From contig JAFZRX010000013.1 of the NCBI GenBank assembly GCA_017619675.1, positions 1 through 64,000 on the forward strand: a stretch of 64,000 nt of DNA, written 5' to 3'. Positions 1 to 64,000 of the stretch are shown piece after piece; positions within the stretch are counted from its first letter, which is position 1, and each line of letters begins with the position of its first letter. The position numbers and the translations under genes were made by a program. Source of the DNA: Bacteroidales bacterium. Lineage in GTDB: Bacteria > Bacteroidota > Bacteroidia > Bacteroidales > UBA932. The notes beneath the pieces were generated by a model. The model ran no database searches, had not been told where the DNA came from, and was given only the letters and a program-made list of their open reading frames with translations.

Positions 1-610
1 AACATATCTCATCTGCTATCTCTCTCTGACCGGTAACGGGGTTATAATTCAAAGCATAGAGCCAGACTGGATCATTGATGGATGCTAACAGGGTGAATCG
101 TGATTCACCTCTGGGAAGGTCTTCTCCGTCTTTCCAATAACAGTCCTTAATAATATATGGCTCAACTAAAAAATAACCATCAACATAACCTGTTGGACTT
201 TCCAGATAATCCCCTAATCTGTAAACGTGACTAACGACAACTTTAACTGAATCTGGCATGGTATCCTCTGCCCATAGGGTATCATACCCTGGGACGTTTA
301 CTTCCAGTTTGTATTTATGAAGTGGTTCAGCGGCATATTCCATCCTCCATACACCGTCCTCCTGGCGCTCAAATGATCGAGTTACCCCGGTCGTCAAATC
401 TTTCAACAAAGCCTCTGCCTCCATTACTATTGGTGCTTCCTTCAGAGATGCTCCCTTAGTATAAACGATATGCAGTTCCTGGACCGGATCGTCAGAAAGG
501 ATGCACGCAACCGCCACTGCCGGCTTCTCCTTCGCATCCATAATAATGTCTTTGACACAGGAAGTCAAAAGGAGCGGCAATAGTAGAGACAGATAAATGA
601 GAGGCTTCAT
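1..610 (-). CDS. DUF4249-family lipoprotein, N-terminal part (runs off left edge)
   Basis: The frame opens at an ATG (608-610) and stays open to base 1, giving the first 203 residues; the rest lies outside the window. It begins with a hydrophobic signal peptide ending in a lipobox (LLLTSC, Cys18), so it should be a lipid-anchored outer-membrane-associated protein. The following residues (DAKEKPAVAVACILSDDP, then a QEL-IVYTKGAS stretch) match the two intact paralogues at 1942-3168 and 3297-4550, and the motif YNPVTGQREIADEIC near the edge is shared too. DUF4249 lipoproteins are usually partners of TonB-dependent transporters, but none is visible here. The paralogy is seen directly; the family name is from recognition. 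Confidence 0.8.
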   Translation of the reverse strand, partial: MKPLIYLSLLLPLLLTSCVKDIIMDAKEKPAVAVACILSDDPVQELHIVYTKGASLKEAPIVMEAEALLKDLTTGVTRSFERQEDGVWRMEYAAEPLHKYKLEVNVPGYDTLWAEDTMPDSVKVVVSHVYRLGDYLESPTGYVDGYFLVEPYIIKDCYWKDGEDLPRGESRFTLLASINDPVWLYALNYNPVTGQREIADEIC

Positions 611-633
611 CACTTGGCAAAAAAAAAGTTAAA

Positions 634-1833
634 TTACTTTTTGAATAAGGATTTCAAGTCAATACGGAAGAAATCATCCAGAGGAAGGCCTTCAGGGCCA
701 ACAATCAAGGCTGATGTGATACGCTCAGCATAAAGTTTACTGAACTCTTGGAATCCTTTGGTATCATCAGCTGTGCTGCTCTTGACTTCAATAGCCACCA
801 AGGCCTGCCCTTTCTTTAAGACATAATCGCACTCTTTCTTCCTGTCGTTCCTCCAGTAAAGGAGATCGAATCCGTCCAGGATTGAACGGTTGGCCAGATG
901 TGCTCCCACGGCCGATTCCACCTGTCTTCCCCACTCGGCAGAATCAGTCATAGCTTCTTTGAAAGAATAAAGGCCATAACGGTTGCGGAAGGCACTGTTA
1001 TAGACTTGCATCTTGGGTACAGAATTCTTTTCCTTAATGGGAGACGGAGAGTATTTCTGAATTGGTTTTAAAGACATGGTCTGATCCAAGATATTCAAGT
1101 AGGTCTTGATGGTAGGCACCGTTCCGCTGTTCATAGTCCCCTGCATCTTGGTAAGGGACAGTTCCCGGGCCGATTCCATACAGGCAAGTTCAAACACCTG
1201 CCTGAGAAGAGCCGGATTGCGTATTTCCTCTATCTCCAGGATGTCGCGCGTAAGAATGGGGGTAATGATGGTATCTTCCATCAAATTCCGCCATCTATCC
1301 TCGTCCCTGATATCAGGGGCAAGCCCTGGAAATCCACCGAAATATATGTACTGCTGCATATTGAATCCAAAGGCGTCGTGCATCTCCTGCCATTCCCAGA
1401 AGCCCATCTTGATAGTCTCAAAGCGTCCTTCCAGTGATTCGTTCAGGCCTTTCTCCAAAAGAGCCCGGGAGGATCCCAGCAGTATGACTTTCAAATTGCG
1501 CTTTTCACGAGTATCAGCATCCCACTCCTTTTTTACCTGCTCACTCCAGCCGATAATTTTTTGGATTTCGTCAATGATGAGTATATGCTCGGCAGCCCTA
1601 TTAAGGTCCATCTTCATTCTGGCCTCCTGCCAACGGGCAGGAATCCAACTTGTATCAAAGCGGTTAACCCCATCGGCTGCAAAGGAGTCGAATGGTGTCT
1701 TTATTCCATCAATGAACTGACCGACAAGTGTAGATTTACCCACCTGACGGGGGCCCATGATTATTTGCATCCGCCGCCTAGGCTCTGCCATACGGCTCTT
1801 TAACAGGGCTAAGTGACTTCTCTCGTAAAGCAT
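634..1833 (-). CDS. AAA-family ATPase with C-terminal DUF4143 nuclease-like domain
   Basis: The 399-residue protein carries a Walker A motif (GPRQVGKST, residues 27-35), a Walker B (ILIIDEIQK, about 85-93) and an arginine-rich sensor region. The C-terminal DUF4143 part contains the ECDYVL...AIEVKSS pattern that resembles the PD-(D/E)XK fold. This is the widespread ATPase family (AAA_14 plus DUF4143) found across anaerobes and often mobile; its cellular role is unknown. It sits between two tandem DUF4249 paralogues on the same strand, 24 bp upstream of the left-edge one, so it interrupts the array. All catalytic ATPase motifs look intact. The start at 1833 is the first Met and precedes the Walker A by the usual distance. 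Its base composition is as AT-rich as the island to its right. Confidence 0.85.
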   Translation of the reverse strand: MLYERSHLALLKSRMAEPRRRMQIIMGPRQVGKSTLVGQFIDGIKTPFDSFAADGVNRFDTSWIPARWQEARMKMDLNRAAEHILIIDEIQKIIGWSEQVKKEWDADTREKRNLKVILLGSSRALLEKGLNESLEGRFETIKMGFWEWQEMHDAFGFNMQQYIYFGGFPGLAPDIRDEDRWRNLMEDTIITPILTRDILEIEEIRNPALLRQVFELACMESARELSLTKMQGTMNSGTVPTIKTYLNILDQTMSLKPIQKYSPSPIKEKNSVPKMQVYNSAFRNRYGLYSFKEAMTDSAEWGRQVESAVGAHLANRSILDGFDLLYWRNDRKKECDYVLKKGQALVAIEVKSSTADDTKGFQEFSKLYAERITSALIVGPEGLPLDDFFRIDLKSLFKK

Positions 1834-1941
1834 ATTTCTAAATTATGTTTTGCAAATTTATAAAATATATTTTACAAAATCTAAATAACGCAAGATAAAT
1901 ATAGATTATACTCATAGGATTAATAATCTGCCATCCTCATA

Positions 1942-3168
1942 TTAAGGATAGAAATAGTCCCTTACTGCCTCTTGGAATGAGGATGACTCTCTGCTTCGGT
2001 CATAATCAATGAATGTGCCCTCTGATGACCACTGGAATTGCCGTTCTATCTTACAGCCAAACACGCCCAGTTGTGGTAAGCCATTGCTATCTTTAATGTT
2101 AGCATAGAAATTATCTCTAAGAAATATTGTGGTCAAATCTGTTGAAGTGTTAATCCCCATAAAATGAAATGCTTCCTTTAAATACTTGTCTAACTGATTT
2201 GAAACAGCCGTCCATACTACGTATCCTTCATCTTCAGCCAGATTACGTACAAAGCCATGATTGCCATGATGGAACCTGAAATCCATAAAATTATCAGGAC
2301 AATTGAATTTCCCATTGAAACTACCGGAAATGCCGAAACCTAAGGGGTAACCCCCAAGGTCCCTTGGCGCAATCCGAATATAACTGTTGTGCATTGGACT
2401 CCCTTCCAACCAAGGATACAAAGCTTTAACATGAGTATCTTTAAGCAGTTCTTCGTACAGAGGCCATATAGGATAAGGTATACGCTCTTCCCATTGAGGT
2501 GGTGTGTATATACCACCTGTTATGTTAAATTGATCTGCCTCAGAATAATCCGTACATATGTTATCAACTATTTCACGTTCACCCGTAATAGGATTGTAAT
2601 TCATAGCAAATATCCATACCGGATCATTTAGTGAAAGGACTCCAAAAAAAGTTTCTCCTCGTGGAAGGTCTTCCCCATCTTCCCACCAGGGACCACCTGC
2701 AAGTACGAGGTCTCCTGTGGGAGAAGGCACCTCAAGATATCCATTAGGACTCTGAACATAGAAAGCAAGCCAATAACGATGCTGAAGATATACCCGTACT
2801 GAGTCCGGCATCGTATCCTCTGCTATAAGGGTGTCGTATCCGGGAACAGTTACTTCCAGCCTGTACCTGTGCTCTGGTACAGCGGCATAGTCCATCCTCC
2901 ATACGCCGTCCTCCTGGCGCTCAAAGGATCTCGTTTCGCCTGTGGTTAGATCTTTCAGAACAGCGACTGCCTCCATCACCTTTGGTGCATTTTCAACAGA
3001 AGCCCCTTTGGTGTAAACTATATGGAGCTCCTGAACAGGATCGTCAGACAGAATGCAAGCCACCGCCACTTCCGGCTTCTCCTTCGCATCCATAATTACG
3101 TCTTTGACGCAGGAGGAAAGTCCCGTCAGAAGCATTAAACACAGTGCTGTTATGTATCCTCTTTTCAT
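1942..3168 (-). CDS. DUF4249-family lipoprotein (paralogue 2)
   Basis: This 408-residue protein has a signal peptide with lipobox (LTGLSSC), then an N-terminal beta-rich region of about 125 residues nearly identical to the paralogue at 3297-4550 (for example RYRLEVTVPGYDTL and FERQEDGVWRMDYAAVPEH). After that the two diverge strongly, rejoining at short islands such as DLPRGET, NYNP-TG and LRDNFYANIKD. DUF4249 proteins are surface or periplasm-facing lipoproteins of Bacteroidetes that normally accompany a TonB-dependent receptor. The substrate cannot be inferred. The gene is complete, ending in DYFYP, and lies in the same orientation as its neighbours. Confidence 0.85.
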   Translation of the reverse strand: MKRGYITALCLMLLTGLSSCVKDVIMDAKEKPEVAVACILSDDPVQELHIVYTKGASVENAPKVMEAVAVLKDLTTGETRSFERQEDGVWRMDYAAVPEHRYRLEVTVPGYDTLIAEDTMPDSVRVYLQHRYWLAFYVQSPNGYLEVPSPTGDLVLAGGPWWEDGEDLPRGETFFGVLSLNDPVWIFAMNYNPITGEREIVDNICTDYSEADQFNITGGIYTPPQWEERIPYPIWPLYEELLKDTHVKALYPWLEGSPMHNSYIRIAPRDLGGYPLGFGISGSFNGKFNCPDNFMDFRFHHGNHGFVRNLAEDEGYVVWTAVSNQLDKYLKEAFHFMGINTSTDLTTIFLRDNFYANIKDSNGLPQLGVFGCKIERQFQWSSEGTFIDYDRSRESSSFQEAVRDYFYP

Positions 3169-3296
3169 CTAGTCCTAATTAATACCTGTCATTTCTTCAG
3201 AACTATTTCATTTTTCCACGCCGGTTCCTGGGCACCTAGGAACTGGCATGGTATAGAGAGCCAATAAAAAGGCTATTTTGCTATTAGAAATTACCA

Positions 3297-4550
3297 TTAA
3301 TTTTGGGAATAGGAGTCTGGGTACCATATGTTTGGCCAGTTTTCATTGCCGTATATGCCCTCAGCGGACCACTGGCATTTCCGCTCTATCTTGCAGCCGA
3401 ACACGCCCAATTTTGAACGACCGTTGATGTCTTTAATGTTTGCATAGAAATTGTCCCTGAGGTAGATTGTAGACAAGTCTGCCGATTTTTCCATCTCCTG
3501 CAATTCATAGGCATTCTTGAAGTAATTGTCTAGCAATTCAGAAACAGCCATACAAACAACATATCCTTCGTCATCGGCAAGTTCGCGCACATAACTGATG
3601 GGATTTCCGTTATACTTATAGTATCCGAAGTTGTCAGGACAGTTGTATTTCCCGCTGAAATTGCCGGAAATTCTAAAAAGCTCTAAGTCGAAAGAAGCAT
3701 TAGGATCCTTTCTAATTGGAGCAATGCGGATATACTTCTTGTGCAAAGGACGTCCCTCAAGGGAAGGGTACAAACCTCTGATATTAGTGCCCGCCAGCAG
3801 TGTTTCATACTGAGGCTTGACAGGAAATGGGAGGGGCTCATTCCATAGTGGAGTGGCATATATCATTCCTGATAAGTTGAAGTCATCTTCATAAGGGCAA
3901 TCGGAGCAGATCTCATCAGCTATCTCACGATGGCCCGTAACCGGATTATAATTCATCGCATAAATCCACAGCGGATAGTTCGTAGGATAAAGGGCAAAAA
4001 TGGTCTCCCCTCGAGGCAAGTCATCAGGGTCAAGTTCGTCACTGATCAACAAATCATCCTTGTATAAGTCATAGTTTGGATCATCTTCGAAATTATACCC
4101 CTCCACATAAGAGGCTGGAATAGGAATCTCAAGCGCCTGATACCATTGGTAATTGTTGCGAACATGAATAGGGAATGAGTCAGGCATAGTATCTTCCGCT
4201 ACAAGGGTATCGTATCCAGGAACAGTTACTTCCAGCCTGTACCTGTGCTCTGGTACAGCGGCATAGTCCATCCTCCATACGCCGTCCTCCTGGCGCTCGA
4301 ATGTTCGAGTTACCCCAGTTGTCAAATCTGTCAACAACGCCTCCGCCTCCATTACCTTTGGCGCTTCTTTCAGAGATGCTCCCTTTGTATATACGATATT
4401 CAGTTCCTGAACAGGATCGTCAGAAAGAATGCACGCCACTGCAACTGCAGGATTGTCCTTCGCATCCATAATGACGTCTTTGACGCAGGAAGAAAGTCCA
4501 GTCAGAAGCATTACACACAGTGCCGCAATAAATGCCCTCCTCATAAACAT
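3297..4550 (-). CDS. DUF4249-family lipoprotein (paralogue 3)
   Basis: The 417-residue lipoprotein is closely related to the gene at 1942-3168 in its first third and divergent after that, with an insertion around residues 140-180 that the paralogue lacks. The lipobox is LTGLSSC. Two starts are possible: Met1 at 4550 or Met3 at 4544 (MRRAF), and the latter gives the same signal peptide as the paralogue. It is the promoter-proximal member of the minus-strand array, since the Rhs island begins on its upstream side. No TonB-dependent partner is seen. Confidence 0.85.
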   Translation of the reverse strand: MFMRRAFIAALCVMLLTGLSSCVKDVIMDAKDNPAVAVACILSDDPVQELNIVYTKGASLKEAPKVMEAEALLTDLTTGVTRTFERQEDGVWRMDYAAVPEHRYRLEVTVPGYDTLVAEDTMPDSFPIHVRNNYQWYQALEIPIPASYVEGYNFEDDPNYDLYKDDLLISDELDPDDLPRGETIFALYPTNYPLWIYAMNYNPVTGHREIADEICSDCPYEDDFNLSGMIYATPLWNEPLPFPVKPQYETLLAGTNIRGLYPSLEGRPLHKKYIRIAPIRKDPNASFDLELFRISGNFSGKYNCPDNFGYYKYNGNPISYVRELADDEGYVVCMAVSELLDNYFKNAYELQEMEKSADLSTIYLRDNFYANIKDINGRSKLGVFGCKIERKCQWSAEGIYGNENWPNIWYPDSYSQN

Positions 4551-4650
4551 ATTTCTTGTTATGAATGTAAAAATAAACTATTGTAGTTAGAAAAGCAACC
4601 CTCGCCCTGATGGTGTTGACAATACCGCCGGAAATCAATATCTTTGATTC

Positions 4651-4970
4651 GTGAGCTATTATGATTACAGGGCACAGGTGGTTACAATAGAGGGCAAGAA
4701 ACTAAAACTCCAAGTAAAACGCTATGGAAGAGTAAGCAAAAAGAAGGATTTCAACTCGATATAGAAGTCCCTGGAACAAGAGAAGGACAAATACATCTTC
4801 AGAATAAAAGTAATAAAAAGAAATTTCTTTATCGTGACGGAAAATTCTTTTCAAAGAATCCGAAAACTGGTGAATGGAATGTTCCGGCGCCAAAAGAAGT
4901 TAATAAACTATTTGACCGCGATGACTTTAGAAAAGCTCTTCAAAAAGGGGAACAATACCTCGGTAAATGA
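4651..4970 (+). pseudogene. Rhs/YD-repeat polymorphic toxin C-terminal tip joined to a scrap of Rhs core
   Basis: Bases 4651-4683 encode an Rhs-core peptide (SYYDYRAQVV) almost identical in DNA to 7387-7419. From 4683 a different frame runs to a TGA at 4968-4970 and encodes about 95 residues with the layout of toxin tips at the ends of Rhs and wall-associated proteins: GFQLDIEVPGTREGQIHLQ, then an aromatic/basic KKFLYRDGKFF patch, then NVPAPKEVNKLF and an ending KALQKGEQYLGK. The core scrap and the tip are in different frames, so the junction is broken. No signal or start codon is attached, so as it stands this is an orphan tip. The toxin activity is unknown to me. The immunity candidate follows at once. 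The tip identification rests on pattern recognition only. Confidence 0.6.
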
Positions 4971-5469
4971 TAGAATTCTTTTATTATCTTCAAATAAAGC
5001 CTTTCGTTCCCTTGTTGATGGATTAGATTCCAAAGCAAAGATTCCAAGTATTCCTCATCGATATGACATTTGTAGTAAATGTATAGTTTATTTTGAGGAA
5101 TTCGGCATTTATACCTATTCTAATATATCTAGCAAACAATTATCAGCAAACATCACATATAGTATTGATGATCCCACTGCAAATGAATGGTCTCTTAATA
5201 AGATCCTAATAGATGAAGGTAATGTCCATGATTCTCTTTTGTGTGCATTATCTTTCACACAATCACTTATTAAACGATTATGTATTATTGAAGATAACTT
5301 TAGGATTGTGGTCGCTTATAATCCCCCCGAACCTGAGGATGTTTTTGATGGTATAGATTGTACAGTTTCTTTTTATAAGATTCGACCCGAATTGCCAGAC
5401 ATTTATGATCAAGATATTGAGTCTTATTCTCAAGCTCTGTTTTTCTGTGATATATGCTGTGATGTATGA
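4921..5469 (+). CDS. Putative immunity protein for the preceding Rhs toxin tip
   Basis: This is an AT-rich frame of about 180 residues with no domain I recognise, rich in acidic and aromatic residues, ending in FFCDICCDV. It directly follows and overlaps the toxin tip, which is where immunity genes sit. The start is uncertain. In-frame ATGs at 4834, 4879 and 4921 all lie inside the toxin frame. A more natural start (ATG 4967, overlapping the toxin stop as ATGA, giving MIEFFYYLQ) is in another frame that stops within about 55 bp, so a one-base deletion near 4990-5000 may have broken the gene. If that is right, this is a pseudogene. The stop overlaps the following Rhs scrap. Confidence 0.5.
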   Translation: MTLEKLFKKGNNTSVNDRILLLSSNKAFRSLVDGLDSKAKIPSIPHRYDICSKCIVYFEEFGIYTYSNISSKQLSANITYSIDDPTANEWSLNKILIDEGNVHDSLLCALSFTQSLIKRLCIIEDNFRIVVAYNPPEPEDVFDGIDCTVSFYKIRPELPDIYDQDIESYSQALFFCDICCDV

Positions 5470-5738
5470 CTAGCAGTTATAACCTAAGTATGGAGCATGT
5501 TCGCCTTTCGATTTACAATTCGTATGCTTTCACTTATGACGGTATTGGACGGTTGTTGAATGCCACATATACTGACCATGCCTCTACCAGCGTAAAGTTC
5601 ACTGAGAATGTGACATATGACAGAAGTGGTAACATTTTGAGTCTGGAGCGCTACGGTCGCACCGGTTCTTCCTCTTTCGGGAAGATAGACAACCTTGCCT
5701 ATATGTACAGCGACAATAAGCGTTGCACTTCGGAATAG
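5466..5738 (+). pseudogene. Rhs/YD-repeat core fragment
   Basis: The 90-residue frame contains two YD-repeat signatures: AFTYDGIGRLLNATYTD and VTYDRSGNILSLERYGR. These repeats normally occur dozens of times in a large shell-forming Rhs protein, so this is a fragment. It starts by overlapping the stop of the putative immunity gene (ATGA) and ends abruptly in a frame not related to the repeat. Short core fragments next to orphan toxin/immunity cassettes are known to supply homology for recombination into a full-length rhs gene; whether one exists elsewhere in this genome cannot be told from the window. Confidence 0.7.
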
Positions 5739-5905
5739 AATCCAGCTGACACTATGAAACCATACATTGCACTCACTGATAAGACCAGAAAGAAGATGAT
5801 GGAAACAAACTTTTGATGATATGGAAAAGATGAGATGAAGGGGAAATGGCTCCAATGCTGTTTCCCTTTTTTTCTGTATGGGAGGGAATGGTAAAGAAAG
5901 ATGAT

Positions 5906-5913
5906 TATCTTTG
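5906..5913 (+). promoter_or_regulatory. Bacteroidetes-type -7 box (TATCTTTG)
   Basis: An exact TAnnTTTG match lies 38 bp upstream of the ATG at 5952. No clear -33 TTG element is found at the usual 19-21 bp spacing, so only half of the promoter is supported. Between 5739 and here I see no gene beyond a 20-codon frame at 5755. Confidence 0.35.
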
Positions 5914-5951
5914 TGTTGTCAATTATCCCCAATCATAATCATTTGATAGCC

Positions 5952-6272
5952 ATGAAGGAAGGTAATAACAAGAAGTTCCCCTGGTCAGATTTCTGGGCCA
6001 TAATTTGTGGGGTCATCTGTCTCCTGCAGGGAGCCTTTTTTTGCATGATGATTGTCCATTACTATCAGTGGCTGGATGGAATGATGTGGGAATTTGTGGA
6101 GCCATACTGGTACACCATCCCTCAATTCTTGCTATGCATGGCTGGAATAATTCTTACTATAAGGAGATTCATAAGAAAGAAAAAAGGGCTGGCTATCAAG
6201 GAGAATGAATGGATTCCCTTGATTGTCAGCTATGCCTTCTCTCTTGTCTTTTTCTTCTTGGTTTTTATGTAA
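5952..6272 (+). CDS. Small integral membrane protein, function unknown
   Basis: The protein has about 106 residues from the ATG at 5952 (MKEGNNKKFPW); an upstream in-frame ATG at 5901 overlaps the likely promoter and is less probable. It has three hydrophobic segments (around AIICGVICLLQGAFF, IPQFLLCMAGIILT and VSYAFSLVFFFLVF) separated by basic loops. I recognise no family. It sits between Rhs scraps in the position where orphan immunity genes are often found, and several immunity families are small membrane proteins, but that role is inference only. Confidence 0.5.
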   Translation: MKEGNNKKFPWSDFWAIICGVICLLQGAFFCMMIVHYYQWLDGMMWEFVEPYWYTIPQFLLCMAGIILTIRRFIRKKKGLAIKENEWIPLIVSYAFSLVFFFLVFM

Positions 6273-6403
6273 GCTGCATCACAGTATAAGATGATCAGAG
6301 ACATCAAAAAGGACAAATAGCCTCTCCACAGAACCCACCAAAATAGGGTCTTGTCACACTTTGGTGCAATTTTGGTGCTTTTTTTTGGAGCCCAGAAACA
6401 AGA

Positions 6404-6437
6404 AAAACCCCCTCTAAGTACACTCAGAGGGGGTTTT
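6404..6437. terminator. Strong bidirectional hairpin terminator
   Basis: A perfect 12-bp inverted repeat (AAAACCCCCTCT and AGAGGGGGTTTT) is separated by a 10-base loop, with A and T runs on both sides so that it can act on either strand. It closes the transcript from 5952-6272. Confidence 0.75.
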
Positions 6438-6640
6438 AAAATTGGTTCCAGCGGAGAGGACGAGAGTAAAGTCCCATTTCTCAAGGTGCATTGCGAAAAA
6501 CCTCGTTCCTATCCAAAACTAGTCAAATAAGTGACAATCTGAGATTTGCGGGATATCAGAGAAAGAGTCCCATATTGCGATTCTTATCGAAATCTATCGT
6601 TCTTTTCGTCTTGGTGCGATGAAATTGCACGAAAAATGAC
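6438..6640. other. Non-coding stretch with a tRNA-Ser 3'-end-like scrap
   Basis: I see no gene here. Bases 6451-6466, read on the minus strand (CTCTCGTCCTCTCCGC), resemble the T-arm and acceptor end of a bacterial serine tRNA, but the rest of the cloverleaf is absent. Together with the terminator before it, this looks like the kind of junction left beside integrated elements; that reading is weak. Confidence 0.25.
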
Positions 6641-6679
6641 TCCCAGATTTCTCCGGGAGCCTTCTCAATAAAAAACAAA

Positions 6680-6770
6680 GCCTAGCATATCGTTCTGATA
6701 TACTTGGCTATTCTTTCTTTTTATATCTTTGAAGTAAACTATTCAACTGTATAAAAATGGGGATGGGCAC
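6680..6770 (+). repeat. Direct repeat copy 1: intergenic promoter-bearing module
   Basis: This stretch of about 91 bp is repeated at 7701-7792 with only about six differences and one indel. Each copy follows a terminator-like hairpin (here CTCCC at 6641-6645 pairing with GGGAG at 6655-6659). Each contains a small ATATC/GATAT palindrome, then a -7 promoter box (TATCTTTG, 6724-6731) and a G-rich end. Copy 1 directly precedes the lipoprotein gene at 6809, so it probably carries that gene's promoter. Confidence 0.75.
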
Positions 6771-6808
6771 ATCCATGCGATAAAAAAAGGATATAGGAGG
6801 AAAAGACA

Positions 6809-7378
6809 ATGAAGTTATTTTATTTTTTCTTATTCTTATTTCTAGTGACGGCTTGTGCTCCCAATAAAGAGGAAACCTTTTTAGTTTTTAATAATATCTC
6901 CTATCCCACAGATACTCCTTTCTCGATAAGCGTTTATAAGAATTATGATTATTTCATTGACTATCAAGGATCTCACTATTTGGGAAAGATGCATCCTGAT
7001 TCCTCTGTGTTTTCTATTCTGTATAGATATTACACGAACGCAGAAGTAGATAGTTTGGGCTTAACAATAGGTAATGACTATCTCGCTGAAACAATTTCTC
7101 TTGATAATCAATTAGCGGAAGACCTAACAAAAATAAGCCTTCTTTTCAAAAGATTGCGAACGCTAGATTCTAATCTATACTTGGATGAAATGAGTGTAGA
7201 TGAAACTCATTCTCTTTGGCTTAAGGTCCGTTGGAATAGAAATTGGAACTTTTACTATATTTTAATTACAGATGATTTCAATCAAAGTATTCAAAACTCT
7301 TCAGAATCAAATTATGAAAAAGAATATATCATGATTACACCCTCAGTTTTTTATAGGAATCTTCATTATAAGCGCTAA
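6809..7378 (+). CDS. AT-rich lipoprotein, function unknown
   Basis: The 189-residue protein begins with a signal peptide and lipobox (FLVTAC, Cys16), so it should be membrane-anchored by lipid. The mature part has alternating polar and aromatic residues (YDYFIDYQGSHYLGKMHPD, RWNRNWNFYYILI) suggesting beta structure. I do not recognise a family. An unusually good Shine-Dalgarno (AGGAGG) lies 9 bp before the ATG, rare in Bacteroidetes. It is preceded by the promoter-bearing repeat and followed after 8 bp by an Rhs-core scrap. An orphan immunity role is possible from context but not shown. Confidence 0.65.
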   Translation: MKLFYFFLFLFLVTACAPNKEETFLVFNNISYPTDTPFSISVYKNYDYFIDYQGSHYLGKMHPDSSVFSILYRYYTNAEVDSLGLTIGNDYLAETISLDNQLAEDLTKISLLFKRLRTLDSNLYLDEMSVDETHSLWLKVRWNRNWNFYYILITDDFNQSIQNSSESNYEKEYIMITPSVFYRNLHYKR

Positions 7379-7386
7379 GTATTATT

Positions 7387-7624
7387 GTGAGCTATTATGA
7401 TTACAAGGCACAGGTGGTTCAGCACAGGGCATCCACCCATCTCGGAGGAATCGAGAAGGACTGGTTCGGATACGACTTCGTTGGCAATGTGACGGCACAC
7501 AAGACTGAGCACAAGCCATCACCAGGCACGTCCCTGATTGAGACCACGACCCAGACATATGACCTCTGGGGCACTGGTCACCACCCACAAGATTGTAGCC
7601 TCCTCTGTTTTTCGTGTAGATTAA
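7387..7624 (+). pseudogene. Rhs core fragment with frameshift
   Basis: The start encodes SYYDYKAQVVQHRASTHLGG and later TTTQTYDLWG, a pattern typical of the N-terminal half of Bacteroidetes Rhs-repeat proteins. Its first 33 bases match 4651-4683 with one mismatch. Homology continues past about 7567 in another frame (LVTTHKIVASS), so there is at least one frameshift, and it ends at a TAA near 7624. It is too short to be a functional Rhs protein. Confidence 0.65.
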
Positions 7625-7653
7625 AATTTAACAATCATTATATCATAACAATT

Positions 7654-7684
7654 AAAGGCTCCCGGATTTACCTTAGGAGCCTTT
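7654..7684 (+). terminator. Hairpin terminator before repeat copy 2
   Basis: A 9-bp perfect stem (AAAGGCTCC and GGAGCCTTT) with a 13-base loop is followed by a T-rich run. It occupies the same position relative to the direct repeat as the weaker hairpin at 6641-6659. Confidence 0.65.
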
Positions 7685-7700
7685 TCCTTTTTAAAAAAAA

Positions 7701-7792
7701 GCCTAGCATATCGTTCTGATATACTTGGCTATTCTTTCTTTTTTATATATTTGAAGTAAACTATTCCTCTGTATAAAAAAGGGGATGGGGAC
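7701..7792 (+). repeat. Direct repeat copy 2: intergenic promoter-bearing module
   Basis: This is the second copy of the unit at 6680-6770. Its -7 box reads TATATTTG (7746-7753), still a full TAnnTTTG match. Unlike copy 1 it is followed only by a 42-codon frame, so its original gene seems lost. Confidence 0.75.
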
Positions 7793-7913
7793 ACCTTTTT
7801 TCCCGACAACAGTTCTTCCTGATGCAAGAGTATATAGATTAGTTTCTAAAGACAGTCTATTGTTGATTCAGCGCTATTCATTAGTGCCGTCGTACGAAAT
7901 TGATTCTTTTTAA
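7785..7913 (+). pseudogene. Short remnant frame fused to the end of repeat copy 2
   Basis: A 42-codon frame starts at an ATG inside the repeat (MGTPFFP) and runs to TAA. Its second half (VYRLVSKDSLLLIQRYSLV) has protein-like composition. I read it as the 3' end of a deleted gene that once followed the repeat, as the lipoprotein gene follows copy 1. No family is recognisable. An imperfect GC-rich hairpin follows at 7913-7951. Confidence 0.3.
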
Positions 7914-7958
7914 TGCGCCTCGCGTCCAATTCTAGGGGACGAGGGGGCGCATTCTCCG

Positions 7959-8007
7959 TTCGCCACAAAGTGATGCAGTTCGCCAACAGGGGTGTGCTTT
8001 TCGCCAC
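7959..8007 (+). promoter_or_regulatory. Three phased TTCGCCA repeats upstream of acpP
   Basis: TTCGCCAC (7959-7966), TTCGCCAA (7979-7986) and TTCGCCAC (8000-8007) recur every 20-21 bp, two helical turns, so they face the same side of the DNA. They lie about 90-140 bp upstream of the acyl carrier protein start. A weak -7-like TAATATTG is at 8048-8055. A regulator array is plausible but unproven. Apart from the remnant frame at 7785 there is no gene between 7625 and 8095. Confidence 0.35.
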
Positions 8008-8095
8008 AAACGGCGCTCAGGGGTTAGGTTGCGGAGTTTTTTACTTATAATATTGCAGTCGGAAATTAATCCAATCACTTTAAACTTGACTAATT

Positions 8096-8338
8096 ATGGA
8101 TAAGAAAATTTTTGATGCAGTATCTGCAATCATTTCCGACAAGCTCGGAGTATCAGAAAGTGAAATCACAGAAAAGGCAAACTTCGTATCCGACCTGGGT
8201 GCAGACTCCCTTGACGTAGTTGAGCTGGTTATGGAGATCGAGAAGAAGTTCGACATCCAGATCCCTGACCAGGACGCAGAGACCTTCAAGACCGTTGGAG
8301 ACGCAGTAGATTATATTGCCGGAAAGCTTAACAAATAA
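8096..8338 (+). CDS. acpP: Acyl carrier protein
   Basis: The 80-residue acidic protein has the phosphopantetheine attachment motif [10 protein letters not shown] (the Ser carries the prosthetic group) and the usual four-helix length. It shuttles acyl chains as thioesters in the cytosol for fatty-acid synthesis. It heads a block containing an acyl-activating enzyme, a ketoacyl synthase, a dehydratase and an enoyl reductase. Because it sits with that set it could be the housekeeping ACP or a dedicated one; the sequence alone (very canonical) favours the housekeeping type. Confidence 0.95.
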
Positions 8339-8367
8339 AAGATAGCCGGTCTGTCCGGCTATGACGT

Positions 8368-10014
8368 ATGATGGAGAATTTCATTAAAAAATTCGAGAAT
8401 TCCGTTAAAACGCGCTGGGACAACCCGGCGCTGACGGATTTCCGTGTGTCAACTGAAACCTATGCCGACCTGGCAAAGAAAATAGAACTGCTCAACCTTA
8501 CCTGGGAAGGAGCAGGAATTGAAAAAGGCAGCAAGATTGCCATCAACGCCCGCAGCAGCAGCCGCTGGCTGGAGGTGTTCTTTGCCTGCGCAGCCGGTAA
8601 ATATGTAAGCGTTCAGATGTTCAACGGATTCCTTGCCGCAGACGTGCAGAACCTGGTGAACCACTCTGACAGCCGCGTGCTCTACACCGAGCCCAACACA
8701 TTTGCCGCTATGGACTTTGAGAAAATGCCGCAGCTCGAGGCTGTAATAAATATGGAAAATATGGAGATCCTGGCAGCAAGGGGAAAGTATGCAGAGTCCC
8801 TGGCAAGCGCGGAAGAGCGCTTTGCCGCCAAGTATCCCAATGGTTTCACTGCAGACGATGTCCACTATGACAGCTTTGGAATGGAGGACGTGAGCGCCAT
8901 AATGTACACATCGGGTTCCACTGGAAATCCCAAGGGCGTGATGCTGACTGTCAAGAACTTCAGTTACAACGTGAAGTATCTTCCCGTCGTTTTCCCGTTC
9001 AAGGAGAACGAATGCTATACCAGCATCCTTCCTTTCGCGCACATATTCGGTCTCAGCTGTGACGGAATAGTGCCTATGTGTATGGGAATGCATACCGTAA
9101 TCCTTGGAATGCCTCCTATCCCTTCAAACGTAATGGCTATTGTGCAGGAGTATCATCCGCGCATTTTCCTTGCCGTGCCTCTCATCCTTGACAAGTTTGT
9201 CAAGTTCACCCTTGGCGCAGAGATGAAGAGCGAGGAGGGAAGCCGCAAGCTGGAGAACTACAAGGAGTACCCCGAGTACTGCGAAGAGCTCCGCGCCAAG
9301 GTTATGGGCGCGCTGGGCGGAAGGATAGAATCCTTCGCCACCGGCGGCGCCGCAATTCCACCGGAGGTTGAGTCCCTTCTGGCATTCAAGATCAAGATGC
9401 CGTTCCTTACAGGATATGGAATGACAGAGACCGCTCCGCTCATTTCCTGCGGAAAAGCAGGCCACTACAAGGCAAAATCCTGCGGCGAGATGGCCCCGGA
9501 GATCCAGTACAGGATAGATTCTCCTGACCAGGAGACAATCCCCGGAGAGCTCCAGATAAAGGGCGACAACGTATTCGCCGGTTACTATAAGAACCCTGAG
9601 GCCACTGCGGCCACATTCACTGCCGACGGCTGGTTCCGTACAGGAGACATTGGAACAATTGACAAGGACCAGACCCTGTTCCTGGTGGGACGCTGCAAGA
9701 ACGTGCTGCTTTCTTCCAACGGACAGAACATCTTCCCTGAGGAGATAGAGGTTGTCCTGAACACCCTGCCTTATGTTGCTGAGTCAATAATCCTGCAGAG
9801 GGACAACTGCCTCCACGCAATCATAGTTCCCAAGCTGGACGAGGCCACCAACAACCATCTTGATATGCAGACCCTTTCCAACGTGATGGAGATGAACATA
9901 AAGAAACTCAACGCAAGCATTCCCGCTTACGCTGCCATCAACTCCTATGAACTGAGGATGGAGCCTTTTGCCAAGACACCTAAGGGAAGCATCAGGAGAT
10001 TTATGTACTCTTGA
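8368..10014 (+). CDS. AMP-binding acyl-CoA/acyl-ACP synthetase
   Basis: The 548-residue protein belongs to the ANL adenylating superfamily. The P-loop-like motif MYTSGSTGNPKGVML is near residue 180, followed by FLTGYGMTETAP, GWFRTGDIG and a C-terminal lid (LVGRCKNVLLSSNGQNIFPEE). Such enzymes activate a fatty or aryl acid with ATP and load it onto CoA or ACP. Being 30 bp downstream of acpP, loading onto that ACP is likely, for example recycling exogenous or membrane-derived fatty acids. Two ATGs in tandem (8368 and 8371) are both possible starts. The 3' end overlaps the convergent regulator gene by 14 bp. Confidence 0.85.
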   Translation: MMENFIKKFENSVKTRWDNPALTDFRVSTETYADLAKKIELLNLTWEGAGIEKGSKIAINARSSSRWLEVFFACAAGKYVSVQMFNGFLAADVQNLVNHSDSRVLYTEPNTFAAMDFEKMPQLEAVINMENMEILAARGKYAESLASAEERFAAKYPNGFTADDVHYDSFGMEDVSAIMYTSGSTGNPKGVMLTVKNFSYNVKYLPVVFPFKENECYTSILPFAHIFGLSCDGIVPMCMGMHTVILGMPPIPSNVMAIVQEYHPRIFLAVPLILDKFVKFTLGAEMKSEEGSRKLENYKEYPEYCEELRAKVMGALGGRIESFATGGAAIPPEVESLLAFKIKMPFLTGYGMTETAPLISCGKAGHYKAKSCGEMAPEIQYRIDSPDQETIPGELQIKGDNVFAGYYKNPEATAATFTADGWFRTGDIGTIDKDQTLFLVGRCKNVLLSSNGQNIFPEEIEVVLNTLPYVAESIILQRDNCLHAIIVPKLDEATNNHLDMQTLSNVMEMNIKKLNASIPAYAAINSYELRMEPFAKTPKGSIRRFMYS

Positions 10015-10858
10015 TGATCTTCTCCGGAACTATAAACTTACGCAGTTCTTTGTAATAATTCCGCGATACCGGGATCTGGGTCCCGGTATTGTCGGACAAG
10101 ACTATGACCGCCTTGCCGCTGCTGTGCTTGAGCATCTTTACGTGGTTGAGGTTGACCAGATATGACCGGTGGCACCGCATTATGGAGGTTCCCTTGAGGG
10201 CTTCTTCCACCTGGATGGTGCTGCAGCGCAGCAGATAGCTGTTCATATCGTTGCCAATCAGGTAATGAATGCTCACATAGTTGTCCTGGGACATTATGTA
10301 AAAGATATCGTCCTGGGCGGCGGAAATCTTGAGCGCTCCGCTGTGGTCGTAGAGATGGACCATTGGGATTTCCGGCTGGGCTTCGTTCTCAGTGATGTTA
10401 AGCTGCAGGAGCCTGATTTCCTCTTTCTTGTCCTGGATGGTCGCATACATAAATGCGATCAGGAAAGGGAAGACAAGGATGAGGGCTACGCAGAAAGCAG
10501 TCCTGAGGAGCAGTTCCATGGGCCCGGAAAGGGTGGAGTAGCCAAGGGCGGAGGTAAAGAGCAGGTAGATGACTGCAAGGCCGGCAAGTTCGGCCGCAGT
10601 CCATATTGCGATGTGCTTTATCCTGGCCTCGTGCTTCTTCTGGAACCTGTAAAGCAACTCTCTGCTGGCAAGCAGGAAAACTATGCAGGCAAGGTAGAAG
10701 GCAATGGACGACAGTGCCAGTTTCCAGGAGGAAACCGACAGCCAGAAAGTAGAGGAAAACGGCTTGTAAAGGACTAGGAATCCAATGGAAAACAGTACAT
10801 CATACAAGACGGTCCGGTAAAGGAAACCTCTGCTCAGATAGAGTTTTGGGACATCCAT
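10001..10858 (-). CDS. Membrane-anchored LytTR-family transcription regulator
   Basis: I choose the ATG at 10858 (MDVPKLYLSRG), giving 285 residues; the longer open frame runs into the opposing gene. Four hydrophobic helices occupy about residues 17-150. A LytTR DNA-binding domain follows (about 180-280), with DDIFYIMSQDNYVSIHYL and the signature MRCHRSYLVNLNHV. Such proteins bind DNA through beta strands and here are probably tethered to the membrane without a response-regulator receiver, so signal input would come through the membrane part. It is divergent from the ketoacyl synthase gene (42 bp apart) and a TATCTTTG box lies at 10881-10874 on its strand. It may control the fatty-acid genes. 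Confidence 0.8.
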   Translation of the reverse strand: MDVPKLYLSRGFLYRTVLYDVLFSIGFLVLYKPFSSTFWLSVSSWKLALSSIAFYLACIVFLLASRELLYRFQKKHEARIKHIAIWTAAELAGLAVIYLLFTSALGYSTLSGPMELLLRTAFCVALILVFPFLIAFMYATIQDKKEEIRLLQLNITENEAQPEIPMVHLYDHSGALKISAAQDDIFYIMSQDNYVSIHYLIGNDMNSYLLRCSTIQVEEALKGTSIMRCHRSYLVNLNHVKMLKHSSGKAVIVLSDNTGTQIPVSRNYYKELRKFIVPEKIIKST

Positions 10859-10900
10859 TATCTGCCTTATTTTTTGACAAAGATAGCAAATTGAACTCAA

Positions 10901-12154
10901 ATGGAAAAAGATAGAAGAGTTGTAATAACCGGAGTTGGCGCCGTGACGCCGCTTGGCAACACCGCTCCGGAACTCTGGGAAGGCGTCCGCAACGGACGCT
11001 GCGGGATTGACCGTATCACCATTTTCCCGCAGGAAGACCTTCCTGTAAAGATAGCTGCCCAGGTAAAGGGATTCGACCCCATTGCCGCTGGGCTCAAGCC
11101 TATCGATGTAAGGCATTATGATTATTTCTCCCAGTACGCGGTTGCGGCTTCGCTGGAAGCGATGCGCTGCAGCGGACTGGTTAGCGGAGAGAACATAGAT
11201 CCACTTAGGCTGGGCGTTTACATTGGCTCCTGCATAGGAGGCCTCAAGACCTTCATCGACCAGACGCTGGTGTGGAAGGAGGAGGGCGCGAGCAAGGTTT
11301 CGCCGCTGTTCGTCCCTATGCTCATATCCAACCTGGGAGCGGGAAACACCGCAATCAAGGTGGGTGCCAACGGGCCTTGCCTGACGCCGGTTTCAGCCTG
11401 CGCCACAAGCACCAACTCCGTTGGCGAGGCGTACCTTGCAATCAAGCACGGCCAGGCCGATGCAATGATTGCGGGTGGCAGCGAAGCCGCGGTTCATCCG
11501 CTTACGCTGGGCGGCTTCTGCAACTGCAAGGCGCTGTCCACCGCGGAGGACCCGCTGGAGGCATCGCTCCCGTTCGATTCCCGCAGGAAGGGATTCGTGA
11601 TGGGCGAGGGCGCCGGAATCCTTGTGCTGGAGGAGTATGAACACGCAAAGGCGCGCGGCGCTCAAATCATAGCAGAAGTATGCGGTTACGGCAATACTTG
11701 CGACGCATACCATTATACCGCACCTCATCCGGACGGAACAATCACTGCCAAGGCTCTTTCAGACGCCCTTTCACAGGCAGGATTCAAATCAGGTGAGAAC
11801 CTGTACATCAACGCCCACGGAACGGGAACGCAGCTCAATGACAAGGCAGAGACCAAGGCAATAAAGATTGCCCTTGGCACTGAAGAGGCGCACAAGGCGC
11901 ACATCAGTTCGTCCAAGTCAATGACAGGGCACCTGCTGGGAGCCGCAGGAGGCGTGGAGCTGATCGTAGCCGCTATGGCGCTCAAGGAAGGCATCGTGCC
12001 TCCTACCATAGGACTGACTTCTCCGGATCCGGAGTGCGACCTTGATTACACTCCGTTGAAGGCCGTGAAGGCAGATCTTGACATAGCAATATCGGATTCA
12101 CTTGGTTTTGGCGGGCACAATGCCTGCGTAGCACTCAGAAGATACAATGGATAG
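10901..12154 (+). CDS. fabF: Beta-ketoacyl-ACP synthase (FabF/KAS II type)
   Basis: The 417-residue condensing enzyme has the catalytic Cys in PVSACATS (Cys167) and the two histidines in NAHGTGTQLND and SMTGHLLGAAG. It extends acyl-ACP with malonyl-ACP in the cytosol. Length and motif order match KAS II. It overlaps the next gene, a dehydratase, by 8 bp, implying co-translation. The start at 10901 gives a short polar N-terminus before ITGVGAVTPLG, as expected. The product could also be a KAS of a specialised pathway, since a second housekeeping fabF could lie elsewhere. Confidence 0.9.
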   Translation: MEKDRRVVITGVGAVTPLGNTAPELWEGVRNGRCGIDRITIFPQEDLPVKIAAQVKGFDPIAAGLKPIDVRHYDYFSQYAVAASLEAMRCSGLVSGENIDPLRLGVYIGSCIGGLKTFIDQTLVWKEEGASKVSPLFVPMLISNLGAGNTAIKVGANGPCLTPVSACATSTNSVGEAYLAIKHGQADAMIAGGSEAAVHPLTLGGFCNCKALSTAEDPLEASLPFDSRRKGFVMGEGAGILVLEEYEHAKARGAQIIAEVCGYGNTCDAYHYTAPHPDGTITAKALSDALSQAGFKSGENLYINAHGTGTQLNDKAETKAIKIALGTEEAHKAHISSSKSMTGHLLGAAGGVELIVAAMALKEGIVPPTIGLTSPDPECDLDYTPLKAVKADLDIAISDSLGFGGHNACVALRRYNG

Positions 12155-12572
12155 GGAAGAACTAAAGGTTTATATGCCGCACCGCGAGCCGATGCTCCTG
12201 GTTGACAAGGCGGAATTGGTAACAGAGACAGAAGCCACCGCAGAATATAAGGTGACTGGGGATGAATATTTCCTGCAGGGGCACTTTCCGGGCAATCCAA
12301 TAGTTCCCGGAGTTATCCTGTGCGAGATAATGGCGCAGGGAAGCGTAATGCTGTTCAAGGACGAACTCCTTACCCATCTGGCCCTTTATGCCGGACTGGA
12401 CAAGGTGAAATTCAAGCGCAGCGTGGTTCCCGGAGATACCATCCACGTATGTTCCAAGACCGTTACCAGACGCGGTTCGCTTATCATAGTGGATTCTGAA
12501 GCCACGGTCAACGGCCAGCTCTGCAGTCGCGGAACCCTGTCCTTTATGCTTGTAAAAAAAGAGGTTAAGTAA
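12147..12572 (+). CDS. fabZ: 3-hydroxyacyl-ACP dehydratase (FabZ-like hotdog)
   Basis: The 141-residue hotdog-fold protein has the catalytic His in GHFPGNPIVPG and the Glu in ILCEIMAQ, the FabZ arrangement. It removes water from 3-hydroxyacyl-ACP to give the trans-2-enoyl form, the step between ketoreduction and the enoyl reductase encoded next. It is translationally coupled to the ketoacyl synthase (8-bp overlap). No ketoreductase (FabG) is present in the window, so that activity must come from elsewhere. Confidence 0.85.
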   Translation: MDREELKVYMPHREPMLLVDKAELVTETEATAEYKVTGDEYFLQGHFPGNPIVPGVILCEIMAQGSVMLFKDELLTHLALYAGLDKVKFKRSVVPGDTIHVCSKTVTRRGSLIIVDSEATVNGQLCSRGTLSFMLVKKEVK

Positions 12573-12580
12573 TATATTTG
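12550..12580 (+). promoter_or_regulatory. Promoter of the enoyl reductase gene
   Basis: TTG at 12550-12552 and TATATTTG at 12573-12580 are spaced by 20 bp, matching the Bacteroidetes -33/-7 consensus. The box begins inside the 3' end of fabZ and lies 18 bp before the fabI ATG, so fabI can be expressed on its own. Confidence 0.55.
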
Positions 12581-12598
12581 TACCATAAGAATTAAGAA

Positions 12599-13399
12599 AT
12601 GGGAAACAATCTTTTAAAAGGAAAGAAAGGCCTTGTGTTCGGTGCCCTCAATGAGCAGTCAATTGCCTGGAAGGTAGCGGAAAGGGTAGTGGAAGAAGGT
12701 GCGGAGATAGTCCTTACAAATACTCCGGTTTCCATAAAGTTCGGAACCATAAACGACCTTGCCGCCAAGACCGGCAGCGTTGTCATTCCGGCCGATGCCA
12801 CGTCAGTGGCTGACCTTGAGGCCCTGGTAGACGGGACAATGGAACACTTTGGGGGCAAGTTCGACTTTGTGCTCCACGCAGTTGGAATGTCAGGCAACCT
12901 ACGCAAAGGCAAGCCATACAGCAAGCTCAATTACGATTTCTACGCAAAGACACTGGACGTGTCAGCCCTGTCTTTCCATAAGCTCCTTCAGACGCTTTAC
13001 GACAAGGACGCCCTTAATGAGTGGGGATCAGTAGTTGCTCTTTCGTATATTGCCGCCGACAGGGTGATGCCCGGCTACAACGATATGGCCGATGCCAAAG
13101 CCGTGCTCCAGGCAATTGCCAGGAACTTCGGATACCTGTACGGCCGCAAGGCGCACGTAAGGGTGAATACAGTGTCCCAGTCTCCAACCGCCACCACGGC
13201 GGGGCAGGGAATAGCCGGAATGGACAAGATGCTGGGCTTTGCGGACGAAACCTCCCCACTGGGCAACGCCAGCGCCCTTGACTGCGCAAATTACGTGGTT
13301 ACACTGTTCAGTGACCTTACACGCAAGGTTACAATGCAGAACCTTTACAACGACGGTGGCTTCTCATCAGTGCTGCCATATCCCAAACTGGATGAATAA
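12599..13399 (+). CDS. fabI: Enoyl-ACP reductase (FabI-type SDR)
   Basis: The 266-residue short-chain dehydrogenase has the FabI-type N-terminus (KKGLVFGALNEQSIAWKVAE) in place of the usual GxxxGxG, and a catalytic Y-x6-K (PGYNDMADAKAV). It reduces trans-2-enoyl-ACP with NAD(P)H, completing the elongation cycle. It lies in the block with acpP, fabF and fabZ, behind its own promoter. Residues around the active site differ from typical FabI (VALSYIAADRVMPGYN), so substrate preference may differ, but all key residues are present. Confidence 0.85.
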   Translation: MGNNLLKGKKGLVFGALNEQSIAWKVAERVVEEGAEIVLTNTPVSIKFGTINDLAAKTGSVVIPADATSVADLEALVDGTMEHFGGKFDFVLHAVGMSGNLRKGKPYSKLNYDFYAKTLDVSALSFHKLLQTLYDKDALNEWGSVVALSYIAADRVMPGYNDMADAKAVLQAIARNFGYLYGRKAHVRVNTVSQSPTATTAGQGIAGMDKMLGFADETSPLGNASALDCANYVVTLFSDLTRKVTMQNLYNDGGFSSVLPYPKLDE

Positions 13400-14281
13400 A
13401 TGATTTATTTCCTGATAGCGGTCGCTTGCGCGTCGCTGTTTTCCATAATGTTCAAGATTTGTCGCCTGAGAGGTGTTGATATCTCCCAGGCGATGCTTGT
13501 AAACTATGCCGTGGGCGCGGCGTTCTGCGCATTCCAGGTAGCAGCCGCGACCAAGGCATCGCCCCTTACGGGCAACTTTGTGGGAACGCTTCCGTTCTTC
13601 CTAGCCTGCTTTATAGGTATTTTCTATGTAAGCGGCTTTATCATAAGGGATTACAGCACGCAGAAGTGCGGCGTTGCGCTCACCACCGTGAGTGCCCGGT
13701 CCGCACTTGCAGTGCCTGTAACCCTGAGCTGGTTATTGCTTGGGGACAAGGTTCCCTTCTGGCCGGCAATAATTCTTGTACTTGTCTCCCTGACGCTCAT
13801 CGCCTGGCCCAAGGGCGGTTTCCACAATGGCGCCGGGGCCGGCAAATCCATTGGACATCTCACAATTCTTGCAGAATTGTTCTTAATATATGGTTTTTGC
13901 GATTTTTCTCTTAAATTTGTGCAGCACCTGGTGAACGCCTCAGTGCCCGCCGCTCTTGTAACCCTAGTTGTTTTTATTTCGGCATTCTTCCTTTCCCTGG
14001 TTTTCTGCCTTGTCAAGGGAGTGTTCAAAAAGCACGGAATTACTTGGCGCGAGTTGCTTGCAGGTTCGCTCATCGGAATAGCCAACTCTGCGTGCACCTT
14101 GATGGTACTGCGCGCCCTGGGACAGATGCCGGCAACGGTATTCTACCCCTTGTACAATGTTAGTGTAGTGTTGGTCTGCACCCTTGCGGGGATATTCTTC
14201 TTCAAGGAAAGGCCTTCGGGGCAGCAGATCGCAGGAATGGTACTGGCGCTCGCCGCCATATCGCTCCTGGCCATAAAGTAG
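13400..14281 (+). CDS. DMT-superfamily (EamA-like) transporter
   Basis: The 293-residue membrane protein has about ten hydrophobic segments in two repeated halves, the pattern of drug/metabolite transporters of the EamA type. It begins on the base after the fabI stop, so it is probably co-transcribed. The substrate is unknown; the short lysine-bearing ending LLAIK and the basic loops give no hint. The context between fatty-acid and aryl-acid genes suggests, but does not show, export of an organic acid. Confidence 0.75.
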   Translation: MIYFLIAVACASLFSIMFKICRLRGVDISQAMLVNYAVGAAFCAFQVAAATKASPLTGNFVGTLPFFLACFIGIFYVSGFIIRDYSTQKCGVALTTVSARSALAVPVTLSWLLLGDKVPFWPAIILVLVSLTLIAWPKGGFHNGAGAGKSIGHLTILAELFLIYGFCDFSLKFVQHLVNASVPAALVTLVVFISAFFLSLVFCLVKGVFKKHGITWRELLAGSLIGIANSACTLMVLRALGQMPATVFYPLYNVSVVLVCTLAGIFFFKERPSGQQIAGMVLALAAISLLAIK

Positions 14282-14320
14282 GAACAAGTCCCTTCCCAAA
14301 GGGGCGCAATCTGTAAAACA

Positions 14321-15634
14321 ATGTTTTTTAACCCAGAAATCGAAACAATGGACCGCGCAAAGTTGCGCGAGCTCCAGAGCGAAAGGTTGGTCAAGATCGT
14401 AAAGTACACTTACGACAACGTGCAATTCTATCGCGAGCGTATGGACGAGGCCGGAGTCAAGCCCTCCGACATCAAATCAATCGACGACATCAGCAAGCTC
14501 CCTTTCATGCAGAAGAAAGACTTGCGTGACTATTATCCGTATGGCACTTTTGCGGCACCTCTCAAAGATATTGTTCGATTTCACGCTTCCAGCGGCACCA
14601 CGGGAAAACCCATCGTAGCTGGATACACCCAGAACGACCTTGACAACTGGGCTGAGGGCGTTGCCCGCTGCCTCACCGCATATGGCGCAACCAAGGACGA
14701 CATCCTTCAGGTATCTTACGGATACGGCCTGTTTACCGGAGGCCTGGGAGCCCACGACGGCGGCCAGAAACTTGGCGCCACCGTGCTTCCAATGAGCAGC
14801 GGAAACACATCCAAGCAGATAATGCTCATGAAGGACCTTGGCTGTACCGGACTGTGCTGCACTCCCTCCTACGCTCTTTTCCTTGCGGAAAGCATAGCCG
14901 AGGATCCCGATACGGATATAGAGAAAGACATAAAGCTGAAGTTCGGCGCCTTTGGCGCGGAGCCCTGGACAGAGAACATGCGCAAGGAGCTTGAGAGCAA
15001 ACTTCGCATCAAGGCGTATGACATTTACGGCCTCACCGAGGTATCCGGCCCTGGCGTTGGAGGAGAGTGCGAATATCAGGACGGAACCCACCTCTGGGAG
15101 GACATGTTCTATCCTGAGATCATAGATCCTGTGACGCTGCAGCCCGTAGAGCCCGGCCAGCAGGGAGAACTGGTGTTCACCACGCTTTTGAAGGAGGGAA
15201 TGCCCGTTATCCGCTACCGCACAAGGGACCTTACCCACCTCATTTACGACAAGTGCCGCTGCGGCCGCACCATGGTCCGCATGGGCCGCATCCTTGGCAG
15301 GAGCGATGACATGATGATCATCCGCGGAGTGAACGTATTCCCTTCAACCATAGAGAGTTGCATCCTTGAAATTCCTGAGTTCAACGGCCAGTACTTTGTA
15401 ACCGTGGACCGTGTCAAGAACGTGGATACGTTTGACATTGACGTGGAACTCCGTCCAGAATTCTACACTGACAACATGGACAAGATGCTCAACCTCAAGG
15501 CCCGCCTGACAATGCGCCTGGTGAGCGTGCTGGGCATCAAGCCTGTCATCCACATCGTGGAGCCCAATACAATCGCAAGGTCGCAGGGCAAGGCAAAGCA
15601 CGTGCTTGACAAGCGTCAGTTTAAAAACGAATAG
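14321..15634 (+). CDS. Phenylacetate-CoA ligase family protein (PaaK-like)
   Basis: The 437-residue adenylating enzyme has the PaaK hallmarks: LPFMQKKDLRDYYP, the ATP-binding loop ASSGTTGKP, YGLTEVSGPGVG, and the C-terminal GRSDDMMIIRGVNVFPSTIE. PaaK-type enzymes make CoA thioesters of aryl acids such as phenylacetate. In gut Bacteroidales these ligases commonly pair with indolepyruvate oxidoreductase for aromatic amino-acid fermentation; no such genes are visible here. An ACT-domain protein and a thioesterase follow within 30 bp, so the trio likely works together. Confidence 0.88.
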   Translation: MFFNPEIETMDRAKLRELQSERLVKIVKYTYDNVQFYRERMDEAGVKPSDIKSIDDISKLPFMQKKDLRDYYPYGTFAAPLKDIVRFHASSGTTGKPIVAGYTQNDLDNWAEGVARCLTAYGATKDDILQVSYGYGLFTGGLGAHDGGQKLGATVLPMSSGNTSKQIMLMKDLGCTGLCCTPSYALFLAESIAEDPDTDIEKDIKLKFGAFGAEPWTENMRKELESKLRIKAYDIYGLTEVSGPGVGGECEYQDGTHLWEDMFYPEIIDPVTLQPVEPGQQGELVFTTLLKEGMPVIRYRTRDLTHLIYDKCRCGRTMVRMGRILGRSDDMMIIRGVNVFPSTIESCILEIPEFNGQYFVTVDRVKNVDTFDIDVELRPEFYTDNMDKMLNLKARLTMRLVSVLGIKPVIHIVEPNTIARSQGKAKHVLDKRQFKNE

Positions 15635-15659
15635 TCTATAACCCTAAAACAGCCGCGAT

Positions 15660-16046
15660 ATGATAATAGATCAGTTAAGCATATTCCTCAACAACGCAGT
15701 GGGACGCATCACTGAGGTGACGTCCACTTTGAGTGAGGCAGGGGTGAACCTCAAGGCTTTCACCCTCAGCGAGAGCAGTGACTTTGGCATCCTGAGGATA
15801 ATTACGGACAACAACGAGAAAGCCGTGGAGGTGCTGAAGGCCAATTATTTCGCCGTTAACGTGACAAAGGTTGTGTACATGGAGCTCGGCGACACTCCGG
15901 GAGCCCTGTACAACAGCATCCAGAAGGTTTCCGACGCAGGAGTATCCATCGAGTATATGTATGCCTTCTCCACCGGAGACGCCGCCAGTGTGGTGATCCG
16001 TACGGAAGACATCGAGCGTTGCAACGCCCTCATCGAAGAGGTATGA
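15660..16046 (+). CDS. Tandem ACT-domain protein
   Basis: The 128-residue protein consists of two ACT-type repeats (IDQLSIFLNNAVGRITEVTS and TKVVYMELGDTPGALYNSIQ). ACT domains bind amino acids as regulatory ligands. Stand-alone two-ACT proteins are typically encoded beside PaaK-like ligases in anaerobes, where they are thought to sense aromatic amino acids; that role is family knowledge plus inference. Its stop overlaps the next start (ATGA). Confidence 0.85.
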   Translation: MIIDQLSIFLNNAVGRITEVTSTLSEAGVNLKAFTLSESSDFGILRIITDNNEKAVEVLKANYFAVNVTKVVYMELGDTPGALYNSIQKVSDAGVSIEYMYAFSTGDAASVVIRTEDIERCNALIEEV

Positions 16047-16459
16047 GCCTGAAAGAATTCTTCAAGGACGATAAGTTCGCAGCCCTTGCCGGCTGCGAAC
16101 TTCTTGATATCAAGCCGGGCTGGGCCACCGCCAGGATGAAGGTGGAGCCGCAGCTCTGGAATGCCACCGGGGTGTGCCAGGGCGGAGCCCTGTTCACCCT
16201 GGCGGATTTCGCATTCGCTGCGGCGGTGAACAGCCACGGCCGCGTGACGGTGTCGGTCAACTCCAGCATCGCCATACACAAATCAGTTTCCTCCGGCTGG
16301 CTTTACGCCACCGCCACGGAAACCCTGGACCACCGCAAGCTCCCGTACTGCGTGGTTGAAATCAAGGACGAAGAGGGCAACCTTATTGCCACCTTCACGG
16401 GACTGGCCTACCGTTTCCCGGAGGACGATCCGCGGAACAAGGCCCTGCCGTCACTTTAG
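16043..16459 (+). CDS. PaaI-type hotdog thioesterase
   Basis: I take the ATG at 16043 (MSLKEFFKDDKFAAL), overlapping the ACT-gene stop as ATGA; the longer frame from 16019 would overlap by 28 bp. The 138-residue protein has the PaaI hotdog pattern, including NATGVCQGGALFTLADFAFA and the SSIAIHKSVSSG strand. PaaI-type enzymes hydrolyse aryl-CoA thioesters that accumulate in aromatic-acid metabolism. It is the third gene of the ligase-ACT-thioesterase unit. Confidence 0.85.
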   Translation: MSLKEFFKDDKFAALAGCELLDIKPGWATARMKVEPQLWNATGVCQGGALFTLADFAFAAAVNSHGRVTVSVNSSIAIHKSVSSGWLYATATETLDHRKLPYCVVEIKDEEGNLIATFTGLAYRFPEDDPRNKALPSL

Positions 16460-16481
16460 GAAATAACAATAACCACATAAC

Positions 16482-18458
16482 ATGAAACGCCACCTGATTC
16501 TTCTCCTGGCCCTTTTCCTGGGCTGTTTTTCCAGCTATGCCGATGAATACCACGTAGCCAAGACCGGCTCCGACCTCAATCCCGGAACAGCGGAAGCGCC
16601 GTTCCTGACCATTTCAAAGGCCGCTTCGGTGGCCCGTTCCGGTGACGTCGTCACCGTTCACGCCGGCACCTACCGCGAGTGGGTGAACCCCCGCAACGGC
16701 GGCTCCAACAAATATGCACGCATTACCTACCAGGCCGCGGAAGGGGAGGAGGTATGGATAAAGGGCTCCGACCAGATTAACGGCTGGACCCGCGAGAAAC
16801 GCACTGACGTCTGGAAGGTTGTCCTTCCCAACAGTTACTTTGGGGACTTCAATCCGTACACTGAGATCCTTGACGGAGACTGGGTGTACGAGAGCCAGCC
16901 ATATCTGTGCCTCGGTGAGGTATACCTTAACGGGAATCCTCTCTGGCAGGTAGGAACGCAGGAAGAAGTGAAGGATGCGTCAGAGCATCTCTGCTGGTAT
17001 GTCCAGGTGGATGACAGTCAGACCGTCATATATGCCAATTTCGGCGGCAAGGACCCCAACAAGGAACTGGCTGAGATCAACGTGCGCCAGGCGGTTTTCT
17101 TCCCAAAACTGACCGGTGTCAACTTCATTACAGTCAAAGGCTTCCACCTCTCGCAGGCCGCCACGCAGTGGGCTCCTCCAACCGCATTCCAGGAAGGCCT
17201 GATAGGGCCTCACTGGAGCAAGGGATGGGTGATCGAGGACAACGAGATCAGCCACTCCAAGTGCGTGGGCGTGAGCCTTGGCAAGGACAGGGCATCGGGG
17301 CAGAACCGCTGGGTTACGGAGCGCGAACTCATCGGCTTTAACAGAGAGCTGGAGTCCATCTTCAAGGCCTACAACATGGGCTGGAACAAGGAGAACATCG
17401 GTTCGCACGAAGTGCGCAACAACCATATCCACGACTGCGGCCAGGCAGGAGTGGTTGGACACCTCGGCGGGGTATTCTCCACTATAGAGCACAACTATAT
17501 CCACGACATCAACACCAACGTCCAGTTCGGTGGTGCTGAGGTGGGATGCATCAAACTGCACGCCGCCATCGACGTCCTTATCAAGGATAATGTGTTGATC
17601 AACTGCGTTCGCGGAATATGGCTTGACTGGCAGGCTATAGGCACCCGCGTGACCGGCAATCTCATTTCAGGACACAGCCTGTGCGACATAATGATCGAGG
17701 TCAGCCACGGCCCCTGCCTGGTGGACAACAACGTACTGCTCTCAGATACCGCTTTCCTGGATATGTCCCAGGGCTCCGCTTTCGTCCACAATATCATCTG
17801 CGGAGACGTTTCCTTCAGGCCGGTTCCCAACCGATACACCCCGTACCACGCGCCGCATTCCACTGCCGTTGTTGGCGTTATGAGTTTCCCTGGCGGAGAT
17901 GACAGGTACTACAACAATGTCTTCTACGGTGCACGCAGGGGCCTCAGTGTATATGACGGCCAGCCGCCGTTCTATCCCGGTATCTTCCGCGACATGAACA
18001 CAGTGACCGTCCGCGAGCAGATGCCGGAGGAGTTTGCGGAGAAACTCCGCAACGGCTCCGTCCCTGCCGGAAGCAACCAGGGCAACAACTTCTGGCTGCC
18101 AATGCATGTAGCAGGCAACGTCTACTACAACGGCACCCCGGGTTACAAATACGAGCAAGGAGCCGCCACCGGAGGGGACATCTCCATGCCGGAGTTAATC
18201 TACAAGGACGATGGCATCTACCTCAAATACACCCTTGACGCCGCCTGGAACCGCGCCCAGACCAAACCCGTGGACACCGCCATGCTGGAGAAAGCCTACT
18301 ACACGGACAGCTACTTCGAGAACCGTGACGAGACCCCCTTGCGCATAGACCACGACTTCTTTGGTACCGCCCGCAACTTCTCCGCCCCCAAGCCCGGCCC
18401 CTTCGAGAACGCCTCTGTAGGAACCACCGAAGTACTCCTCTGGAAATACTCTGATTAG
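16482..18458 (+). CDS. Secreted GH120-type beta-xylosidase (right-handed beta-helix)
   Basis: The 658-residue protein has a signal peptide ending near SSYADEY and then the GH120 layout: HVAKTGSDLNPGTAEAPF, TYREWVNP, the helix core with WAPPTAFQEGLIGPHWSKGW, GQAGVVGHLGGVFS and KLHAAIDV. The catalytic Asp (in GIWLDWQAIGTR) is residue 382 and the putative acid/base Glu (in IEVSHGP) is residue 406. From memory these match the positions assigned in the characterised GH120 xylosidase of Thermoanaerobacterium. It would release xylose from xylo-oligosaccharides in the periplasm or at the surface. It stands alone, followed by a hairpin terminator; no xylanase gene is adjacent. A generic beta-helix (DUF1565) annotation would miss this. 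Confidence 0.85.
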   Translation: MKRHLILLLALFLGCFSSYADEYHVAKTGSDLNPGTAEAPFLTISKAASVARSGDVVTVHAGTYREWVNPRNGGSNKYARITYQAAEGEEVWIKGSDQINGWTREKRTDVWKVVLPNSYFGDFNPYTEILDGDWVYESQPYLCLGEVYLNGNPLWQVGTQEEVKDASEHLCWYVQVDDSQTVIYANFGGKDPNKELAEINVRQAVFFPKLTGVNFITVKGFHLSQAATQWAPPTAFQEGLIGPHWSKGWVIEDNEISHSKCVGVSLGKDRASGQNRWVTERELIGFNRELESIFKAYNMGWNKENIGSHEVRNNHIHDCGQAGVVGHLGGVFSTIEHNYIHDINTNVQFGGAEVGCIKLHAAIDVLIKDNVLINCVRGIWLDWQAIGTRVTGNLISGHSLCDIMIEVSHGPCLVDNNVLLSDTAFLDMSQGSAFVHNIICGDVSFRPVPNRYTPYHAPHSTAVVGVMSFPGGDDRYYNNVFYGARRGLSVYDGQPPFYPGIFRDMNTVTVREQMPEEFAEKLRNGSVPAGSNQGNNFWLPMHVAGNVYYNGTPGYKYEQGAATGGDISMPELIYKDDGIYLKYTLDAAWNRAQTKPVDTAMLEKAYYTDSYFENRDETPLRIDHDFFGTARNFSAPKPGPFENASVGTTEVLLWKYSD

Positions 18459-18533
18459 GAACGATTAAGGAGGAATACAGTCCTCTTTTATCGCACTTCT
18501 CAACCCCGGACTGTATCCGACTGTACGGAGAGG

Positions 18534-18577
18534 AAAATGGACAATCTGGCATTCAGAAGTGACAGATTGTCCATTTT
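18534..18577. terminator. Hairpin terminator after the GH120 gene
   Basis: A perfect 15-bp inverted repeat (AAAATGGACAATCTG and CAGATTGTCCATTTT) with a 14-base loop and a short T run lies 75 bp past the stop. No gene is seen in the rest of 18459-18687. Confidence 0.65.
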
Positions 18578-18687
18578 TGCGCAGTGGTCTGTCCTTTGAT
18601 GGAATCATAATCGGTTCCGCGAAGGAATCCCGGGAAAAAGGCCTTGCAGCACAGCCCCAAACCGGAACGCTTAAAGTTTTTTGAATT

Positions 18688-19119
18688 ATGTTACCTGTTA
18701 GAAGAACAACCGATAGCTGGCTGCCGGACATCTTCAATGATTTCTTCGACAACAGCTGGATGGAAAGGCCAACTTATACAGCCCCCGCCATCAATGTAAT
18801 TGAAAACGAAAAAGAGTACGATGTGGAACTTGCCGCACCGGGATTAGACAAGGAAGACTTCAAGATCCATGTAGACGAACAGAACAACCTGTGCATCGAG
18901 ATGGAGAAGAAGAGCGATAACAAGGAAAACAAACGTCACGGCCGCTACCTTCGCCGCGAGTTCTCATACGAGAAATTCCAGCAGACCCTGCTGCTGCCTG
19001 ACGATGTCGACGCAGAAAAGATCGAGGCCCGCATGGAGAAAGGCGTCCTGAACATCCATCTTCCAAAGATCGAGAAAGTCCAGAGGCCGGAACCCATCAA
19101 GCACATCAGTATCCAGTAG
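18688..19119 (+). CDS. Small heat-shock protein, Hsp20/alpha-crystallin family
   Basis: The 143-residue protein has the alpha-crystallin domain (about residues 35-130): YDVELAAPGLDKEDFKI, the FSYEKFQQTLLLPDDVD strand, and the conserved A-x-x-x-n-G-V-L box (ARMEKGVLNIHLPK). It is an ATP-independent holdase that keeps unfolding proteins soluble. The C-terminal I-x-I-like tail (HISIQ) for oligomer contacts is present. Monocistronic, flanked by hairpins on both sides. Confidence 0.93.
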   Translation: MLPVRRTTDSWLPDIFNDFFDNSWMERPTYTAPAINVIENEKEYDVELAAPGLDKEDFKIHVDEQNNLCIEMEKKSDNKENKRHGRYLRREFSYEKFQQTLLLPDDVDAEKIEARMEKGVLNIHLPKIEKVQRPEPIKHISIQ

Positions 19120-19147
19120 AATTATCCAGTAAAGCATTTCTTTACGC

Positions 19148-19173
19148 ATACCCCGGGCAATTGTCCGGGGTAT
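19148..19173. terminator. Hairpin terminator after hsp20
   Basis: ATACCCCGG and CCGGGGTAT form a perfect 9-bp stem around an 8-base loop, followed by a short T-rich sequence, 29 bp after the stop. Confidence 0.65.
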
Positions 19174-19205
19174 TTCAATATGCTTTAAGCAGGAGAGGGA
19201 ATAAA

Positions 19206-20009
19206 TCAGAACAGGAAAGTCAGGCCGCCGGAGAGCGTGAACAGCCAGTGTATGGGCTTGACGGTAGGTTCTCCAACAGGGGTACCGTTCTTGGAGTCTA
19301 AGACCTGACGTCGTTCGCTGACGTTGTCCGTGAACAAATAATGGGCGGCAGGGGTTATGTCCAGACTGAACCGCCGTATGGGTATGGATAGTGTGATACC
19401 GGCATCAGCCGCAAATGTGAACCTATTGTCAAGCAGTAATCCCGCCTGAACCTTACCGGATGCACCGGAGGAATCCGCCATGCTGTAGGTTTTCATTTTA
19501 TCCGGCTGTGACCCAAAAAGGTATCCGGGAGTAATGCCGGCATAGAATTCGGTACGCCGAAGGAATATGTTGAGGATATTGTCCACGACAGCATTTCTCA
19601 TTCGCTGTCTCTCATACTCAGGGACGTCTCCGCCGCCATTCCAGGAAAGATCGTCCAGGCTGTCATCCATGGCTTTCTGAAGGCGTCCGTCAAAAGACTT
19701 TGTGGAAAACCGGTAAACTACCGCCAGGGGAAGTCCGGCATAACTGTCCGCTGGAGCATTAAGGGAAGCATACTGGATACCTCCGCGCCATCCCCAGTGC
19801 CCGGAATAGTATCTGGTATATGACAAAGTGAATAGTCCCGCGCTCTTGTTGGGAATAGTACCTACCGGTATCAGGGCACCGTATTCTGCCCGGATGGTAT
19901 TCATTGTCCGGTCCGGATCATACCCCGGTCTTACCTGGGCCACTGCTGGAAAGGCTATTAAGAATAAAAAAGCTATATACAGAAAAGTGTTTCTCATAGG
20001 AACTGACAT
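19206..20009 (-). CDS. Outer-membrane beta-barrel-like protein, unknown
   Basis: The 267-residue protein has a cleavable signal peptide (ending AFPAVAQ), amphipathic beta strands (TLSYTRYYSGHWGWRGGIQYA, in part) and a terminal aromatic residue (GGLTFLF), a typical outer-membrane insertion signal. No family is recognised. Met5 (19997, MRNTFLY) is an equally plausible start. A central charged segment (MDDSLDDLSWNGGGDVPEYE) looks like an extracellular or plug loop. It seems to be a single-gene unit. Confidence 0.65.
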   Translation of the reverse strand: MSVPMRNTFLYIAFLFLIAFPAVAQVRPGYDPDRTMNTIRAEYGALIPVGTIPNKSAGLFTLSYTRYYSGHWGWRGGIQYASLNAPADSYAGLPLAVVYRFSTKSFDGRLQKAMDDSLDDLSWNGGGDVPEYERQRMRNAVVDNILNIFLRRTEFYAGITPGYLFGSQPDKMKTYSMADSSGASGKVQAGLLLDNRFTFAADAGITLSIPIRRFSLDITPAAHYLFTDNVSERRQVLDSKNGTPVGEPTVKPIHWLFTLSGGLTFLF

Positions 20010-20191
20010 TTACTGATAAAGCAGCCAACACCATGCCATAAATAGCGTGGACGTAACTGGCTGAGTATCAATTAAAAGACAACATTAACGGTAACGATTC
20101 TGTGATCGTTAAAAGTACTATATTATTGATTTTCAATACTTTATCTCCACGCACTTTTAATTGTCATGAGATAAGTTGACCTGAAAGGGGA
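20010..20191. other. AT-rich intergenic stretch with nested inverted repeats
   Basis: No gene is seen. CAATTAAAAG (20069-20078) pairs with CTTTTAATTG (20154-20163), GCGTGG (20045-20050) with CCACGC (20147-20152), and TAACGAT/ATCGTTA near 20094-20113 forms an inner stem. The nesting suggests a folded leader upstream of the 19206-20009 gene, which is read leftwards from here. Confidence 0.3.
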
Positions 20192-20267
20192 GGAAGCGGT
20201 GCTGGGAAGAAAAGTGTTTTCGGCGTCAAGCCTGCATTGTTGCACTTTTCTTCCCAGCACCGCTTCC
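20192..20267. repeat. Perfect 25-bp inverted repeat
   Basis: GGAAGCGGTGCTGGGAAGAA plus AAGTG (20192-20216) is the exact reverse complement of 20243-20267, with a 26-base loop. It lies 20 bp past the stop of the DUF2490 gene. It lacks a T run, so as a terminator it is atypical; it may be a small insertion or a processing/stabilising hairpin. Confidence 0.8.
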
Positions 20268-20287
20268 GAACCGTATAGTTTGTTTAT

Positions 20288-20932
20288 TTAAAAGACAAGG
20301 GTGTAGCCGAGGCCAAGGGTGTGGCAGGCGGCGGTGGAGCCGGCCTTGGCAAAGAGGTGGTACATGTAGAAGAAGTCAAGGGAGTGACCTCCTCCAAGGC
20401 TGATCTCTGTGCCGGCATAGTGGAGGGAACGGACCCACTGGCCGTTGTTCATGTTGGTGAAGTACTCGTACATAAGGTACGGGGTGAATATGCTGTCCGG
20501 AGCCTTGTACTGGCCGCGGAGACGGGTCCTGAGGGTGTTGCTGAAGGAGTCGGCGGCGGGGTTGTAGGCCAGTTCGTACTTCTCCCTGAGGGCGATGGCG
20601 AGGCCTTCGCGCTTGAGGGTTTCCGTGAAGCAGAGGACTGCCTTGTGCTGGATCATGTTTCCTGCGGAAGGGATGCTCCAGTACTCGTAACTGAGGTCTC
20701 CCTTGAGCCAGCTGTTGAAATTGTAGCCGGCGCCGGCCATTGCGAACCAGCACTCGGTAGCGCTTATCTTGTCAAATGAACGGTGCTCCAGGCGGGCCAT
20801 GGCGTACGGGGCGCCAAAGGACTTGACCAGCTGGATACTGCTCCAGGTTCCTGCGTCAGTGTATTCCTGGGCGAATGCGGAAGCGCCGCAGAGAGAAAGG
20901 GCGCAAAGGATGCTAACAAATAACTTTTTCAT
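20288..20932 (-). CDS. DUF2490-family outer-membrane protein
   Basis: The 214-residue protein has a signal peptide (CALSLCGASAFAQ) and strands of a small barrel (YNFNSWLKGDLSYEYW, LRTRLRGQYKAP, FTPYLMYEYF), ending in LGYTLVF. The pattern matches DUF2490, a Bacteroidetes outer-membrane barrel of unknown function. It lies 28 bp downstream of the peptidase gene at 20961-22118 on the same strand, so the two may be co-transcribed. Confidence 0.75.
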   Translation of the reverse strand: MKKLFVSILCALSLCGASAFAQEYTDAGTWSSIQLVKSFGAPYAMARLEHRSFDKISATECWFAMAGAGYNFNSWLKGDLSYEYWSIPSAGNMIQHKAVLCFTETLKREGLAIALREKYELAYNPAADSFSNTLRTRLRGQYKAPDSIFTPYLMYEYFTNMNNGQWVRSLHYAGTEISLGGGHSLDFFYMYHLFAKAGSTAACHTLGLGYTLVF

Positions 20933-20960
20933 ACACTACTAACTATTATCTAATTGTACG

Positions 20961-22118
20961 TTAATCTTTTATGTTGACGGCTGGCCAGCCGTAATCCTGG
21001 TAGTACTTCACCGGGAGGTTGTGGTGCTCCACGTATTCCTTGACGTATTCCTTGCGGACGGCCTCGCGCTTCTCCTGGTCAGACTGGATGGCGCTGAAGG
21101 CGTCGAACTTGTCGCCGAAGATGCGTTTTGCTGTGGGAAGGAATGTGGAGCCGTCGCCAACCTGGTCGAAGCCGGTTACCTCAAAGCGGGTGTCACTGAT
21201 CTTGCGGACGTGCATCTTTCCGGGGTGGGAGCCTCCGGATACCATCTTGAGGGTGTCTCCGGCCTGGTTGTAGTTCATTACCCAGAAGTCTCCAAGGACC
21301 TGGATGTCGTCCGGGTTGCTGTCGTCCACGGAAACTATGTTGTAGAACGGAATGCAGGTCTCTGCGGTTGCGTACTGGGTGCCTATTGCGTTTGCAAGAT
21401 AGTCTTCGATTGCGGTCAGATAGGTGTCTACCGGGGTCTGGTCATAGGCCAGGTTGCCGTAGTCAGTAAGCTGGCAGTCAACCCTGACCAGTTGGGGATC
21501 CTGGATCATTGACTGGGGGAGTGTGCCCATTACGCCCTGGGGCACTTCCTTGCCAAGACGGCCGAAGAGCCAGGTCCAGTAGTCCGGCATGTTGCCTTCA
21601 CGGTCAGTGAAGTCCATGGGGGATTCCTCAAAGAGGTAGATGCCCTTCTTGTCCACGTAACTCTCGCGTACCAGTTCCGTGCAGTAGAGGGCGTCGTCCG
21701 ACGGGGAGAAGTTGATGTTGTATTTCTTGCCCAGATGCTTCTTTGCATTGGCTACGTAGCGCTTTGCCTGCTTGTTGTTGGCCAGGCGCATCACTATGTA
21801 ATCGCAGCTGTTGCCGTTCTTGAGGGCGAAGTCACTGAACATTGTGTCAAGAGGATGCCTGTCAACCCCGTGGGCCAGGGTGGCGTCAATGATCCAGACG
21901 CCTTCCTTGTCAACGTCCAATATTGCGGTGTGAATCAGGAGGTCCTCAAAAGATTCCGGCTTGTCCGGTGAAGTCACATAGTCACGGTTGTAAAGATGAT
22001 AACTGGCCGGAAGGGCAATGAATACCAAGTCTCCCGTCTGTATGCCTCCTACTGACGCCGGCTTACATGAGGAAAGCAGCGCGAGGACTGTAATGCAAAG
22101 CAGTATAATCTTTTTCAT
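20961..22118 (-). CDS. YiiX-type (permuted NlpC/P60) lipoprotein with extra C-terminal domain
   Basis: I use the ATG at 22118 (MKKIILLCIT), which gives a signal peptide with lipobox (LLSSC) and 385 residues; the longer frame opposes the neighbouring gene. Residues 25-185 match the YiiX/DUF830 permuted papain fold: GDLVFIAL, DLLIHTAILD (catalytic His), and DDALYCTELVRESY (catalytic Cys). Such enzymes cleave peptide or amide bonds, often in cell-wall material. About 160 further residues (225-385: ATAETCIPFYNIV to YGWPAVNIKD) form a domain I do not recognise. A TATCTTTG box lies at 22135-22128 on its strand. Confidence 0.75.
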   Translation of the reverse strand: MKKIILLCITVLALLSSCKPASVGGIQTGDLVFIALPASYHLYNRDYVTSPDKPESFEDLLIHTAILDVDKEGVWIIDATLAHGVDRHPLDTMFSDFALKNGNSCDYIVMRLANNKQAKRYVANAKKHLGKKYNINFSPSDDALYCTELVRESYVDKKGIYLFEESPMDFTDREGNMPDYWTWLFGRLGKEVPQGVMGTLPQSMIQDPQLVRVDCQLTDYGNLAYDQTPVDTYLTAIEDYLANAIGTQYATAETCIPFYNIVSVDDSNPDDIQVLGDFWVMNYNQAGDTLKMVSGGSHPGKMHVRKISDTRFEVTGFDQVGDGSTFLPTAKRIFGDKFDAFSAIQSDQEKREAVRKEYVKEYVEHHNLPVKYYQDYGWPAVNIKD

Positions 22119-22157
22119 ATGCGGTGACAAAGATATGTATAATATCTTTTTTTTTGG

Positions 22158-22165
22158 TAGTTTTG
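22158..22165 (+). promoter_or_regulatory. Bacteroidetes-type -7 box (TAGTTTTG) for the GH43 gene
   Basis: An exact TAnnTTTG match lies 20 bp upstream of the ATG at 22186, in the short divergent region shared with the YiiX gene. No clear -33 TTG is found at the right distance. Confidence 0.35.
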
Positions 22166-22185
22166 TTAGAAAACCCACCTGCCAT

Positions 22186-23571
22186 ATGAATAAAATACTA
22201 GCCATAGCGGTGCCCGCACTGCTTCTGTGCGCCTGCGCACAGACACCTGTGAGGGACCGCGTCACGCTCGAGAACCCCTTTGGGAACGCCCTGGTCCCGG
22301 ATATGATTGCCGATGCCAGTATTGAGGAGATAGACGGTACGTTTTACTGTTATGCCACCACTGACGGCTACGGCCGCGGGCTGGAAACTTCCGGGCCTCC
22401 AGTGGTATGGAAGTCCGGGGATTTTGTAAACTGGAGTTTTGAGGGGACCTATTTCCCGCAGGCGGAATATGAGAAATACTGGGCTCCCAGCAAGGCGGTG
22501 GAGTACAAGGGCAAGTGGTATATATATCCCACGGTGAATGGATTTATGTACGCTGCCGTGGCGGATTCTCCGGACGGGCCTTTTTCCCTGATAAAAGGCA
22601 ATGAGTTCATTACGGAAAACCGCCTGATCCCGCTTGACGGAGTCCACTACATTGACGCTGAGATATTCATTGACGATGACCAGACTCCGTATGTGTTCTG
22701 GGGATCGCGTCACGTGGCCAAACTTAATCCTGACATGGCGTCCATTGACAGCATGAGGGTGCTGCAGACGCGTGAGAGGGCATATTCGGAAGGTCCTATA
22801 TTCTTCAAGCGCAAGGGGATATACTATTATCTCTACACCATAGGCGGCGATGAGATGTATAAGTATTACTATATGATGAGCCGCACGTCACCGCTGGGGC
22901 CCTGGGAGACTCCGGATCAGGATTTGGTTTCAATAACTGATTACGATACGGGAGTGTTCGGCCCTGGTCATGGCTGCGTCTTCAACCTGGAAGGGACGGA
23001 TGACTATTACTTCGCATTCCTGGAGTTCAGCCGCAACAGCACAAACCGCCAGACTTACGTCAATCCGCTGATATTCAATGAGGACGGGACAATCCAGCAG
23101 GTTAAGGTCACTCTTGACGGAGTAGGGGCTTTGCATCCTGTGACAAAGCCCGGGGAAATCCTTCCTGTGGGAGTGGAGGCATCGTCAGTCGCTCCGGACA
23201 AAAAAATACGTTATTTCAAAGATGAGAAATGCCAGAGGACCGAGAAGTTCGGCGCGGAGTTCGCGCTTGACGCCATGAACGGCTCCCGCTGGATGCCGGC
23301 GGAAAGCGATTCCGCGCCATGGCTGACGGTGGATCTTGGCCGCAGGCGCAGGATAGGCTCAAGCGAGCTTTATTTCGTCCGTCCTACTGCCGGACATTCA
23401 TACATACTGGAAGGATCCTCCGACGGCCGGAAATGGGCTGAAATAGCCGTCCATTCCGATATGCGCAAGATGTCCCCGCATACCGATGCCTTAAGGAAGA
23501 GTTACCGTTATCTGAGAGTGAAGATTACCGGGGGAGAGGCCGGTCTTTGGGAATGGAAGCTATACCGATAG
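22186..23571 (+). CDS. GH43-family glycosidase lipoprotein with C-terminal discoidin-like module
   Basis: From the ATG at 22186 (MNKILAIAVP) the protein has 461 residues, a signal peptide and lipobox (LLLCAC). The five-bladed GH43 domain shows the three acidic residues in context: base Asp in PDMIADASIEEIDGTFY, modulator Asp in HYIDAEIFID, and acid Glu in AYSEGPIFFK. GH43 enzymes cleave arabinose or xylose from plant polysaccharides. The last about 130 residues (ALDAMNGSRWMPAESDSAPW, VDLGRRRRIGS) resemble an F5/8-type discoidin domain, probably binding carbohydrate. The 3' end overlaps the convergent flavoprotein gene by 47 bp. Confidence 0.85.
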   Translation: MNKILAIAVPALLLCACAQTPVRDRVTLENPFGNALVPDMIADASIEEIDGTFYCYATTDGYGRGLETSGPPVVWKSGDFVNWSFEGTYFPQAEYEKYWAPSKAVEYKGKWYIYPTVNGFMYAAVADSPDGPFSLIKGNEFITENRLIPLDGVHYIDAEIFIDDDQTPYVFWGSRHVAKLNPDMASIDSMRVLQTRERAYSEGPIFFKRKGIYYYLYTIGGDEMYKYYYMMSRTSPLGPWETPDQDLVSITDYDTGVFGPGHGCVFNLEGTDDYYFAFLEFSRNSTNRQTYVNPLIFNEDGTIQQVKVTLDGVGALHPVTKPGEILPVGVEASSVAPDKKIRYFKDEKCQRTEKFGAEFALDAMNGSRWMPAESDSAPWLTVDLGRRRRIGSSELYFVRPTAGHSYILEGSSDGRKWAEIAVHSDMRKMSPHTDALRKSYRYLRVKITGGEAGLWEWKLYR

Positions 23572-24754
23572 CGGCGCTGTAGCCGGTGCTCCAGGCGACC
23601 TGGAGGTTGAATCCGCCGGTAATGGCATCCATGTCGAGCACTTCTCCGGAAAAGAACAGTCCGGGGAAGTGTTTGCTTTCAAGGGTCTTGGGGTTGATGC
23701 TGTCCAGGCTGACGCCGCCGCAGGTGACGAATTCCTCCTTGAAGCGGGCGCGGCCGGAGATGGGGTAGAGGTCGCGGGTGAGCGCATTTTCAATGCGCGC
23801 CCGCTCCTCTCTGCCAATCTCCGCCCAGCGCCGGGCCCTGTCTACGCCGGCGCGGCTCAGGAGGTGCTCCCAGAGCCGCTCGGTGAGGCCTTCGGGGCGA
23901 TAGCCGGACAGCTGCCGGCGGCCCTGCTGCGCAGAGGCCTGCAGCGTCCAGGCGTGCGCCTCCGCGGCATCGGCGCCAAGCCAGTTTATGGCAACCTGGC
24001 CTTTATAACCGGATGCCGCCAACTCACGCGCGGCGTAGGAACTTAGCCGCAGCGTGGCGGGGCCGCTGATGCCCCAGTCAGTGACCAGCAGGATGCCGCT
24101 GGCGCTGAAGGCGGTTCCCGCCAGTTCCAGGCGCGCTTGAGGCACCACTGTGCCCATCAGGGCGTTCAGTCCCGGGTCCGGGATCTTCAGCGTGAAGAGG
24201 GAAGGGACGGTGGGAGTGACGGTCACCTCCTGCGGCAGCAGTTTGCGCAGGGCGTCCTCCTTGAGGCCGCCTGCCGCAAGCAGCACCGCATCGGCCCGGA
24301 AGGGCTCGTCCATGCCTTGGACATCCAGCAGGAATCCTTCGCGGATGTGGGTGACGCGGTGGTTGCAGAGCACCTTGACGCCGCTTTCGCGCATAAGGCG
24401 CTCAAGCGTGCGCACAACCTGCATGGCGTCCTGGCTTTCCGGGAACACGCAGCCGTCAGGCTGCACCGTGAGCGCTACGCCGTGCTCCTCCCACCAGCGG
24501 AAAGTCTGCTCCGGACTAAGCGCTTTAAAGGCGTATTTCACAACGCCGCCGCCGCGCGGGTACGCCTCTTCAAGCCGGGAGATGCCCTGGAAGGTATTGG
24601 TCAGGTTGCAGCGTCCGCCCCCGGTCACGGCCACCTTGGCCAGGGCCTTTGGCCCGGCCTCGAATACCGTGACTTCCGCGGACGGCAAGCGCCGCCGGAG
24701 TTCTGCTGCGCAGAAGCACCCGGCGGCGCCCGCCCCTATGATGGCAACCTGCAT
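23525..24754 (-). CDS. BaiN/HI0933-family FAD-dependent oxidoreductase
   Basis: The 409-residue flavoprotein has the FAD-binding motif IIGAGAAGCFCAAELRRR at its N-terminus and the family signature KVAVTGGGRCNLTNT. The C-terminal FAD contact is in GEVLDMDAITGGFNLQVAWS. This family of unknown or debated function includes BaiN (implicated in bile-acid dehydroxylation) and is very widespread. Its 3' end overlaps the GH43 gene on the opposite strand. It lies 10 bp downstream of the esterase gene, so it is probably in the same operon. Confidence 0.88.
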   Translation of the reverse strand: MQVAIIGAGAAGCFCAAELRRRLPSAEVTVFEAGPKALAKVAVTGGGRCNLTNTFQGISRLEEAYPRGGGVVKYAFKALSPEQTFRWWEEHGVALTVQPDGCVFPESQDAMQVVRTLERLMRESGVKVLCNHRVTHIREGFLLDVQGMDEPFRADAVLLAAGGLKEDALRKLLPQEVTVTPTVPSLFTLKIPDPGLNALMGTVVPQARLELAGTAFSASGILLVTDWGISGPATLRLSSYAARELAASGYKGQVAINWLGADAAEAHAWTLQASAQQGRRQLSGYRPEGLTERLWEHLLSRAGVDRARRWAEIGREERARIENALTRDLYPISGRARFKEEFVTCGGVSLDSINPKTLESKHFPGLFFSGEVLDMDAITGGFNLQVAWSTGYSAAIGIASIPKDRPLPR

Positions 24755-24764
24755 CGGGATAAAA

Positions 24765-25700
24765 TTATTTCAGTTTCATGACCACTGAACTGATCCAGGC
24801 GTCAAGTTCGGCTCCAAACTGGTCCCTGTAGCGGAAGTTCTCGCCCCAGCCAAATCCGTGGCCGCCGCTCGGATACATGTGCAGCGTAGCGCTCACGTGG
24901 TTGTCCACCAGTGCCTGATAATAGGAAAGGCTGTTCTTGACCGGTACCAGGAAGTCGTCCGATGCGGCGATTATGAATGCCGGCGGAGTGTCGGAAGTGA
25001 CCTGTCTGTCAGGTGAATAGCGCTCTTCAAGTTCCTTGGTATGATTATCTCCAAAGAGGCCGTCGTATGATCCCTTATGGGTGTAAGACGGATCCATTGT
25101 TGTCACGGGATACACAAGGATCTGGAAGTCAGGACGCGTATCGGAATCCGTGTAAAGAGTAGCTGCGGTAGCAGCCAAATGTCCTCCGGCTGAAGTTCCC
25201 ATCACGCCAAGTTTGGTTACGCCAAGGTCTGTGCGGCTGCGGATGATACGCATCGCTTCCTGTACGTCGCTCAGCGGAACGTCATGATGTCCGCGCGGAA
25301 GCCTGTACTGAAGCATGCAGAACGTGATGCCCCTGTTGTTGAACCAGGTGTGGAAGTCACGGCCTTCGTGTGTTAGGGACAGGACTGCATAACCGCCTCC
25401 CGGGAGCATGAGCACGCATAATCCGTTAGGCTCCCTGGCAGGATAGATCTCCAGGATAGCCTCTGAATACTCCTTTCCGTCAGAACTCTTCTGTGCCGGG
25501 AATGCATTTGGCGCGCCGTTGGGCCAAACCTTTACCGTATCCACACGTGCGCCAAAGAATCTTGCCATCATGGCCGAAGGCATCTGAGGGCTGACACCGC
25601 CGCCTTGCGGGCGCATGCCGGCTCCCTGCGGGATCTCCGGCTGGGCCGCCAGGCTCAAAGCAAGCGCTGCGAAAGCGCCGATAAGAAATAACTTTCTCAT
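24765..25700 (-). CDS. Secreted alpha/beta hydrolase, carbohydrate-esterase-like
   Basis: The 311-residue protein has a signal peptide (FAALALSLAAQ) and a BD-FAE/acetyl-xylan-esterase-like fold. The oxyanion motif is LMLPGGGYAVLS, the nucleophile Ser is in GVMGTSAGGHLA, the Asp in ASDDFLVP and the His in SGGHGFGWG. It probably removes acetyl groups from polysaccharides in the periplasm, which fits the xylan-related enzymes nearby. A low-complexity stretch (PEIPQGAGMRPQGGGVSPQ) separates the signal from the domain. A lipase role cannot be excluded. Confidence 0.8.
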   Translation of the reverse strand: MRKLFLIGAFAALALSLAAQPEIPQGAGMRPQGGGVSPQMPSAMMARFFGARVDTVKVWPNGAPNAFPAQKSSDGKEYSEAILEIYPAREPNGLCVLMLPGGGYAVLSLTHEGRDFHTWFNNRGITFCMLQYRLPRGHHDVPLSDVQEAMRIIRSRTDLGVTKLGVMGTSAGGHLAATAATLYTDSDTRPDFQILVYPVTTMDPSYTHKGSYDGLFGDNHTKELEERYSPDRQVTSDTPPAFIIAASDDFLVPVKNSLSYYQALVDNHVSATLHMYPSGGHGFGWGENFRYRDQFGAELDAWISSVVMKLK

Positions 25701-25716
25701 ATCGAATTAATAAAAA

Positions 25717-26193
25717 CTACTGTTCCTTTGGTATGACCTTCCAGCGGACACGCCACGTCCCGTCGTTGAAGTCATGGCTTAATATCTTGAAAGTACCTAT
25801 CTCCGATGTATTGGATACATGCGCTCCAATGCACGCACACGCGTCGTAATCTCCAATCCGCACAATCCTCAGCGTCTCCGAAACGCCCTCTGGCAGCTTG
25901 TCCAGATTCACGATCAATGCCGCCTGCTCACGCGTCATGAACTCGATTGTAACATCCAGGTTCCGCGCAATCACCTCGTTCACAACCGCCTCAATCTCAG
26001 CCACCTGCTCATCGCTTGGGCAAGCAGGAAGCACATAGTCACATTTGCTCTTCTTCCTCTCGATATGCGCATTCATGGACCTGGGACACCCGAACATCCT
26101 CACCATTGTGGCATTGAGGATATGCTCCGCGCTATGCGCCGGCTCATACTCCTGCTTGTTATGTGCGTTCAGAACAGGTTCTACCATAATCAT
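25717..26193 (-). CDS. AlaX-like alanyl-tRNA editing protein
   Basis: The 158-residue protein corresponds to the free-standing editing domain of alanyl-tRNA synthetase. It has both zinc-ligand pairs: HSAEH (His20, His24) and the CIGAHVSNT motif. It would hydrolyse Ser-tRNA(Ala) or Gly-tRNA(Ala). Met3 at 26187 (MVEPVLNAH) is an alternative start. It lies 16 bp upstream of the esterase gene on the same strand. Confidence 0.85.
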   Translation of the reverse strand: MIMVEPVLNAHNKQEYEPAHSAEHILNATMVRMFGCPRSMNAHIERKKSKCDYVLPACPSDEQVAEIEAVVNEVIARNLDVTIEFMTREQAALIVNLDKLPEGVSETLRIVRIGDYDACACIGAHVSNTSEIGTFKILSHDFNDGTWRVRWKVIPKEQ

Positions 26194-26221
26194 TAAATTC
26201 CAAACAACAAATATAGGAAAT

Positions 26222-26830
26222 TTACAGCAAGAAGAACAACGCCGCGCCCGTAACGGTTATGACAGTGCCAAGGATTTCCTTTGGAGATATCTTCTGGTGG
26301 TTGATAATGGAGTAGGGGACTATTATCAGCACCGGCGTCAGTGCCATCAGGGTGGAGGCAATTCCCGCGTTGGCATACTGCACTGCCATAAGAGACAGCG
26401 ACACTCCCAGGAAAGGCCCGAAGAAGGTTGTCAGCAGGGCGAACTTCATCCCCTGGCGGTCATTCACCGCCGTCCTCAGCTGCGACGTCCTGCCCATGAC
26501 CGCCAGCAGCAGGAAGAACCCGATGAACCCCGTGACCGCCCTGATGAGCGTCCCTGCAAAAGGCATCATTGCCGATACCCCGTGCGATACGTCATCCGGA
26601 AGCGCCGCCGCATAGTTTTCCAGGCCGATCTTGCTGAGCACAAGGCCCACGCCCTGCCCGATTCCTGCGCCAATTCCCAGCAGGACGCTGAGGAAAACTA
26701 TGGAGAATCCCATCCTGATCAGGTTAAGGGGCAGGGCTCCCAGGCGGTGGCTGGCAATGTCCGCAAAGATTGCCGTGGCAGTCCAGCTCAGCGCCACAAT
26801 CAAGGAAATAATCTCACCAAGGTGCTGCAT
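26222..26830 (-). CDS. Shortened EamA-type transporter (internal deletion suspected)
   Basis: The 202-residue membrane protein begins like a Bacteroidetes EamA transporter (LIVALSWTATAIFADIASHR) and ends like the second EamA repeat (GIASTLMALTPVLIIVPYSI). Normal members have about 290-300 residues. The join at about residues 50-60 (FLSVLLGIGAGIGQGVGLVL) seems to pass directly from the second helix to the start of the second half, so roughly 90 residues holding helices 3-5 are missing in frame. It may be a natural short variant or a degraded gene; the frame has no stops. It lies 15 bp downstream of trkH. Confidence 0.65.
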   Translation of the reverse strand: MQHLGEIISLIVALSWTATAIFADIASHRLGALPLNLIRMGFSIVFLSVLLGIGAGIGQGVGLVLSKIGLENYAAALPDDVSHGVSAMMPFAGTLIRAVTGFIGFFLLLAVMGRTSQLRTAVNDRQGMKFALLTTFFGPFLGVSLSLMAVQYANAGIASTLMALTPVLIIVPYSIINHQKISPKEILGTVITVTGAALFFLL

Positions 26831-26845
26831 ATCGGGAATTGCAGG

Positions 26846-28294
26846 CTACTCGCTGCGGTGGCCGTAGAATAGCTGGAGGATTTCGAAGATCTCCAGACGG
26901 CCCAGGAACATCAGGATGACGCCAACTATCTTGGTGGCGGCGTTCATGGCGCCGTAGTTGTTCATCGACCCAACCTGGCCAAATCCCGGTCCCACGTTGC
27001 CAAGACAGGCTACCGCGGCGGAGAAACTGGTCTGGAGGTCATTGCCGAAACCGGTGAAACAAAGGCTTCCAACAGCAACGAGCAGGATGTATACGGCAAT
27101 GAAGTTAAGGGCGTCCTCGACCTTGTCATGGCCTACGCTGCGGCCGTCAATGCGGACAGAGTAGAAACGGTTGGGGTTCCTTTGCTGGAGGATCCTTACC
27201 TGGACGGACTTGGCCATGATGATCATCCTGTCAATCTTGATACCTCCGGTGGTGGAGCCGCTGCAGGCGCATATCAGGGAGCATATCGTAAGCAATACCA
27301 CGCAGAATGCCGGCCACAGATTGGTGTCCGTTATGGCGAAACCGGTTGTGGTTGTAAGCGAGATCACGTGGAAGAATCCTCTTCGCAGGCAGCCGGCAAA
27401 AGACTGGTAGATGTTTTCATACCACAGGTTGACGGAAACCGCAAGGGCAATGAACAGCATGAACAGGATATAAGTCTTCAGGGATGTGGAAAGGCCCTTT
27501 ACGGAGCCCCTTCCCGTTATTGCAGACAGGAATACTCCAAAGTGGACTCCCGCGCATACCATGAACACCATGATCACGCATTCCACGGCGGGGGAGTTGA
27601 AAGCCGCTATGCTGGCGTTCTTTGTTGAAAAGCCGCAAGAGGAGCAGGAGGACATAGCGTGGCAGATGGCGTCGAACCAGTCCATTCCGGCAAAATGCAG
27701 GGATACGGCCGCTACTCCGGTGAGCACGCAGTAAGTCATGATGAGCAGCTGGATAATAGACCTGCGTTTTGTAGTGTGGTAGTTGTCCTTGGCTATGGCG
27801 GACATTTCCACATCGGAAAGGATGTTTCCAACGCCGCGCATGGATGGAAGGATGAGGAGCGCGAACATAACCACTCCTATACCTCCAATCCAGGAAGTGG
27901 ACATCCTCCAGAAGAGGAGTCCGTCCGGCAGGGCTTCGATGTCGTCAATGATGGACGCTCCTGTGGTGGTAAAGCCGGAGACACTCTCGAACAGTGAATC
28001 GACCAGGTTGAAATCCTCGCTGAAGAGCAGGTATGGCAGGCATCCGAATATGCAGGCTACGAGCCATGAGAACACCACTATCGCGTAGCCCTCACGCCTG
28101 GAAATGCTGGATACGCCCTTGATGAAAACCAACGGGAAGATGCCCACGAGCAATCCTATGAACGCCGTGAAAAACAGCGGCAGGGTAGCCTGGTCAGGAC
28201 CGCCTATGCAGGAGACTCCTCCTGCAACCAGCAGGAATCCCACTATGATAAGAAGGATCAGTCCAACATATCGTATGACTACCAACGGCCGCAT
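26846..28294 (-). CDS. trkH: TrkH-family potassium uptake protein
   Basis: The 482-residue polytopic protein has the pseudo-four-fold pore repeats of Trk/Ktr channels. Selectivity-filter-like segments end in T-T-x-A/G (ESVSGFTTTGAS, SCSSCGFSTKNASI, LTTTTGFAITD, ACLGNVGPGFG). It takes up K+ and needs a cytoplasmic TrkA partner; no trkA is adjacent. The second gene in the same strand block is the shortened EamA transporter. Confidence 0.92.
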   Translation of the reverse strand: MRPLVVIRYVGLILLIIVGFLLVAGGVSCIGGPDQATLPLFFTAFIGLLVGIFPLVFIKGVSSISRREGYAIVVFSWLVACIFGCLPYLLFSEDFNLVDSLFESVSGFTTTGASIIDDIEALPDGLLFWRMSTSWIGGIGVVMFALLILPSMRGVGNILSDVEMSAIAKDNYHTTKRRSIIQLLIMTYCVLTGVAAVSLHFAGMDWFDAICHAMSSCSSCGFSTKNASIAAFNSPAVECVIMVFMVCAGVHFGVFLSAITGRGSVKGLSTSLKTYILFMLFIALAVSVNLWYENIYQSFAGCLRRGFFHVISLTTTTGFAITDTNLWPAFCVVLLTICSLICACSGSTTGGIKIDRMIIMAKSVQVRILQQRNPNRFYSVRIDGRSVGHDKVEDALNFIAVYILLVAVGSLCFTGFGNDLQTSFSAAVACLGNVGPGFGQVGSMNNYGAMNAATKIVGVILMFLGRLEIFEILQLFYGHRSE

Positions 28295-28369
28295 ATTAAA
28301 TACAAAAATAGAAATACCAATTGATTAAACAAACTGATGAGGGCTGGAATCAACCTCTGACAGCCCGGA

Positions 28370-30349
28370 TCAGTCCAGGCGCAGCTGGAGGCCGGCCTTG
28401 AGCCATAGGCCGGGCTGCGGGATGTTGGCGTGGTCAAAGTAGGTACGGTCCAGAAGGTTTTCCGCAGTGAGGAAGATACTCCAGGACGGCTCGTCCCAGG
28501 AGAGTTTTCCGTCAATTATGGTGTAGGGTTCGTATCCTACGATCCTGCCGGTGTCAGTGCCGTTCTCATACAGGCGGTAGCTGCCGCAGCGGTCGTGCCA
28601 GCGGGCGGACAGGTCCAGGTTCAGTTTCTCGAAAAACTGCAGGTCAATCTGGAAGACAATCTTGTTGCGGAGGTATTCCAGGGAGTAGTATGACTCGTAG
28701 CCCTGGTCAGCCTTCTTGTCCTGGTCAATGTGGGCGTAGCAGATGTTGACGGTGCGGATTGGGAACGCCGGTCTGCCAAGGAGCAGCTGAGGCTCAAGCC
28801 TCAGTGTGAGCTCCTCGCCCACGGCGTTTATTACGGAGTGGTTCACGGAGGTCCAGGGCGCATCGGGTGTGGAAGTGTCCTTGATCCAGTCAATGAGGTC
28901 AGTGCCGTGATGGTAGTAAATGGTGGCTATGGCGCGGATTCCGGTGGCCAGGTATTTGAGCCCGGCTTCGGCAGCCTGCATCTTTTCCGCCTTGAGGTTC
29001 TTGTCGGCCAGGTGGCCGCCCACGGAATAGTAGAGTTCCGTGAACGTGGGCATGCGCAGCGAGCTGTTGTACGATGCGTATGCCTTCCAGTGATCGGAAA
29101 TCCTGAGGCTGGCGTCCGCGCCGGGGTACAGGCGGAGGGGCTCGTCGTTGCCGGTGTTCTTTGCCCCCGTGACCCCGGCGGAGAAGGTGAAGCGCTGAAG
29201 GATCACGTTGTGCTCCAGGTATACGTTGAAGTCCGTGCGGCTTAGGCCCACCTTGTAGGTGGCGTCGTGTCCCTTGACGGGAATTGCCTGGTCAAGGGGT
29301 TCGCCAAGGTTGGTGCTGATGATGCTCTCGTTCCTTACTTCCGCGCCGAAGGCGGTCCTTCCAAGGCGGCTCTGCGCCCAGCCTCCGATGTTTATTCCAA
29401 GCACGTTGGTGCGGTGGTAGTTGAAGGGATACTTCTCGCTGTGGCCGCGGAAAAGTTCGAAGCGGTCCTGGGTGTGGTTCCAGTAGAGGGAAGGCTTGAA
29501 GTGCAGTTTGCCGTAGGTCTCCGCCTGGATGGCGGTGTATGTCTTGAACAGGTGCTCGAACTGGTCGTCGTAGCGGGGGCTGTAGAATGTGTTGGAGCCG
29601 AAATCCTTCACGGAGAGGCCCGTGTGCCATTTCAGCAGGACTTTGCGGCCCTCGAATATGCCCTGGTAGAAGGCCTTGGAGGCTGCGAAGTCCGTGTTGG
29701 GGGTGCCCTCGCGGCTCAGGGTGTAGCCGTCGGTACGGGTATAGTTGAGGGAGAACTGGTTGGAGAACCTTCCGCTGTTGACGTTACCGCTCAGGCCTCC
29801 GCTGAAAAGGGCGTGGGAACCGCCTTCCACCCTGGCTGACACTCCGGTCTTTGAGTGGGTCTTGGTAACTATGTTCACGGCGCCCAGCAGGGAGGAGGTG
29901 CCGTAAGCCCGGGCGGTTGGGCCTTCCAGTATTTCAATGCGGTCTATCTCGCTGATGTCAACGGGGAAGTCTCCGGCGTTGTGCCCGGTCTGGGGGTCGC
30001 TGATGCTCACCCCGTTAAGCAGGATGGCAACCTGGTCGAAAGTGCCGCCGCGAATGCTGATATCGGTCTGCATTCCCATCACACCACGCTGGCGGACGTC
30101 AACGCCCACGGCGTATTTGAGAAGGTCGTTGATGCTGGTGGCGGGCATTGTGGAAAGGGCCACGCTATCCAGGACGGTGACCATCCTTGCGCTTTGGTTG
30201 AGGGTGAGGGGGACGCGGCTGCCGGTTACGGAGACGCTTTCAAGGGTGTAGACGGTTTCATCTTCAGGAAAGGGTTCCTGTGCCGAGGCCGTGAAAACGG
30301 ACACGGCGGCCAGCAGACAGGATACCAGATAGAAACCTAGGTTTTTCAT
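28370..30349 (-). CDS. TonB-dependent outer-membrane receptor
   Basis: The 659-residue protein has a signal peptide (SVFTASAQ), a TonB-box-like start (YTLESVSVTGSRVP), a plug domain with INDLLKYAVGVDVRQRG, ISIRGGTFDQVAILLNGV and IDRIEILEGPTARAYG, and then a 22-strand-type barrel. The size and plug are of the BtuB/siderophore-receptor type, not the larger SusC type. The ligand is unknown. The gene is single, transcribed away from aroB, with a TATCTTTG box at 30374-30367 on its strand. I found no cobalamin riboswitch in the short upstream region. Confidence 0.85.
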   Translation of the reverse strand: MKNLGFYLVSCLLAAVSVFTASAQEPFPEDETVYTLESVSVTGSRVPLTLNQSARMVTVLDSVALSTMPATSINDLLKYAVGVDVRQRGVMGMQTDISIRGGTFDQVAILLNGVSISDPQTGHNAGDFPVDISEIDRIEILEGPTARAYGTSSLLGAVNIVTKTHSKTGVSARVEGGSHALFSGGLSGNVNSGRFSNQFSLNYTRTDGYTLSREGTPNTDFAASKAFYQGIFEGRKVLLKWHTGLSVKDFGSNTFYSPRYDDQFEHLFKTYTAIQAETYGKLHFKPSLYWNHTQDRFELFRGHSEKYPFNYHRTNVLGINIGGWAQSRLGRTAFGAEVRNESIISTNLGEPLDQAIPVKGHDATYKVGLSRTDFNVYLEHNVILQRFTFSAGVTGAKNTGNDEPLRLYPGADASLRISDHWKAYASYNSSLRMPTFTELYYSVGGHLADKNLKAEKMQAAEAGLKYLATGIRAIATIYYHHGTDLIDWIKDTSTPDAPWTSVNHSVINAVGEELTLRLEPQLLLGRPAFPIRTVNICYAHIDQDKKADQGYESYYSLEYLRNKIVFQIDLQFFEKLNLDLSARWHDRCGSYRLYENGTDTGRIVGYEPYTIIDGKLSWDEPSWSIFLTAENLLDRTYFDHANIPQPGLWLKAGLQLRLD

Positions 30350-30363
30350 ATCATTTTCAGGGG

Positions 30364-30394
30364 TTGCAAAGATATTGTTTTTTTAGTTATTTTG
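30364..30394 (+). promoter_or_regulatory. Promoter of the aro operon
   Basis: TTG at 30364-30366 (in GTTGC) and TATTTTG at 30388-30394 are 21 bp apart, close to the Bacteroidetes -33/-7 consensus (one T short in the -7 box). The ATG of aroB is 16 bp further on. The same stretch holds the divergent promoter of the TonB-dependent receptor. Confidence 0.45.
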
Positions 30395-30410
30395 TAAAAA
30401 TTTGAATTAT

Positions 30411-31403
30411 ATGATCACAGTTCAGAGAGGTGCCATATCTCGGATATCCCAGTGGATTCCAACAGACCGCAAGGTAATGGTGGTCACGGACAGCGGAGTG
30501 CCGTTCAAATATGCGCAGGCGGTGCTTGGGTGCTGCCCGCAGGGGTATTGCCACGTCTTTGAGCAGGGAGAGGATAACAAGACGCTGGATACCGTACGAC
30601 GTATCCTGGAAGACTTGCTGGAAAATGGCTTTACGCGTTCGGACGCAGTGATTGCCGTTGGTGGAGGAGTAGTGGGGGATGTAGCGGGGTTTGCGGCATC
30701 GTGCTATATGCGCGGGATAGATTTCTACAATGTGCCCACCACGCTGCTCTCCCAGGTTGATTCCTCGATTGGAGGCAAGACGGGGGTGGACTTTGGCGGA
30801 GTGAAGAACGTCATAGGGGCGTTCTACATGCCAAAGGAAGTGATCATAGATCCCGATTGCCTCTCCACCCTTGACCCGCGTCTGCTTCACGAAGGCCTGG
30901 CGGAGGCCATCAAGATGGCCGCCACCAGCGATGCCTCCCTCTTCTCCTTCATAGAAGAGGCGGGCCCGCTGGAGCCCAGACTGGACAGGATAATCACCGG
31001 AGCCCTTGCCATAAAGCAGGCTGTGGTGGAGGCGGATCCAAAGGAGAGCGGCCTGCGCAGGGTGCTGAACTTTGGGCATACGGTGGGGCACGCCATAGAG
31101 GCGGCAAGCGGCGGAAGTGGAAATCCGCTTTTCCACGGAGAATGCGTAGCGGCCGGAATGCTGTATATGTGCTCCGATGCCGTCCGCGCGAGGCTTGAGC
31201 CGCTGCTTCGCCGGTATTCGCTGCCGGTGTCAGACCCGTTTGACGTGGATTCCCTCCTGGCCTATGTGGGCCACGACAAGAAAAAACAGGGAAGCACAAT
31301 CACTGCGGTCTATGTAAATGAGATCGGCAGTTTTGAATTCCGCAACATGAATATGGAACAGATGCGCCAGTGCATCATCAAACATAAAAGCGCCCAGTTA
31401 TGA
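30411..31403 (+). CDS. aroB: 3-dehydroquinate synthase
   Basis: I prefer the ATG at 30411 (MITVQRGAIS); a TTG at 30402 would add three residues. The 330-residue enzyme shows the NAD-binding GGGVVGDVAGFAASCYMRGI (20 residues), the substrate region TLLSQVDSSIGGKTGV, and the metal ligands in EGLAEAIK and NFGHTVGHAIE. It converts DAHP to 3-dehydroquinate, step two of the shikimate pathway. It overlaps aroC by 4 bp (ATGA), so the two are coupled. Confidence 0.95.
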   Translation: MITVQRGAISRISQWIPTDRKVMVVTDSGVPFKYAQAVLGCCPQGYCHVFEQGEDNKTLDTVRRILEDLLENGFTRSDAVIAVGGGVVGDVAGFAASCYMRGIDFYNVPTTLLSQVDSSIGGKTGVDFGGVKNVIGAFYMPKEVIIDPDCLSTLDPRLLHEGLAEAIKMAATSDASLFSFIEEAGPLEPRLDRIITGALAIKQAVVEADPKESGLRRVLNFGHTVGHAIEAASGGSGNPLFHGECVAAGMLYMCSDAVRARLEPLLRRYSLPVSDPFDVDSLLAYVGHDKKKQGSTITAVYVNEIGSFEFRNMNMEQMRQCIIKHKSAQL

Positions 31404-32512
31404 AGAACAGCATAGGAACAAACGTCATCCTCACTTTGTTCGGGGAATCCCACGGACCGGCAATAGGGGCCGTGTTGGACGGACTTGCCGCAGGCATACC
31501 GGTGGATGAGGCGTTCATCGCCTCGCAATTGGCCAAAAGAAGGCCGCAGGGGCCCGTTGACACCGCCCGCCGGGAAAAGGATCCTTTCCAGATCCTGAGC
31601 GGCGTAAAGGACGGTTTTACAACGGGATCGCCGGTTTGCATCGTAATTCCCAACGAGGATACCAGAAGCGCGGAATATGAGGCTACAAAGGGCCTTGCGC
31701 GCCCGTCCCATGCTGACTACGTGGCGCAGGTGAAGTACGGGGGATTCCAGGACTACCGCGGCGGCGGGCACTTCAGCGGGAGGGTCACCGCGGCCATAGT
31801 GGCCGCCGGTGCCATAGCGCTGAAAGCCCTCGCGGCCAAGGGAATCCGCATAGGTACCCATATCCTTGAATGCGGCGGCGTGCGCGACACTGATCTCAAC
31901 GCACTTGCCACACCGGACGGACTGGCCCTGCTGGACTCTTATGTGGATGCCCTGGGAGAGAAGAATTTCCCGGTTGTGGAAGACATAGAGGAGGCTGTCA
32001 CGGCCAAGATATTGGAGGCCAAAGAGGACTGCGATTCGCTGGGCGGCATCATACAGACTGCCGTTACCGGCCTGGAGCCGGGTCTGGGCGAGCCTTGGTT
32101 CGACTCCCTTGAGGGAGTGCTCTCCAAGGCGCTGTTCGCCATTGGCGGAATCAAGGGTGTGGAGTTTGGCGCCGGATTCGGCTTCGCCTCAATGAAGGGA
32201 TCCCAGGCCAACGACTCCTTCTGCATTGAAGACGGAAAGGTGCTTACGCGCACCAATAACAACGGCGGCATAAACGGCGGCATATCCAACGGGATGCCGG
32301 TAGTGTTCAACTGTGCCGTAAAGCCAACCCCGTCAATTGCAAAGGAACAGAAGACGGTCAACTTCCTTGAAGGACAGGACAGGCCCCTGTGCCTGAAGGG
32401 CCGTCACGATCCCGCGATTGTCAGGAGGATTTGCATTGTGGTTACCAGCCTGGTTGCCATTGTCCTGTGCGACGTGCTGGCAACCTCCAAAGGAACAGAT
32501 TACCTGAAATAA
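31400..32512 (+). CDS. aroC: Chorismate synthase
   Basis: The 370-residue FMN-dependent enzyme has the family signatures: LFGESHGPAIGAVLDGLAAG, the RPSHADYVAQVKYG motif, and the DNSF-like region ASMKGSQANDSF. It makes chorismate from EPSP, the last step of the shikimate pathway. The length is typical. It is followed after one base by the fused aroE-aroK gene. Confidence 0.96.
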   Translation: MKNSIGTNVILTLFGESHGPAIGAVLDGLAAGIPVDEAFIASQLAKRRPQGPVDTARREKDPFQILSGVKDGFTTGSPVCIVIPNEDTRSAEYEATKGLARPSHADYVAQVKYGGFQDYRGGGHFSGRVTAAIVAAGAIALKALAAKGIRIGTHILECGGVRDTDLNALATPDGLALLDSYVDALGEKNFPVVEDIEEAVTAKILEAKEDCDSLGGIIQTAVTGLEPGLGEPWFDSLEGVLSKALFAIGGIKGVEFGAGFGFASMKGSQANDSFCIEDGKVLTRTNNNGGINGGISNGMPVVFNCAVKPTPSIAKEQKTVNFLEGQDRPLCLKGRHDPAIVRRICIVVTSLVAIVLCDVLATSKGTDYLK

Positions 32513-32513
32513 A

Positions 32514-33755
32514 ATGAAGTACGGACTCATAGGGGAGCGTCTGGGACACAGTTTCTCAAAGGACATACACGGTATGCTCTCTTCCGATCCGTATGAACTG
32601 GTGGAACTGGAAAGGACCGCCCTGGAGCCGTTCATGCTCAAGGCGGACTTCAAGGGAATAAACGTCACAATCCCATACAAGGAGGCCGTGATGCCGTATC
32701 TGGATGTCATATCCGCACCCGCCCGCAAGATTGGCGCGGTGAATACCGTGGTGAAAAGGGAAGGGAGGCTCTGCGGATACAACACGGATTTCGGCGGCCT
32801 GCTGGAGATGGCCAGGAATTCCGGGATAGATTTCGAGGGCCGCAGCGTGCTGGTCCTTGGCGCGGGCGGCGCGGCCAAGACCGCGGCCGCGGTGGCCCAG
32901 GAACTTGGCGCATCGGCCGTGAAGCTTTCCTCCAGGCATCCGGCTCCCGGGCAGCTTTCCCTGGAGACGATTGCTGACAGCGGGCACCCCGGCATCCACA
33001 TAATAATCAACGCCACTCCTGTGGGTATGTTCCCGAACAACGGCGGACGCATCGTCACAATGGATTTGTTCCCTGATTTGCAGGGCGTGCTGGACTGTGT
33101 GTACAACCCTCTGCGCACCAACCTGGTTCTGGATGCGCTTGAGAAGGGCATCCCTGCCGTTGGAGGTCTTTCCATGCTGGTTTACCAGGCGTGCCTGGCC
33201 CGGGAGATCTTCACGGGAAATGAGATAGGCAGGGAAGTGTGGGATGATGTCCTGCAGCGCATATCGTCCTCAAAGGAGAACGTTGTGCTTTGCGGGATGC
33301 CGTCGTGCGGGAAAACCACCATTGGCAGGCTCCTGGCGGAGAAGACCGGCAGGGAAGTGATTGATACTGACCAGATTGTAAGGCAGAATGCAGGTGTGGA
33401 GATAGCTGATATCTTCCGGACACAAGGGGAAGCCGCGTTCAGGAAGATGGAGACTGACGCCATTGCCTTCATCGCTCCGGAACAGGGAAAGATCATTTCC
33501 GTTGGCGGCGGCGCCGTGATGAATCCCCTGAACGTACATCTTCTTAAGATGAACGGAAAGGTGGTGTTCATTGACAGGCCTTTGGAACTGCTGGTTCCCA
33601 CCGGAGACCGTCCGCTGTCTTCAGATATGGATAAACTAAGGACGATGTATGGCGTGCGGAGGCCTGTTTACCTGCAGGCCGCGGATGCCGTGGTTGTCAA
33701 TGACGGCACCCCTCAGGAGTGCCTTGAAAAGATAAGTAGTGTATTAAAAGGATAG
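32514..33755 (+). CDS. aroE-aroK: Shikimate dehydrogenase-shikimate kinase fusion
   Basis: The 413-residue polypeptide joins two enzymes. Residues 1-245 are shikimate dehydrogenase: the binding motif GHSFSKDIHG, catalytic Lys56 in NVTIPYKE, Asp92 in GYNTDFGG, and NADP-binding VLVLGAGGAAKTAA. Residues 255-413 are shikimate kinase: P-loop GMPSCGKTT from residue 261, DTDQIV, and the IISVGGGAVM strand. It reduces 3-dehydroshikimate and then phosphorylates shikimate, two consecutive steps. The fusion is clean, with no internal stop. AroD (dehydroquinase) and AroA are not in the window. Confidence 0.93.
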   Translation: MKYGLIGERLGHSFSKDIHGMLSSDPYELVELERTALEPFMLKADFKGINVTIPYKEAVMPYLDVISAPARKIGAVNTVVKREGRLCGYNTDFGGLLEMARNSGIDFEGRSVLVLGAGGAAKTAAAVAQELGASAVKLSSRHPAPGQLSLETIADSGHPGIHIIINATPVGMFPNNGGRIVTMDLFPDLQGVLDCVYNPLRTNLVLDALEKGIPAVGGLSMLVYQACLAREIFTGNEIGREVWDDVLQRISSSKENVVLCGMPSCGKTTIGRLLAEKTGREVIDTDQIVRQNAGVEIADIFRTQGEAAFRKMETDAIAFIAPEQGKIISVGGGAVMNPLNVHLLKMNGKVVFIDRPLELLVPTGDRPLSSDMDKLRTMYGVRRPVYLQAADAVVVNDGTPQECLEKISSVLKG

Positions 33756-33758
33756 ATT

Positions 33759-34790
33759 ATGAACATGACACAGAAAAGGGCTTTGCTGGAGCCCAAGAGC
33801 ATCAAGGAGATGTATCCTGTTTCCGCTTCCGGTAAGCAGGCCAAAGAGTTGAACGACAAGCAGATACAGGATGTGATGTATGGTCGTTCGGACAAACTGA
33901 TCCTTGTAATAGGCCCATGCTCCGCGGACCACGAAGACCCGGTTATCGATTATATCAGCCGCCTCCGTCCTGTCCAGGACAAGGTGGCGGACAAGATTGT
34001 CATCATACCCCGTATCTATACCAACAAGCCTCGTACTACCGGTGCCGGATACAAGGGAATGCTGCATCAGCCGGATCCTGACGCCCGCCCGGACATCCTC
34101 AAGGGACTCATCGCCATCAGGAAACTGCACATGAGGGCGCTCAACGAGACTGGTTTCTCCTGCGCCGACGAGATGCTCTATCCTGAGAATCACAACTACC
34201 TTTCCGACCTGCTGTCATACGTAGCCGTGGGCGCGCGCAGCGTTGAGGACCAGCAGCACCGCCTCACCGCCAGCGGGCTTGACATCCCTGCCGGAATGAA
34301 GAACCCCACCAGCGGTGACCTTTCCGTGATGATGAACTCCATCCGCGCGGCGCAGGGCGGACATACCTTCATCTACCGCAACTGGGAGGTGGAGAGCAAG
34401 GGAAATCCCATGGCACACGCCATATTAAGGGGATTCGTGGACAGTTACGGCAAGAGCCATCCCAACTATCATTATGAGGATTTGCTGCGCCTGTACGAGA
34501 TGTTCCAGGACGCGCCGGACATCAAGAATCCGTCCGTGATAGTGGACTGCAACCATTCCAATTCAGGAAAGCAGTTCAATGAGCAGATCCGCATCGCAAA
34601 GGAAGTGCTCCACAGCATGAGGCACAACGACCATCTCCGCCCCATGATAAAGGGCCTGATGATTGAGTCCTACATAGAGGACGGAGCCTGTGTCCAGGGG
34701 GAGTTTACCTATGGCAAGTCCATCACAGACCCCTGTCTTGGATGGGAGAAAACAGAAAGGCTGATATACGAGCTGGCGGACCTCCTATAG
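33759..34790 (+). CDS. aroG: DAHP synthase, class I (AroF/G/H type)
   Basis: The 343-residue enzyme condenses PEP and erythrose-4-phosphate, the first shikimate step. It has the type I motifs LVIGPCSADHEDP, PRIYTNKPRTTGAGYKGM, ARSVEDQQHR and VDCNHSNSGKQ. It begins 3 bp after the aroE-aroK stop and ends by overlapping convergent pheA by 6 bp. The AroF/G/H-type N-terminal extension makes feedback regulation by an aromatic amino acid likely. The symbol aroG is a family-level choice; which isoenzyme it corresponds to cannot be said. Confidence 0.92.
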   Translation: MNMTQKRALLEPKSIKEMYPVSASGKQAKELNDKQIQDVMYGRSDKLILVIGPCSADHEDPVIDYISRLRPVQDKVADKIVIIPRIYTNKPRTTGAGYKGMLHQPDPDARPDILKGLIAIRKLHMRALNETGFSCADEMLYPENHNYLSDLLSYVAVGARSVEDQQHRLTASGLDIPAGMKNPTSGDLSVMMNSIRAAQGGHTFIYRNWEVESKGNPMAHAILRGFVDSYGKSHPNYHYEDLLRLYEMFQDAPDIKNPSVIVDCNHSNSGKQFNEQIRIAKEVLHSMRHNDHLRPMIKGLMIESYIEDGACVQGEFTYGKSITDPCLGWEKTERLIYELADLL

Positions 34791-35876
34791 CACTACGCTC
34801 TTATAATTTCCCGCTATGATAAGCCTGTCGCAGATGGCCTTCATCTGCGTGATAAGGTCTTTGCCTTCAGGGGATTCTGCGTCACCGTCAAGTTCCGCAA
34901 AGAATGAGTGGCCCCACATTGCACCCTTGATGGGCCGGCTGCGCAGGTTGCTCATGTTGAAGCCCTGTGCCCCGATCAGGTTTAGCACGTTGGCCAGGGC
35001 ACCGCATTCGTTCCTGACTGTGAATATCAGGAAAAAGTGATTGCGTTCGTTTTCCGGAAGCTTGTTCTGTATCCTTGAGAATATTGCAAAGCGAGTGGTG
35101 TTGACGGGGGATGTGTTGATGCCTTTTTCAAGTATGTCAAGGCCATAGAGCTCCGCGTTCTCCTTGGAGGCGATGGCGGCCAGTGTGCCGTCGCCCCTGT
35201 CCGCAACGGCCTTGGCACCTGCCGCGGTATTCCAGGACGGCTCGGTGGCAAGTTTGTGGATGCGGATGAAGTCTCCGCACTGGGAAAGCGCCTGGGGGTG
35301 GCTTATCACCTTCTTGATGTCCGATGTCTGCGCTCCTTTGACGCCCAGCAGGTAATGCTCTATCTTGTATTCCGCCATCACGTTTATGAAGAGTTCTCCC
35401 GTGTATGCCAGGTCAAGGACGTTGCCCACGTCTCCTGCGTAACTGTTCTCCATTGGCAGCGCCACGCTCTCCACGACACCGTCCACGCAGGCCTTATAAG
35501 CCGATTCGAAGTCCGGAAAGGCGATGAGCTGCGCCGAGGGGTAAAGCTTGCGCGCCGTGATATAAGCGTATGCGCCCGGAAGACCGCTGTAGCCCACCCT
35601 CATGCCAAACTGCAACCTGTTCTGATAGTCCCTGGAGAGTTCCATCATCTTGGCGGTGAGCAGTTTGTAATACTCCTTTATGTCATTGTCCTGAACATTG
35701 TCCATCGCACGCTGGAGGACTATCTTTTCCCTTTCCGGGTCAGTGACGGGAAGCCCAAGTTCTTTCTTTATGTCAATGACGCCGGCCGCAAGTTTCATCC
35801 TCTGTTCGAAAAGGGCCGCCATCTGCTTGTCTATTTCCAGGATTTCTTTCCTGATCGCTGATAAATCTTTTTCCAT
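34785..35876 (-). CDS. pheA: Bifunctional chorismate mutase/prephenate dehydratase
   Basis: The 363-residue P-protein has three parts: an AroQ chorismate mutase (residues 1-90, IRKEILEIDKQMAALFEQRM), a prephenate dehydratase (about 93-270, VGYSGLPGAYAY, the catalytic Thr in NTTRFAIFS) and a C-terminal ACT domain (about 280-350, NVLNLIGAQGFNMSNLRSRP) that senses phenylalanine. It diverts chorismate to phenylpyruvate. It faces the aro operon end-on. A TATCTTTA -7-like box lies just upstream of the start on its strand. Confidence 0.95.
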   Translation of the reverse strand: MEKDLSAIRKEILEIDKQMAALFEQRMKLAAGVIDIKKELGLPVTDPEREKIVLQRAMDNVQDNDIKEYYKLLTAKMMELSRDYQNRLQFGMRVGYSGLPGAYAYITARKLYPSAQLIAFPDFESAYKACVDGVVESVALPMENSYAGDVGNVLDLAYTGELFINVMAEYKIEHYLLGVKGAQTSDIKKVISHPQALSQCGDFIRIHKLATEPSWNTAAGAKAVADRGDGTLAAIASKENAELYGLDILEKGINTSPVNTTRFAIFSRIQNKLPENERNHFFLIFTVRNECGALANVLNLIGAQGFNMSNLRSRPIKGAMWGHSFFAELDGDAESPEGKDLITQMKAICDRLIIAGNYKSVVL

Positions 35877-35976
35877 AATCGCAGGTAAAGATACATTATT
35901 TAAGCAAAAATGACTACTTTGTGCAGGATTTTGGACAGTCCGTCGTTATAATAATGTAACAAAACACACTTGGGTT

Positions 35977-36672
35977 ATGAAAACTGCCAGATATTGCATC
36001 TTATCGTTTGTATTGCTGGTACTGCCATTGTTCCTGCAGTCCTGCAAGAAAGAAGAAGATTTAGTCCGCGTTTCAACGGCAATCGCCACTCTCAAGCCAA
36101 ATCCCGCGCTTAATTCCGTAGTCTTCAAGGTTAATGACCAGCTTTTCCTGTATCCGGTAAACATATCGGACAGGGAAATAAGCACGGAGGAAAGGCGCGT
36201 CCTGATCGAATTCCGCAAGCCAAAGGAGTCAGAGGCCCTGCCAATGTCAAGCGTAGGTCCGCAGATATATGTCACCTGGATCAAGCTCATCCTCACCAAG
36301 CCTCTCGCAGAAGACCTTGGAGAAGAGGGGAACATAGAGGAGTACGGTCAGGATCCGGTGGAGATAGTCAAGGACTGGATGACCCTGGCGGAGGACGGAT
36401 ACATGAACATCTGCTTCCGTACAATGTGGGGTGGACGGGCCACGCACTATATCAACATGGTATATACTCCTGAACCGGACAACCCATACTGCGTAACCTT
36501 ATATCATGACGCTCAGGGTGACTACCCGGACCACAGTGCAGACGCCCTTGTAGCCTTCAAGCTTGACGGCCTCCCTGACACCAACGGCCAGACCGTTGCC
36601 CTCAAGGTCAAGTGGATGTCCTTCAGCGGTGCAAAGAGCACCACGTTCGATTATTGTACCCCAACAGATTAG
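35977..36672 (+). CDS. NigD-like lipoprotein
   Basis: The 231-residue protein has a signal peptide and lipobox (LFLQSC) followed by KKEEDLVRVSTAIAT. The two-part architecture, an N-terminal OB-like segment and a C-terminal beta sandwich (with DGYMNICFRTMWGG and YCVTLYHDAQGDYPDHS), resembles the NigD-like proteins common in gut Bacteroidales. Their function is unknown. The stop codon overlaps the GTG start of the following glycosyltransferase. Confidence 0.75.
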   Translation: MKTARYCILSFVLLVLPLFLQSCKKEEDLVRVSTAIATLKPNPALNSVVFKVNDQLFLYPVNISDREISTEERRVLIEFRKPKESEALPMSSVGPQIYVTWIKLILTKPLAEDLGEEGNIEEYGQDPVEIVKDWMTLAEDGYMNICFRTMWGGRATHYINMVYTPEPDNPYCVTLYHDAQGDYPDHSADALVAFKLDGLPDTNGQTVALKVKWMSFSGAKSTTFDYCTPTD

Positions 36673-37625
36673 TGCATAGCCCGCATCAAAAAGTTTCCGT
36701 GATCGTTCCCGTCTACAACGTGGAACAGTATATCCGTCAGTGCGCCCAGTCCCTGTTCTCACAGACCTGGGAAGACACTGAGTTCATTTTCGTGGATGAC
36801 GGAAGCCCTGACAGATCCGTGGAAATCATTCAGGAAGTCCTGGAAGCATTCCCCAATCGCAAGGACAGGACAATGATCCTCCACGAGCAGAACAAAGGGC
36901 TGCCCCAGGCCAGGATGACGGGCCTGAGGAAAGCCACCGGAGACTATATCATCCACGTGGATTCCGACGACTGGGTGGAACCAAACTACATTTCCACACT
37001 TGTCCAAAAGGCCGTGGAGACTGATGCGGACATGGTCTATTGCGACTACTATAAGGAATACAGGAACAAGCCGCATAAGATTGCCCGTGAAGCCACGCTG
37101 TCCCCTCCGGACGGTCCTGCGGCTCTGGATGCCATGCATAACAGCAGGATCCGGGCCTATATGTGGAACAAATTGCTCCGCCGCTCCCTGTATGACCTTG
37201 ACAACCTCTTTGTCCCGATACGCCCGTACCACGAAGACATCGTCTTCCAGAGCCAGCTCCTATATAATGCGAAGAAGTGCGTGCACGTATGGGAACCGCT
37301 GTACCATTACAGGCGCAGGCGCGGCGGCGCCCTGACGGGCAGCCACGTGGTTAGGAACAGGCGCTATTCAGCGGAGAACATGCTGGCGCTGTACAAGGCG
37401 CTTCCAAAGGACAGCGGGCCGCTCACGGTGTGCGGCACCGATGTCCTCATGCGCGCCGGCTGGTACTGCTGCGCCACGCTGGACTTCAAGCTGCTGGCCT
37501 CCTGCCCGGAGGTGGTGGAGTTCCTGGCAACCAAGAAAGACATTCCAGACAACAGGGTTACGATTCCAAAACAGAGATACACAAAGATTTGCTGCAAAGT
37601 TTTATCTTTGTGTCATGGAAAATGA
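36672..37625 (+). CDS. Family 2 glycosyltransferase
   Basis: I take the GTG at 36672, which shares its first base with the preceding TAG, giving 317 residues; the ATG at 36612 would overlap the upstream gene by 61 bp. The GT-A fold shows VSVIVPVYNVEQYIRQC at the start, FVDDGSPD, the DXD-type motif HVDSDDWVEP, and MWNKLLRRSLY further on. It transfers a sugar from a nucleotide donor, perhaps to a surface glycan. It overlaps the next gene by 11 bp and is the only glycosyltransferase here. Confidence 0.88.
   Translation: MHSPHQKVSVIVPVYNVEQYIRQCAQSLFSQTWEDTEFIFVDDGSPDRSVEIIQEVLEAFPNRKDRTMILHEQNKGLPQARMTGLRKATGDYIIHVDSDDWVEPNYISTLVQKAVETDADMVYCDYYKEYRNKPHKIAREATLSPPDGPAALDAMHNSRIRAYMWNKLLRRSLYDLDNLFVPIRPYHEDIVFQSQLLYNAKKCVHVWEPLYHYRRRRGGALTGSHVVRNRRYSAENMLALYKALPKDSGPLTVCGTDVLMRAGWYCCATLDFKLLASCPEVVEFLATKKDIPDNRVTIPKQRYTKICCKVLSLCHGK
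37603..37610 (+). promoter_or_regulatory. -7 box (TATCTTTG) directly before the AI-2E transporter start
   Basis: An exact TAnnTTTG match ends only 4 bp before the ATG at 37615, still inside the glycosyltransferase reading frame. If used, the transcript would be almost leaderless. No convincing -33 element is seen. Confidence 0.3.
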
Positions 37626-38769
37626 AAGAAGCGTAGATACCCTTGCCCGATATATCATCCGTATCGGGGGCATAGCCTTGATCGCGGCTATCTGCTGGCT
37701 GTTCCGCAGCGTGCTGGTATATATCATAGCGGCATTTGTTGTTTCTCTTATAGGACAGCCCCTCAAGAGATTGCTCAAGAAGATCAAGATTGGCGGGAAG
37801 TCCGCTCCGGACGCCCTGCTCGCATTGCTGTGCCTTGCCATTATCTTCACGGTCCTGCTCTTCATAATCAAGCAGATAATCCCTATCACCGCGGGAATAG
37901 TGCGGGACGCTTCCATAATGAACAGCAGCGGCGCCATTTCCCAGCGCAGCATCCTGGAAAAGATCAATGAATGGGTGATCAGCGTCTTCCCATGGGTGGG
38001 CGCTGACTTTGACGGCACGGCGCTCCTCATGGACAAGCTTTCGCAGGTGCTCAGCGTATCGTCAGTAGGAGGATTGCTGGGTTCTGTGGCATCGGCGGTA
38101 GCCAGCCTGGTGATTGGGGCTTTCGCAACGCTGTTCATTTCCTTCTTCTTCATCAAGGACGAGACCCTGTTCAGGCGCATCGTCAGCTCCCTGGTGCCGG
38201 ACCGCATTGAGAGCAGGGTGGTAAAGACTATCCACGACATTGAGAAACTCCTTTCCCGCTATTTTGTGGGAATCATCATAGAGGTGTTCGGAGTGATGCT
38301 GCTGGATTTCCTGGGACTGTTCTTCATAGCCAGGATTGGAGTCAACTCCGCAATTGGCATTGCGTTCATTGCGGGTATACTCAATGTGATCCCCTACGTT
38401 GGACCTTTCATTGGAGAGGTTGTGGGAGTAGTGCTCTGCGTGGTGCTCAAATACGGCGCAGGAGTGGGCCTGAATGTGAATATATGGATTTTCGCCCTCA
38501 TTGTATTTGCGGTAATGCTGGCCACCCAGTTGGTGGACAATATGGTTTACCAGCCGGTTATCTATTCGTCCAGTATCAAGGCGCATCCGCTTGAGATATT
38601 CATAGTCCTGCTGCTTGCGGGAAGCCTGGGTGGTGCTGTTGGCCTGCTGGTGGCAATCCCGTCATATACGGTAGTGAGGGTAGTGGCAAGCCGGTTCTTC
38701 TCTGAATTCAAGCCTGTGAAACGTCTGATACCTGATATAGAAAACGAGAACCTGGACGAACTGTTATGA
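37615..38769 (+). CDS. AI-2E (PerM/TqsA-type) family transporter
   Basis: The start is taken at 37615 (MENERSVDTLARY), giving 384 residues; upstream codons in this frame belong to the overlapping glycosyltransferase. It has the usual eight hydrophobic segments, with the family motif IPYVGPFIGEVVGVV and the conserved VDNMVYQPVIYSSSIKAHPL near the C-terminus. Members export small molecules or ions; the name comes from TqsA, which affects autoinducer-2. The end overlaps sstT by 4 bp (ATGA). Confidence 0.87.
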   Translation: MENERSVDTLARYIIRIGGIALIAAICWLFRSVLVYIIAAFVVSLIGQPLKRLLKKIKIGGKSAPDALLALLCLAIIFTVLLFIIKQIIPITAGIVRDASIMNSSGAISQRSILEKINEWVISVFPWVGADFDGTALLMDKLSQVLSVSSVGGLLGSVASAVASLVIGAFATLFISFFFIKDETLFRRIVSSLVPDRIESRVVKTIHDIEKLLSRYFVGIIIEVFGVMLLDFLGLFFIARIGVNSAIGIAFIAGILNVIPYVGPFIGEVVGVVLCVVLKYGAGVGLNVNIWIFALIVFAVMLATQLVDNMVYQPVIYSSSIKAHPLEIFIVLLLAGSLGGAVGLLVAIPSYTVVRVVASRFFSEFKPVKRLIPDIENENLDELL

Positions 38770-39980
38770 GAGAACTCCTCCGGAAATGGGCTGAAAGCAG
38801 CCTTATACTGCGCATATTGTGCGGTCTGGTAATAGGTGCCGCCCTGGGCCTTGTGGTCCCGCAATGGACCGGAATAGGCATTCTGGGGCAGGTTTTCGTG
38901 GGCGCGCTCAAGGCAATCGCTCCAATCCTTGTGGCCGTGCTGGTGATGTCCTCCATCGCCAGGGCCAAGGGAGGCCTTGGACCGCGTTTCCGGACGGTTA
39001 TCATACTTTACCTGCTGACCACTTTCGTGGCCGCACTGGTGGCGGTATCCGGCAGTTTCCTCTTCCCGGTTACCATCAAGCTGGAAGGGGGAGAGGCGGG
39101 CAACCTGCCTGGCGGCCTGGCCGACATCTTCTCGTCCCTGCTGAACAATATGGTGGCCAATCCGGTACTGTCACTGACCACCGCCAACTATATGGGAATC
39201 CTCTTCTGGTCCGTGATAATAGGTGTGGCCGCAAGGCTCACCCGCAGCCAGACGGTCATCAACTTCTTTGGAGAACTCTCCGACGTGGTTTCCCTGGCCG
39301 TCAAGTGGATTATCCAGTTCGCCCCGTTCGGAATCCTTGGCCTGGTGTTCACCTCTGTGTCTGAAGGAGGCCTGGGCATCTTCTCCGATTATGGCAGGCT
39401 GGTGCTGCTGCTCGTAGGCTGCATGCTGGTTACCTCGCTCATATTCAATCCCATACTCGCCTTCATCTTCCTCCGGAAGAATCCATATCCGCTCCTCTGG
39501 CAGTGCCTCAAGGAGAGCGGCCTCAGCGCCTTCTTCACGCGCTCTTCGGCCGCGAATATCCCCATGAACCTGGCCCTCTGCAAGAAACTCGGCCTTGACG
39601 AAGAGTTCTACTCCGTGAGCATCCCGCTGGGCTCAACCATCAATATGGACGGAGCCGCGGTCACCATCACGGTACTCACCCTCGCGGTGGCCAACACCCT
39701 GGGCATGGAGGTCAGCTTTGGCAGCGCGCTGCTGCTGAGCGTGATGGCAACCCTGGGCGCCTGCGGCGCATCCGGCGTTGCCGGCGGCTCCCTGCTGCTG
39801 GTGCCAATGGCCTGCTCCCTTTACGGGATTCCGCAGGACATTGCCATGCAGGCCGTCGCCGTGGGATTCATCATCAGCGTAGTCCAGGATTCCGTTGAAA
39901 CCGCCCTCAACTCCAGCGGCGACGCCTTCTTCACCGCCGTCGCGGAGTTACATGATAGACGTCGCGGCAGGGGGTGTTAG
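38766..39980 (+). CDS. sstT: SstT-like serine/threonine:Na+ symporter
   Basis: The 404-residue transporter belongs to the dicarboxylate/amino-acid:cation symporter family. Seen are the serine-rich hairpin FFTRSSAANIPMNLA, the Na+-binding GSTINMDGAAV motif, and the second hairpin GACGASGVAGGSLLLVPMAC (20 residues). This combination is typical of SstT, which imports serine and threonine with Na+. It is translationally coupled to the upstream AI-2E gene. The C-terminus (ELHDRRRGRGC) overlaps the start of a broken gene. Confidence 0.88.
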   Translation: MRELLRKWAESSLILRILCGLVIGAALGLVVPQWTGIGILGQVFVGALKAIAPILVAVLVMSSIARAKGGLGPRFRTVIILYLLTTFVAALVAVSGSFLFPVTIKLEGGEAGNLPGGLADIFSSLLNNMVANPVLSLTTANYMGILFWSVIIGVAARLTRSQTVINFFGELSDVVSLAVKWIIQFAPFGILGLVFTSVSEGGLGIFSDYGRLVLLLVGCMLVTSLIFNPILAFIFLRKNPYPLLWQCLKESGLSAFFTRSSAANIPMNLALCKKLGLDEEFYSVSIPLGSTINMDGAAVTITVLTLAVANTLGMEVSFGSALLLSVMATLGACGASGVAGGSLLLVPMACSLYGIPQDIAMQAVAVGFIISVVQDSVETALNSSGDAFFTAVAELHDRRRGRGC

Positions 39981-40159
39981 TCCTTAATCCGTGGCCTGAC
40001 GCATTCGATTCCGGCTGGACCTACTGCGGAGAATTTGACGGAGATACCTCCCGCTTCGGTAAATCCGTGCTTAGAAAGACCGCGGACAAGAAGCTCGTTG
40101 ACACCAACAACTCCACCAACGACTTCACCCCCAACGCAACACCGTCTCTCGCTGAATAA
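39974..40159 (+). pseudogene. C-terminal remnant resembling a DUF4876-type lipoprotein
   Basis: This 61-residue frame (LNPWPDAFDSGW, then LVDTNNSTNDFTPNATPSLAE at the end, partly quoted) resembles the C-terminus of DUF4876-type Bacteroidetes surface lipoproteins. There is no signal sequence, and the upstream coding region is replaced by sstT. I read it as the tail of a gene lost by deletion. Its first codons overlap the sstT 3' end. The family assignment is from memory and tentative. Confidence 0.45.
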
Positions 40160-40182
40160 AGAGTAGGGAATAGATTATACAA

Positions 40183-40216
40183 AAAGGCAGGATGACCGTG
40201 AGGCCACCCTGCCTTT
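40183..40216. terminator. Bidirectional hairpin terminator
   Basis: AAAGGCAGG and CCTGCCTTT form a perfect 9-bp stem around a 16-base loop. On the minus strand the stem is followed by TTTTTG, so it best serves the cysteine hydrolase gene that ends at 40233. Confidence 0.6.
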
Positions 40217-40232
40217 ATCTTTGTCAGCCGGA

Positions 40233-40784
40233 TTAGAATGCGGCGATGAGTTCGTCGTTGGTGTAGGCGTCTGCGCCGTAGCACATCTTAAGGTATGCGA
40301 GGCCGCCCAGATAATCCTCCTCAGTGAAGGAGTCGGTGGCTTCCTTTGCAACCACGACGTCATATCCGAGGCAGAAGGCATCGGCTGAAGTGTGGCGGCA
40401 GCACATGTGTGTGTGCAGGCCGGTGATAATAACTGTCTTGACGCCAAGTTCCTTCAGGAGGATGTCAAGGTCTGTCTGGAAGAAGCCGCTGTAACGGCGT
40501 TTGGGAACAACGTAATCCTTGTCGCAGAGCTTGAGCTCAGGGATAACCTCTGCACCGGGTGTGCCTTTGATTGCGTGGTCTCCCCAGATTATGAGTTCAC
40601 GGTCAATTCCGGGAAGATGGCAGTCGTTGCAGAAAATAACGGGAACGCCCTTTTCACGGGCAGCGTCAAGAAGACGGGCGGTGGCGGGAACTATAGCCTT
40701 GCCACGGTCACATGCGAGAGATCCAGTTACGAAGTCATTGAGCATGTCAACGACTAAGATTGCGGGTTTGTTCAGTTTATCCAT
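40233..40784 (-). CDS. Isochorismatase-family cysteine hydrolase (nicotinamidase-like)
   Basis: The 183-residue protein has the family triad: Asp in ILVVDMLNDFV, Lys in DYVVPKRRYSGFF, and the nucleophile Cys in GLHTHMCCRHTSADA. It probably hydrolyses an amide such as nicotinamide or a related compound. Metal ligands of nicotinamidase (for example D-x-H) are only partly evident (NDCHLPG), so the substrate is uncertain. It forms a single-gene unit with its own terminator. Confidence 0.85.
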   Translation of the reverse strand: MDKLNKPAILVVDMLNDFVTGSLACDRGKAIVPATARLLDAAREKGVPVIFCNDCHLPGIDRELIIWGDHAIKGTPGAEVIPELKLCDKDYVVPKRRYSGFFQTDLDILLKELGVKTVIITGLHTHMCCRHTSADAFCLGYDVVVAKEATDSFTEEDYLGGLAYLKMCYGADAYTNDELIAAF

Positions 40785-40883
40785 TTTATCTGTTTGTGAT
40801 TTGTTTGCTTATGGTGGAGCAAATATAAAAAATATTCGGAACTTCTAATGAAGCTCCGAATACAAAGACTGTGCAAGATATAA

Positions 40884-42143
40884 TTATCTCTTGATGAATT
40901 CCACGCGGCGGTTCTGCGCGCGGCCTGCTTCCGTGCTGTTGTCAGCTACGGGTTCGTGGCTTCCCTTGCCCACAGGACGCAGGTTGAAAGGATCTACGCC
41001 TTCCTTCTCAAGCGCCGCAACAACGGCCTCCGCACGCTGCTGGCTCAGCGGATCGTTCACAGCGTCAGAGCCCTGGTTGTCAGTATGTCCCTGTACCTCG
41101 AAGCGGGCTGTAGGATTCTTCTTCATATACTCCGCAACCTTCTGGATTTCCTCCATTGATTCCGGCTTCAGAGTAGCCTTTCCGGTCTCGAACAGGATGT
41201 TGTTGGTTACGAACTTTCCGGTCTCGGCAATAGCCTTTTCCACTGCGGTCATAGACTGCTCATTGCGGTCATACAGTTCAACAGCGCCCTTTGCGATCAC
41301 AACATTGCGGATAAAAGTCAGGTTTGAATAATCGAAAGGTACCTGGAAAGACATCCACGTAGGCTGCTTGACCTTGGGCAGGTTGATCACCCGGTTGCCG
41401 TCAAAGTAAACCTTCAGCGCGCGCTTGTTGAACGAAAGCGCCACATGGTGCCAGCCCTGCTTGAATTGGTATTCAAAGCTCACTTCCCTGGTATCCGCGG
41501 TGCCCGAGTCATTATTATAATTGGCATGATGGCTCGCCTCAGCGCACACGCCATGTACCAATACAAAAGCGACGCCTCCGCCATAATAACCGCTCCATTC
41601 TGAACGGTCCGTATTATCGGCCAGACAGAGTTTCAGGTCATTCAAGCCCACGTCATCCTTGCTTTCCCAGTAATAGAAATCATACTCTATGGTGAACTCT
41701 TCAGGCAGATAGGCTCCCTGTTCCTTGATCAACGGCGTGATGACACCGTTGTTGGTAATCTCTACTGCCTTGATCCCGCCCAGGGTCTTGACCTCGGCAC
41801 CGCCGTCCAGCAAATCCCACTTGGAAGGGAATTCGCCCACAACCTCATTAGTGAAGTCATCCTCGAACAGAATGACTTCGCCCCGCTTGAAGTCAGTTGA
41901 CGTGGCCGCCTGGGGATTATCGACACCTACGGAAGGAGCATTCACTTCTTCAGCGGCATTGTTGTCATTCTTATTTCCCGTCGCTTTGTTGACGGCATTG
42001 TTGATGGCGTTCTCCACCTTCTCGCCTACGGCGTTCTCTACGGCCTGTTTGGCCCTTTCCCCGATATTCCTGAGAATACCCTGGGCGCTGGCGCTTCCGC
42101 ACAGCAGCATGAAGCTCGAAACGAGCAAAAGAATCTTTTTCAT
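40884..42143 (-). CDS. OmpA-family protein with lamin-G-like middle domain
   Basis: The 419-residue protein has a signal peptide (CGSASAQG), then an amphipathic Ala/Asn-rich helix (about residues 22-60), a beta-rich concanavalin/laminin-G-like domain (about 90-280, EVILFEDDFTNEVVGEFP and GWHHVALSFNKRALKVYFDG) and a C-terminal OmpA peptidoglycan-binding domain (ILFETGKATLKPES, FEVQGHTDNQGSD, QRAEAVVAALEKEGVD, ending QNRRVEFIKR). It should link the outer membrane to peptidoglycan; the middle domain may bind a glycan. It forms its own transcription unit. Confidence 0.82.
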   Translation of the reverse strand: MKKILLLVSSFMLLCGSASAQGILRNIGERAKQAVENAVGEKVENAINNAVNKATGNKNDNNAAEEVNAPSVGVDNPQAATSTDFKRGEVILFEDDFTNEVVGEFPSKWDLLDGGAEVKTLGGIKAVEITNNGVITPLIKEQGAYLPEEFTIEYDFYYWESKDDVGLNDLKLCLADNTDRSEWSGYYGGGVAFVLVHGVCAEASHHANYNNDSGTADTREVSFEYQFKQGWHHVALSFNKRALKVYFDGNRVINLPKVKQPTWMSFQVPFDYSNLTFIRNVVIAKGAVELYDRNEQSMTAVEKAIAETGKFVTNNILFETGKATLKPESMEEIQKVAEYMKKNPTARFEVQGHTDNQGSDAVNDPLSQQRAEAVVAALEKEGVDPFNLRPVGKGSHEPVADNSTEAGRAQNRRVEFIKR

Positions 42144-42260
42144 ATCTTTTTGTATAGATTAATTTTCAACGGAGTTAAAGTTCATCATCTTTGGGGCCAA
42201 TAGCACCACCCCATAGGGTGGAAATGCCCACACTTTAGTATTGCTTTTAAGGAAATGCTG

Positions 42261-42268
42261 TATCTTTA
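42261..42268 (+). promoter_or_regulatory. -7-like box (TATCTTTA) before the TPR-LuxR start
   Basis: TATCTTTA lies 4 bp upstream of the GTG at 42273. It differs from TAnnTTTG only in the last base. This supports the GTG as the true start over the ATG at 42255, which would place the box inside the gene. Confidence 0.3.
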
Positions 42269-42272
42269 CTTT

Positions 42273-43499
42273 GTGAAACGATTTGCTCCCATATTGCTCT
42301 CAGTCCTTTTCTGGACCATTTCCTGCAACATTGCACTTGCGGATTACAACGACCACCGCGGACATAACGTGGATTCGCTGGAGGTGGTGGTGGCACGCTG
42401 GACCCCGTCCGATATCCAGACTGCGTCCGACAGTGAACTCGGAGACCTTGCCCTGGCCTATGACGGCCTCATGCAGGGTTACCTTCAGGTGAACGGAGTG
42501 AAAAGCGAGTATTACGCCCGCAAACTTCTGGACCTAGCCGTATCCAAAGGCTGGCAGAGTTCCGTCAAGGATGCCGCCAAGATAATAGGGCAGATTTTCT
42601 GGGCAAAGGAGCAGTATGACAGCGCCGCCGTCTATTACGGCATAGCCCTGGACGCCCTTGACAAGATGGCCGCCGGGGCCACCTCGCCAACCAATCCGGA
42701 AGGGTATGACCAGGAAAAGCTTGACGACGGCTATTCGTCAATGTACGGCACCCTGGGCAACCTTTACAATATGATGGGGGACCTTGACAAGGCTTTCGAT
42801 TACTATGCAAAGGCCGGGGAAATCTTTGACCGATACGGCTGGAACGAGAGCAACGCCGTGCTGTACTACAACATGGGCGAAACCTGGTATGACCAGGGAG
42901 ACTATGACAAGGCCCTGGAGTGCTACCAGAAAGCGCTGGGCTATGGCCGGACCGCCGGGGACTCCCTTTGGATAGCCACGCCCCTTAAGGGCCTGGGCCT
43001 GGTGTATTTCACCCAGGGAAAGACCCGCAAGGGCCTGCGCTGCCTGGAGGAGGCGGACAGGTATTACTCCCTTCACGAAGACCAGGAATTCCGCGCCAGG
43101 CTCGAGACGCTGGGCATAATGGAGAACGTTCTCAAGGAACAGCGCCGCCAGTTGTGGTGGATAGTTGGCGTCCTGGCCTTGGCGCTGCTGCTTACTGCAG
43201 GATTCTTCCTGCTGGCAGGCAAGCTGCGCCGCTCGCGTAAGGACAACAGGGAAGTTGGTGAAGTCCTGGAGGAGACGCTAGCGGAGATGCCCGCCGCCCC
43301 GGGCGCGCCTGTCCTGTCGGACCGTGAAATGGAAATCCTGCGCCTGATGGCTGAGGGCCTCACCGGTCCGCAGATTGCGGACAGGGTCTGCCTCAGCCCT
43401 GAGACCATAAAATGGTACCGCAAGAAACTCCTGGTGAAGTTCGACGCAGCCAACACCCCGGAACTTATCTCCAAGGCCAAGGATTCCCGCCTCCTGTAG
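42273..43499 (+). CDS. TPR-repeat sensor with C-terminal LuxR-type DNA-binding domain
   Basis: The protein has about 408 residues from the GTG at 42273 (VKRFAPILLS). A signal-like segment (ILLSVLFWTISCNIALA) is followed by tetratricopeptide repeats (GTLGNLYNMMGDLDKAFDYY, YNMGETWYDQGDYDKALECY), one membrane helix (IVGVLALALLLTAGFFLLAG), and a cytoplasmic LuxR helix-turn-helix (SDREMEILRLMAEGLTGPQI and LSPETIKWYRKKLLVKFD). This arrangement, a periplasmic TPR domain tied to a DNA-binding head, is common in Bacteroidetes. It lies 67 bp before the alarmone operon, on the same strand, and could regulate it. Confidence 0.85.
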   Translation: MKRFAPILLSVLFWTISCNIALADYNDHRGHNVDSLEVVVARWTPSDIQTASDSELGDLALAYDGLMQGYLQVNGVKSEYYARKLLDLAVSKGWQSSVKDAAKIIGQIFWAKEQYDSAAVYYGIALDALDKMAAGATSPTNPEGYDQEKLDDGYSSMYGTLGNLYNMMGDLDKAFDYYAKAGEIFDRYGWNESNAVLYYNMGETWYDQGDYDKALECYQKALGYGRTAGDSLWIATPLKGLGLVYFTQGKTRKGLRCLEEADRYYSLHEDQEFRARLETLGIMENVLKEQRRQLWWIVGVLALALLLTAGFFLLAGKLRRSRKDNREVGEVLEETLAEMPAAPGAPVLSDREMEILRLMAEGLTGPQIADRVCLSPETIKWYRKKLLVKFDAANTPELISKAKDSRLL

Positions 43500-43514
43500 T
43501 CCATTCCCACAATA

Positions 43515-43546
43515 TTGCAGGGATTGCGGAAAAATGCTTAAATTTG
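43515..43546 (+). promoter_or_regulatory. Promoter of the alarmone/partner-switching operon
   Basis: TTG at 43515-43517 (in ATTGCAG) and TAAATTTG at 43539-43546 are 21 bp apart, a full match to the Bacteroidetes -33/-7 consensus. The -7 box ends 20 bp before the ATG at 43567, implying a short leader. Confidence 0.6.
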
Positions 43547-43566
43547 TTAATCATTAGATTAACGAG

Positions 43567-44613
43567 ATGGAAACTTCCGCAAAGGCAATACTTAAGGAGT
43601 ATATGGACAAGCTTCCGCAGTTCCTTGAGCAGGAGCGTATCCTTAAGCAGGTCCTCACATCCGCATTTAATAAGGCGGGGCTGCACGTGGCGGCCATAGA
43701 ATCCCGTGTAAAGTCGTATGAATCCCTGGAAGGGAAACTCCGGATAAAGGGGGAGAAGTACAACTCCCTTGCGGATATCACGGACATTCTGGGCCTCAGG
43801 ATCATCACTTATTATACCGATGACGTAGACAAGGCGGCCTCCCTGGTGGAAAGGCTTTTTACCGTGGACTGGGAGAATTCCGTGGACAAGCGCAAGCTGT
43901 TGGAGACGGACAGTTTCGGATACCTGTCCCTGCATTATATATGCTCCACCACAGAATTCCCGTACCGCCTTGAGATCCAGATGCGCACGCTGCTGCAGCA
44001 CGCGTGGGCCAACATGGACCACGACACGGGCTACAAGAGCGGCGTGGAGATTCCCGGCCGCTACATGCGCTCCATGAGCCGCATGGCCGGCCTGCTGGAA
44101 CTTGTGGACGAGGAATTCAGCCGTATACGCGTGGAACTGTCAGACTACAGGCGCAAGGTTCAGTCCCTTGTAGCGTCCGGCAACCTGTCGGAAGTGCCGC
44201 TTGACGGAGACAGTTTCAAGAGTTTCCTGGAAATCAAGCCTTTCAACGCCCTGAACGGCCGTATTGCCACTATGAACCAGGCGGAGATACAGGAAGTTCC
44301 GCTCATGCCTTATCTGGCCGTCTTCAAGGGCCTTGGATGCAAGAGCCTTGGGGATATCGCGGACATGATCAAGAATTACTCGGAGGCGGCATTCCAATTA
44401 GCCTGCTACCAGATTGGACTAACAGATCTGGACATCATTGCGTCCTCGCTGGGTCCGCAGGACCTGTGCATAGCATATATACTCAAGAACGGAGGCGGCC
44501 GCGCCGGTATCAAGTACCTGTTCGACCTGCTCAACGGCCCGGCGGAATCCAACGGCGACATTGCTGACATGCTTATGGAGCAGGCCTCCAGTCTACCCTT
44601 TATGAATCAATAG
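43567..44613 (+). CDS. RelA/SpoT-type alarmone synthetase with unique C-terminal extension
   Basis: The 348-residue protein carries a (p)ppGpp synthetase domain at about residues 40-160: ATP-site residues R47, K49, S53 and K57 (SRVKSYESLEGKL), DILGLRI (73-79), GYLSLHY (118-124) and LEIQMRTLLQHAWANMDHD (135-153). All key positions look intact, so it should transfer pyrophosphate from ATP to GDP or GTP. Unlike RelA/SpoT it lacks an HD hydrolase domain and TGS/ACT domains. Unlike short alarmone synthetases (about 200-250 residues) it has about 150 extra helical residues at the C-terminus (IKPFNALNGRIATMNQAEIQ onward) that I do not recognise. The HD hydrolase is the next gene, 3 bp away. Confidence 0.85.
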   Translation: METSAKAILKEYMDKLPQFLEQERILKQVLTSAFNKAGLHVAAIESRVKSYESLEGKLRIKGEKYNSLADITDILGLRIITYYTDDVDKAASLVERLFTVDWENSVDKRKLLETDSFGYLSLHYICSTTEFPYRLEIQMRTLLQHAWANMDHDTGYKSGVEIPGRYMRSMSRMAGLLELVDEEFSRIRVELSDYRRKVQSLVASGNLSEVPLDGDSFKSFLEIKPFNALNGRIATMNQAEIQEVPLMPYLAVFKGLGCKSLGDIADMIKNYSEAAFQLACYQIGLTDLDIIASSLGPQDLCIAYILKNGGGRAGIKYLFDLLNGPAESNGDIADMLMEQASSLPFMNQ

Positions 44614-44616
44614 TTT

Positions 44617-45195
44617 ATGGCAAACAACCCTTTGGATACAAGCCTTTTTGACCATGCGGTCACATTCGCTGTCAAAGCCCATTCCGGCACGGAACGCAGG
44701 GGCAAGGGCTTCCCTTATATAGTGCATCTGATGGAGGCCGTGGAAATTGTGGCCACCATCACGCCGGACCAGGAACTGCTGGCGGCGGCGATGCTCCATG
44801 ACACGGTGGAAGACACTCCCATTACGGTGGCGGACCTGCGCCGGGAGTTCGGGGAGCGCATCGCCTCCATAGTGGAGGCGGAAAGCGATGTGCGCAACGA
44901 AGGCGAGAGCGAGGCGGAGAGCTGGCACAGGCGCAAGCAGGAAGCCATCGACAGGCTTACCGCGGCGCCGATGGAGGCCAAGATCGTAGCCCTGGGCGAC
45001 AAGCTCTCCAACATGAGGGCCATTGCCAGGGATTACGCGGAGATAGGTGACAACCTCTGGAAACTCTTCCACGTATCGGAAAAGGAAGAGCACGAGTGGC
45101 ATTACAGGGGCCTGGCGCATGCGCTTAAGGACCTGGAAGTGACGCCCGCGTACAGGGAGTTCGTTTATTTGATAGAGGAAGTTTTCGGCATATAG
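44617..45195 (+). CDS. Small alarmone hydrolase (Mesh1-like HD domain)
   Basis: The 192-residue single-domain protein matches the HD hydrolase of SpoT/Mesh1: GTERRGKGFPYIVHLMEAVE (20 residues; His37), MLHDTVEDTPIT (His61, Asp62, plus the catalytic ED pair 65-66) and VALGDKLSNMRAI (Asp128). All metal ligands and the ED pair are present, so it should remove the 3' pyrophosphate from (p)ppGpp, though Mesh1 relatives also act on NADPH. It follows the synthetase by 3 bp and precedes the kinase gene with no gap. Together the two genes are a split RSH enzyme. Confidence 0.88.
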   Translation: MANNPLDTSLFDHAVTFAVKAHSGTERRGKGFPYIVHLMEAVEIVATITPDQELLAAAMLHDTVEDTPITVADLRREFGERIASIVEAESDVRNEGESEAESWHRRKQEAIDRLTAAPMEAKIVALGDKLSNMRAIARDYAEIGDNLWKLFHVSEKEEHEWHYRGLAHALKDLEVTPAYREFVYLIEEVFGI

Positions 45196-46029
45196 ATGCA
45201 GGCGACAAGGATAGATCTTGAAGATTACGTCCTGAGCGGGGGCGGAGCGAACGGGGAGAGTTATTTCAAGAAGAATGACCCGTCCGTGCTGCTCAAGCTG
45301 TATTTCCCTGGAAAGGTGACGCAGCCGCTGGACGAACTGCTGCTGTCCCGCAAGGTGTTCGAGGCCGGGATTCCGGTGCCGGAGCCGGGGAAGTACGTGG
45401 TGACTGGTGACGGCCGCTGCGGAATTCTTTTCAAGAGGATACACGGTAAGGTGTCCTATGCCAGTGCGGTGGGAAACAATCCCGGCAAAGTCCGGGAATA
45501 CGCATACGAATTCGCCGCAATGTGCAGGAAACTGCACGCCACAAAAGTGGATACGGCCGTCTTCGAAAGCGTCAAGGACAGGTACCTTGGCATCCTCAAG
45601 GGAAACGTATTTTTTACTGACGCCCAGAAGGAGAAGATAGGGGAGTTCATTATGAAGGCGCCGGACGCGGACACCGCGATACACGGTGACCTCCAGTTCG
45701 GGAACGCAATCTTCACTGAGGACAGGCAGTACTTCATCGATTTGGGGGACTTCTGCTACGGGCACCCGTACTTTGACCTTGGGATGGTTTACCTCACCTG
45801 CAAGTTGGGGGATGAGGAATTCACCCGCGAAGTCTTCCACATGGACAAGGGGACGGCGGCAAGGTTCTGGGATGCCTTCGCCAAGGGGTATTTCGGGGAA
45901 GACGTGCCGCTTGTAGAGATAGAAAATGAGATCCTGCCGTATGCGGGACTCAAGACGCTGATCATTGAGCGCGATACGGGTTATCCGTTCCCAAGATACC
46001 GTAAAGTGCTGGAACAGACAATATTATAG
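45196..46029 (+). CDS. APH-fold phosphotransferase (TIGR02172-like)
   Basis: The 277-residue protein has the aminoglycoside-phosphotransferase/choline-kinase fold: catalytic loop AIHGDLQFGNAIF and the metal-binding YFIDLGDFCYGHPYFDLGM. The N-lobe has SGGGANGESYFKK and the Lys in VLLKLYF. It resembles the TIGR02172 group, whose substrates are unknown. It starts one base after the HD hydrolase stop and ends 2 bp before the phosphatase gene, so it is translated from the same message. Its job in the operon, perhaps phosphorylating a small molecule, is unknown. Confidence 0.8.
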   Translation: MQATRIDLEDYVLSGGGANGESYFKKNDPSVLLKLYFPGKVTQPLDELLLSRKVFEAGIPVPEPGKYVVTGDGRCGILFKRIHGKVSYASAVGNNPGKVREYAYEFAAMCRKLHATKVDTAVFESVKDRYLGILKGNVFFTDAQKEKIGEFIMKAPDADTAIHGDLQFGNAIFTEDRQYFIDLGDFCYGHPYFDLGMVYLTCKLGDEEFTREVFHMDKGTAARFWDAFAKGYFGEDVPLVEIENEILPYAGLKTLIIERDTGYPFPRYRKVLEQTIL

Positions 46030-46031
46030 AA

Positions 46032-48104
46032 ATGGCAAAGGCTAAGGATACAATAAGGCAGATAGCATCTTTCCAGGGCATAATGATGGTCCTGGTGGCG
46101 GCCGTGCTGCTTGCGGCCACCAGCATCATCCAGAGCTACTACGCCCGCAGGGGCCTCCTGATGCAGGCCGAGCAGCAGGCCAGCAGGGAACTGACCATCT
46201 CCCAGCTCAGGATAGAGGATATTACGGATCCTGTTGAAGCGGTAGTGGACAACACCGCGTGGATGGTGGAGATGAACCTTTCCAATCCGGACAGCCTGCA
46301 CTTCATGCTCCGGAAAATCCTGGACAACAATCCCATACTTGCGGACGCCGCGATAGGCTTTGCCGCGAACTATTATCCTGACAAGGGTTATTGGTACGAG
46401 CCCGTAGTGGCGCGCAGGGACAATGGAGAATATGAAGAGATGGTCCTTGGCTCCCCGTCACACGATTACTTCAATCTGGACTGGTACTCGGGCACTGCAA
46501 AGACCGGTGAGAGGAAATGGAGCGAGCCGTATTATGACGAGAGCGCGGGCCGCACTACCGTTATCACATATTCCAGCCCCGTGAGGGATACTGAGGGGAA
46601 CATAGTGGCGGTTATTTCCGCGGACCTGACCCTGGAATGGCTGGCGGAACTCCTCCAGGATGTCCAGCCATACCCCAATACCTACAGCACCCTCGTGAGC
46701 CAGAACGGCCAGTTGCTGGTCACCTCTTCCGCGGACAGGACTCCGCAGGATGTCATTGAGTATACCCGTCTCATTGAGAGTACCGGCTGGATCATGTCCA
46801 TCGTGATTCCCAGGAACGAGATTTTCCGTACCGTAAACCGGCTTTCAGAATTCTTGGGACTGCTGCAGCTGCTAGGTCTGGGCCTGCTGGCCTTCATTGC
46901 CGTGAGGTCAGTCAAGGACCAGAGCAAGCTGGAAAAAGTCCGCTCCAAGAAAGACAAGCTGGACAACGAACTCCGCATTGCCCGGGAGATCCAGATGGCC
47001 ATGCTCCCCAAGACCTTCCCGCCTTTCCCTGAAAGGAATGACGTGGACCTCACCGCCACCATCGTACCTGCGAAGGAGGTGGGCGGAGACATATACGACT
47101 TCTTCATCAGGAACGACAAACTGTTCTTCTGCATAGGCGACGTCAGCGGCAAGGGCGTCCCCGCCGCCCTGGTGATGGCGGTGACGCGCAGCCTCTTCCG
47201 CACCGTGTCGGCGCATGAGAAGAGCCCCATGCGCATAGTATCGTCAATGAACGAGAGCATGTCGGAGATGAACGACAGCAACATGTTCGTGACCTTCTTC
47301 TGCGGTGTGCTCAACCTGAACAGCGGCCACCTGCGCTACTGCAACGCAGGTCACAACGCGCCGCTGGTCCTCGCGGACAAGGTGGAGCGCCTTTCCGTGG
47401 TGCCCAACCTGCCGTTGGGCGTGATGCCGGAAATGCAGTATGAGGAGCAGGACTGCTACCTTGCGGAAGGCAACTCCCTGTTCATGTACACGGACGGCAT
47501 CACGGAGGCGGAGAACGCCTCCCGCGAACAGTTCGGCGAGAGCCGGGCAATGGAGACGCTGGGCGTCGGGCTGGACGTGACGGAGAACCAGGAGCGCATC
47601 CTTTCCAGCGTCAAGGCCTTCGTGGGCGAAGCCGAGCGCAGCGACGACCTCACCATGCTCATAGTCCGATACCTTGGCGCTGACAAGTCCAAGGAGAGCA
47701 GGCGCAGCCTTGTGCTCCGGAACGATATCCAGCAGATTCCGCATCTGGCAGAGTTCATCCTTTCTATTGCCGATGAGAAGCACCTGGGCAACAGCGTCGC
47801 CACCAACCTCAACCTCGCGCTTGAGGAGGCCGTCACAAACGTGATGCTGTACGCGTATCCCAAGGATACGGAAGGCATCATAGAGATAGAGGCGCTGATC
47901 AAGGATAACTCCCTGATTTTCAAGGTTATGGATAGCGGAAAACCTTTCGATCCCACCTCCGTTCCGGAAGTGGATGTCACCAAGGACCTGGCTGACAGGC
48001 CCATAGGCGGTTTGGGAATACATCTTGTACGGAAGATTATGGACGAAGTGCGCTACAGCAGGGAAGACGGGCGCAACATTTTCACAATGATAAAAAACAT
48101 CTGA
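46032..48104 (+). CDS. Membrane sensor fused to PP2C (SpoIIE) phosphatase and RsbW-type ATPase
   Basis: The 690-residue protein has, in order: a membrane helix (about 16-36), an extracytoplasmic dCache-like sensor (about 40-265, WYEPVVARRDNGEYEE, GNIVAVISADLTLEWL), a second helix (about 277-297), a coiled linker, a SpoIIE-type phosphatase (about 325-555; KEVGGDIYDFF, CIGDVSGKGVPAALVM, FMYTDGITEAEN) and a GHKL ATPase of the anti-sigma kind (about 565-690; N-box LALEEAVTNVMLYAY, VMDSGKPFDP, GGLGIHLVRKIMD). Phosphatase (RsbU-like) and kinase (RsbW-like) for the same STAS substrate are thus in one chain. That substrate is likely the product of the next gene, 3 bp downstream. Confidence 0.88.
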   Translation: MAKAKDTIRQIASFQGIMMVLVAAVLLAATSIIQSYYARRGLLMQAEQQASRELTISQLRIEDITDPVEAVVDNTAWMVEMNLSNPDSLHFMLRKILDNNPILADAAIGFAANYYPDKGYWYEPVVARRDNGEYEEMVLGSPSHDYFNLDWYSGTAKTGERKWSEPYYDESAGRTTVITYSSPVRDTEGNIVAVISADLTLEWLAELLQDVQPYPNTYSTLVSQNGQLLVTSSADRTPQDVIEYTRLIESTGWIMSIVIPRNEIFRTVNRLSEFLGLLQLLGLGLLAFIAVRSVKDQSKLEKVRSKKDKLDNELRIAREIQMAMLPKTFPPFPERNDVDLTATIVPAKEVGGDIYDFFIRNDKLFFCIGDVSGKGVPAALVMAVTRSLFRTVSAHEKSPMRIVSSMNESMSEMNDSNMFVTFFCGVLNLNSGHLRYCNAGHNAPLVLADKVERLSVVPNLPLGVMPEMQYEEQDCYLAEGNSLFMYTDGITEAENASREQFGESRAMETLGVGLDVTENQERILSSVKAFVGEAERSDDLTMLIVRYLGADKSKESRRSLVLRNDIQQIPHLAEFILSIADEKHLGNSVATNLNLALEEAVTNVMLYAYPKDTEGIIEIEALIKDNSLIFKVMDSGKPFDPTSVPEVDVTKDLADRPIGGLGIHLVRKIMDEVRYSREDGRNIFTMIKNI

Positions 48105-48107
48105 GAT

Positions 48108-48416
48108 ATGGAAGTTAATATAATTGAAAACGAATCCGTCATCACGGTTGAACTCAAGGGCAGGATGGACACTGCGGCTTCCCAGGAGGTGAGCGGCAAG
48201 ATCCTTCCACTCCAGGAAAAGGCGGAGAATACCATAGTCATGGACTGCTCCCAGTTGAGTTACATTTCCAGTTCCGGCCTCAGGCTGTTCCTTGCCCTGC
48301 GCAAGTCAGCCGCCGTCAAGGGCGGAAAGGTTGTAGTCAGGAACATAAACGACGACATCCGAACCGTATTCATGATGACCGGATTCCTTAACCTGTTCCA
48401 AATAGAAACCGCATGA
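48108..48416 (+). CDS. STAS anti-sigma-factor antagonist (SpoIIAA/RsbV-like)
   Basis: The 102-residue single STAS domain has the phosphoacceptor region LSYISSSGLRLFLALRKS, whose central Ser is the usual target, and the strand VELKGRMDTAASQEV. Such proteins switch between phosphorylated and free forms to control a partner. The adjacent upstream protein supplies both a PP2C phosphatase and an anti-sigma-type kinase, so the pair forms a partner-switching module. The final partner (a sigma factor or another target) is not in the window. It overlaps the antiporter gene by 4 bp (ATGA). Confidence 0.92.
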   Translation: MEVNIIENESVITVELKGRMDTAASQEVSGKILPLQEKAENTIVMDCSQLSYISSSGLRLFLALRKSAAVKGGKVVVRNINDDIRTVFMMTGFLNLFQIETA

Positions 48417-49912
48417 CGCTCCCTCTGTCAATCTTTTCCGTGAACCTGCTGTCGGACAACCTGCTGTTGCTCGCCTCCATACTGGTGTTCGCGGCCATCC
48501 TCATCACAAAACTGGGTACCCGCATAGGCACGCCCACCTTGCTGCTGTTCCTGCTGTTGGGAATGCTGGCGGGCAGGGACGGCCTGGGCCTGGAGTTCGA
48601 GGACTTTGAACTGGCGGAGTCCATAGGCCATTTCGCAATGACCATAATCCTGTTCGCGGGAGGACTGGAGACATCGCTGGCGGATACAAAGCCGGTGATG
48701 AAACAGGGCATACTGCTGTCCACGCTGGGAGTCTTCCTTACCGCGGCGTTCACGGGACTGTTCACATATCATGTGGCAGGCAGTTACATAGGTGCCTTTG
48801 GAGCCTCATTCATGAGCTGCTTCCTGCTGGCGGCGGTCATGTCCTCTACGGACTCCGCATCGGTATTCTCAGTGCTCAGGGGCAAGAAGATGCATCTGAG
48901 GCAGAACCTGGGTCCTCTCCTGGAACTGGAATCCGGAAGCAACGACCCAATGGCGTACGTGCTCACAATCCTCCTGGTGCAGATGCTGTCCACAAAGCAC
49001 CTGGGCCCCCTGGCCCAGTTCGGGATGGTGTGGACAGGATGCTGGACGCTCCTGCTGCAGCTGGCAGTTGGATTCGCGGTGGGAATAGGAGTGGGCTTCG
49101 GCTCAAAATGGCTGCTTGAGCGCGTGCAGCTGCCTGGAAAGCAGTTGTATTCAGTCCTTATCCTCAGCATAGGTTTCCTGACAAACGGCCTGGCCTCCAT
49201 CCTTTACGGAAACGGCCTCCTGGCCCTGTATGTGTGCGCCATAATCATCGGCAACAACGCCAAGCTGCCGCACAAGAAGGAGATCCTGAGTTTCTTCAAG
49301 GGCATGACCTGGCTGATGCAGCTGCTCATGTTCTTGATGCTTGGCCTTCTGGCAAGGCCGTCGGAGTTCGGCGGCATTGCCGTTCCGGCTCTGATCATTG
49401 GCCTGTTCATGATGTTCGTGGCGCGTCCTGTAAGCGTGTTCCTGTGCCTTCTTCCGTTCAGGAAGATTACCCCCAAGGCCAAACTCTTCGTGTCCTGGGT
49501 GGGTCTCAAGGGCGCGGGTCCAATCCTGTTCGCCCTGTGTCCCGTAGTGGCCGGACTTGAAGGAAGCACGGAAATCTTCAACATAGTATTCTTCATTACC
49601 CTCATATCCCTGCTGCTGCAGGGAATGACCCTGTCTCCTATGGCCAAGTGGCTGAAACTCAGTTACGAAGAGGAAGCCAAGGCGGAAACCTTCGGGATGG
49701 ATATCCCGGAAGAGATGGGTATGCTCCGCGACCATACCGTGACTGAGGAAGACCTGAAACTGGGGGAGACCCTGCGTGACCTCAACCTTCCGCACGGCAT
49801 CCGCGTGATGATGGTACGGCGCGACGAGACATTCCTGGTCCCTCACGGAAGCATGAAACTGCTCCCCGGCGACAGGCTCATCATAATCATGGGACAAAGT
49901 GACGACGACTGA
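48413..49912 (+). CDS. K+/H+ antiporter (CPA1 type) with C-terminal TrkA-C domain
   Basis: The 499-residue protein has 12-13 membrane helices with the CPA motif MSSTDSASVFSVL and ESGSNDPMAYVLT, as in NhaP2-type K+/H+ antiporters. A cytoplasmic TrkA-C (RCK-C) domain follows (about 435-499; LPHGIRVMMVRRDETFLVP and LLPGDRLIIIMG). RCK-C domains of related antiporters bind regulatory nucleotides such as c-di-AMP. Its overlap with the STAS gene means potassium efflux is part of this operon's output. TrkH (K+ uptake) is also in the window but far away. Confidence 0.88.
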   Translation: MTLPLSIFSVNLLSDNLLLLASILVFAAILITKLGTRIGTPTLLLFLLLGMLAGRDGLGLEFEDFELAESIGHFAMTIILFAGGLETSLADTKPVMKQGILLSTLGVFLTAAFTGLFTYHVAGSYIGAFGASFMSCFLLAAVMSSTDSASVFSVLRGKKMHLRQNLGPLLELESGSNDPMAYVLTILLVQMLSTKHLGPLAQFGMVWTGCWTLLLQLAVGFAVGIGVGFGSKWLLERVQLPGKQLYSVLILSIGFLTNGLASILYGNGLLALYVCAIIIGNNAKLPHKKEILSFFKGMTWLMQLLMFLMLGLLARPSEFGGIAVPALIIGLFMMFVARPVSVFLCLLPFRKITPKAKLFVSWVGLKGAGPILFALCPVVAGLEGSTEIFNIVFFITLISLLLQGMTLSPMAKWLKLSYEEEAKAETFGMDIPEEMGMLRDHTVTEEDLKLGETLRDLNLPHGIRVMMVRRDETFLVPHGSMKLLPGDRLIIIMGQSDDD

Positions 49913-50762
49913 CATCCAGGTTGAGCGCGACGTGGTTTACGCCAGGGCGATGGGCTATTGGACCAGCGCCCCCGTGGGCGTAAAGGGCACAGTGCTCAAG
50001 CTGATTCCAAAGTCGTTCAGGAAGCGTCCGCTTGAACTCACGATGGACATATACAAGCCCGCGGAACACTATAGTGAAAAGCGTCCGCTTCTCTTGATGA
50101 TGCACGGCGGGTCTTTCTATGTGGGCCACAAGGAAGAACTGGGGCAGGCGGCCTGGTGCCGCCATTTCGCCTCGCTGGGGTATGTGGCCGCGTCCATCAA
50201 TTACAGGATGGGATTCCTCCCGTTCAAGAACGCCCTCAAGAAGGCGGAGGCCCGCGCGCTGGAAGACGCTGACGCCGCCGTGGGCTATCTGCTCTCAAGG
50301 GAAGACCTGGACATTGACGGCGGCCGCGTCTTTGCCGCGGGCACCAGTGCGGGTGCCATGACCGCCCTGGGCATGGCTTTCCGCCCATCGGCGGCGGGAA
50401 AGCCCGGCATCCGGGCGATAGGGGCCTTTTGGGGCTCCGTACACGACCTTAAAGTGCTTGACTATGCCCAGACCCCGATACTGTCTTTCCAGTCCGTAAA
50501 CGACCCTATTATGCCATATGGCAAGGGTTACCCGTTCGGCTCCAAACTTGGACCGTTCCAGTTCATCATGGCTTTGTTCTCTGACAAGATGTACGGGACA
50601 TACGCAATCCATCAGAAGGCAAAAGAAAAAGGGATAGTGTCCGAGCACCATCCCTGTTCCGAAACCGGTCACCGGCTCCATATGGACCTTGAAGGCAATT
50701 TCACGCCGCGTTTCTTTGAAATCCGGGACGCTATGGCCGCCTTCTTTGGCAATTACCGGTAA
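49899..50762 (+). CDS. Alpha/beta hydrolase
   Basis: The 287-residue protein starts with GTG at 49899, overlapping the antiporter stop by 14 bp. It has the hydrolase pattern LLMMHGGSFYVGHKEE (oxyanion), VFAAGTSAGAMTALGM (nucleophile Ser), an Asp in VNDPIMPYGKG and a His in ETGHRLHMDLEG. No signal peptide is seen, so it should be cytoplasmic. The substrate is unknown. It is the last gene of the operon and stops directly against the convergent MgtC gene. Confidence 0.75.
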   Translation: MTTTDIQVERDVVYARAMGYWTSAPVGVKGTVLKLIPKSFRKRPLELTMDIYKPAEHYSEKRPLLLMMHGGSFYVGHKEELGQAAWCRHFASLGYVAASINYRMGFLPFKNALKKAEARALEDADAAVGYLLSREDLDIDGGRVFAAGTSAGAMTALGMAFRPSAAGKPGIRAIGAFWGSVHDLKVLDYAQTPILSFQSVNDPIMPYGKGYPFGSKLGPFQFIMALFSDKMYGTYAIHQKAKEKGIVSEHHPCSETGHRLHMDLEGNFTPRFFEIRDAMAAFFGNYR

Positions 50763-51392
50763 TTATTCCATGCTGTCCAGTTCCACGCCCTGTATGTTCT
50801 TGAGTCTCTTCATCAGCTCAAGGGCGGTCTCCCTCTTGGAAACCCTCATGTCAACGGAAATCTTGTATTTGCCGTTCTCCCTGTAGATATTGAAATGACC
50901 GGCCTGCTTTCCAAGTGATTCCACGGCGTTGATCAGGGCCAGTTCGTCATCGGAAGAGAAAACTACAGTTACCTCCCTCTGGCCGAACTTAATGGAGTAG
51001 GCGTTGAGCACTTCCAGGCAGAAGAGTACCAGGAAGGTACATACGCCTGCCATCAGGTACATGCCGCATCCCGCGCCCATTCCAATGGCTCCTGTAACCC
51101 AGAGGCCGGCGGCGGTCGTAAGTCCGCTTACGTGGTTCTTCTTCATAATGATACCTCCTCCGAGGAATCCAATGCCGGTTACTACGCCGGCAGCCACACG
51201 GGCGGCGTCAAACCGTTCCGCCCCGGCGAATCCGTGCTGGGAGATTATCATGAACAGGGCGGCGCCCAGCGCTACCAGGACGTGGGTGCGCACTCCGGCG
51301 CCCTTGGCGCGGAGTTCACGCTCGTAGCCTATCAGCGCTCCAAGGACGCCGGCCACAAGCAGTCTGATTACTAGTTGCAATGTGAGAGACAT
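50763..51392 (-). CDS. MgtC/SapB-family protein
   Basis: The 209-residue protein has the MgtC membrane domain (LLVAGVLGALIGYERELRAK and AGVRTHVLVALGAALFMIIS, then GIGFLGGGIIMKK) and a cytoplasmic ACT-like tail (about 140-209). MgtC proteins help cells under low magnesium or acid by inhibiting ATP synthase or affecting ion balance; the mechanism here is unknown. It is last in a four-gene minus-strand operon, 3 bp after the SPFH gene. Confidence 0.88.
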   Translation of the reverse strand: MSLTLQLVIRLLVAGVLGALIGYERELRAKGAGVRTHVLVALGAALFMIISQHGFAGAERFDAARVAAGVVTGIGFLGGGIIMKKNHVSGLTTAAGLWVTGAIGMGAGCGMYLMAGVCTFLVLFCLEVLNAYSIKFGQREVTVVFSSDDELALINAVESLGKQAGHFNIYRENGKYKISVDMRVSKRETALELMKRLKNIQGVELDSME

Positions 51393-51395
51393 ATT

Positions 51396-52328
51396 CTAAA
51401 TGCTTCCGGAGTTTACGACGGGTTGTGCGGGTTCGTCGCCGCAGAGGACAACCAGAAGGTTGCTTACCATTGCGGCTTTCTTGTCCTGGTCAAGCGTAAC
51501 CACGCCCTGGTCCTCCAGTTTGTCAAGGGCCATCTTCACCATGCTAACCGCACCGTCCACTATCTTCTCGCGGGCGGCGATGATGGCGTCGGCCTGCTGG
51601 CGGCGGAGCATCACGGCGGCGATTTCAGGGGCATAGGCCAGATAGTTGATCCTGGCTTCGGTCACATGGATTCCAGCCATGGAGAGGCGCTCGTTCAGGG
51701 TCTTTACAAGCTGCTCGTTTATTTCCTCCGCATTGCTGCGCAGGGTGAGCTCATCGGCGGAGTCCGCATTGTCATAGGCATAGTTGCCGGCTACCTGGCG
51801 CAGGGCGGCGTCGCTCTGTACGCGCACAAAGTTCTCGAACGCGTAGGAGAATGAACTGCTGGAGCCTCCGCGCTGGTTTGTGCTTACGGGCGCAAGTGAC
51901 TGGCTGTCAATCTCGAACAGGGCCTTGTAGGTGTTCTCGAGTTTCCATACCAGCACCATTCCAATGAGGACGGGGTTACCGGATTTGTCATTGACCTTGA
52001 TAGGCTCCGGATTGAGGTTGCGGGCGCGCAGGCTCACGCTTTTCTTGCTCAGCAGGGGATTGACCCAATAGAAGCCCGTGCGCTTGAAGGTACCGCTGTA
52101 CTTGCCGAAGAAAACCAGTACTTTGGCCTCGTTGGGTTCCTGCTTGATGAATCCTTTGGCGAAGAAGATGAAAAGGATCATCAGGAGTATTCCCCAAAGG
52201 GGCATGATGGAATTGCTATTGGCCAGGATGAAACATCTTATGGCCGCCAGGAAGATGACTATGGTAATCACCAGGGCTATGAAGCCGTTGAGCACCGGGC
52301 CTTTGTAATCGAATTCTTTATTCTCCAT
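51396..52328 (-). CDS. SPFH/band-7 domain membrane protein
   Basis: The 310-residue protein has two N-terminal membrane helices (about 14-31 and 41-58), then an SPFH domain ([34 protein letters not shown]) and a long C-terminal helix ([39 protein letters not shown]). SPFH proteins form ring-like oligomers in membrane microdomains and often guard membrane proteins or proteases. It is 4 bp downstream of the AlkZ-related gene and 3 bp upstream of mgtC. Confidence 0.87.
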
Positions 52329-52332
52329 ATAG

Positions 52333-53085
52333 TTAAATGATTTTTATCAGTTTTTCCGTGGTGGCCTCAGGAGCCAGTTCCAGGATGTGGGAGATGATCC
52401 TTTGCCTGGATTCTTCCGGACTGCAATTTACGCTTTCTTTCTTAAAATCCGTTTCACTTTCGAACAACTTTGCCCATGCGGGCGCATTCTTTTCCTGTCT
52501 TTCCGATCCGAAGAGCTGGTCCGGGGAGGTCAGCGACGTTCTCTGCCAGCCGCTGTAGGTGAGGTTTGGCCCGCGGTACTCCCGCTCTATGTCCCCCACA
52601 ACCACCCAGGTTCCCATCTGCAGGTAGCGCACCACTCCGTCATAGACATTCTTCTTGACCGAGGGGCAGGCGCGGCGTATGCCTTCCGCCTTGATTTCCC
52701 CCTCTTCATTTATCACGGAGAGGATGGCCCGGCCAAGGTCCCTGTTGGTCTTCTCCGTCTTGGTGACGGCCTTGTATTTCCCGCCTACGGCCATGCGGTA
52801 CACGGGAAGGCTCCGGCGCCAGTTCATCAGGTGCCTGTACCATTCCAGGGTGGAGAAGGCGGCCTTGCCGCCGATGAACCTGCCGTAGGCTATGTCTCCC
52901 TGCTGCACGGCGTCCACCTTCCAGTCCCAGGGGCCCAGCACGTCCTCCGTGTCGAACCAGCAGCCGGGGGCGGTCAGGTCCTCTATAGACCAACCCGGGA
53001 TACTGCTTCTGAATAGTGGCAGTATCCCGTATCGGCGGATGACCGCTATCATGGTCTCCGGAGAGTTGACCGGCCGGTCCATCAA
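52333..53085 (-). CDS. AlkZ-related (winged-helix) protein, unknown function
   Basis: The 250-residue cytosolic protein resembles the Bacteroidales AlkZ-related group, with a start of the type YGILPLFRSSIPGWSIEDL, the GPWDWKVDAVQQGDIAYGRF segment and a central helical part (GRAILSVINEEGEIKAEGIR) like a winged helix. True AlkZ proteins are DNA glycosylases for cross-links; the catalytic QQQ-type motif is not obvious here. The assignment is from overall resemblance. It is tightly packed between the GH5-like and SPFH genes. Confidence 0.55.
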   Translation of the reverse strand: MMDRPVNSPETMIAVIRRYGILPLFRSSIPGWSIEDLTAPGCWFDTEDVLGPWDWKVDAVQQGDIAYGRFIGGKAAFSTLEWYRHLMNWRRSLPVYRMAVGGKYKAVTKTEKTNRDLGRAILSVINEEGEIKAEGIRRACPSVKKNVYDGVVRYLQMGTWVVVGDIEREYRGPNLTYSGWQRTSLTSPDQLFGSERQEKNAPAWAKLFESETDFKKESVNCSPEESRQRIISHILELAPEATTEKLIKII

Positions 53086-53088
53086 TGA

Positions 53089-54291
53089 TTATTGCTCTTT
53101 CTTGTAAGGCTTGAGCAGGTTGTACTGCTTGTCAAGGAGAGCCTTGAGGGCGTTCAGGTCCTGGCTCTTGCGGATTTCGTTGACCTCCCAGAGAGGTGCC
53201 TCGTACATGGGCGCGAGCATTGCGGACTCAAGCATGTTGGCGCCAACCTCTGCGATGTGGAGACCCAGTTCGAAGTCCTTGGAGCCGTCTTTCTTCCACT
53301 GCTCGGTCCTGGTAAGGACGCTTGCAACCTTGTCCTCGCGGTCAGGGAAGTATACCTTGGGGTTCTCCCTGTTGCGGAAGTATCCCATGATTGCGGCGGG
53401 GATGGCGGGGTCGCGAACGGTACCGTCCTCATAGAACACTCCGTGAACTGTTCCCCAGCCCTCGCGAACTATCATGAGCTCCCATATGGTCCAGCCCACG
53501 TTGGCCTTCATGTGCTCCTCCAGGGTAACGTCGTAAGGGTTGGCGCGTGCGATGCATCCCATTTCTCCGTTGAATACCTGCTTGTTCACGCTGGCCGCAA
53601 ATGCCTTTGCCTTGGCGATGGTGTCGCGTACCATGTCACGGGTCTCGGAGTAGTTGTGGAACTGGAGGATGTCAGCATAGTCTGCCATCTCTATCATACA
53701 GGAAACCTTCTCCATACCGATTGTAAGGGGAGTGTCAGGGTCTTTCTCCTTGAACAGCTTGTAGAGCATCTTGCAGTTCTCAAAGTTCATGTCCTTCATG
53801 AACATTGCAAGGTCAGGCTCGTTCATGAGGTCCCACATCATGAGGTTGGGCTCGTCCTTGAGGGTGTTTACAAGGAAGTCAACCCACTCCTCAGCCTGGT
53901 ACAGCAGGGTGGTGTCCCTCATCCAGCGTCCGCTTCCAACTACGGGGACGAAGCCCATTCCGCGCTCGTTCAGTTTGTGGGCGAAGTCCTGGAGCCTTGG
54001 CGCAAGCTCGTCGCCAAGTTCAGTGTAGCACTGGTAGGGGACGAACACGCGGGCCATGTTCAGGTTAAGGCCTTTGGCGAGGTCAAGGTTGAATTCTGCC
54101 TCCGCAGGGTCATAGGCTACCCAGGTGTCAACGTGGTGACGCGGGTCCTTGACTGTAGCGGGGGTGTAGTTGAAGCCACGGATCTGGGAGCAGTCTATGG
54201 CGTATTTGTCCACTTTCTGGACAGGGGCCTTGCAGGAGAACATGCAAACGCCTGCAATCATGGCCAGGAGAAGGAATCGTACAATTTTCAT
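53089..54291 (-). CDS. GH5-like secreted glycoside hydrolase (lipoprotein)
   Basis: The 400-residue protein has a signal peptide and lipobox (GVCMFSC), then a TIM-barrel of clan GH-A. The acid/base Glu is in MMWDLMNEPDLA, the aromatic loop is FHNYSE, and the nucleophile Glu is in KQVFNGEMGCIARA. It should cleave a beta-linked glycan at the cell surface; the exact family (GH5, GH39-like or another) and substrate are unclear. It is the first gene of the minus-strand operon with AlkZ-related, SPFH and MgtC genes, an unusual set of neighbours. Confidence 0.75.
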   Translation of the reverse strand: MKIVRFLLLAMIAGVCMFSCKAPVQKVDKYAIDCSQIRGFNYTPATVKDPRHHVDTWVAYDPAEAEFNLDLAKGLNLNMARVFVPYQCYTELGDELAPRLQDFAHKLNERGMGFVPVVGSGRWMRDTTLLYQAEEWVDFLVNTLKDEPNLMMWDLMNEPDLAMFMKDMNFENCKMLYKLFKEKDPDTPLTIGMEKVSCMIEMADYADILQFHNYSETRDMVRDTIAKAKAFAASVNKQVFNGEMGCIARANPYDVTLEEHMKANVGWTIWELMIVREGWGTVHGVFYEDGTVRDPAIPAAIMGYFRNRENPKVYFPDREDKVASVLTRTEQWKKDGSKDFELGLHIAEVGANMLESAMLAPMYEAPLWEVNEIRKSQDLNALKALLDKQYNLLKPYKKEQ

Positions 54292-54443
54292 ATCGAGTGG
54301 TTAAAATAGATAATTCAAAGAATCAAGTAAAATTACGCACTTTTTTTCAAATAAGGCAAATATTTTTCTTACACTTCAATCAGTAGCAAAAATGGATTAA
54401 AATGCGTATATTGTAAAACTAAATTGACCCTGCAGATTATAAT

Positions 54444-55115
54444 ATGGATAAAGTCAAGGTTATTGAGATTAAAAAGAGCGTCTTTGCGGAGAATGAGAAG
54501 GATGCGGATGCACTGAGGCTTGAGCTGAAGGAGAAGGGTGTGTATCTGCTGAACCTGATGTCCGCGCCCGGAAGCGGGAAGACAACCACGCTCATCAGGA
54601 CTATCAACCTGCTGAAAGATAAACTGCGCATTGCGGTGATGGAAGCGGACATTGACAGCGACGTGGATGCCGTGAAGATCAAGGAGGCGACGGGCATACA
54701 GTCCATCCAGCTGCATACCGGAGGTATGTGCCACCTGGACGCGGAGATGACCCGCCAGGGCCTGGACGGCCTGGACCTGGACGGAGTGGACCTGGTTATC
54801 CTGGAGAACGTGGGCAACCTTGTATGCCCGGCTGAGTTCGATACGGGAGCCGCCCGCAACGCCATGATCCTGTCCGTGCCTGAGGGGCACGACAAGCCGC
54901 TCAAGTACCCCCTGATGTTCTCTGTCTGTGACGTAGTCGTTATCAACAAGATTGACGTGGCGCCGTACTTTGACTTTGACCTGGAGAAATGTACGGAGTA
55001 CATCCATATGCAAAATCCCAAGGCCATTGTAATACCGATCTGTGCCAAGACGGGAGAGGGTGTTGAAGCCTTCGCAGCCTGGATCGAGGCGCAGGTGAAA
55101 GAATTGAAACACTAA
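54444..55115 (+). CDS. hypB: HypB-type nickel-insertion GTPase
   Basis: The 223-residue G3E-family GTPase has the P-loop APGSGKTT (41-48), ADIDSDVDA, the ENVGNLVCPAEFDTG motif and VVINKIDVAPYF. HypB delivers nickel to NiFe hydrogenases together with HypA. The His-rich N-terminal nickel store of some HypB proteins is absent. The gene is separated from hypA by a large oxidoreductase gene, and no hydrogenase or other hyp gene is in the window, so the client enzyme is unknown. Confidence 0.9.
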   Translation: MDKVKVIEIKKSVFAENEKDADALRLELKEKGVYLLNLMSAPGSGKTTTLIRTINLLKDKLRIAVMEADIDSDVDAVKIKEATGIQSIQLHTGGMCHLDAEMTRQGLDGLDLDGVDLVILENVGNLVCPAEFDTGAARNAMILSVPEGHDKPLKYPLMFSVCDVVVINKIDVAPYFDFDLEKCTEYIHMQNPKAIVIPICAKTGEGVEAFAAWIEAQVKELKH

Positions 55116-55130
55116 AATAAGACCACATAT

Positions 55131-57953
55131 ATGCCAGAAATGTCTACCAAGTTTGTCCCCAAGCACAAAGGGGACAAGAATCCCAATCCTAAACTCCTTA
55201 AGTTTGTCCGCAAGGTGACGGACCGCGTTCCCGGCAAGATAAAGATGACCACAGACGCCCCCGAATACTGGGGACTTGCCTGCATCTTCGAGGACGAACT
55301 GGACGCCACCACCCGCGAGGCGGCCCTCGACCTCCTCCTTGACATGCTTCCCAAGAAGATGCTCAAGGTGCGCGAGCACAGGACATACCAGCTGCTCCAT
55401 CAATGGAACGCGGAAAAGCATTATACCCCTGACGACAAATCCTTTGACGAACTCCTGGACACCCTGGCCTTCTACGGTATGCTGGAGTACGACTACGGTG
55501 ACAAATACACCAAGGACGGCCCCGTGGAGGGAGCCACGTTCAACAGGGAAGACCGCGTCTACTGGGTGCCGCTATTCGTTCCTGGTTCCGCGGAGTATAC
55601 CAACATGAACACTGAACTGATGGACCGCCATCCGGAACTGGCCATGTTCTTTGAGAGGATGACCTTCCTCCCGCTGGAGAAGGTGACTCCTTTCGTACCA
55701 ATGGGAGGAGCGGGAATAGGAATGCATGTGATTCCCGTGGAGAAGGCCATATCCATGGAGAACGAAGCCATCGACATAGAGAAGATTTCATACTGGCTCA
55801 AGCGCTACGAGGGGCATATCGCAGCAGGAATCTGTTCCTGCCGCTATGGCCGCAAGAAGCTTGACGAGGGCTGCGCCGACGACTACCATGACTGGTGCCT
55901 TGGCGTAGGCGACATGGCTGAGTACCTGGTGGAGACCAGGCGCGGCCGCTTCGTCACATACGAGGAGGCCATGGAAATCCTCAAGCGCGCGGAGGACAAC
56001 GGCTACGTCCACCAGGTGACCAACATTGACGGCGAGGGAAAGATTTTCGCCATCTGCAACTGTAACGTAAAGATCTGCAACGCCTTGCGTACTTCCCAGC
56101 TGTTCAATACCCCCAACCTTTCCCGCAGCGCTTATGTGGCAAAGGTGGATCCCAAGAACTGTGTGGCCTGCGGCCGATGCGTTGAATACTGCCCGGCGGG
56201 CGCCGTCCGCCTGGGGCAGAAACTCTGCACCAAGAGCGGAGAGATCCAATATCCCAAGCAGGAACTGCCCGACGCCGCAAAGTGGGGCAAGCACAAATGG
56301 GACGAGGACTACCGCGACAAGAACCGCATAAACTGCTATCCCACCGGAACCGCGCCCTGTAAGACAGCCTGCCCGGCGCATATCGCCGTGCAGGGCTATC
56401 TGAAGAAGGCGGCGGAAGGCAAGTACCGCGAGGCGCTGGAACTCATCAAGAGGGAGAACCCGTTCCCCGCGGTGTGCGGGCGCGTCTGCAACAGGCGTTG
56501 CGAGGACGCCTGCACACGCGGCACAATCGACCAGCCTATCGCCATAGACGCCGTGAAGAAATTCATTGCTGATCAGGACCTGAACGCGGAGAACCGCTTC
56601 GTCCCGGAGATTGTGATAGCCTCCAACAGGGGCCCCTGGAAGGAGAAGGTCGCAATCATAGGCGCCGGCCCTGCGGGCCTCAGCTGCGCCTATTACCTTG
56701 CGACGCAGGGCTACTCCCCAACAGTGTTCGAGAAAGATGAGGAACCCGGCGGAATGCTCCGCTATGGCATCCCTTCATATAAACTTGAAAAAGACGTCAT
56801 AAAGGCGGAGATTGACATTATGCGCGAGATTGGCGTGGATATCCGCACCGGCGTTGAAGTTGGCAAGGATGTCACAATCAAGCAACTGCGTGAAGAGGGC
56901 TACAAGGCCTTCTACGTGGCCATAGGATGCCAGGGAGGAAAGCTCCCGGGCATAGCCGGGGAGACCCTCCCTGGCACCGCCACGGCCATAGATTTCCTCC
57001 ACAAGGCCAATACGGGCGCAGTGAAGGTGTCCGGCAAGGTTGTAGTGGTTGGAGGCGGAAACGTGGCAATAGACGCGGCACGCGTGGCAAAGCGCAGCGG
57101 CGCCGATCAGGTTACCATGCTGTCGCTGGAAACCGAGGATATAATGCCTGCCTCCCTTGAAGAAAGGACTGAGGCCCGCGAGGACGGAGTGATCATCAAT
57201 CCGGGCTGGGGTCCCAAGGAAGTCCTTGGCACTGACAAGGTGGAAGGCATCGTCTTCAAGAAATGCACCTCCGTATATGACAAGGACCACCGCTTCGCCC
57301 CGGAATATGATGAGAATGAGCTCATCACGCTGGATGCTGATATGGTGATCTTTGCCATTGGCCAGACAGTGATCCTGAAGGACCTCCTGAAGGACACCAA
57401 GGTGGAGTTCTTCCGCGGCGTTTATCCCGTTGCAGACAAGCTTACGTACCAGACCGCAGAGGAAGACATCTTTGTGGGCGGAGACGTCTATACGGGCCCG
57501 AAATTCGCCATAGACGCCATTGCGGCTGGCAAGGAGGGAGCCGAGTCCATCCACCGCTACGTACAGCACGGACACATGACCATCGGACGCAACAGGCGGG
57601 ACTTCATAGAACTTGACAAGGAGAACATCCTTGTGGAGTCCTATGACAACTCCTCGCGCCAGGTTGAGGGCAGCGCTGAGCGCGACGACAAGTTCCGCGA
57701 GTACCACCTCACCCTCACGGAGGACCAGGTTCGCAGGGAGACCGCGCGCTGCCTCTCCTGCGGCGCCTCCGTCGTGGACGAGAACCGCTGCATCGGTTGC
57801 GGCGTCTGCACCACCAAGTGTGCCTTCGACGCCATCCACCTCTTCCGCGAGAACCCTGACGCCAGCAACATGGTTGTATCCGAGGACAAGTTCAGCGCCA
57901 TCCTTCCTTATATGGTCAAGCGCACCGGCAAGATACTCTTCAAGAAGAAGTAA
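55131..57953 (+). CDS. Multi-cluster ferredoxin/GltD-like FAD oxidoreductase
   Basis: The 940-residue protein has an N-terminal domain of about 330 residues with cysteines in AAGICSCRYGRKKLDEGC and CNCNVKICNAL, then a ferredoxin site (CVACGRCVEYCPAG, from about 344). The GltD-like part follows: CPAHIAVQGYLKK, CGRVCNRRCEDACTRG, FAD-binding AIIGAGPAGLSCAYYLATQG (about 508) and NAD(P)-binding VVVVGGGNVAIDAARVA (about 637). A C-terminal site (CLSCGAS and CIGCGVCTTKCAFD, about 887) completes it. It resembles NfnB or glutamate-synthase small subunit with extra iron-sulfur wiring, so it should shuttle electrons between NAD(P)H and a low-potential partner. It lies between hypB and hypA, overlapping hypA by one base. 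Confidence 0.82.
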   Translation: MPEMSTKFVPKHKGDKNPNPKLLKFVRKVTDRVPGKIKMTTDAPEYWGLACIFEDELDATTREAALDLLLDMLPKKMLKVREHRTYQLLHQWNAEKHYTPDDKSFDELLDTLAFYGMLEYDYGDKYTKDGPVEGATFNREDRVYWVPLFVPGSAEYTNMNTELMDRHPELAMFFERMTFLPLEKVTPFVPMGGAGIGMHVIPVEKAISMENEAIDIEKISYWLKRYEGHIAAGICSCRYGRKKLDEGCADDYHDWCLGVGDMAEYLVETRRGRFVTYEEAMEILKRAEDNGYVHQVTNIDGEGKIFAICNCNVKICNALRTSQLFNTPNLSRSAYVAKVDPKNCVACGRCVEYCPAGAVRLGQKLCTKSGEIQYPKQELPDAAKWGKHKWDEDYRDKNRINCYPTGTAPCKTACPAHIAVQGYLKKAAEGKYREALELIKRENPFPAVCGRVCNRRCEDACTRGTIDQPIAIDAVKKFIADQDLNAENRFVPEIVIASNRGPWKEKVAIIGAGPAGLSCAYYLATQGYSPTVFEKDEEPGGMLRYGIPSYKLEKDVIKAEIDIMREIGVDIRTGVEVGKDVTIKQLREEGYKAFYVAIGCQGGKLPGIAGETLPGTATAIDFLHKANTGAVKVSGKVVVVGGGNVAIDAARVAKRSGADQVTMLSLETEDIMPASLEERTEAREDGVIINPGWGPKEVLGTDKVEGIVFKKCTSVYDKDHRFAPEYDENELITLDADMVIFAIGQTVILKDLLKDTKVEFFRGVYPVADKLTYQTAEEDIFVGGDVYTGPKFAIDAIAAGKEGAESIHRYVQHGHMTIGRNRRDFIELDKENILVESYDNSSRQVEGSAERDDKFREYHLTLTEDQVRRETARCLSCGASVVDENRCIGCGVCTTKCAFDAIHLFRENPDASNMVVSEDKFSAILPYMVKRTGKILFKKK

Positions 57954-58303
57954 TGCACGAACTGGGAATCGTATTCTACATTATCAGGGACGTCAAGCAG
58001 GCTGCCTCCGAGAACCACGTTGACCGCGTATCCGCCGTTGTCATGAACATTGGCGAAGTGTCCACGGTGGTCCCGGAGTACCTGACTGACTGCTGGCGCT
58101 GGGCAGCCGACAAGGAGCCCCTGCTGGCGGGAAGCAAACTGAAGATAAACATGATCCCCGCGGTTACGTATTGCGAGAACTGCGGGAAGGAATACGATAC
58201 CGTCCAATATGGAAGGACCTGCCCGTACTGCAGCAGCGGGAATACTTTCCTGCTGCGCGGAAACGAGGTGGAAATTAAAGAAATTGAAGTACCAAACAAT
58301 TAA
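57953..58303 (+). CDS. hypA: HypA-type nickel metallochaperone
   Basis: The 116-residue protein has the nickel-binding N-terminus MHE (His2) and a zinc site formed by Cys74, Cys77, Cys90 and Cys93 (YCENCGKE and TCPYCSS), exactly the HypA layout. It shares its first base with the last base of the oxidoreductase stop, so translation is coupled. It works with HypB to load nickel into a client enzyme, which is not visible here. Confidence 0.92.
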   Translation: MHELGIVFYIIRDVKQAASENHVDRVSAVVMNIGEVSTVVPEYLTDCWRWAADKEPLLAGSKLKINMIPAVTYCENCGKEYDTVQYGRTCPYCSSGNTFLLRGNEVEIKEIEVPNN

Positions 58304-58316
58304 CGATCAATAAACT

Positions 58317-58664
58317 ATGGCTTGTTTTATCGTTCCCCTGGTCCAGGCTGCAGCCACCAGCCTCTACAGAAAACTGAACGCAAAGGGCATTTCCAGCCCT
58401 GACGCATCGGCGTTGAAACGCAATGTCCCTGCATTGGAGAAAATGCTATGGGGCGGTTCAGTGATGCTTATCGTTGACCATATAATTAACGGAGAACTCA
58501 CCTGGCGGTTCCCCTTCTTCACCGCCCTTGGAAAGGCGGGCGGCGGGGAAGTGATGCTGCGCGAGATGCTCACCGTGGGCGTTCCCATGTCCGTGATAGT
58601 CACCCTTTGCTGGGTGGTCTATGCGCTGCTCAGGGAGCGTAGCCGCAAACCCGCTACATCATAA
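58317..58664 (+). CDS. Small membrane protein, unknown function
   Basis: The 115-residue protein has an N-terminal hydrophobic start (MACFIVPLVQAAATSLYRK) and two further hydrophobic stretches (WGGSVMLIVDHII and VGVPMSVIVTLCWVVYALL), ending in basic residues. No family is recognised. It is 13 bp after hypA and 32 bp before the DUF5692 gene, so the three are probably co-transcribed. Confidence 0.65.
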   Translation: MACFIVPLVQAAATSLYRKLNAKGISSPDASALKRNVPALEKMLWGGSVMLIVDHIINGELTWRFPFFTALGKAGGGEVMLREMLTVGVPMSVIVTLCWVVYALLRERSRKPATS

Positions 58665-58696
58665 CACTTTAACTATAAACCTAACTGTTAACTGAA

Positions 58697-59773
58697 ATGT
58701 TTTTCCATGTTTATGGCGAGCATGCGCTCGCCCAGTGGGCAATGTTGCTGGTGGTGCTCATCGGCCTCATTTTGCTCAATGAATTCGCCCGCAGGACCAA
58801 GACCGGCGGACGGATCATGTTCTTTGTCATTCCCGCAATCCTGACGGTTTACTTCCTGGCAGTTGCCATAGGAGCCGCCACAGGTGCGGAATGGGCTCTC
58901 AAGAACCAGACGTACCTGTATATGAACGGATGGTTCCATTATGCCAAGCTTTATGCCGCCCTCACGGGATGTATAGGCTTCATGATGATCAAGTACAAAT
59001 GGGGTATTGGTGCCAAGCACTGGTTCAAGCCTTTCCCGTTTGTAATCGTTGCCATCAATATCTTGATTGCAGTTGCTTCTGACTTCGAATCAGCCATCAA
59101 CGGATGGAACAGCTGGTGGCTCTCTAGCGAGGGCGTGTGGCTGTACGGAGGCTGGCACAACGTGATGAACGGCGTTGCCGGTATCCTGAACATCTTCTGT
59201 ATGACCGCATGGTGGAACGTATACGCGTCCAAGGACAAGAAGGATATGATCTGGGCCGACATGACCTGGGTCTATATCGTGATCTATGACATCTGGAACT
59301 TCGCCTACACCTACAACTGCCTGCCTACCCATTCCTGGTACTGCGGCGTAGCGCTGCTCCTTGCCCCTACAATCGCAGCCTTGCTGTGGAACCGTGGAGG
59401 ATGGATCCAGAACCGCGCCAATACCCTTGCCATCTGGTGCATGTTCGCACAGGTGTTCCCCCTGTTCCAGGAAGTGTTCAAGGACGGTTTCCACAAGTTC
59501 AACTGGGTTGTGGTTCCTACACAGTATCCTGACGGACTGGCCACCGTTGAAGCCCTTGGAAAAGTGGCCGAGAGGGGAGGCGACCTTTCTACAATTGCAG
59601 CCAATCCTACCGCGATGACAGTGATCAGCGCCCTTGCGCTTATTACCAACATCATTGCCCTGGGATACATAATCTACGTATCAAAGAAGCGTCACATCAA
59701 TCCTTACAAGGAAGACGTCTTCATCAACCAGAAGTACTACAAGGATTCCATGGCCCGCGCGGATGTGGACTAG
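58697..59773 (+). CDS. DUF5692-like integral membrane protein
   Basis: The 358-residue protein has about nine hydrophobic helices and conserved aromatic motifs (LYGGWHNVMNGVAGILNI, TWVYIVIYDIWNFAYTYNCL) that I associate with DUF5692. The function is unknown; Trp, Tyr and His-rich helices could hold a cofactor or metal, which is speculation. The gene ends with a strong terminator and follows the hypB-hypA cluster. Confidence 0.65.
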   Translation: MFFHVYGEHALAQWAMLLVVLIGLILLNEFARRTKTGGRIMFFVIPAILTVYFLAVAIGAATGAEWALKNQTYLYMNGWFHYAKLYAALTGCIGFMMIKYKWGIGAKHWFKPFPFVIVAINILIAVASDFESAINGWNSWWLSSEGVWLYGGWHNVMNGVAGILNIFCMTAWWNVYASKDKKDMIWADMTWVYIVIYDIWNFAYTYNCLPTHSWYCGVALLLAPTIAALLWNRGGWIQNRANTLAIWCMFAQVFPLFQEVFKDGFHKFNWVVVPTQYPDGLATVEALGKVAERGGDLSTIAANPTAMTVISALALITNIIALGYIIYVSKKRHINPYKEDVFINQKYYKDSMARADVD

Positions 59774-59794
59774 GATTGACAAATAACATCAAAA

Positions 59795-59820
59795 AAAAAG
59801 GCGCCAAGCGGCGCCTTTTT
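59795..59820. terminator. Strong bidirectional hairpin terminator
   Basis: AAAAAGGCGCC and GGCGCCTTTTT form a perfect 11-bp stem with a 4-base loop, flanked by A and T runs. It ends the hyp/DUF5692 message on the plus strand and the susC-susD message on the minus strand. Confidence 0.85.
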
Positions 59821-59843
59821 TAATTTATCAGTAGAGTTAACTA

Positions 59844-61415
59844 CTAATATCCAGGGTTCTGTACAAGGTTTTCGTTAACCTGCATTTCGCTGTAAGGGAA
59901 CGGATAAACCTCATTCTTGCCAGACTGGTATCCGAAGGTCTTGCCAGTGTTGTATGGACGCCAGTAAACGGTTCCGACACCATCCTCATCAAGAGCGAAT
60001 TCAGGAACATTCTCATAGTGGCCGGCGAGAGCGGTAGCAGCATCTCCCCAACGTACGAGGTCAACGAAACGGCATCCCTCAAGATAGAGCTCGAAACGCT
60101 TCTCATCCTTAACATTCTGAAGTGTAAGGGCGGTGATAGGAGCGCCGGCACGAGCCTGAACCTTGTTCAGGGCTGCGAGTCCGCTGCCATCGTCACCAGC
60201 AACAGCGCAAGCCTCAGCATAGAGGAGGAGCACCTCAGAGTAACGCATGAGAAGACGGTCATTGACGTATGCGTATCCGTTACGTGCCTTAACTGCATTC
60301 TGGTCACGATAGCGGAACTTCATGTCGAAGTATCCTTCGTTGCCGTGCAGAGGGTTAATAGTCTTGAACTTAGGCTTGCCTGTGAAGTCCATCTGGAGAA
60401 CCTGCTCGGCAGAAGCAACGGAAGCCCTGATACGGTAAGAATCAGCACCGTCGTGAGCCTGGAAGGCCTCGAAGAAAGCCTTGGTAGGGTTCATGAATCC
60501 CCAGCTGTTGTTGTAGAATCCTACAGGAACGCTGGTCAAGTGGTCTGTACGCCAACCCCACATGAGGTAAAGCATGTCTCCTGAGTAGGTGTTTGTACCG
60601 TTTTCTGTTGTGTGCAGGGAGAAAACAACTTCCTCGCAGAGGTCACCTTCCTTGCTGAACAGTTCGTCATACTTCTCGCCAGGAACCAGGTCATAAAGAC
60701 CGGAATCGATCACCTGCTTGAGTGTTGACTTGGCTCCTGCCATGTCACCTGAGAGTACCTGAACCTTGCCAAGATGTGCAAGGGCGCACTCCTTTGTTAC
60801 ACGGCATACGGACTCCTTGTCAGTCTTGTTCTTCTTTGAAGGAAGAGCGGCGGCAGCTGCCTGGAACTCGTCCTTGCAGAACTTCCAGAGTTCGTCCTTA
60901 GGAGTGTTGCCCGGCTTCTCTGCACCGGTGAGTACTTCTGTTACAAGAGGAGGTGTTCCCCAGAACTCTGTAAGTACCATATGTGCCCATGCGCGGAAGA
61001 ACCTTGCCTCAGCGATTGCGCGCTTGGTAGTTTCCGTATTAGGCTCCATATTGTTGATAAGGAGGTTGCACTTGAAAATGACGTTGTATGCGCCACGATA
61101 GTAACTACCGAGTGATCCGGTCTGTGGATGGGTACGGAACTCGTTGAGCTGAGCCCACTGGTCGTTGTCTCCACGGGAACCGCCACCGCAATAGATGTTG
61201 TCAGACGGCAGGTTAGAGAAGAACTTGTAGTTGTAGAAGAACGAGTTCATCTGGGCATAGACCGCCGCAATGGCTGCTATGGCGTCGTCGTCAGTCTTGT
61301 AGAAATCTTCCTGACCTACGGCACCCTTCTGCTGGATGTTGAGGAGGTCTTGGTTGCAGGAGGTGAAAGTCACTGCAGCAAGAAGCACTGTAATTGCGAT
61401 AAATATCTTTTTCAT
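59844..61415 (-). CDS. susD: SusD/RagB-family nutrient-binding lipoprotein
   Basis: I use the ATG at 61415 (MKKIFIAITVLL), giving 523 residues with a lipobox (VTFTSC); the frame is open 30 bp further but that start lacks a good signal. SusD features include TPR-like helices (ARFFRAWAHMVLTEFWGTPP), the NYKFFSNLPSDNIYCGGG region, and C-terminal RFELYLEGCRFVDLVRWGDA. It captures glycans at the surface and hands them to the SusC partner encoded 19 bp upstream. The substrate cannot be told. Confidence 0.95.
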   Translation of the reverse strand: MKKIFIAITVLLAAVTFTSCNQDLLNIQQKGAVGQEDFYKTDDDAIAAIAAVYAQMNSFFYNYKFFSNLPSDNIYCGGGSRGDNDQWAQLNEFRTHPQTGSLGSYYRGAYNVIFKCNLLINNMEPNTETTKRAIAEARFFRAWAHMVLTEFWGTPPLVTEVLTGAEKPGNTPKDELWKFCKDEFQAAAAALPSKKNKTDKESVCRVTKECALAHLGKVQVLSGDMAGAKSTLKQVIDSGLYDLVPGEKYDELFSKEGDLCEEVVFSLHTTENGTNTYSGDMLYLMWGWRTDHLTSVPVGFYNNSWGFMNPTKAFFEAFQAHDGADSYRIRASVASAEQVLQMDFTGKPKFKTINPLHGNEGYFDMKFRYRDQNAVKARNGYAYVNDRLLMRYSEVLLLYAEACAVAGDDGSGLAALNKVQARAGAPITALTLQNVKDEKRFELYLEGCRFVDLVRWGDAATALAGHYENVPEFALDEDGVGTVYWRPYNTGKTFGYQSGKNEVYPFPYSEMQVNENLVQNPGY

Positions 61416-61434
61416 ATCTACAATGTCTTTTAGG

Positions 61435-64000
61435 TTAGAAAGCAAGGTTTACACCAAAGACAAGCTTCTTGGACGGAGGGAACGAGCCCTTGTCCATACC
61501 CATAGCGGAAGTTGATCCGGAGGAAGCCTCAGGGTCGAATCCAGGATATGTAGTAAGCGTGAAGTAGTCGTCAAGAGATACATAGAACCTGGCGGAAGAC
61601 ATAGCGATCTTCTTGAGGAGGTTCGTAGGAACAGAGTAACCGAGCTGGATCTGCTTGATCTTGAAGAATGAACCGTCGAATACGCAGGCGCTTGAGTGCC
61701 AGTACTCAGTCTCGAAGTTAGAACCCGGCCTAGGATAGTTGGTGTTCTTGTTGGACTCTGTCCAGCGGTTTGTGTAGTAGAGGCTGAGGTTGTTGTTCAT
61801 AGGACGGTCGATACGGTGGAGGCAGGATACGATCTCGTTGCCGGATGTTCCAGTTCCGAATACAACCAGGTCGAAGTTCTTCCATGCCATATTGAGGGTG
61901 ATACCGTATGTGAAGTCAGGGATAGCGCAACCCAGATCCCATGCGGCGTCGGCGCTGTTGATCTGTCCGTCACCGTCATAGTCTGCGAACTGAGGCTGTC
62001 CTGTAGCGCTGTCAACACCGGTGAACTTGTAACCGCGCATGTACCATACAGGGTAACCAACCTCGAAGTATGTCCATGTGTAGTCGAAGAATCCGGTTCC
62101 ACCGATACGGGTGATTGAAGGATCCAGGTAGGTAACCTTGTTCTTGAGGGTTGAGATGTTTCCTGATACGCTGTATGCGAGGTCTCCGATGGAATCCTTC
62201 CAAGTGAGTTCGGCCTCGAATCCCTGGTTGAGCACGTTACCTGCGTTGAGGGTAACTGAGCTAAGACCGGTCTCCATTACAGGGGTGGTGTTTACGAGCA
62301 ATCCGCTTGTCCTCTTGTCATAGTAGTCGAGGGTAACGGTGAGCCTGTCCCTGAAGAAGCGGGCGTCGATACCGAAGTCATACTGTGTTGAGGTCTCCCA
62401 GTGGAGGTTAGGGTTGGCCAGTTTTGAAGGTGCAGAACCGAAGGTCAGCGCCTCGCTTGTGCTCCAGAATACTGATGATCCGCCGATACCGATTGTGGCG
62501 GTGTAAGGATAGCCGCTCAGCACGCTTACGTTACCGTTCTGTCCCCATGAAGCACGGAGCTTGAGGAAGGAGAGAACGTCGCGGCTGATTCCGCTCATGA
62601 ATTCCTCGTTGGAGATTGTCCAACCTGCAGATACTGAAGGGAAGTAGCCCCAACGGTTCTTTGCAGAAAGCTTGGAGGTATCGAATGCGTCAGCACGGAA
62701 GTTGAACTGCAGCATGTAGCGGTTGTCATAGGTCCATCCCAGACGGCCCATGTATGCGAGCTGGCGGGAAATAGACTCAGCACCGGAAACGGAGTCGTTA
62801 CAGTCAGCGGTCAGGTAAGTCAGGTAACGGAAGTTGGGTTCGTAAGATTTAAGCTTGTCTCCGCTGCCGGTTACACTGTTGGATTTGCTCTCGATGAAGG
62901 ACATACCGGCCATTGCGCTGATGGTGTGCTTTCCGAGGGTCTTTGAGTAGTTTGCGAAGTTCTCCCACTGATAGTAGAGGTTGTTGGATGCAGACTGCTC
63001 CAGACTGTAGGTATCAGCCTTGTTCTGTGAACTTGCATAGAACGGGAAGGAATAGGATGACGAGTTGGAGTAACCAAAGCGGTAGCCGAAACGTGATGTG
63101 AATACCAGGTCCTTGATAGGGGAGATATTCGCATACAGGGTTCCGCGTACGTTCATGCCGGCGTTCCAGGAATCATGGTTGTCGCGGAGGATGAACGGGT
63201 GGGTCTGCTCACTTTCTGCAATCTGTGAAACACCGTAGTAGTTGCCGTCAGCGTCCTTGATGTAATTCTTGCCGGCTGCGATGTTTGACTGGTAAACCTC
63301 AGGAAGGTTGTTAGGAGAATAAACGTTAGGAGTAAGAGGGTCCAGGTTGAGGACGGCGGTCATCATTGAGCCGTACTCTGAGTTCTCTGAAACGGTCCTC
63401 CTGAAGTTCTTCTCGAAGGAGGTGTTAACACCTACTGTGATCCAAGGCTTGATCTTGTAATCAGCATTGATCTGGGCGCTGAGACGGTTGTAAACGTCTG
63501 ACTGTCCGCGAACGATACCGTCCTGGTCATAGTATGTGAGGGCGGTGTAGAAGTTGCCCTTGTCATTTCCGCCCTGGAATCCCAATGTGTAACGCTGGGT
63601 GGGGCTGGGTGCGAATACAACGTCAGACCAGTTGGTGTCAGTCTTTCCGTCCCATGTTGAGAGTGCGGTCTCTGAAAGGAATCCTGCCTCTGTCATGTAG
63701 CCGATGTACTCCTTGGCGTTCATAACCTCAGGAACCTTGGCCAGGGAGTTGATAGTGTACTGTCCGTCAAAGAAGACGCGGCCGTTGCGCTCTGAGCTTC
63801 CTGTCTTGGTTGTGATGAGGATTACACCGTTACCTGCCTGTGCACCGTAGATGGCGGCTGAAGCGGCATCCTTAAGGATTTCGATGGACTCGATAACGTT
63901 AGGATCCAGGTAGTTGATGTTGTTGACCTGGAGACCGTCGACGATGATCAGAGGGTCAGAAGCGGAGTTTGAAGAATAACCGCGGACGCGGATGGTTCCG
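61435..64000 (-). CDS. susC: SusC/RagA-family TonB-linked transporter, truncated by the window edge
   Basis: The frame continues past Met at 63723 to the right edge, where it reads RVRGYSSNSASDPLIIVDGL and IESIEILKDAASAAIYGAQA, the plug domain of a SusC-type receptor. About 854 residues are visible; the signal peptide and the carboxypeptidase-like N-terminal domain lie outside. The C-terminal barrel ends in KLVFGVNLAF, as expected. It imports glycan fragments with TonB energy and pairs with the SusD gene downstream. No glycoside hydrolase or regulator of the same locus is within view. Confidence 0.95.
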   Translation of the reverse strand, partial: GTIRVRGYSSNSASDPLIIVDGLQVNNINYLDPNVIESIEILKDAASAAIYGAQAGNGVILITTKTGSSERNGRVFFDGQYTINSLAKVPEVMNAKEYIGYMTEAGFLSETALSTWDGKTDTNWSDVVFAPSPTQRYTLGFQGGNDKGNFYTALTYYDQDGIVRGQSDVYNRLSAQINADYKIKPWITVGVNTSFEKNFRRTVSENSEYGSMMTAVLNLDPLTPNVYSPNNLPEVYQSNIAAGKNYIKDADGNYYGVSQIAESEQTHPFILRDNHDSWNAGMNVRGTLYANISPIKDLVFTSRFGYRFGYSNSSSYSFPFYASSQNKADTYSLEQSASNNLYYQWENFANYSKTLGKHTISAMAGMSFIESKSNSVTGSGDKLKSYEPNFRYLTYLTADCNDSVSGAESISRQLAYMGRLGWTYDNRYMLQFNFRADAFDTSKLSAKNRWGYFPSVSAGWTISNEEFMSGISRDVLSFLKLRASWGQNGNVSVLSGYPYTATIGIGGSSVFWSTSEALTFGSAPSKLANPNLHWETSTQYDFGIDARFFRDRLTVTLDYYDKRTSGLLVNTTPVMETGLSSVTLNAGNVLNQGFEAELTWKDSIGDLAYSVSGNISTLKNKVTYLDPSITRIGGTGFFDYTWTYFEVGYPVWYMRGYKFTGVDSATGQPQFADYDGDGQINSADAAWDLGCAIPDFTYGITLNMAWKNFDLVVFGTGTSGNEIVSCLHRIDRPMNNNLSLYYTNRWTESNKNTNYPRPGSNFETEYWHSSACVFDGSFFKIKQIQLGYSVPTNLLKKIAMSSARFYVSLDDYFTLTTYPGFDPEASSGSTSAMGMDKGSFPPSKKLVFGVNLAF

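Follow-up and report, generated by a model that had tools for sequence, protein, structure and literature searches.

A small alarmone synthetase and hydrolase encoded with a partner-switching cassette: a conserved operon of Bacteroidales and a proposed route to (p)ppGpp control

Background

In the SiaABCD system of Pseudomonas aeruginosa, the antagonist SiaC activates the diguanylate cyclase SiaD (accessible sections of PMC8457831); SiaA is a PP2C phosphatase, SiaB a kinase, and the phosphorylation state of SiaC modulates SiaD (accessible sections of PMC8457831 and PMC7647112). A further diguanylate cyclase, HsbD, is tied to a regulatory cascade, as far as the accessible literature indicates. 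RsbU-RsbV-RsbW and SypE-SypA combine a PP2C phosphatase with an RsbW-like kinase and a STAS protein bearing a conserved serine, SypE being a dual kinase/phosphatase (accessible sections of PMC8256260). A small alarmone hydrolase (SAH) is able to reverse the damage caused by toxSAS, i.e., enzymes such as FaRel2 and CapRel that resemble small alarmone synthetases (SAS; accessible sections of PMC11559606).

The operon described here encodes PP2C phosphatase, kinase and antagonist together, as does SiaABCD, but in place of a diguanylate cyclase its candidate output enzyme is an SAS with a RelA_SpoT domain, paired with a hydrolase. Moreover, SiaC is phosphorylated on Thr68, whereas the STAS protein here is putatively phosphorylated on a serine, and the kinase role here falls to an HATPase of the RsbW type, which in most cases forms part of the same protein as the phosphatase. 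The operon shares its switch components with RsbU-RsbV-RsbW and SypE-SypA, and its sensor resembles SypE; unlike sigma-B-type systems, it carries no sigma factor gene and is linked to alarmone enzymes. By analogy, the module would best be read as designed along SiaABCD lines, its output being (p)ppGpp. To our knowledge, little is known about the post-translational switching of small alarmone synthetases or about the signals that raise (p)ppGpp in gut Bacteroidales. No description of such an operon was found among the titles and abstract beginnings listed by searches of an open-access library, in agreement with the first-pass annotation of this DNA, which knew of none with this composition.

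Results and discussion

Organization of the locus

Seven ORFs on the + strand occupy positions 43567–50762 of the window (the whole analysed stretch of 64,000 nucleotides), with intergenic gaps of 3, 0, 2, 3, -4 and -14 (Table 1), precisely as first annotated. Internal terminators splitting the message, which the first-pass annotation had considered, did not appear: a terminator scan of the seven-gene run detected no + strand site inside. The antiporter is of the PRK05326 K+/H+ type (score above cut-off), and the APH protein reaches 219.5 bits with TIGR02172, slightly below the cut-off of 228.2.

Table 1 Features of the locus (positions in the window)
Feature	Position	Strand	Remarks
TAAATTTG, Bacteroidetes -7-like promoter box	43539-43546	+	20 bases 5' of first gene (SAS)
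Small alarmone synthetase (SAS), 348 aa	43567-44613	+	RelA_SpoT domain residues 46-159 (43702-44043)
SAS C-terminal domain, residues 200-348	44164-44610	+	Module-specific; conserved columns
Small alarmone hydrolase (HD_4), 192 aa	44617-45195	+	Pfam/NCBIfam
APH-fold kinase-like protein, 277 aa	45196-46029	+	Pfam/NCBIfam
Membrane sensor, Cache + PP2C/SpoIIE + RsbW-like HATPase	46032-48104	+	MCP-like_PDC_1, SpoIIE, HATPase_c_2
Cache domain	46305-46649	+	Part of membrane sensor
PP2C/SpoIIE phosphatase	47115-47672	+	Part of membrane sensor
RsbW-like HATPase kinase	47721-48095	+	Part of membrane sensor
STAS antagonist	48108-48416	+	STAS family; Ser55 codon 48270-48272
CPA1 K+/H+ antiporter	48413-49912	+	TrkA_C (49736-49900); Na_H_Exchanger + TrkA_C; accessory
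Alpha/beta hydrolase	49899-50762	+	Outside conserved module; matched in few related loci

Synthetase and hydrolase

The SAS possesses a RelA_SpoT domain without HD, TGS or ACT domains and a predicted SAS1/SAS2-like fold, which marks it as a small alarmone synthetase. Residues R47, K49, K57, D73, R78, Y119, H123, E136, Q138 and R140, among others, to which we presume active-site roles, are invariant in 38/38 aligned rows. The hydrolase, a stand-alone HD_4 protein with the HDxxED and distal D/N motifs of small alarmone hydrolases, retains H37, H61, D62, E65, D66, D128 and N132 in 35/35 rows; judged from sequence, the catalytic motifs of both enzymes thus appear intact, as originally proposed, and the enzymatic activities of the module proteins are predicted. 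The best PDB matches of the hydrolase (Lmo0812, 7qoe, 7qoc) range from E 9e-22 to 6e-21, with MESH1 at 5e-10; it differs from these relatives, with which it shares domain and catalytic residues, in accompanying SAS in 23/24 family genomes and in being fused to APH in six genomes. The pair comes on top of two long RSH enzymes of 732 and 621 aa encoded in the genome; its initial labelling as a "split" synthetase/hydrolase is therefore misleading, and the split RSH reading was dropped.

By model and fold search, the synthetase groups with SAS1/SAS2 (RelQ/RelP), its nearest solved folds. Among the best 50 of 310 matches of the SAS model, SAS1/SAS2 lead with E 3e-9, while CapRel follows at ranks 46-48 with 1e-5; all except CapRel align about 140-210 columns. 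Profile scores likewise amount to 58-65 bits for SAS1/SAS2/RelP structures, compared to 16 for CapRel and 15 for FaRel2. Membership in the RelQ/YjbM equivalog NF053588 is not indicated (51.6 bits vs a cut-off of 320). These profile and fold scores, placing the SAS closer to alarmone-making enzymes than to FaRel2 and CapRel, weaken a toxin-antitoxin or phage defence reading, in which the SAS would pyrophosphorylate tRNA as a toxSAS, with the hydrolase as antitoxin and the partner switch as gate. A SAS adjoining a SAH does resemble some toxSAS pairs, the distribution is patchy (24/149 family genomes), CapRel is among the fold matches, and the PADLOC candidate PDC-S33 has the synthetase domain in common (50.5 bits). 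PADLOC, however, matched none of the other four proteins scanned, the hydrolase is missing from the cluster in 9/80 listed loci, and a signalling cassette adjoins the SAS; we know of no toxin-antitoxin system that features a sensor-phosphatase-kinase-STAS set. Such a defence function is considered quite unlikely.

In contrast to SAS1/SAS2, the SAS carries an additional conserved C-terminal domain of 149 residues, with a mean column identity of 79%, modelled as mostly helical (pLDDT mostly >90) and without sequence match in PDB. Among 247 class genomes it was matched in one, namely its own. The domain is present in 9/9 divergent SASs of the module versus 0/10 SAS relatives outside it, a contrast that sets one SAS clade against others and may reflect a single event.

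Sensor, phosphatase-kinase and STAS protein

The Cache domain of the sensor is bordered on either side by hydrophobic segments (residues 8-38 and 271-295). Conserved phosphatase and kinase residues (D353, D370, D488, D538, D539, E599, N603, D634, G636 and G659-G662, invariant in 24/24 rows) and S55 of the STAS protein (43/43 rows) agree with an RsbU/V/W-type switch, and Ser55 is, from sequence, the likely phosphorylation site. In five of the 23 SAS genomes, no fused kinase accompanies the PP2C matches. The partner switch has other uses as well, since 27 family genomes that lack SAS possess PP2C, and all nine such loci examined also have STAS.

In its canonical role, RsbW/STAS partner switching would control an unlinked sigma or anti-sigma factor (accessible sections of PMC8256260), leaving SAS, hydrolase, APH protein and antiporter as merely co-transcribed stress effectors, for whose joint expression the one promoter box at the head could be enough. 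This appears improbable. No sigma factor family was recognized among the nine proteins scanned (seven operon and two flanking genes), and the remaining neighbour genes recur in at most 11 of the 80 listed loci. The operon STAS is the sole match to profile A3 in its genome at E <= 1e-3 (a single STAS was found in this and in each of four other SAS genomes), the linkage outlasts gene reordering, and the SAS bears a module-specific domain.

Conservation and co-inheritance

Cluster counts refer to the 80 related loci given of 298 relatives reported (set A), because the 27 loci of set B partly repeat set A genomes (L142/L044, L122/L061). SAS, PP2C sensor and STAS share one cluster in 72/80 loci, joined by the hydrolase in 71, the APH protein in 74 and the CPA1 antiporter in 47, in several gene orders; 76 of 78 multi-gene clusters lie wholly on one strand. 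The hydrolase is absent from the cluster in nine loci; six of these genomes encode a close ortholog elsewhere, and in three none was found. Across sets A and B, all ten genomes without PP2C near SAS have PP2C elsewhere.

Searches of 149 same-family genomes excluded one weak SAS match (G658), which has neither hydrolase nor PP2C. All 23 genomes with full-length SAS have the hydrolase, which occurs in just one further genome, devoid of SAS (23/0/1/125; Fisher 4e-26, relatedness ignored), and all 23 have PP2C (23/0/27/99; Fisher 2e-13, relatedness ignored). At genus level, 3/11 genomes have SAS, hydrolase and PP2C, and eight have none of the three. The core genes hence form a conserved, co-inherited module in many uncultured gut bacteria, which bears out across Bacteroidales the alarmone and partner-switching operon first noticed in this window. 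On conserved gene order, the check suggested there, the result is mixed: content and strand are kept and order is reshuffled, which is read as favouring a functional unit. Potassium efflux, initially placed among the core functions, was demoted together with the antiporter to accessory status (47/80 listed loci).

The patchiness within the genus would also suit a neighbourhood held together by transfer without direct coupling. Unlinked copies, however, are retained together within the same genomes, and both flanks are common to the closest relatives (L004 and L006 among the listed loci), making this explanation very improbable.

Pairing of STAS with SAS and of hydrolase with APH

Among 15 named loci with STAS preceding SAS, ten have the two separated by 36-73 bases (match ends), the spacing being 39-54 in L123-L125. 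Distance tests comprised 59 of the 80 loci; those with missing genes, stops, or short PP2C or STAS were dropped. STAS distances follow SAS best (r 0.69), an SAS part ranking top in 300/300 subsamples. The signal is weaker in the 41 single-order loci (162/300) and lost in the 18 CPA-order loci (51/300), so that STAS-SAS pairing is suggestive and not robust. As to a possible double recruitment of the partner switch, a STAS tree of 90 rows displays two SAS-linked lineages, with row L224 as outlier, and in a 38-row tree a single SAS-linked clade was not rejected (p-AU 0.053).

In the 18 CPA-order loci, STAS is tracked equally by antiporter and SAS (r 0.63 each), the antiporter frequently adjoins STAS, and it occurs in 47/80 listed SAS loci versus 0/9 PP2C-STAS loci of genomes without SAS. 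STAS might on these grounds chiefly gate the antiporter in ion/pH homeostasis, with the alarmone pair responding to the same stress. Since the cluster lacks the antiporter in 33/80 listed loci (some cut by contig ends), it is no general STAS target, and such gating as the main function is quite unlikely.

Pairing of hydrolase and APH protein is robust in the distance test (partial 0.50-0.56). Both are fused into a single ORF in six of nine loci examined (L124, L125, L137, L138, L139, L239) and separate in L123, L136 and L126. The APH protein retains H163-G-D165...N170 and D182 in 14/14 rows, which we take to be signature residues of APH-fold kinases.

Proposed mechanism

The evidence leans slightly towards a partner-switching module with the alarmone enzyme pair as output, in which the state of STAS would gate the SAS. 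In the mechanism that we infer, covering STAS phosphorylation, STAS-SAS contact, ligand, nucleotide product and any role of K+ efflux, the extracytoplasmic Cache domain would first sense a small molecule. This would shift the balance between PP2C phosphatase and RsbW-like kinase within the same membrane protein and thereby set phosphorylation of STAS Ser55. At the SAS, one STAS form would bind the module-specific C-terminal domain and switch (p)ppGpp synthesis; less likely, the kinase domain freed by STAS would bind it. The hydrolase with its APH partner would clear the alarmone, and the antiporter would represent an optional co-expressed effector. We regard it as evenly poised whether STAS phosphorylation, set by the periplasmic Cache sensor, gates (p)ppGpp synthesis with the SAS C-terminal domain as a new receptor, letting an outside ligand elicit alarmone production without the ribosome or Rel.

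The combination of an outward-facing sensor, a protein on/off switch and enzymes predicted to form and degrade a starvation alarmone suggests a stress-signalling circuit. If correct, protein phosphorylation and alarmone synthesis would be joined in one compact cassette, with STAS and the SAS C-terminal domain as candidate interface, and the SiaABCD principle of an antagonist controlling a nucleotide synthetase would extend from c-di-GMP to (p)ppGpp. It would also account for extra alarmone enzymes beside long RSH in some rumen Bacteroidales.

Flanking genes and promoter box

The terminal alpha/beta hydrolase, originally counted as a member, was matched solely in L004, L005 and L006 among the 80 listed loci, i.e., in closest relatives only, and was rejected, as was the upstream TPR-LuxR gene, likewise found in closest relatives only (listed loci).

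The motif TANNTTTG, which we take to be the Bacteroidetes -7 promoter consensus, has its sole + strand match between 40223 and 55199 ahead of the SAS gene (Table 1); over the whole window such boxes are not above chance (28 found vs 24.6 expected). Upstream of internal genes it was detected for the hydrolase in 14/71, APH 1/70, PP2C 2/64, STAS 1/73 and CPA 0/46, and it precedes PP2C in just two of eight loci where PP2C comes first. Within 110 bases upstream of SAS, it is present in 45 of 62 loci with SAS first and in 5 of 18 with SAS internal.

Gene organization

Seven ORFs were re-located in the window, and the coordinates (43567-50762), strand and intergenic gaps ascribed to them by the first-pass annotation were borne out. 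They encode a small alarmone synthetase (SAS), a hydrolase (HD), an APH protein, a sensor-phosphatase-kinase (PP2C), a STAS protein, an antiporter (CPA) and an alpha/beta hydrolase. The residues expected to be catalytic, presumably with those roles, are invariant in alignments of SAS (38 rows), PP2C-kinase (24), STAS (43), HD (35) and APH (14). By comparison with SpoIIAA, SypA and BtrV (PMC8256260, excerpt), Ser55 of STAS is the predicted phosphorylation site.

Features of the seven-gene run (Pfam/NCBIfam assignments) and its upstream region
Feature	Coordinates	Assignment or position
TPR protein	42255-43499	LuxR-type HTH; same strand, directly upstream
TANNTTTG box	43539-43546	upstream of SAS
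ORF 1, SAS		RelA_SpoT
ORF 2, HD		HD_4
ORF 3, APH		APH; TIGR02172 219.5 bits (cut-off 228.2)
ORF 4, PP2C sensor		MCP-like_PDC_1 Cache, SpoIIE, HATPase_c_2
ORF 5, STAS		STAS
ORF 6, CPA		Na_H_Exchanger, TrkA_C
ORF 7		alpha/beta hydrolase

Conservation and expression of the module

SAS, HD, APH, PP2C and STAS, with CPA as accessory, constitute a real, conserved and co-inherited signalling module of Bacteroidales. A contig scan yielded 298 SAS relatives, the best 80 of which were analysed; all 80 are titled as MAG or uncultured sequences, and their taxonomic labels range from Bacteroidia to Bacteroidaceae and Prevotellaceae. PP2C (74 loci), APH (74), STAS (72), HD (71) and CPA (47) cluster with SAS at gaps of ≤3 kb, counts that are lower bounds because contig edges cut some loci. 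SAS, PP2C and STAS share one cluster in 72/80 loci, and 76 of 78 multi-gene clusters lie on a single strand. The order SAS-HD-APH-PP2C-STAS occurs in 21 loci without and 20 with CPA, followed by PP2C-CPA-STAS-SAS-HD-APH (10 loci), APH-PP2C-CPA-STAS-SAS-HD (4), SAS-HD-APH-CPA-PP2C-STAS (3) and further orders. No non-module neighbour (six genes before, seven after SAS) recurs in more than 11 of the 80 loci. The alpha/beta hydrolase, originally counted as an operon member, drops out, being matched only in the closest relatives (L004-L006). The upstream TPR protein was matched in L004 and L006 only.

Nine loci with SAS at 48-55 % identity mostly retain the set, some in new orders (PP2C-STAS-SAS-APH-HD in L123, PP2C-STAS-SAS-HD-APH in L124 and L125); reduced sets comprise HD only (L126), STAS only (L140) or HD and PP2C (L136). 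A cytidylate-kinase-like gene (Cytidylate_kin2) is located between SAS and HD in several loci (L026:11052-11696, L037, L041, L081), and extra PP2C-STAS pairs were detected as a tandem copy (L045:12504-17438) and a divergent pair (L144).

The TANNTTTG box, which we take to be the Bacteroidetes -7 consensus, is located ≤110 bases from the SAS start in 45 of the 62 loci with SAS first, and precedes an internal SAS in 5/18 loci; it was found in 2/8 loci with PP2C first. Since it sits before the head SAS and, except for HD (14/71), rarely before internal genes, the sequence supports a single predicted transcript that, in the common order, would start at a promoter ahead of the first gene. Internal terminators, considered in the first-pass annotation as able to split the message, did not emerge from a terminator scan: no such site was found on the + strand within the run.

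Co-inheritance across genomes

SAS (E ≤1e-20) was matched in 9/395 genomes of a phylum sample (full length only in the source genome), 7/247 of an order sample (6 full length) and 24/149 of a family sample (23 full length, the match in G658 being weak). HD is present in 24 of the 149 family genomes, namely the 23 with full-length SAS and G640, and PP2C (E ≤1e-60) in 50, including all 23. Fisher p values for co-occurrence with SAS, uncorrected for relatedness, are 4e-26 (HD) and 2e-13 (PP2C). The fused kinase is missing from the PP2C matches of five of the 23 genomes (G668, G686, G701, G714, G737). Among 11 genomes of a genus sample, three possess SAS, HD and PP2C together and eight none.

Ten SAS loci among the 80 and 27 further ones, some representing contig breaks, lack a nearby PP2C; all ten genomes encode it elsewhere, and STAS adjoins a phosphatase or kinase gene in all seven fetched genomes with unlinked PP2C. 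Nine SAS genomes without clustered HD harbour a close ortholog elsewhere (6), a weak match only (1) or none (2). A STAS profile detected exactly one STAS in each of five SAS genomes, including the source genome, and none in a SAS-less genus mate; a very divergent STAS could escape this profile in any of them. In G640, the lone family genome with HD and without SAS, HD (L238:9378-9947) has no module gene nearby, and a separate PP2C-HATPase-STAS set is located elsewhere (L237).

Predicted alarmone enzymes

The source genome (2.04 Mb in 17 contigs, completeness 94.5 %) encodes three RelA_SpoT proteins: SAS, a Rel-like enzyme of 732 residues (HD, synthetase, TGS and ACT domains) and one of 621 residues (HD, synthetase, TGS and AH/RIS domains). 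Rel and RshB are described as typical of Bacteroidia (PMC3153485, excerpt), and we infer the 621-residue enzyme to be RshB-like. Because two long enzymes are also encoded, SAS and HD represent an additional pair and not, as "split" had implied, the halves of the main enzyme.

Against structures, the SAS profile scored 58-65 bits with SAS1/SAS2/RelP and similar GTP pyrophosphokinases, 16 with CapRel, 15 with FaRel2 and 14-17 with long RSHs. An AlphaFold2 model (mean pLDDT 86.6, pTM 0.63; residues 111-119 <50) retrieved, among the best 50 of 310 fold matches, SAS1 of Bacillus subtilis on top (E 3e-9), SAS2/RelP next and CapRel at ranks 46-48 (E 1e-5). As profile scores and fold matches place SAS1/SAS2 above CapRel, predicted alarmone synthesis is favoured over action on tRNA.

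The partner switch and its proposed output

Since the SAS-less loci examined keep STAS without HD, APH or CPA nearby, these three accompany SAS, and PP2C-STAS is a switch of more general use. PP2C occurs without SAS in 27 family genomes; in nine loci examined, STAS was present in all and HD, APH and CPA were absent near PP2C in all (Fisher p for association with SAS: HD 8e-8, APH 8e-9, CPA 7e-4). HD and APH form a single ORF in L124, L125, L137, L138, L139 and L239 (nine loci examined), and their distances agree best (partial 0.50-0.54). In L124 the RsbW kinase stands alone as a protein of 136 residues; in L138 (11793-13118) the RsbW-like HATPase_c_2 domain is fused behind a DAGK_cat/YegS lipid-kinase-like (diacylglycerol-kinase-like) domain and adjoined by a separate Cache-HAMP-SpoIIE protein and STAS. 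A gene for an NMT1/THI5-like substrate-binding protein, which may assist the sensor by binding its ligand, directly precedes larger Cache-HAMP-SpoIIE-HATPase proteins in L225 (11116-12060; the only profile-checked case) and, as cluster c1, in L009-L023.

Across 59 loci, STAS distances correlate with those of SAS at r 0.69, versus 0.51 for its own kinase and 0.47 for its own phosphatase, and an SAS part tracks STAS best in 300/300 subsamples. An SAS part leads in 162/300 within 41 loci of one order and 51/300 in 18 CPA-order loci; because of this weakening, the distances give a hint of STAS as a possible SAS partner. In the STAS tree, SAS-linked STASs fall into two lineages separated by STASs from genomes lacking SAS, but a single clade is not rejected (p-AU 0.053). 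On a slight balance of probability, we infer a partner switch that would have the alarmone synthetase/hydrolase pair as its output. The closest principle is SiaABCD, in which SiaC activates the diguanylate cyclase SiaD (PMC8457831, PMC7647112, excerpts). Among the titles and abstract beginnings listed by searches of an open-access library with few subscription papers, none linked an alarmone synthetase to partner switching or an anti-sigma factor antagonist.

Mean per-column identity is 79 % in SAS residues 200-348 and 88 % in residues 46-160. A C-terminal profile matches 9/9 divergent module SASs (135-198 bits) and none of ten non-module SAS relatives, the synthetase parts of which match at 77-181 bits; tblastn with the window proteins detected no module genes in the 8-20 kb fetched around these 10. 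This contrast may be due to one evolutionary event. The outside relatives (L127-L135, L141; 326-406 residues) also possess long C-terminal parts, unmatched by the profile. The domain has no match among PDB sequences, and its profile is found in 1/247 class genomes, the source genome. Confidently modelled by AlphaFold2 as mostly helical, it is a natural candidate for a docking site.
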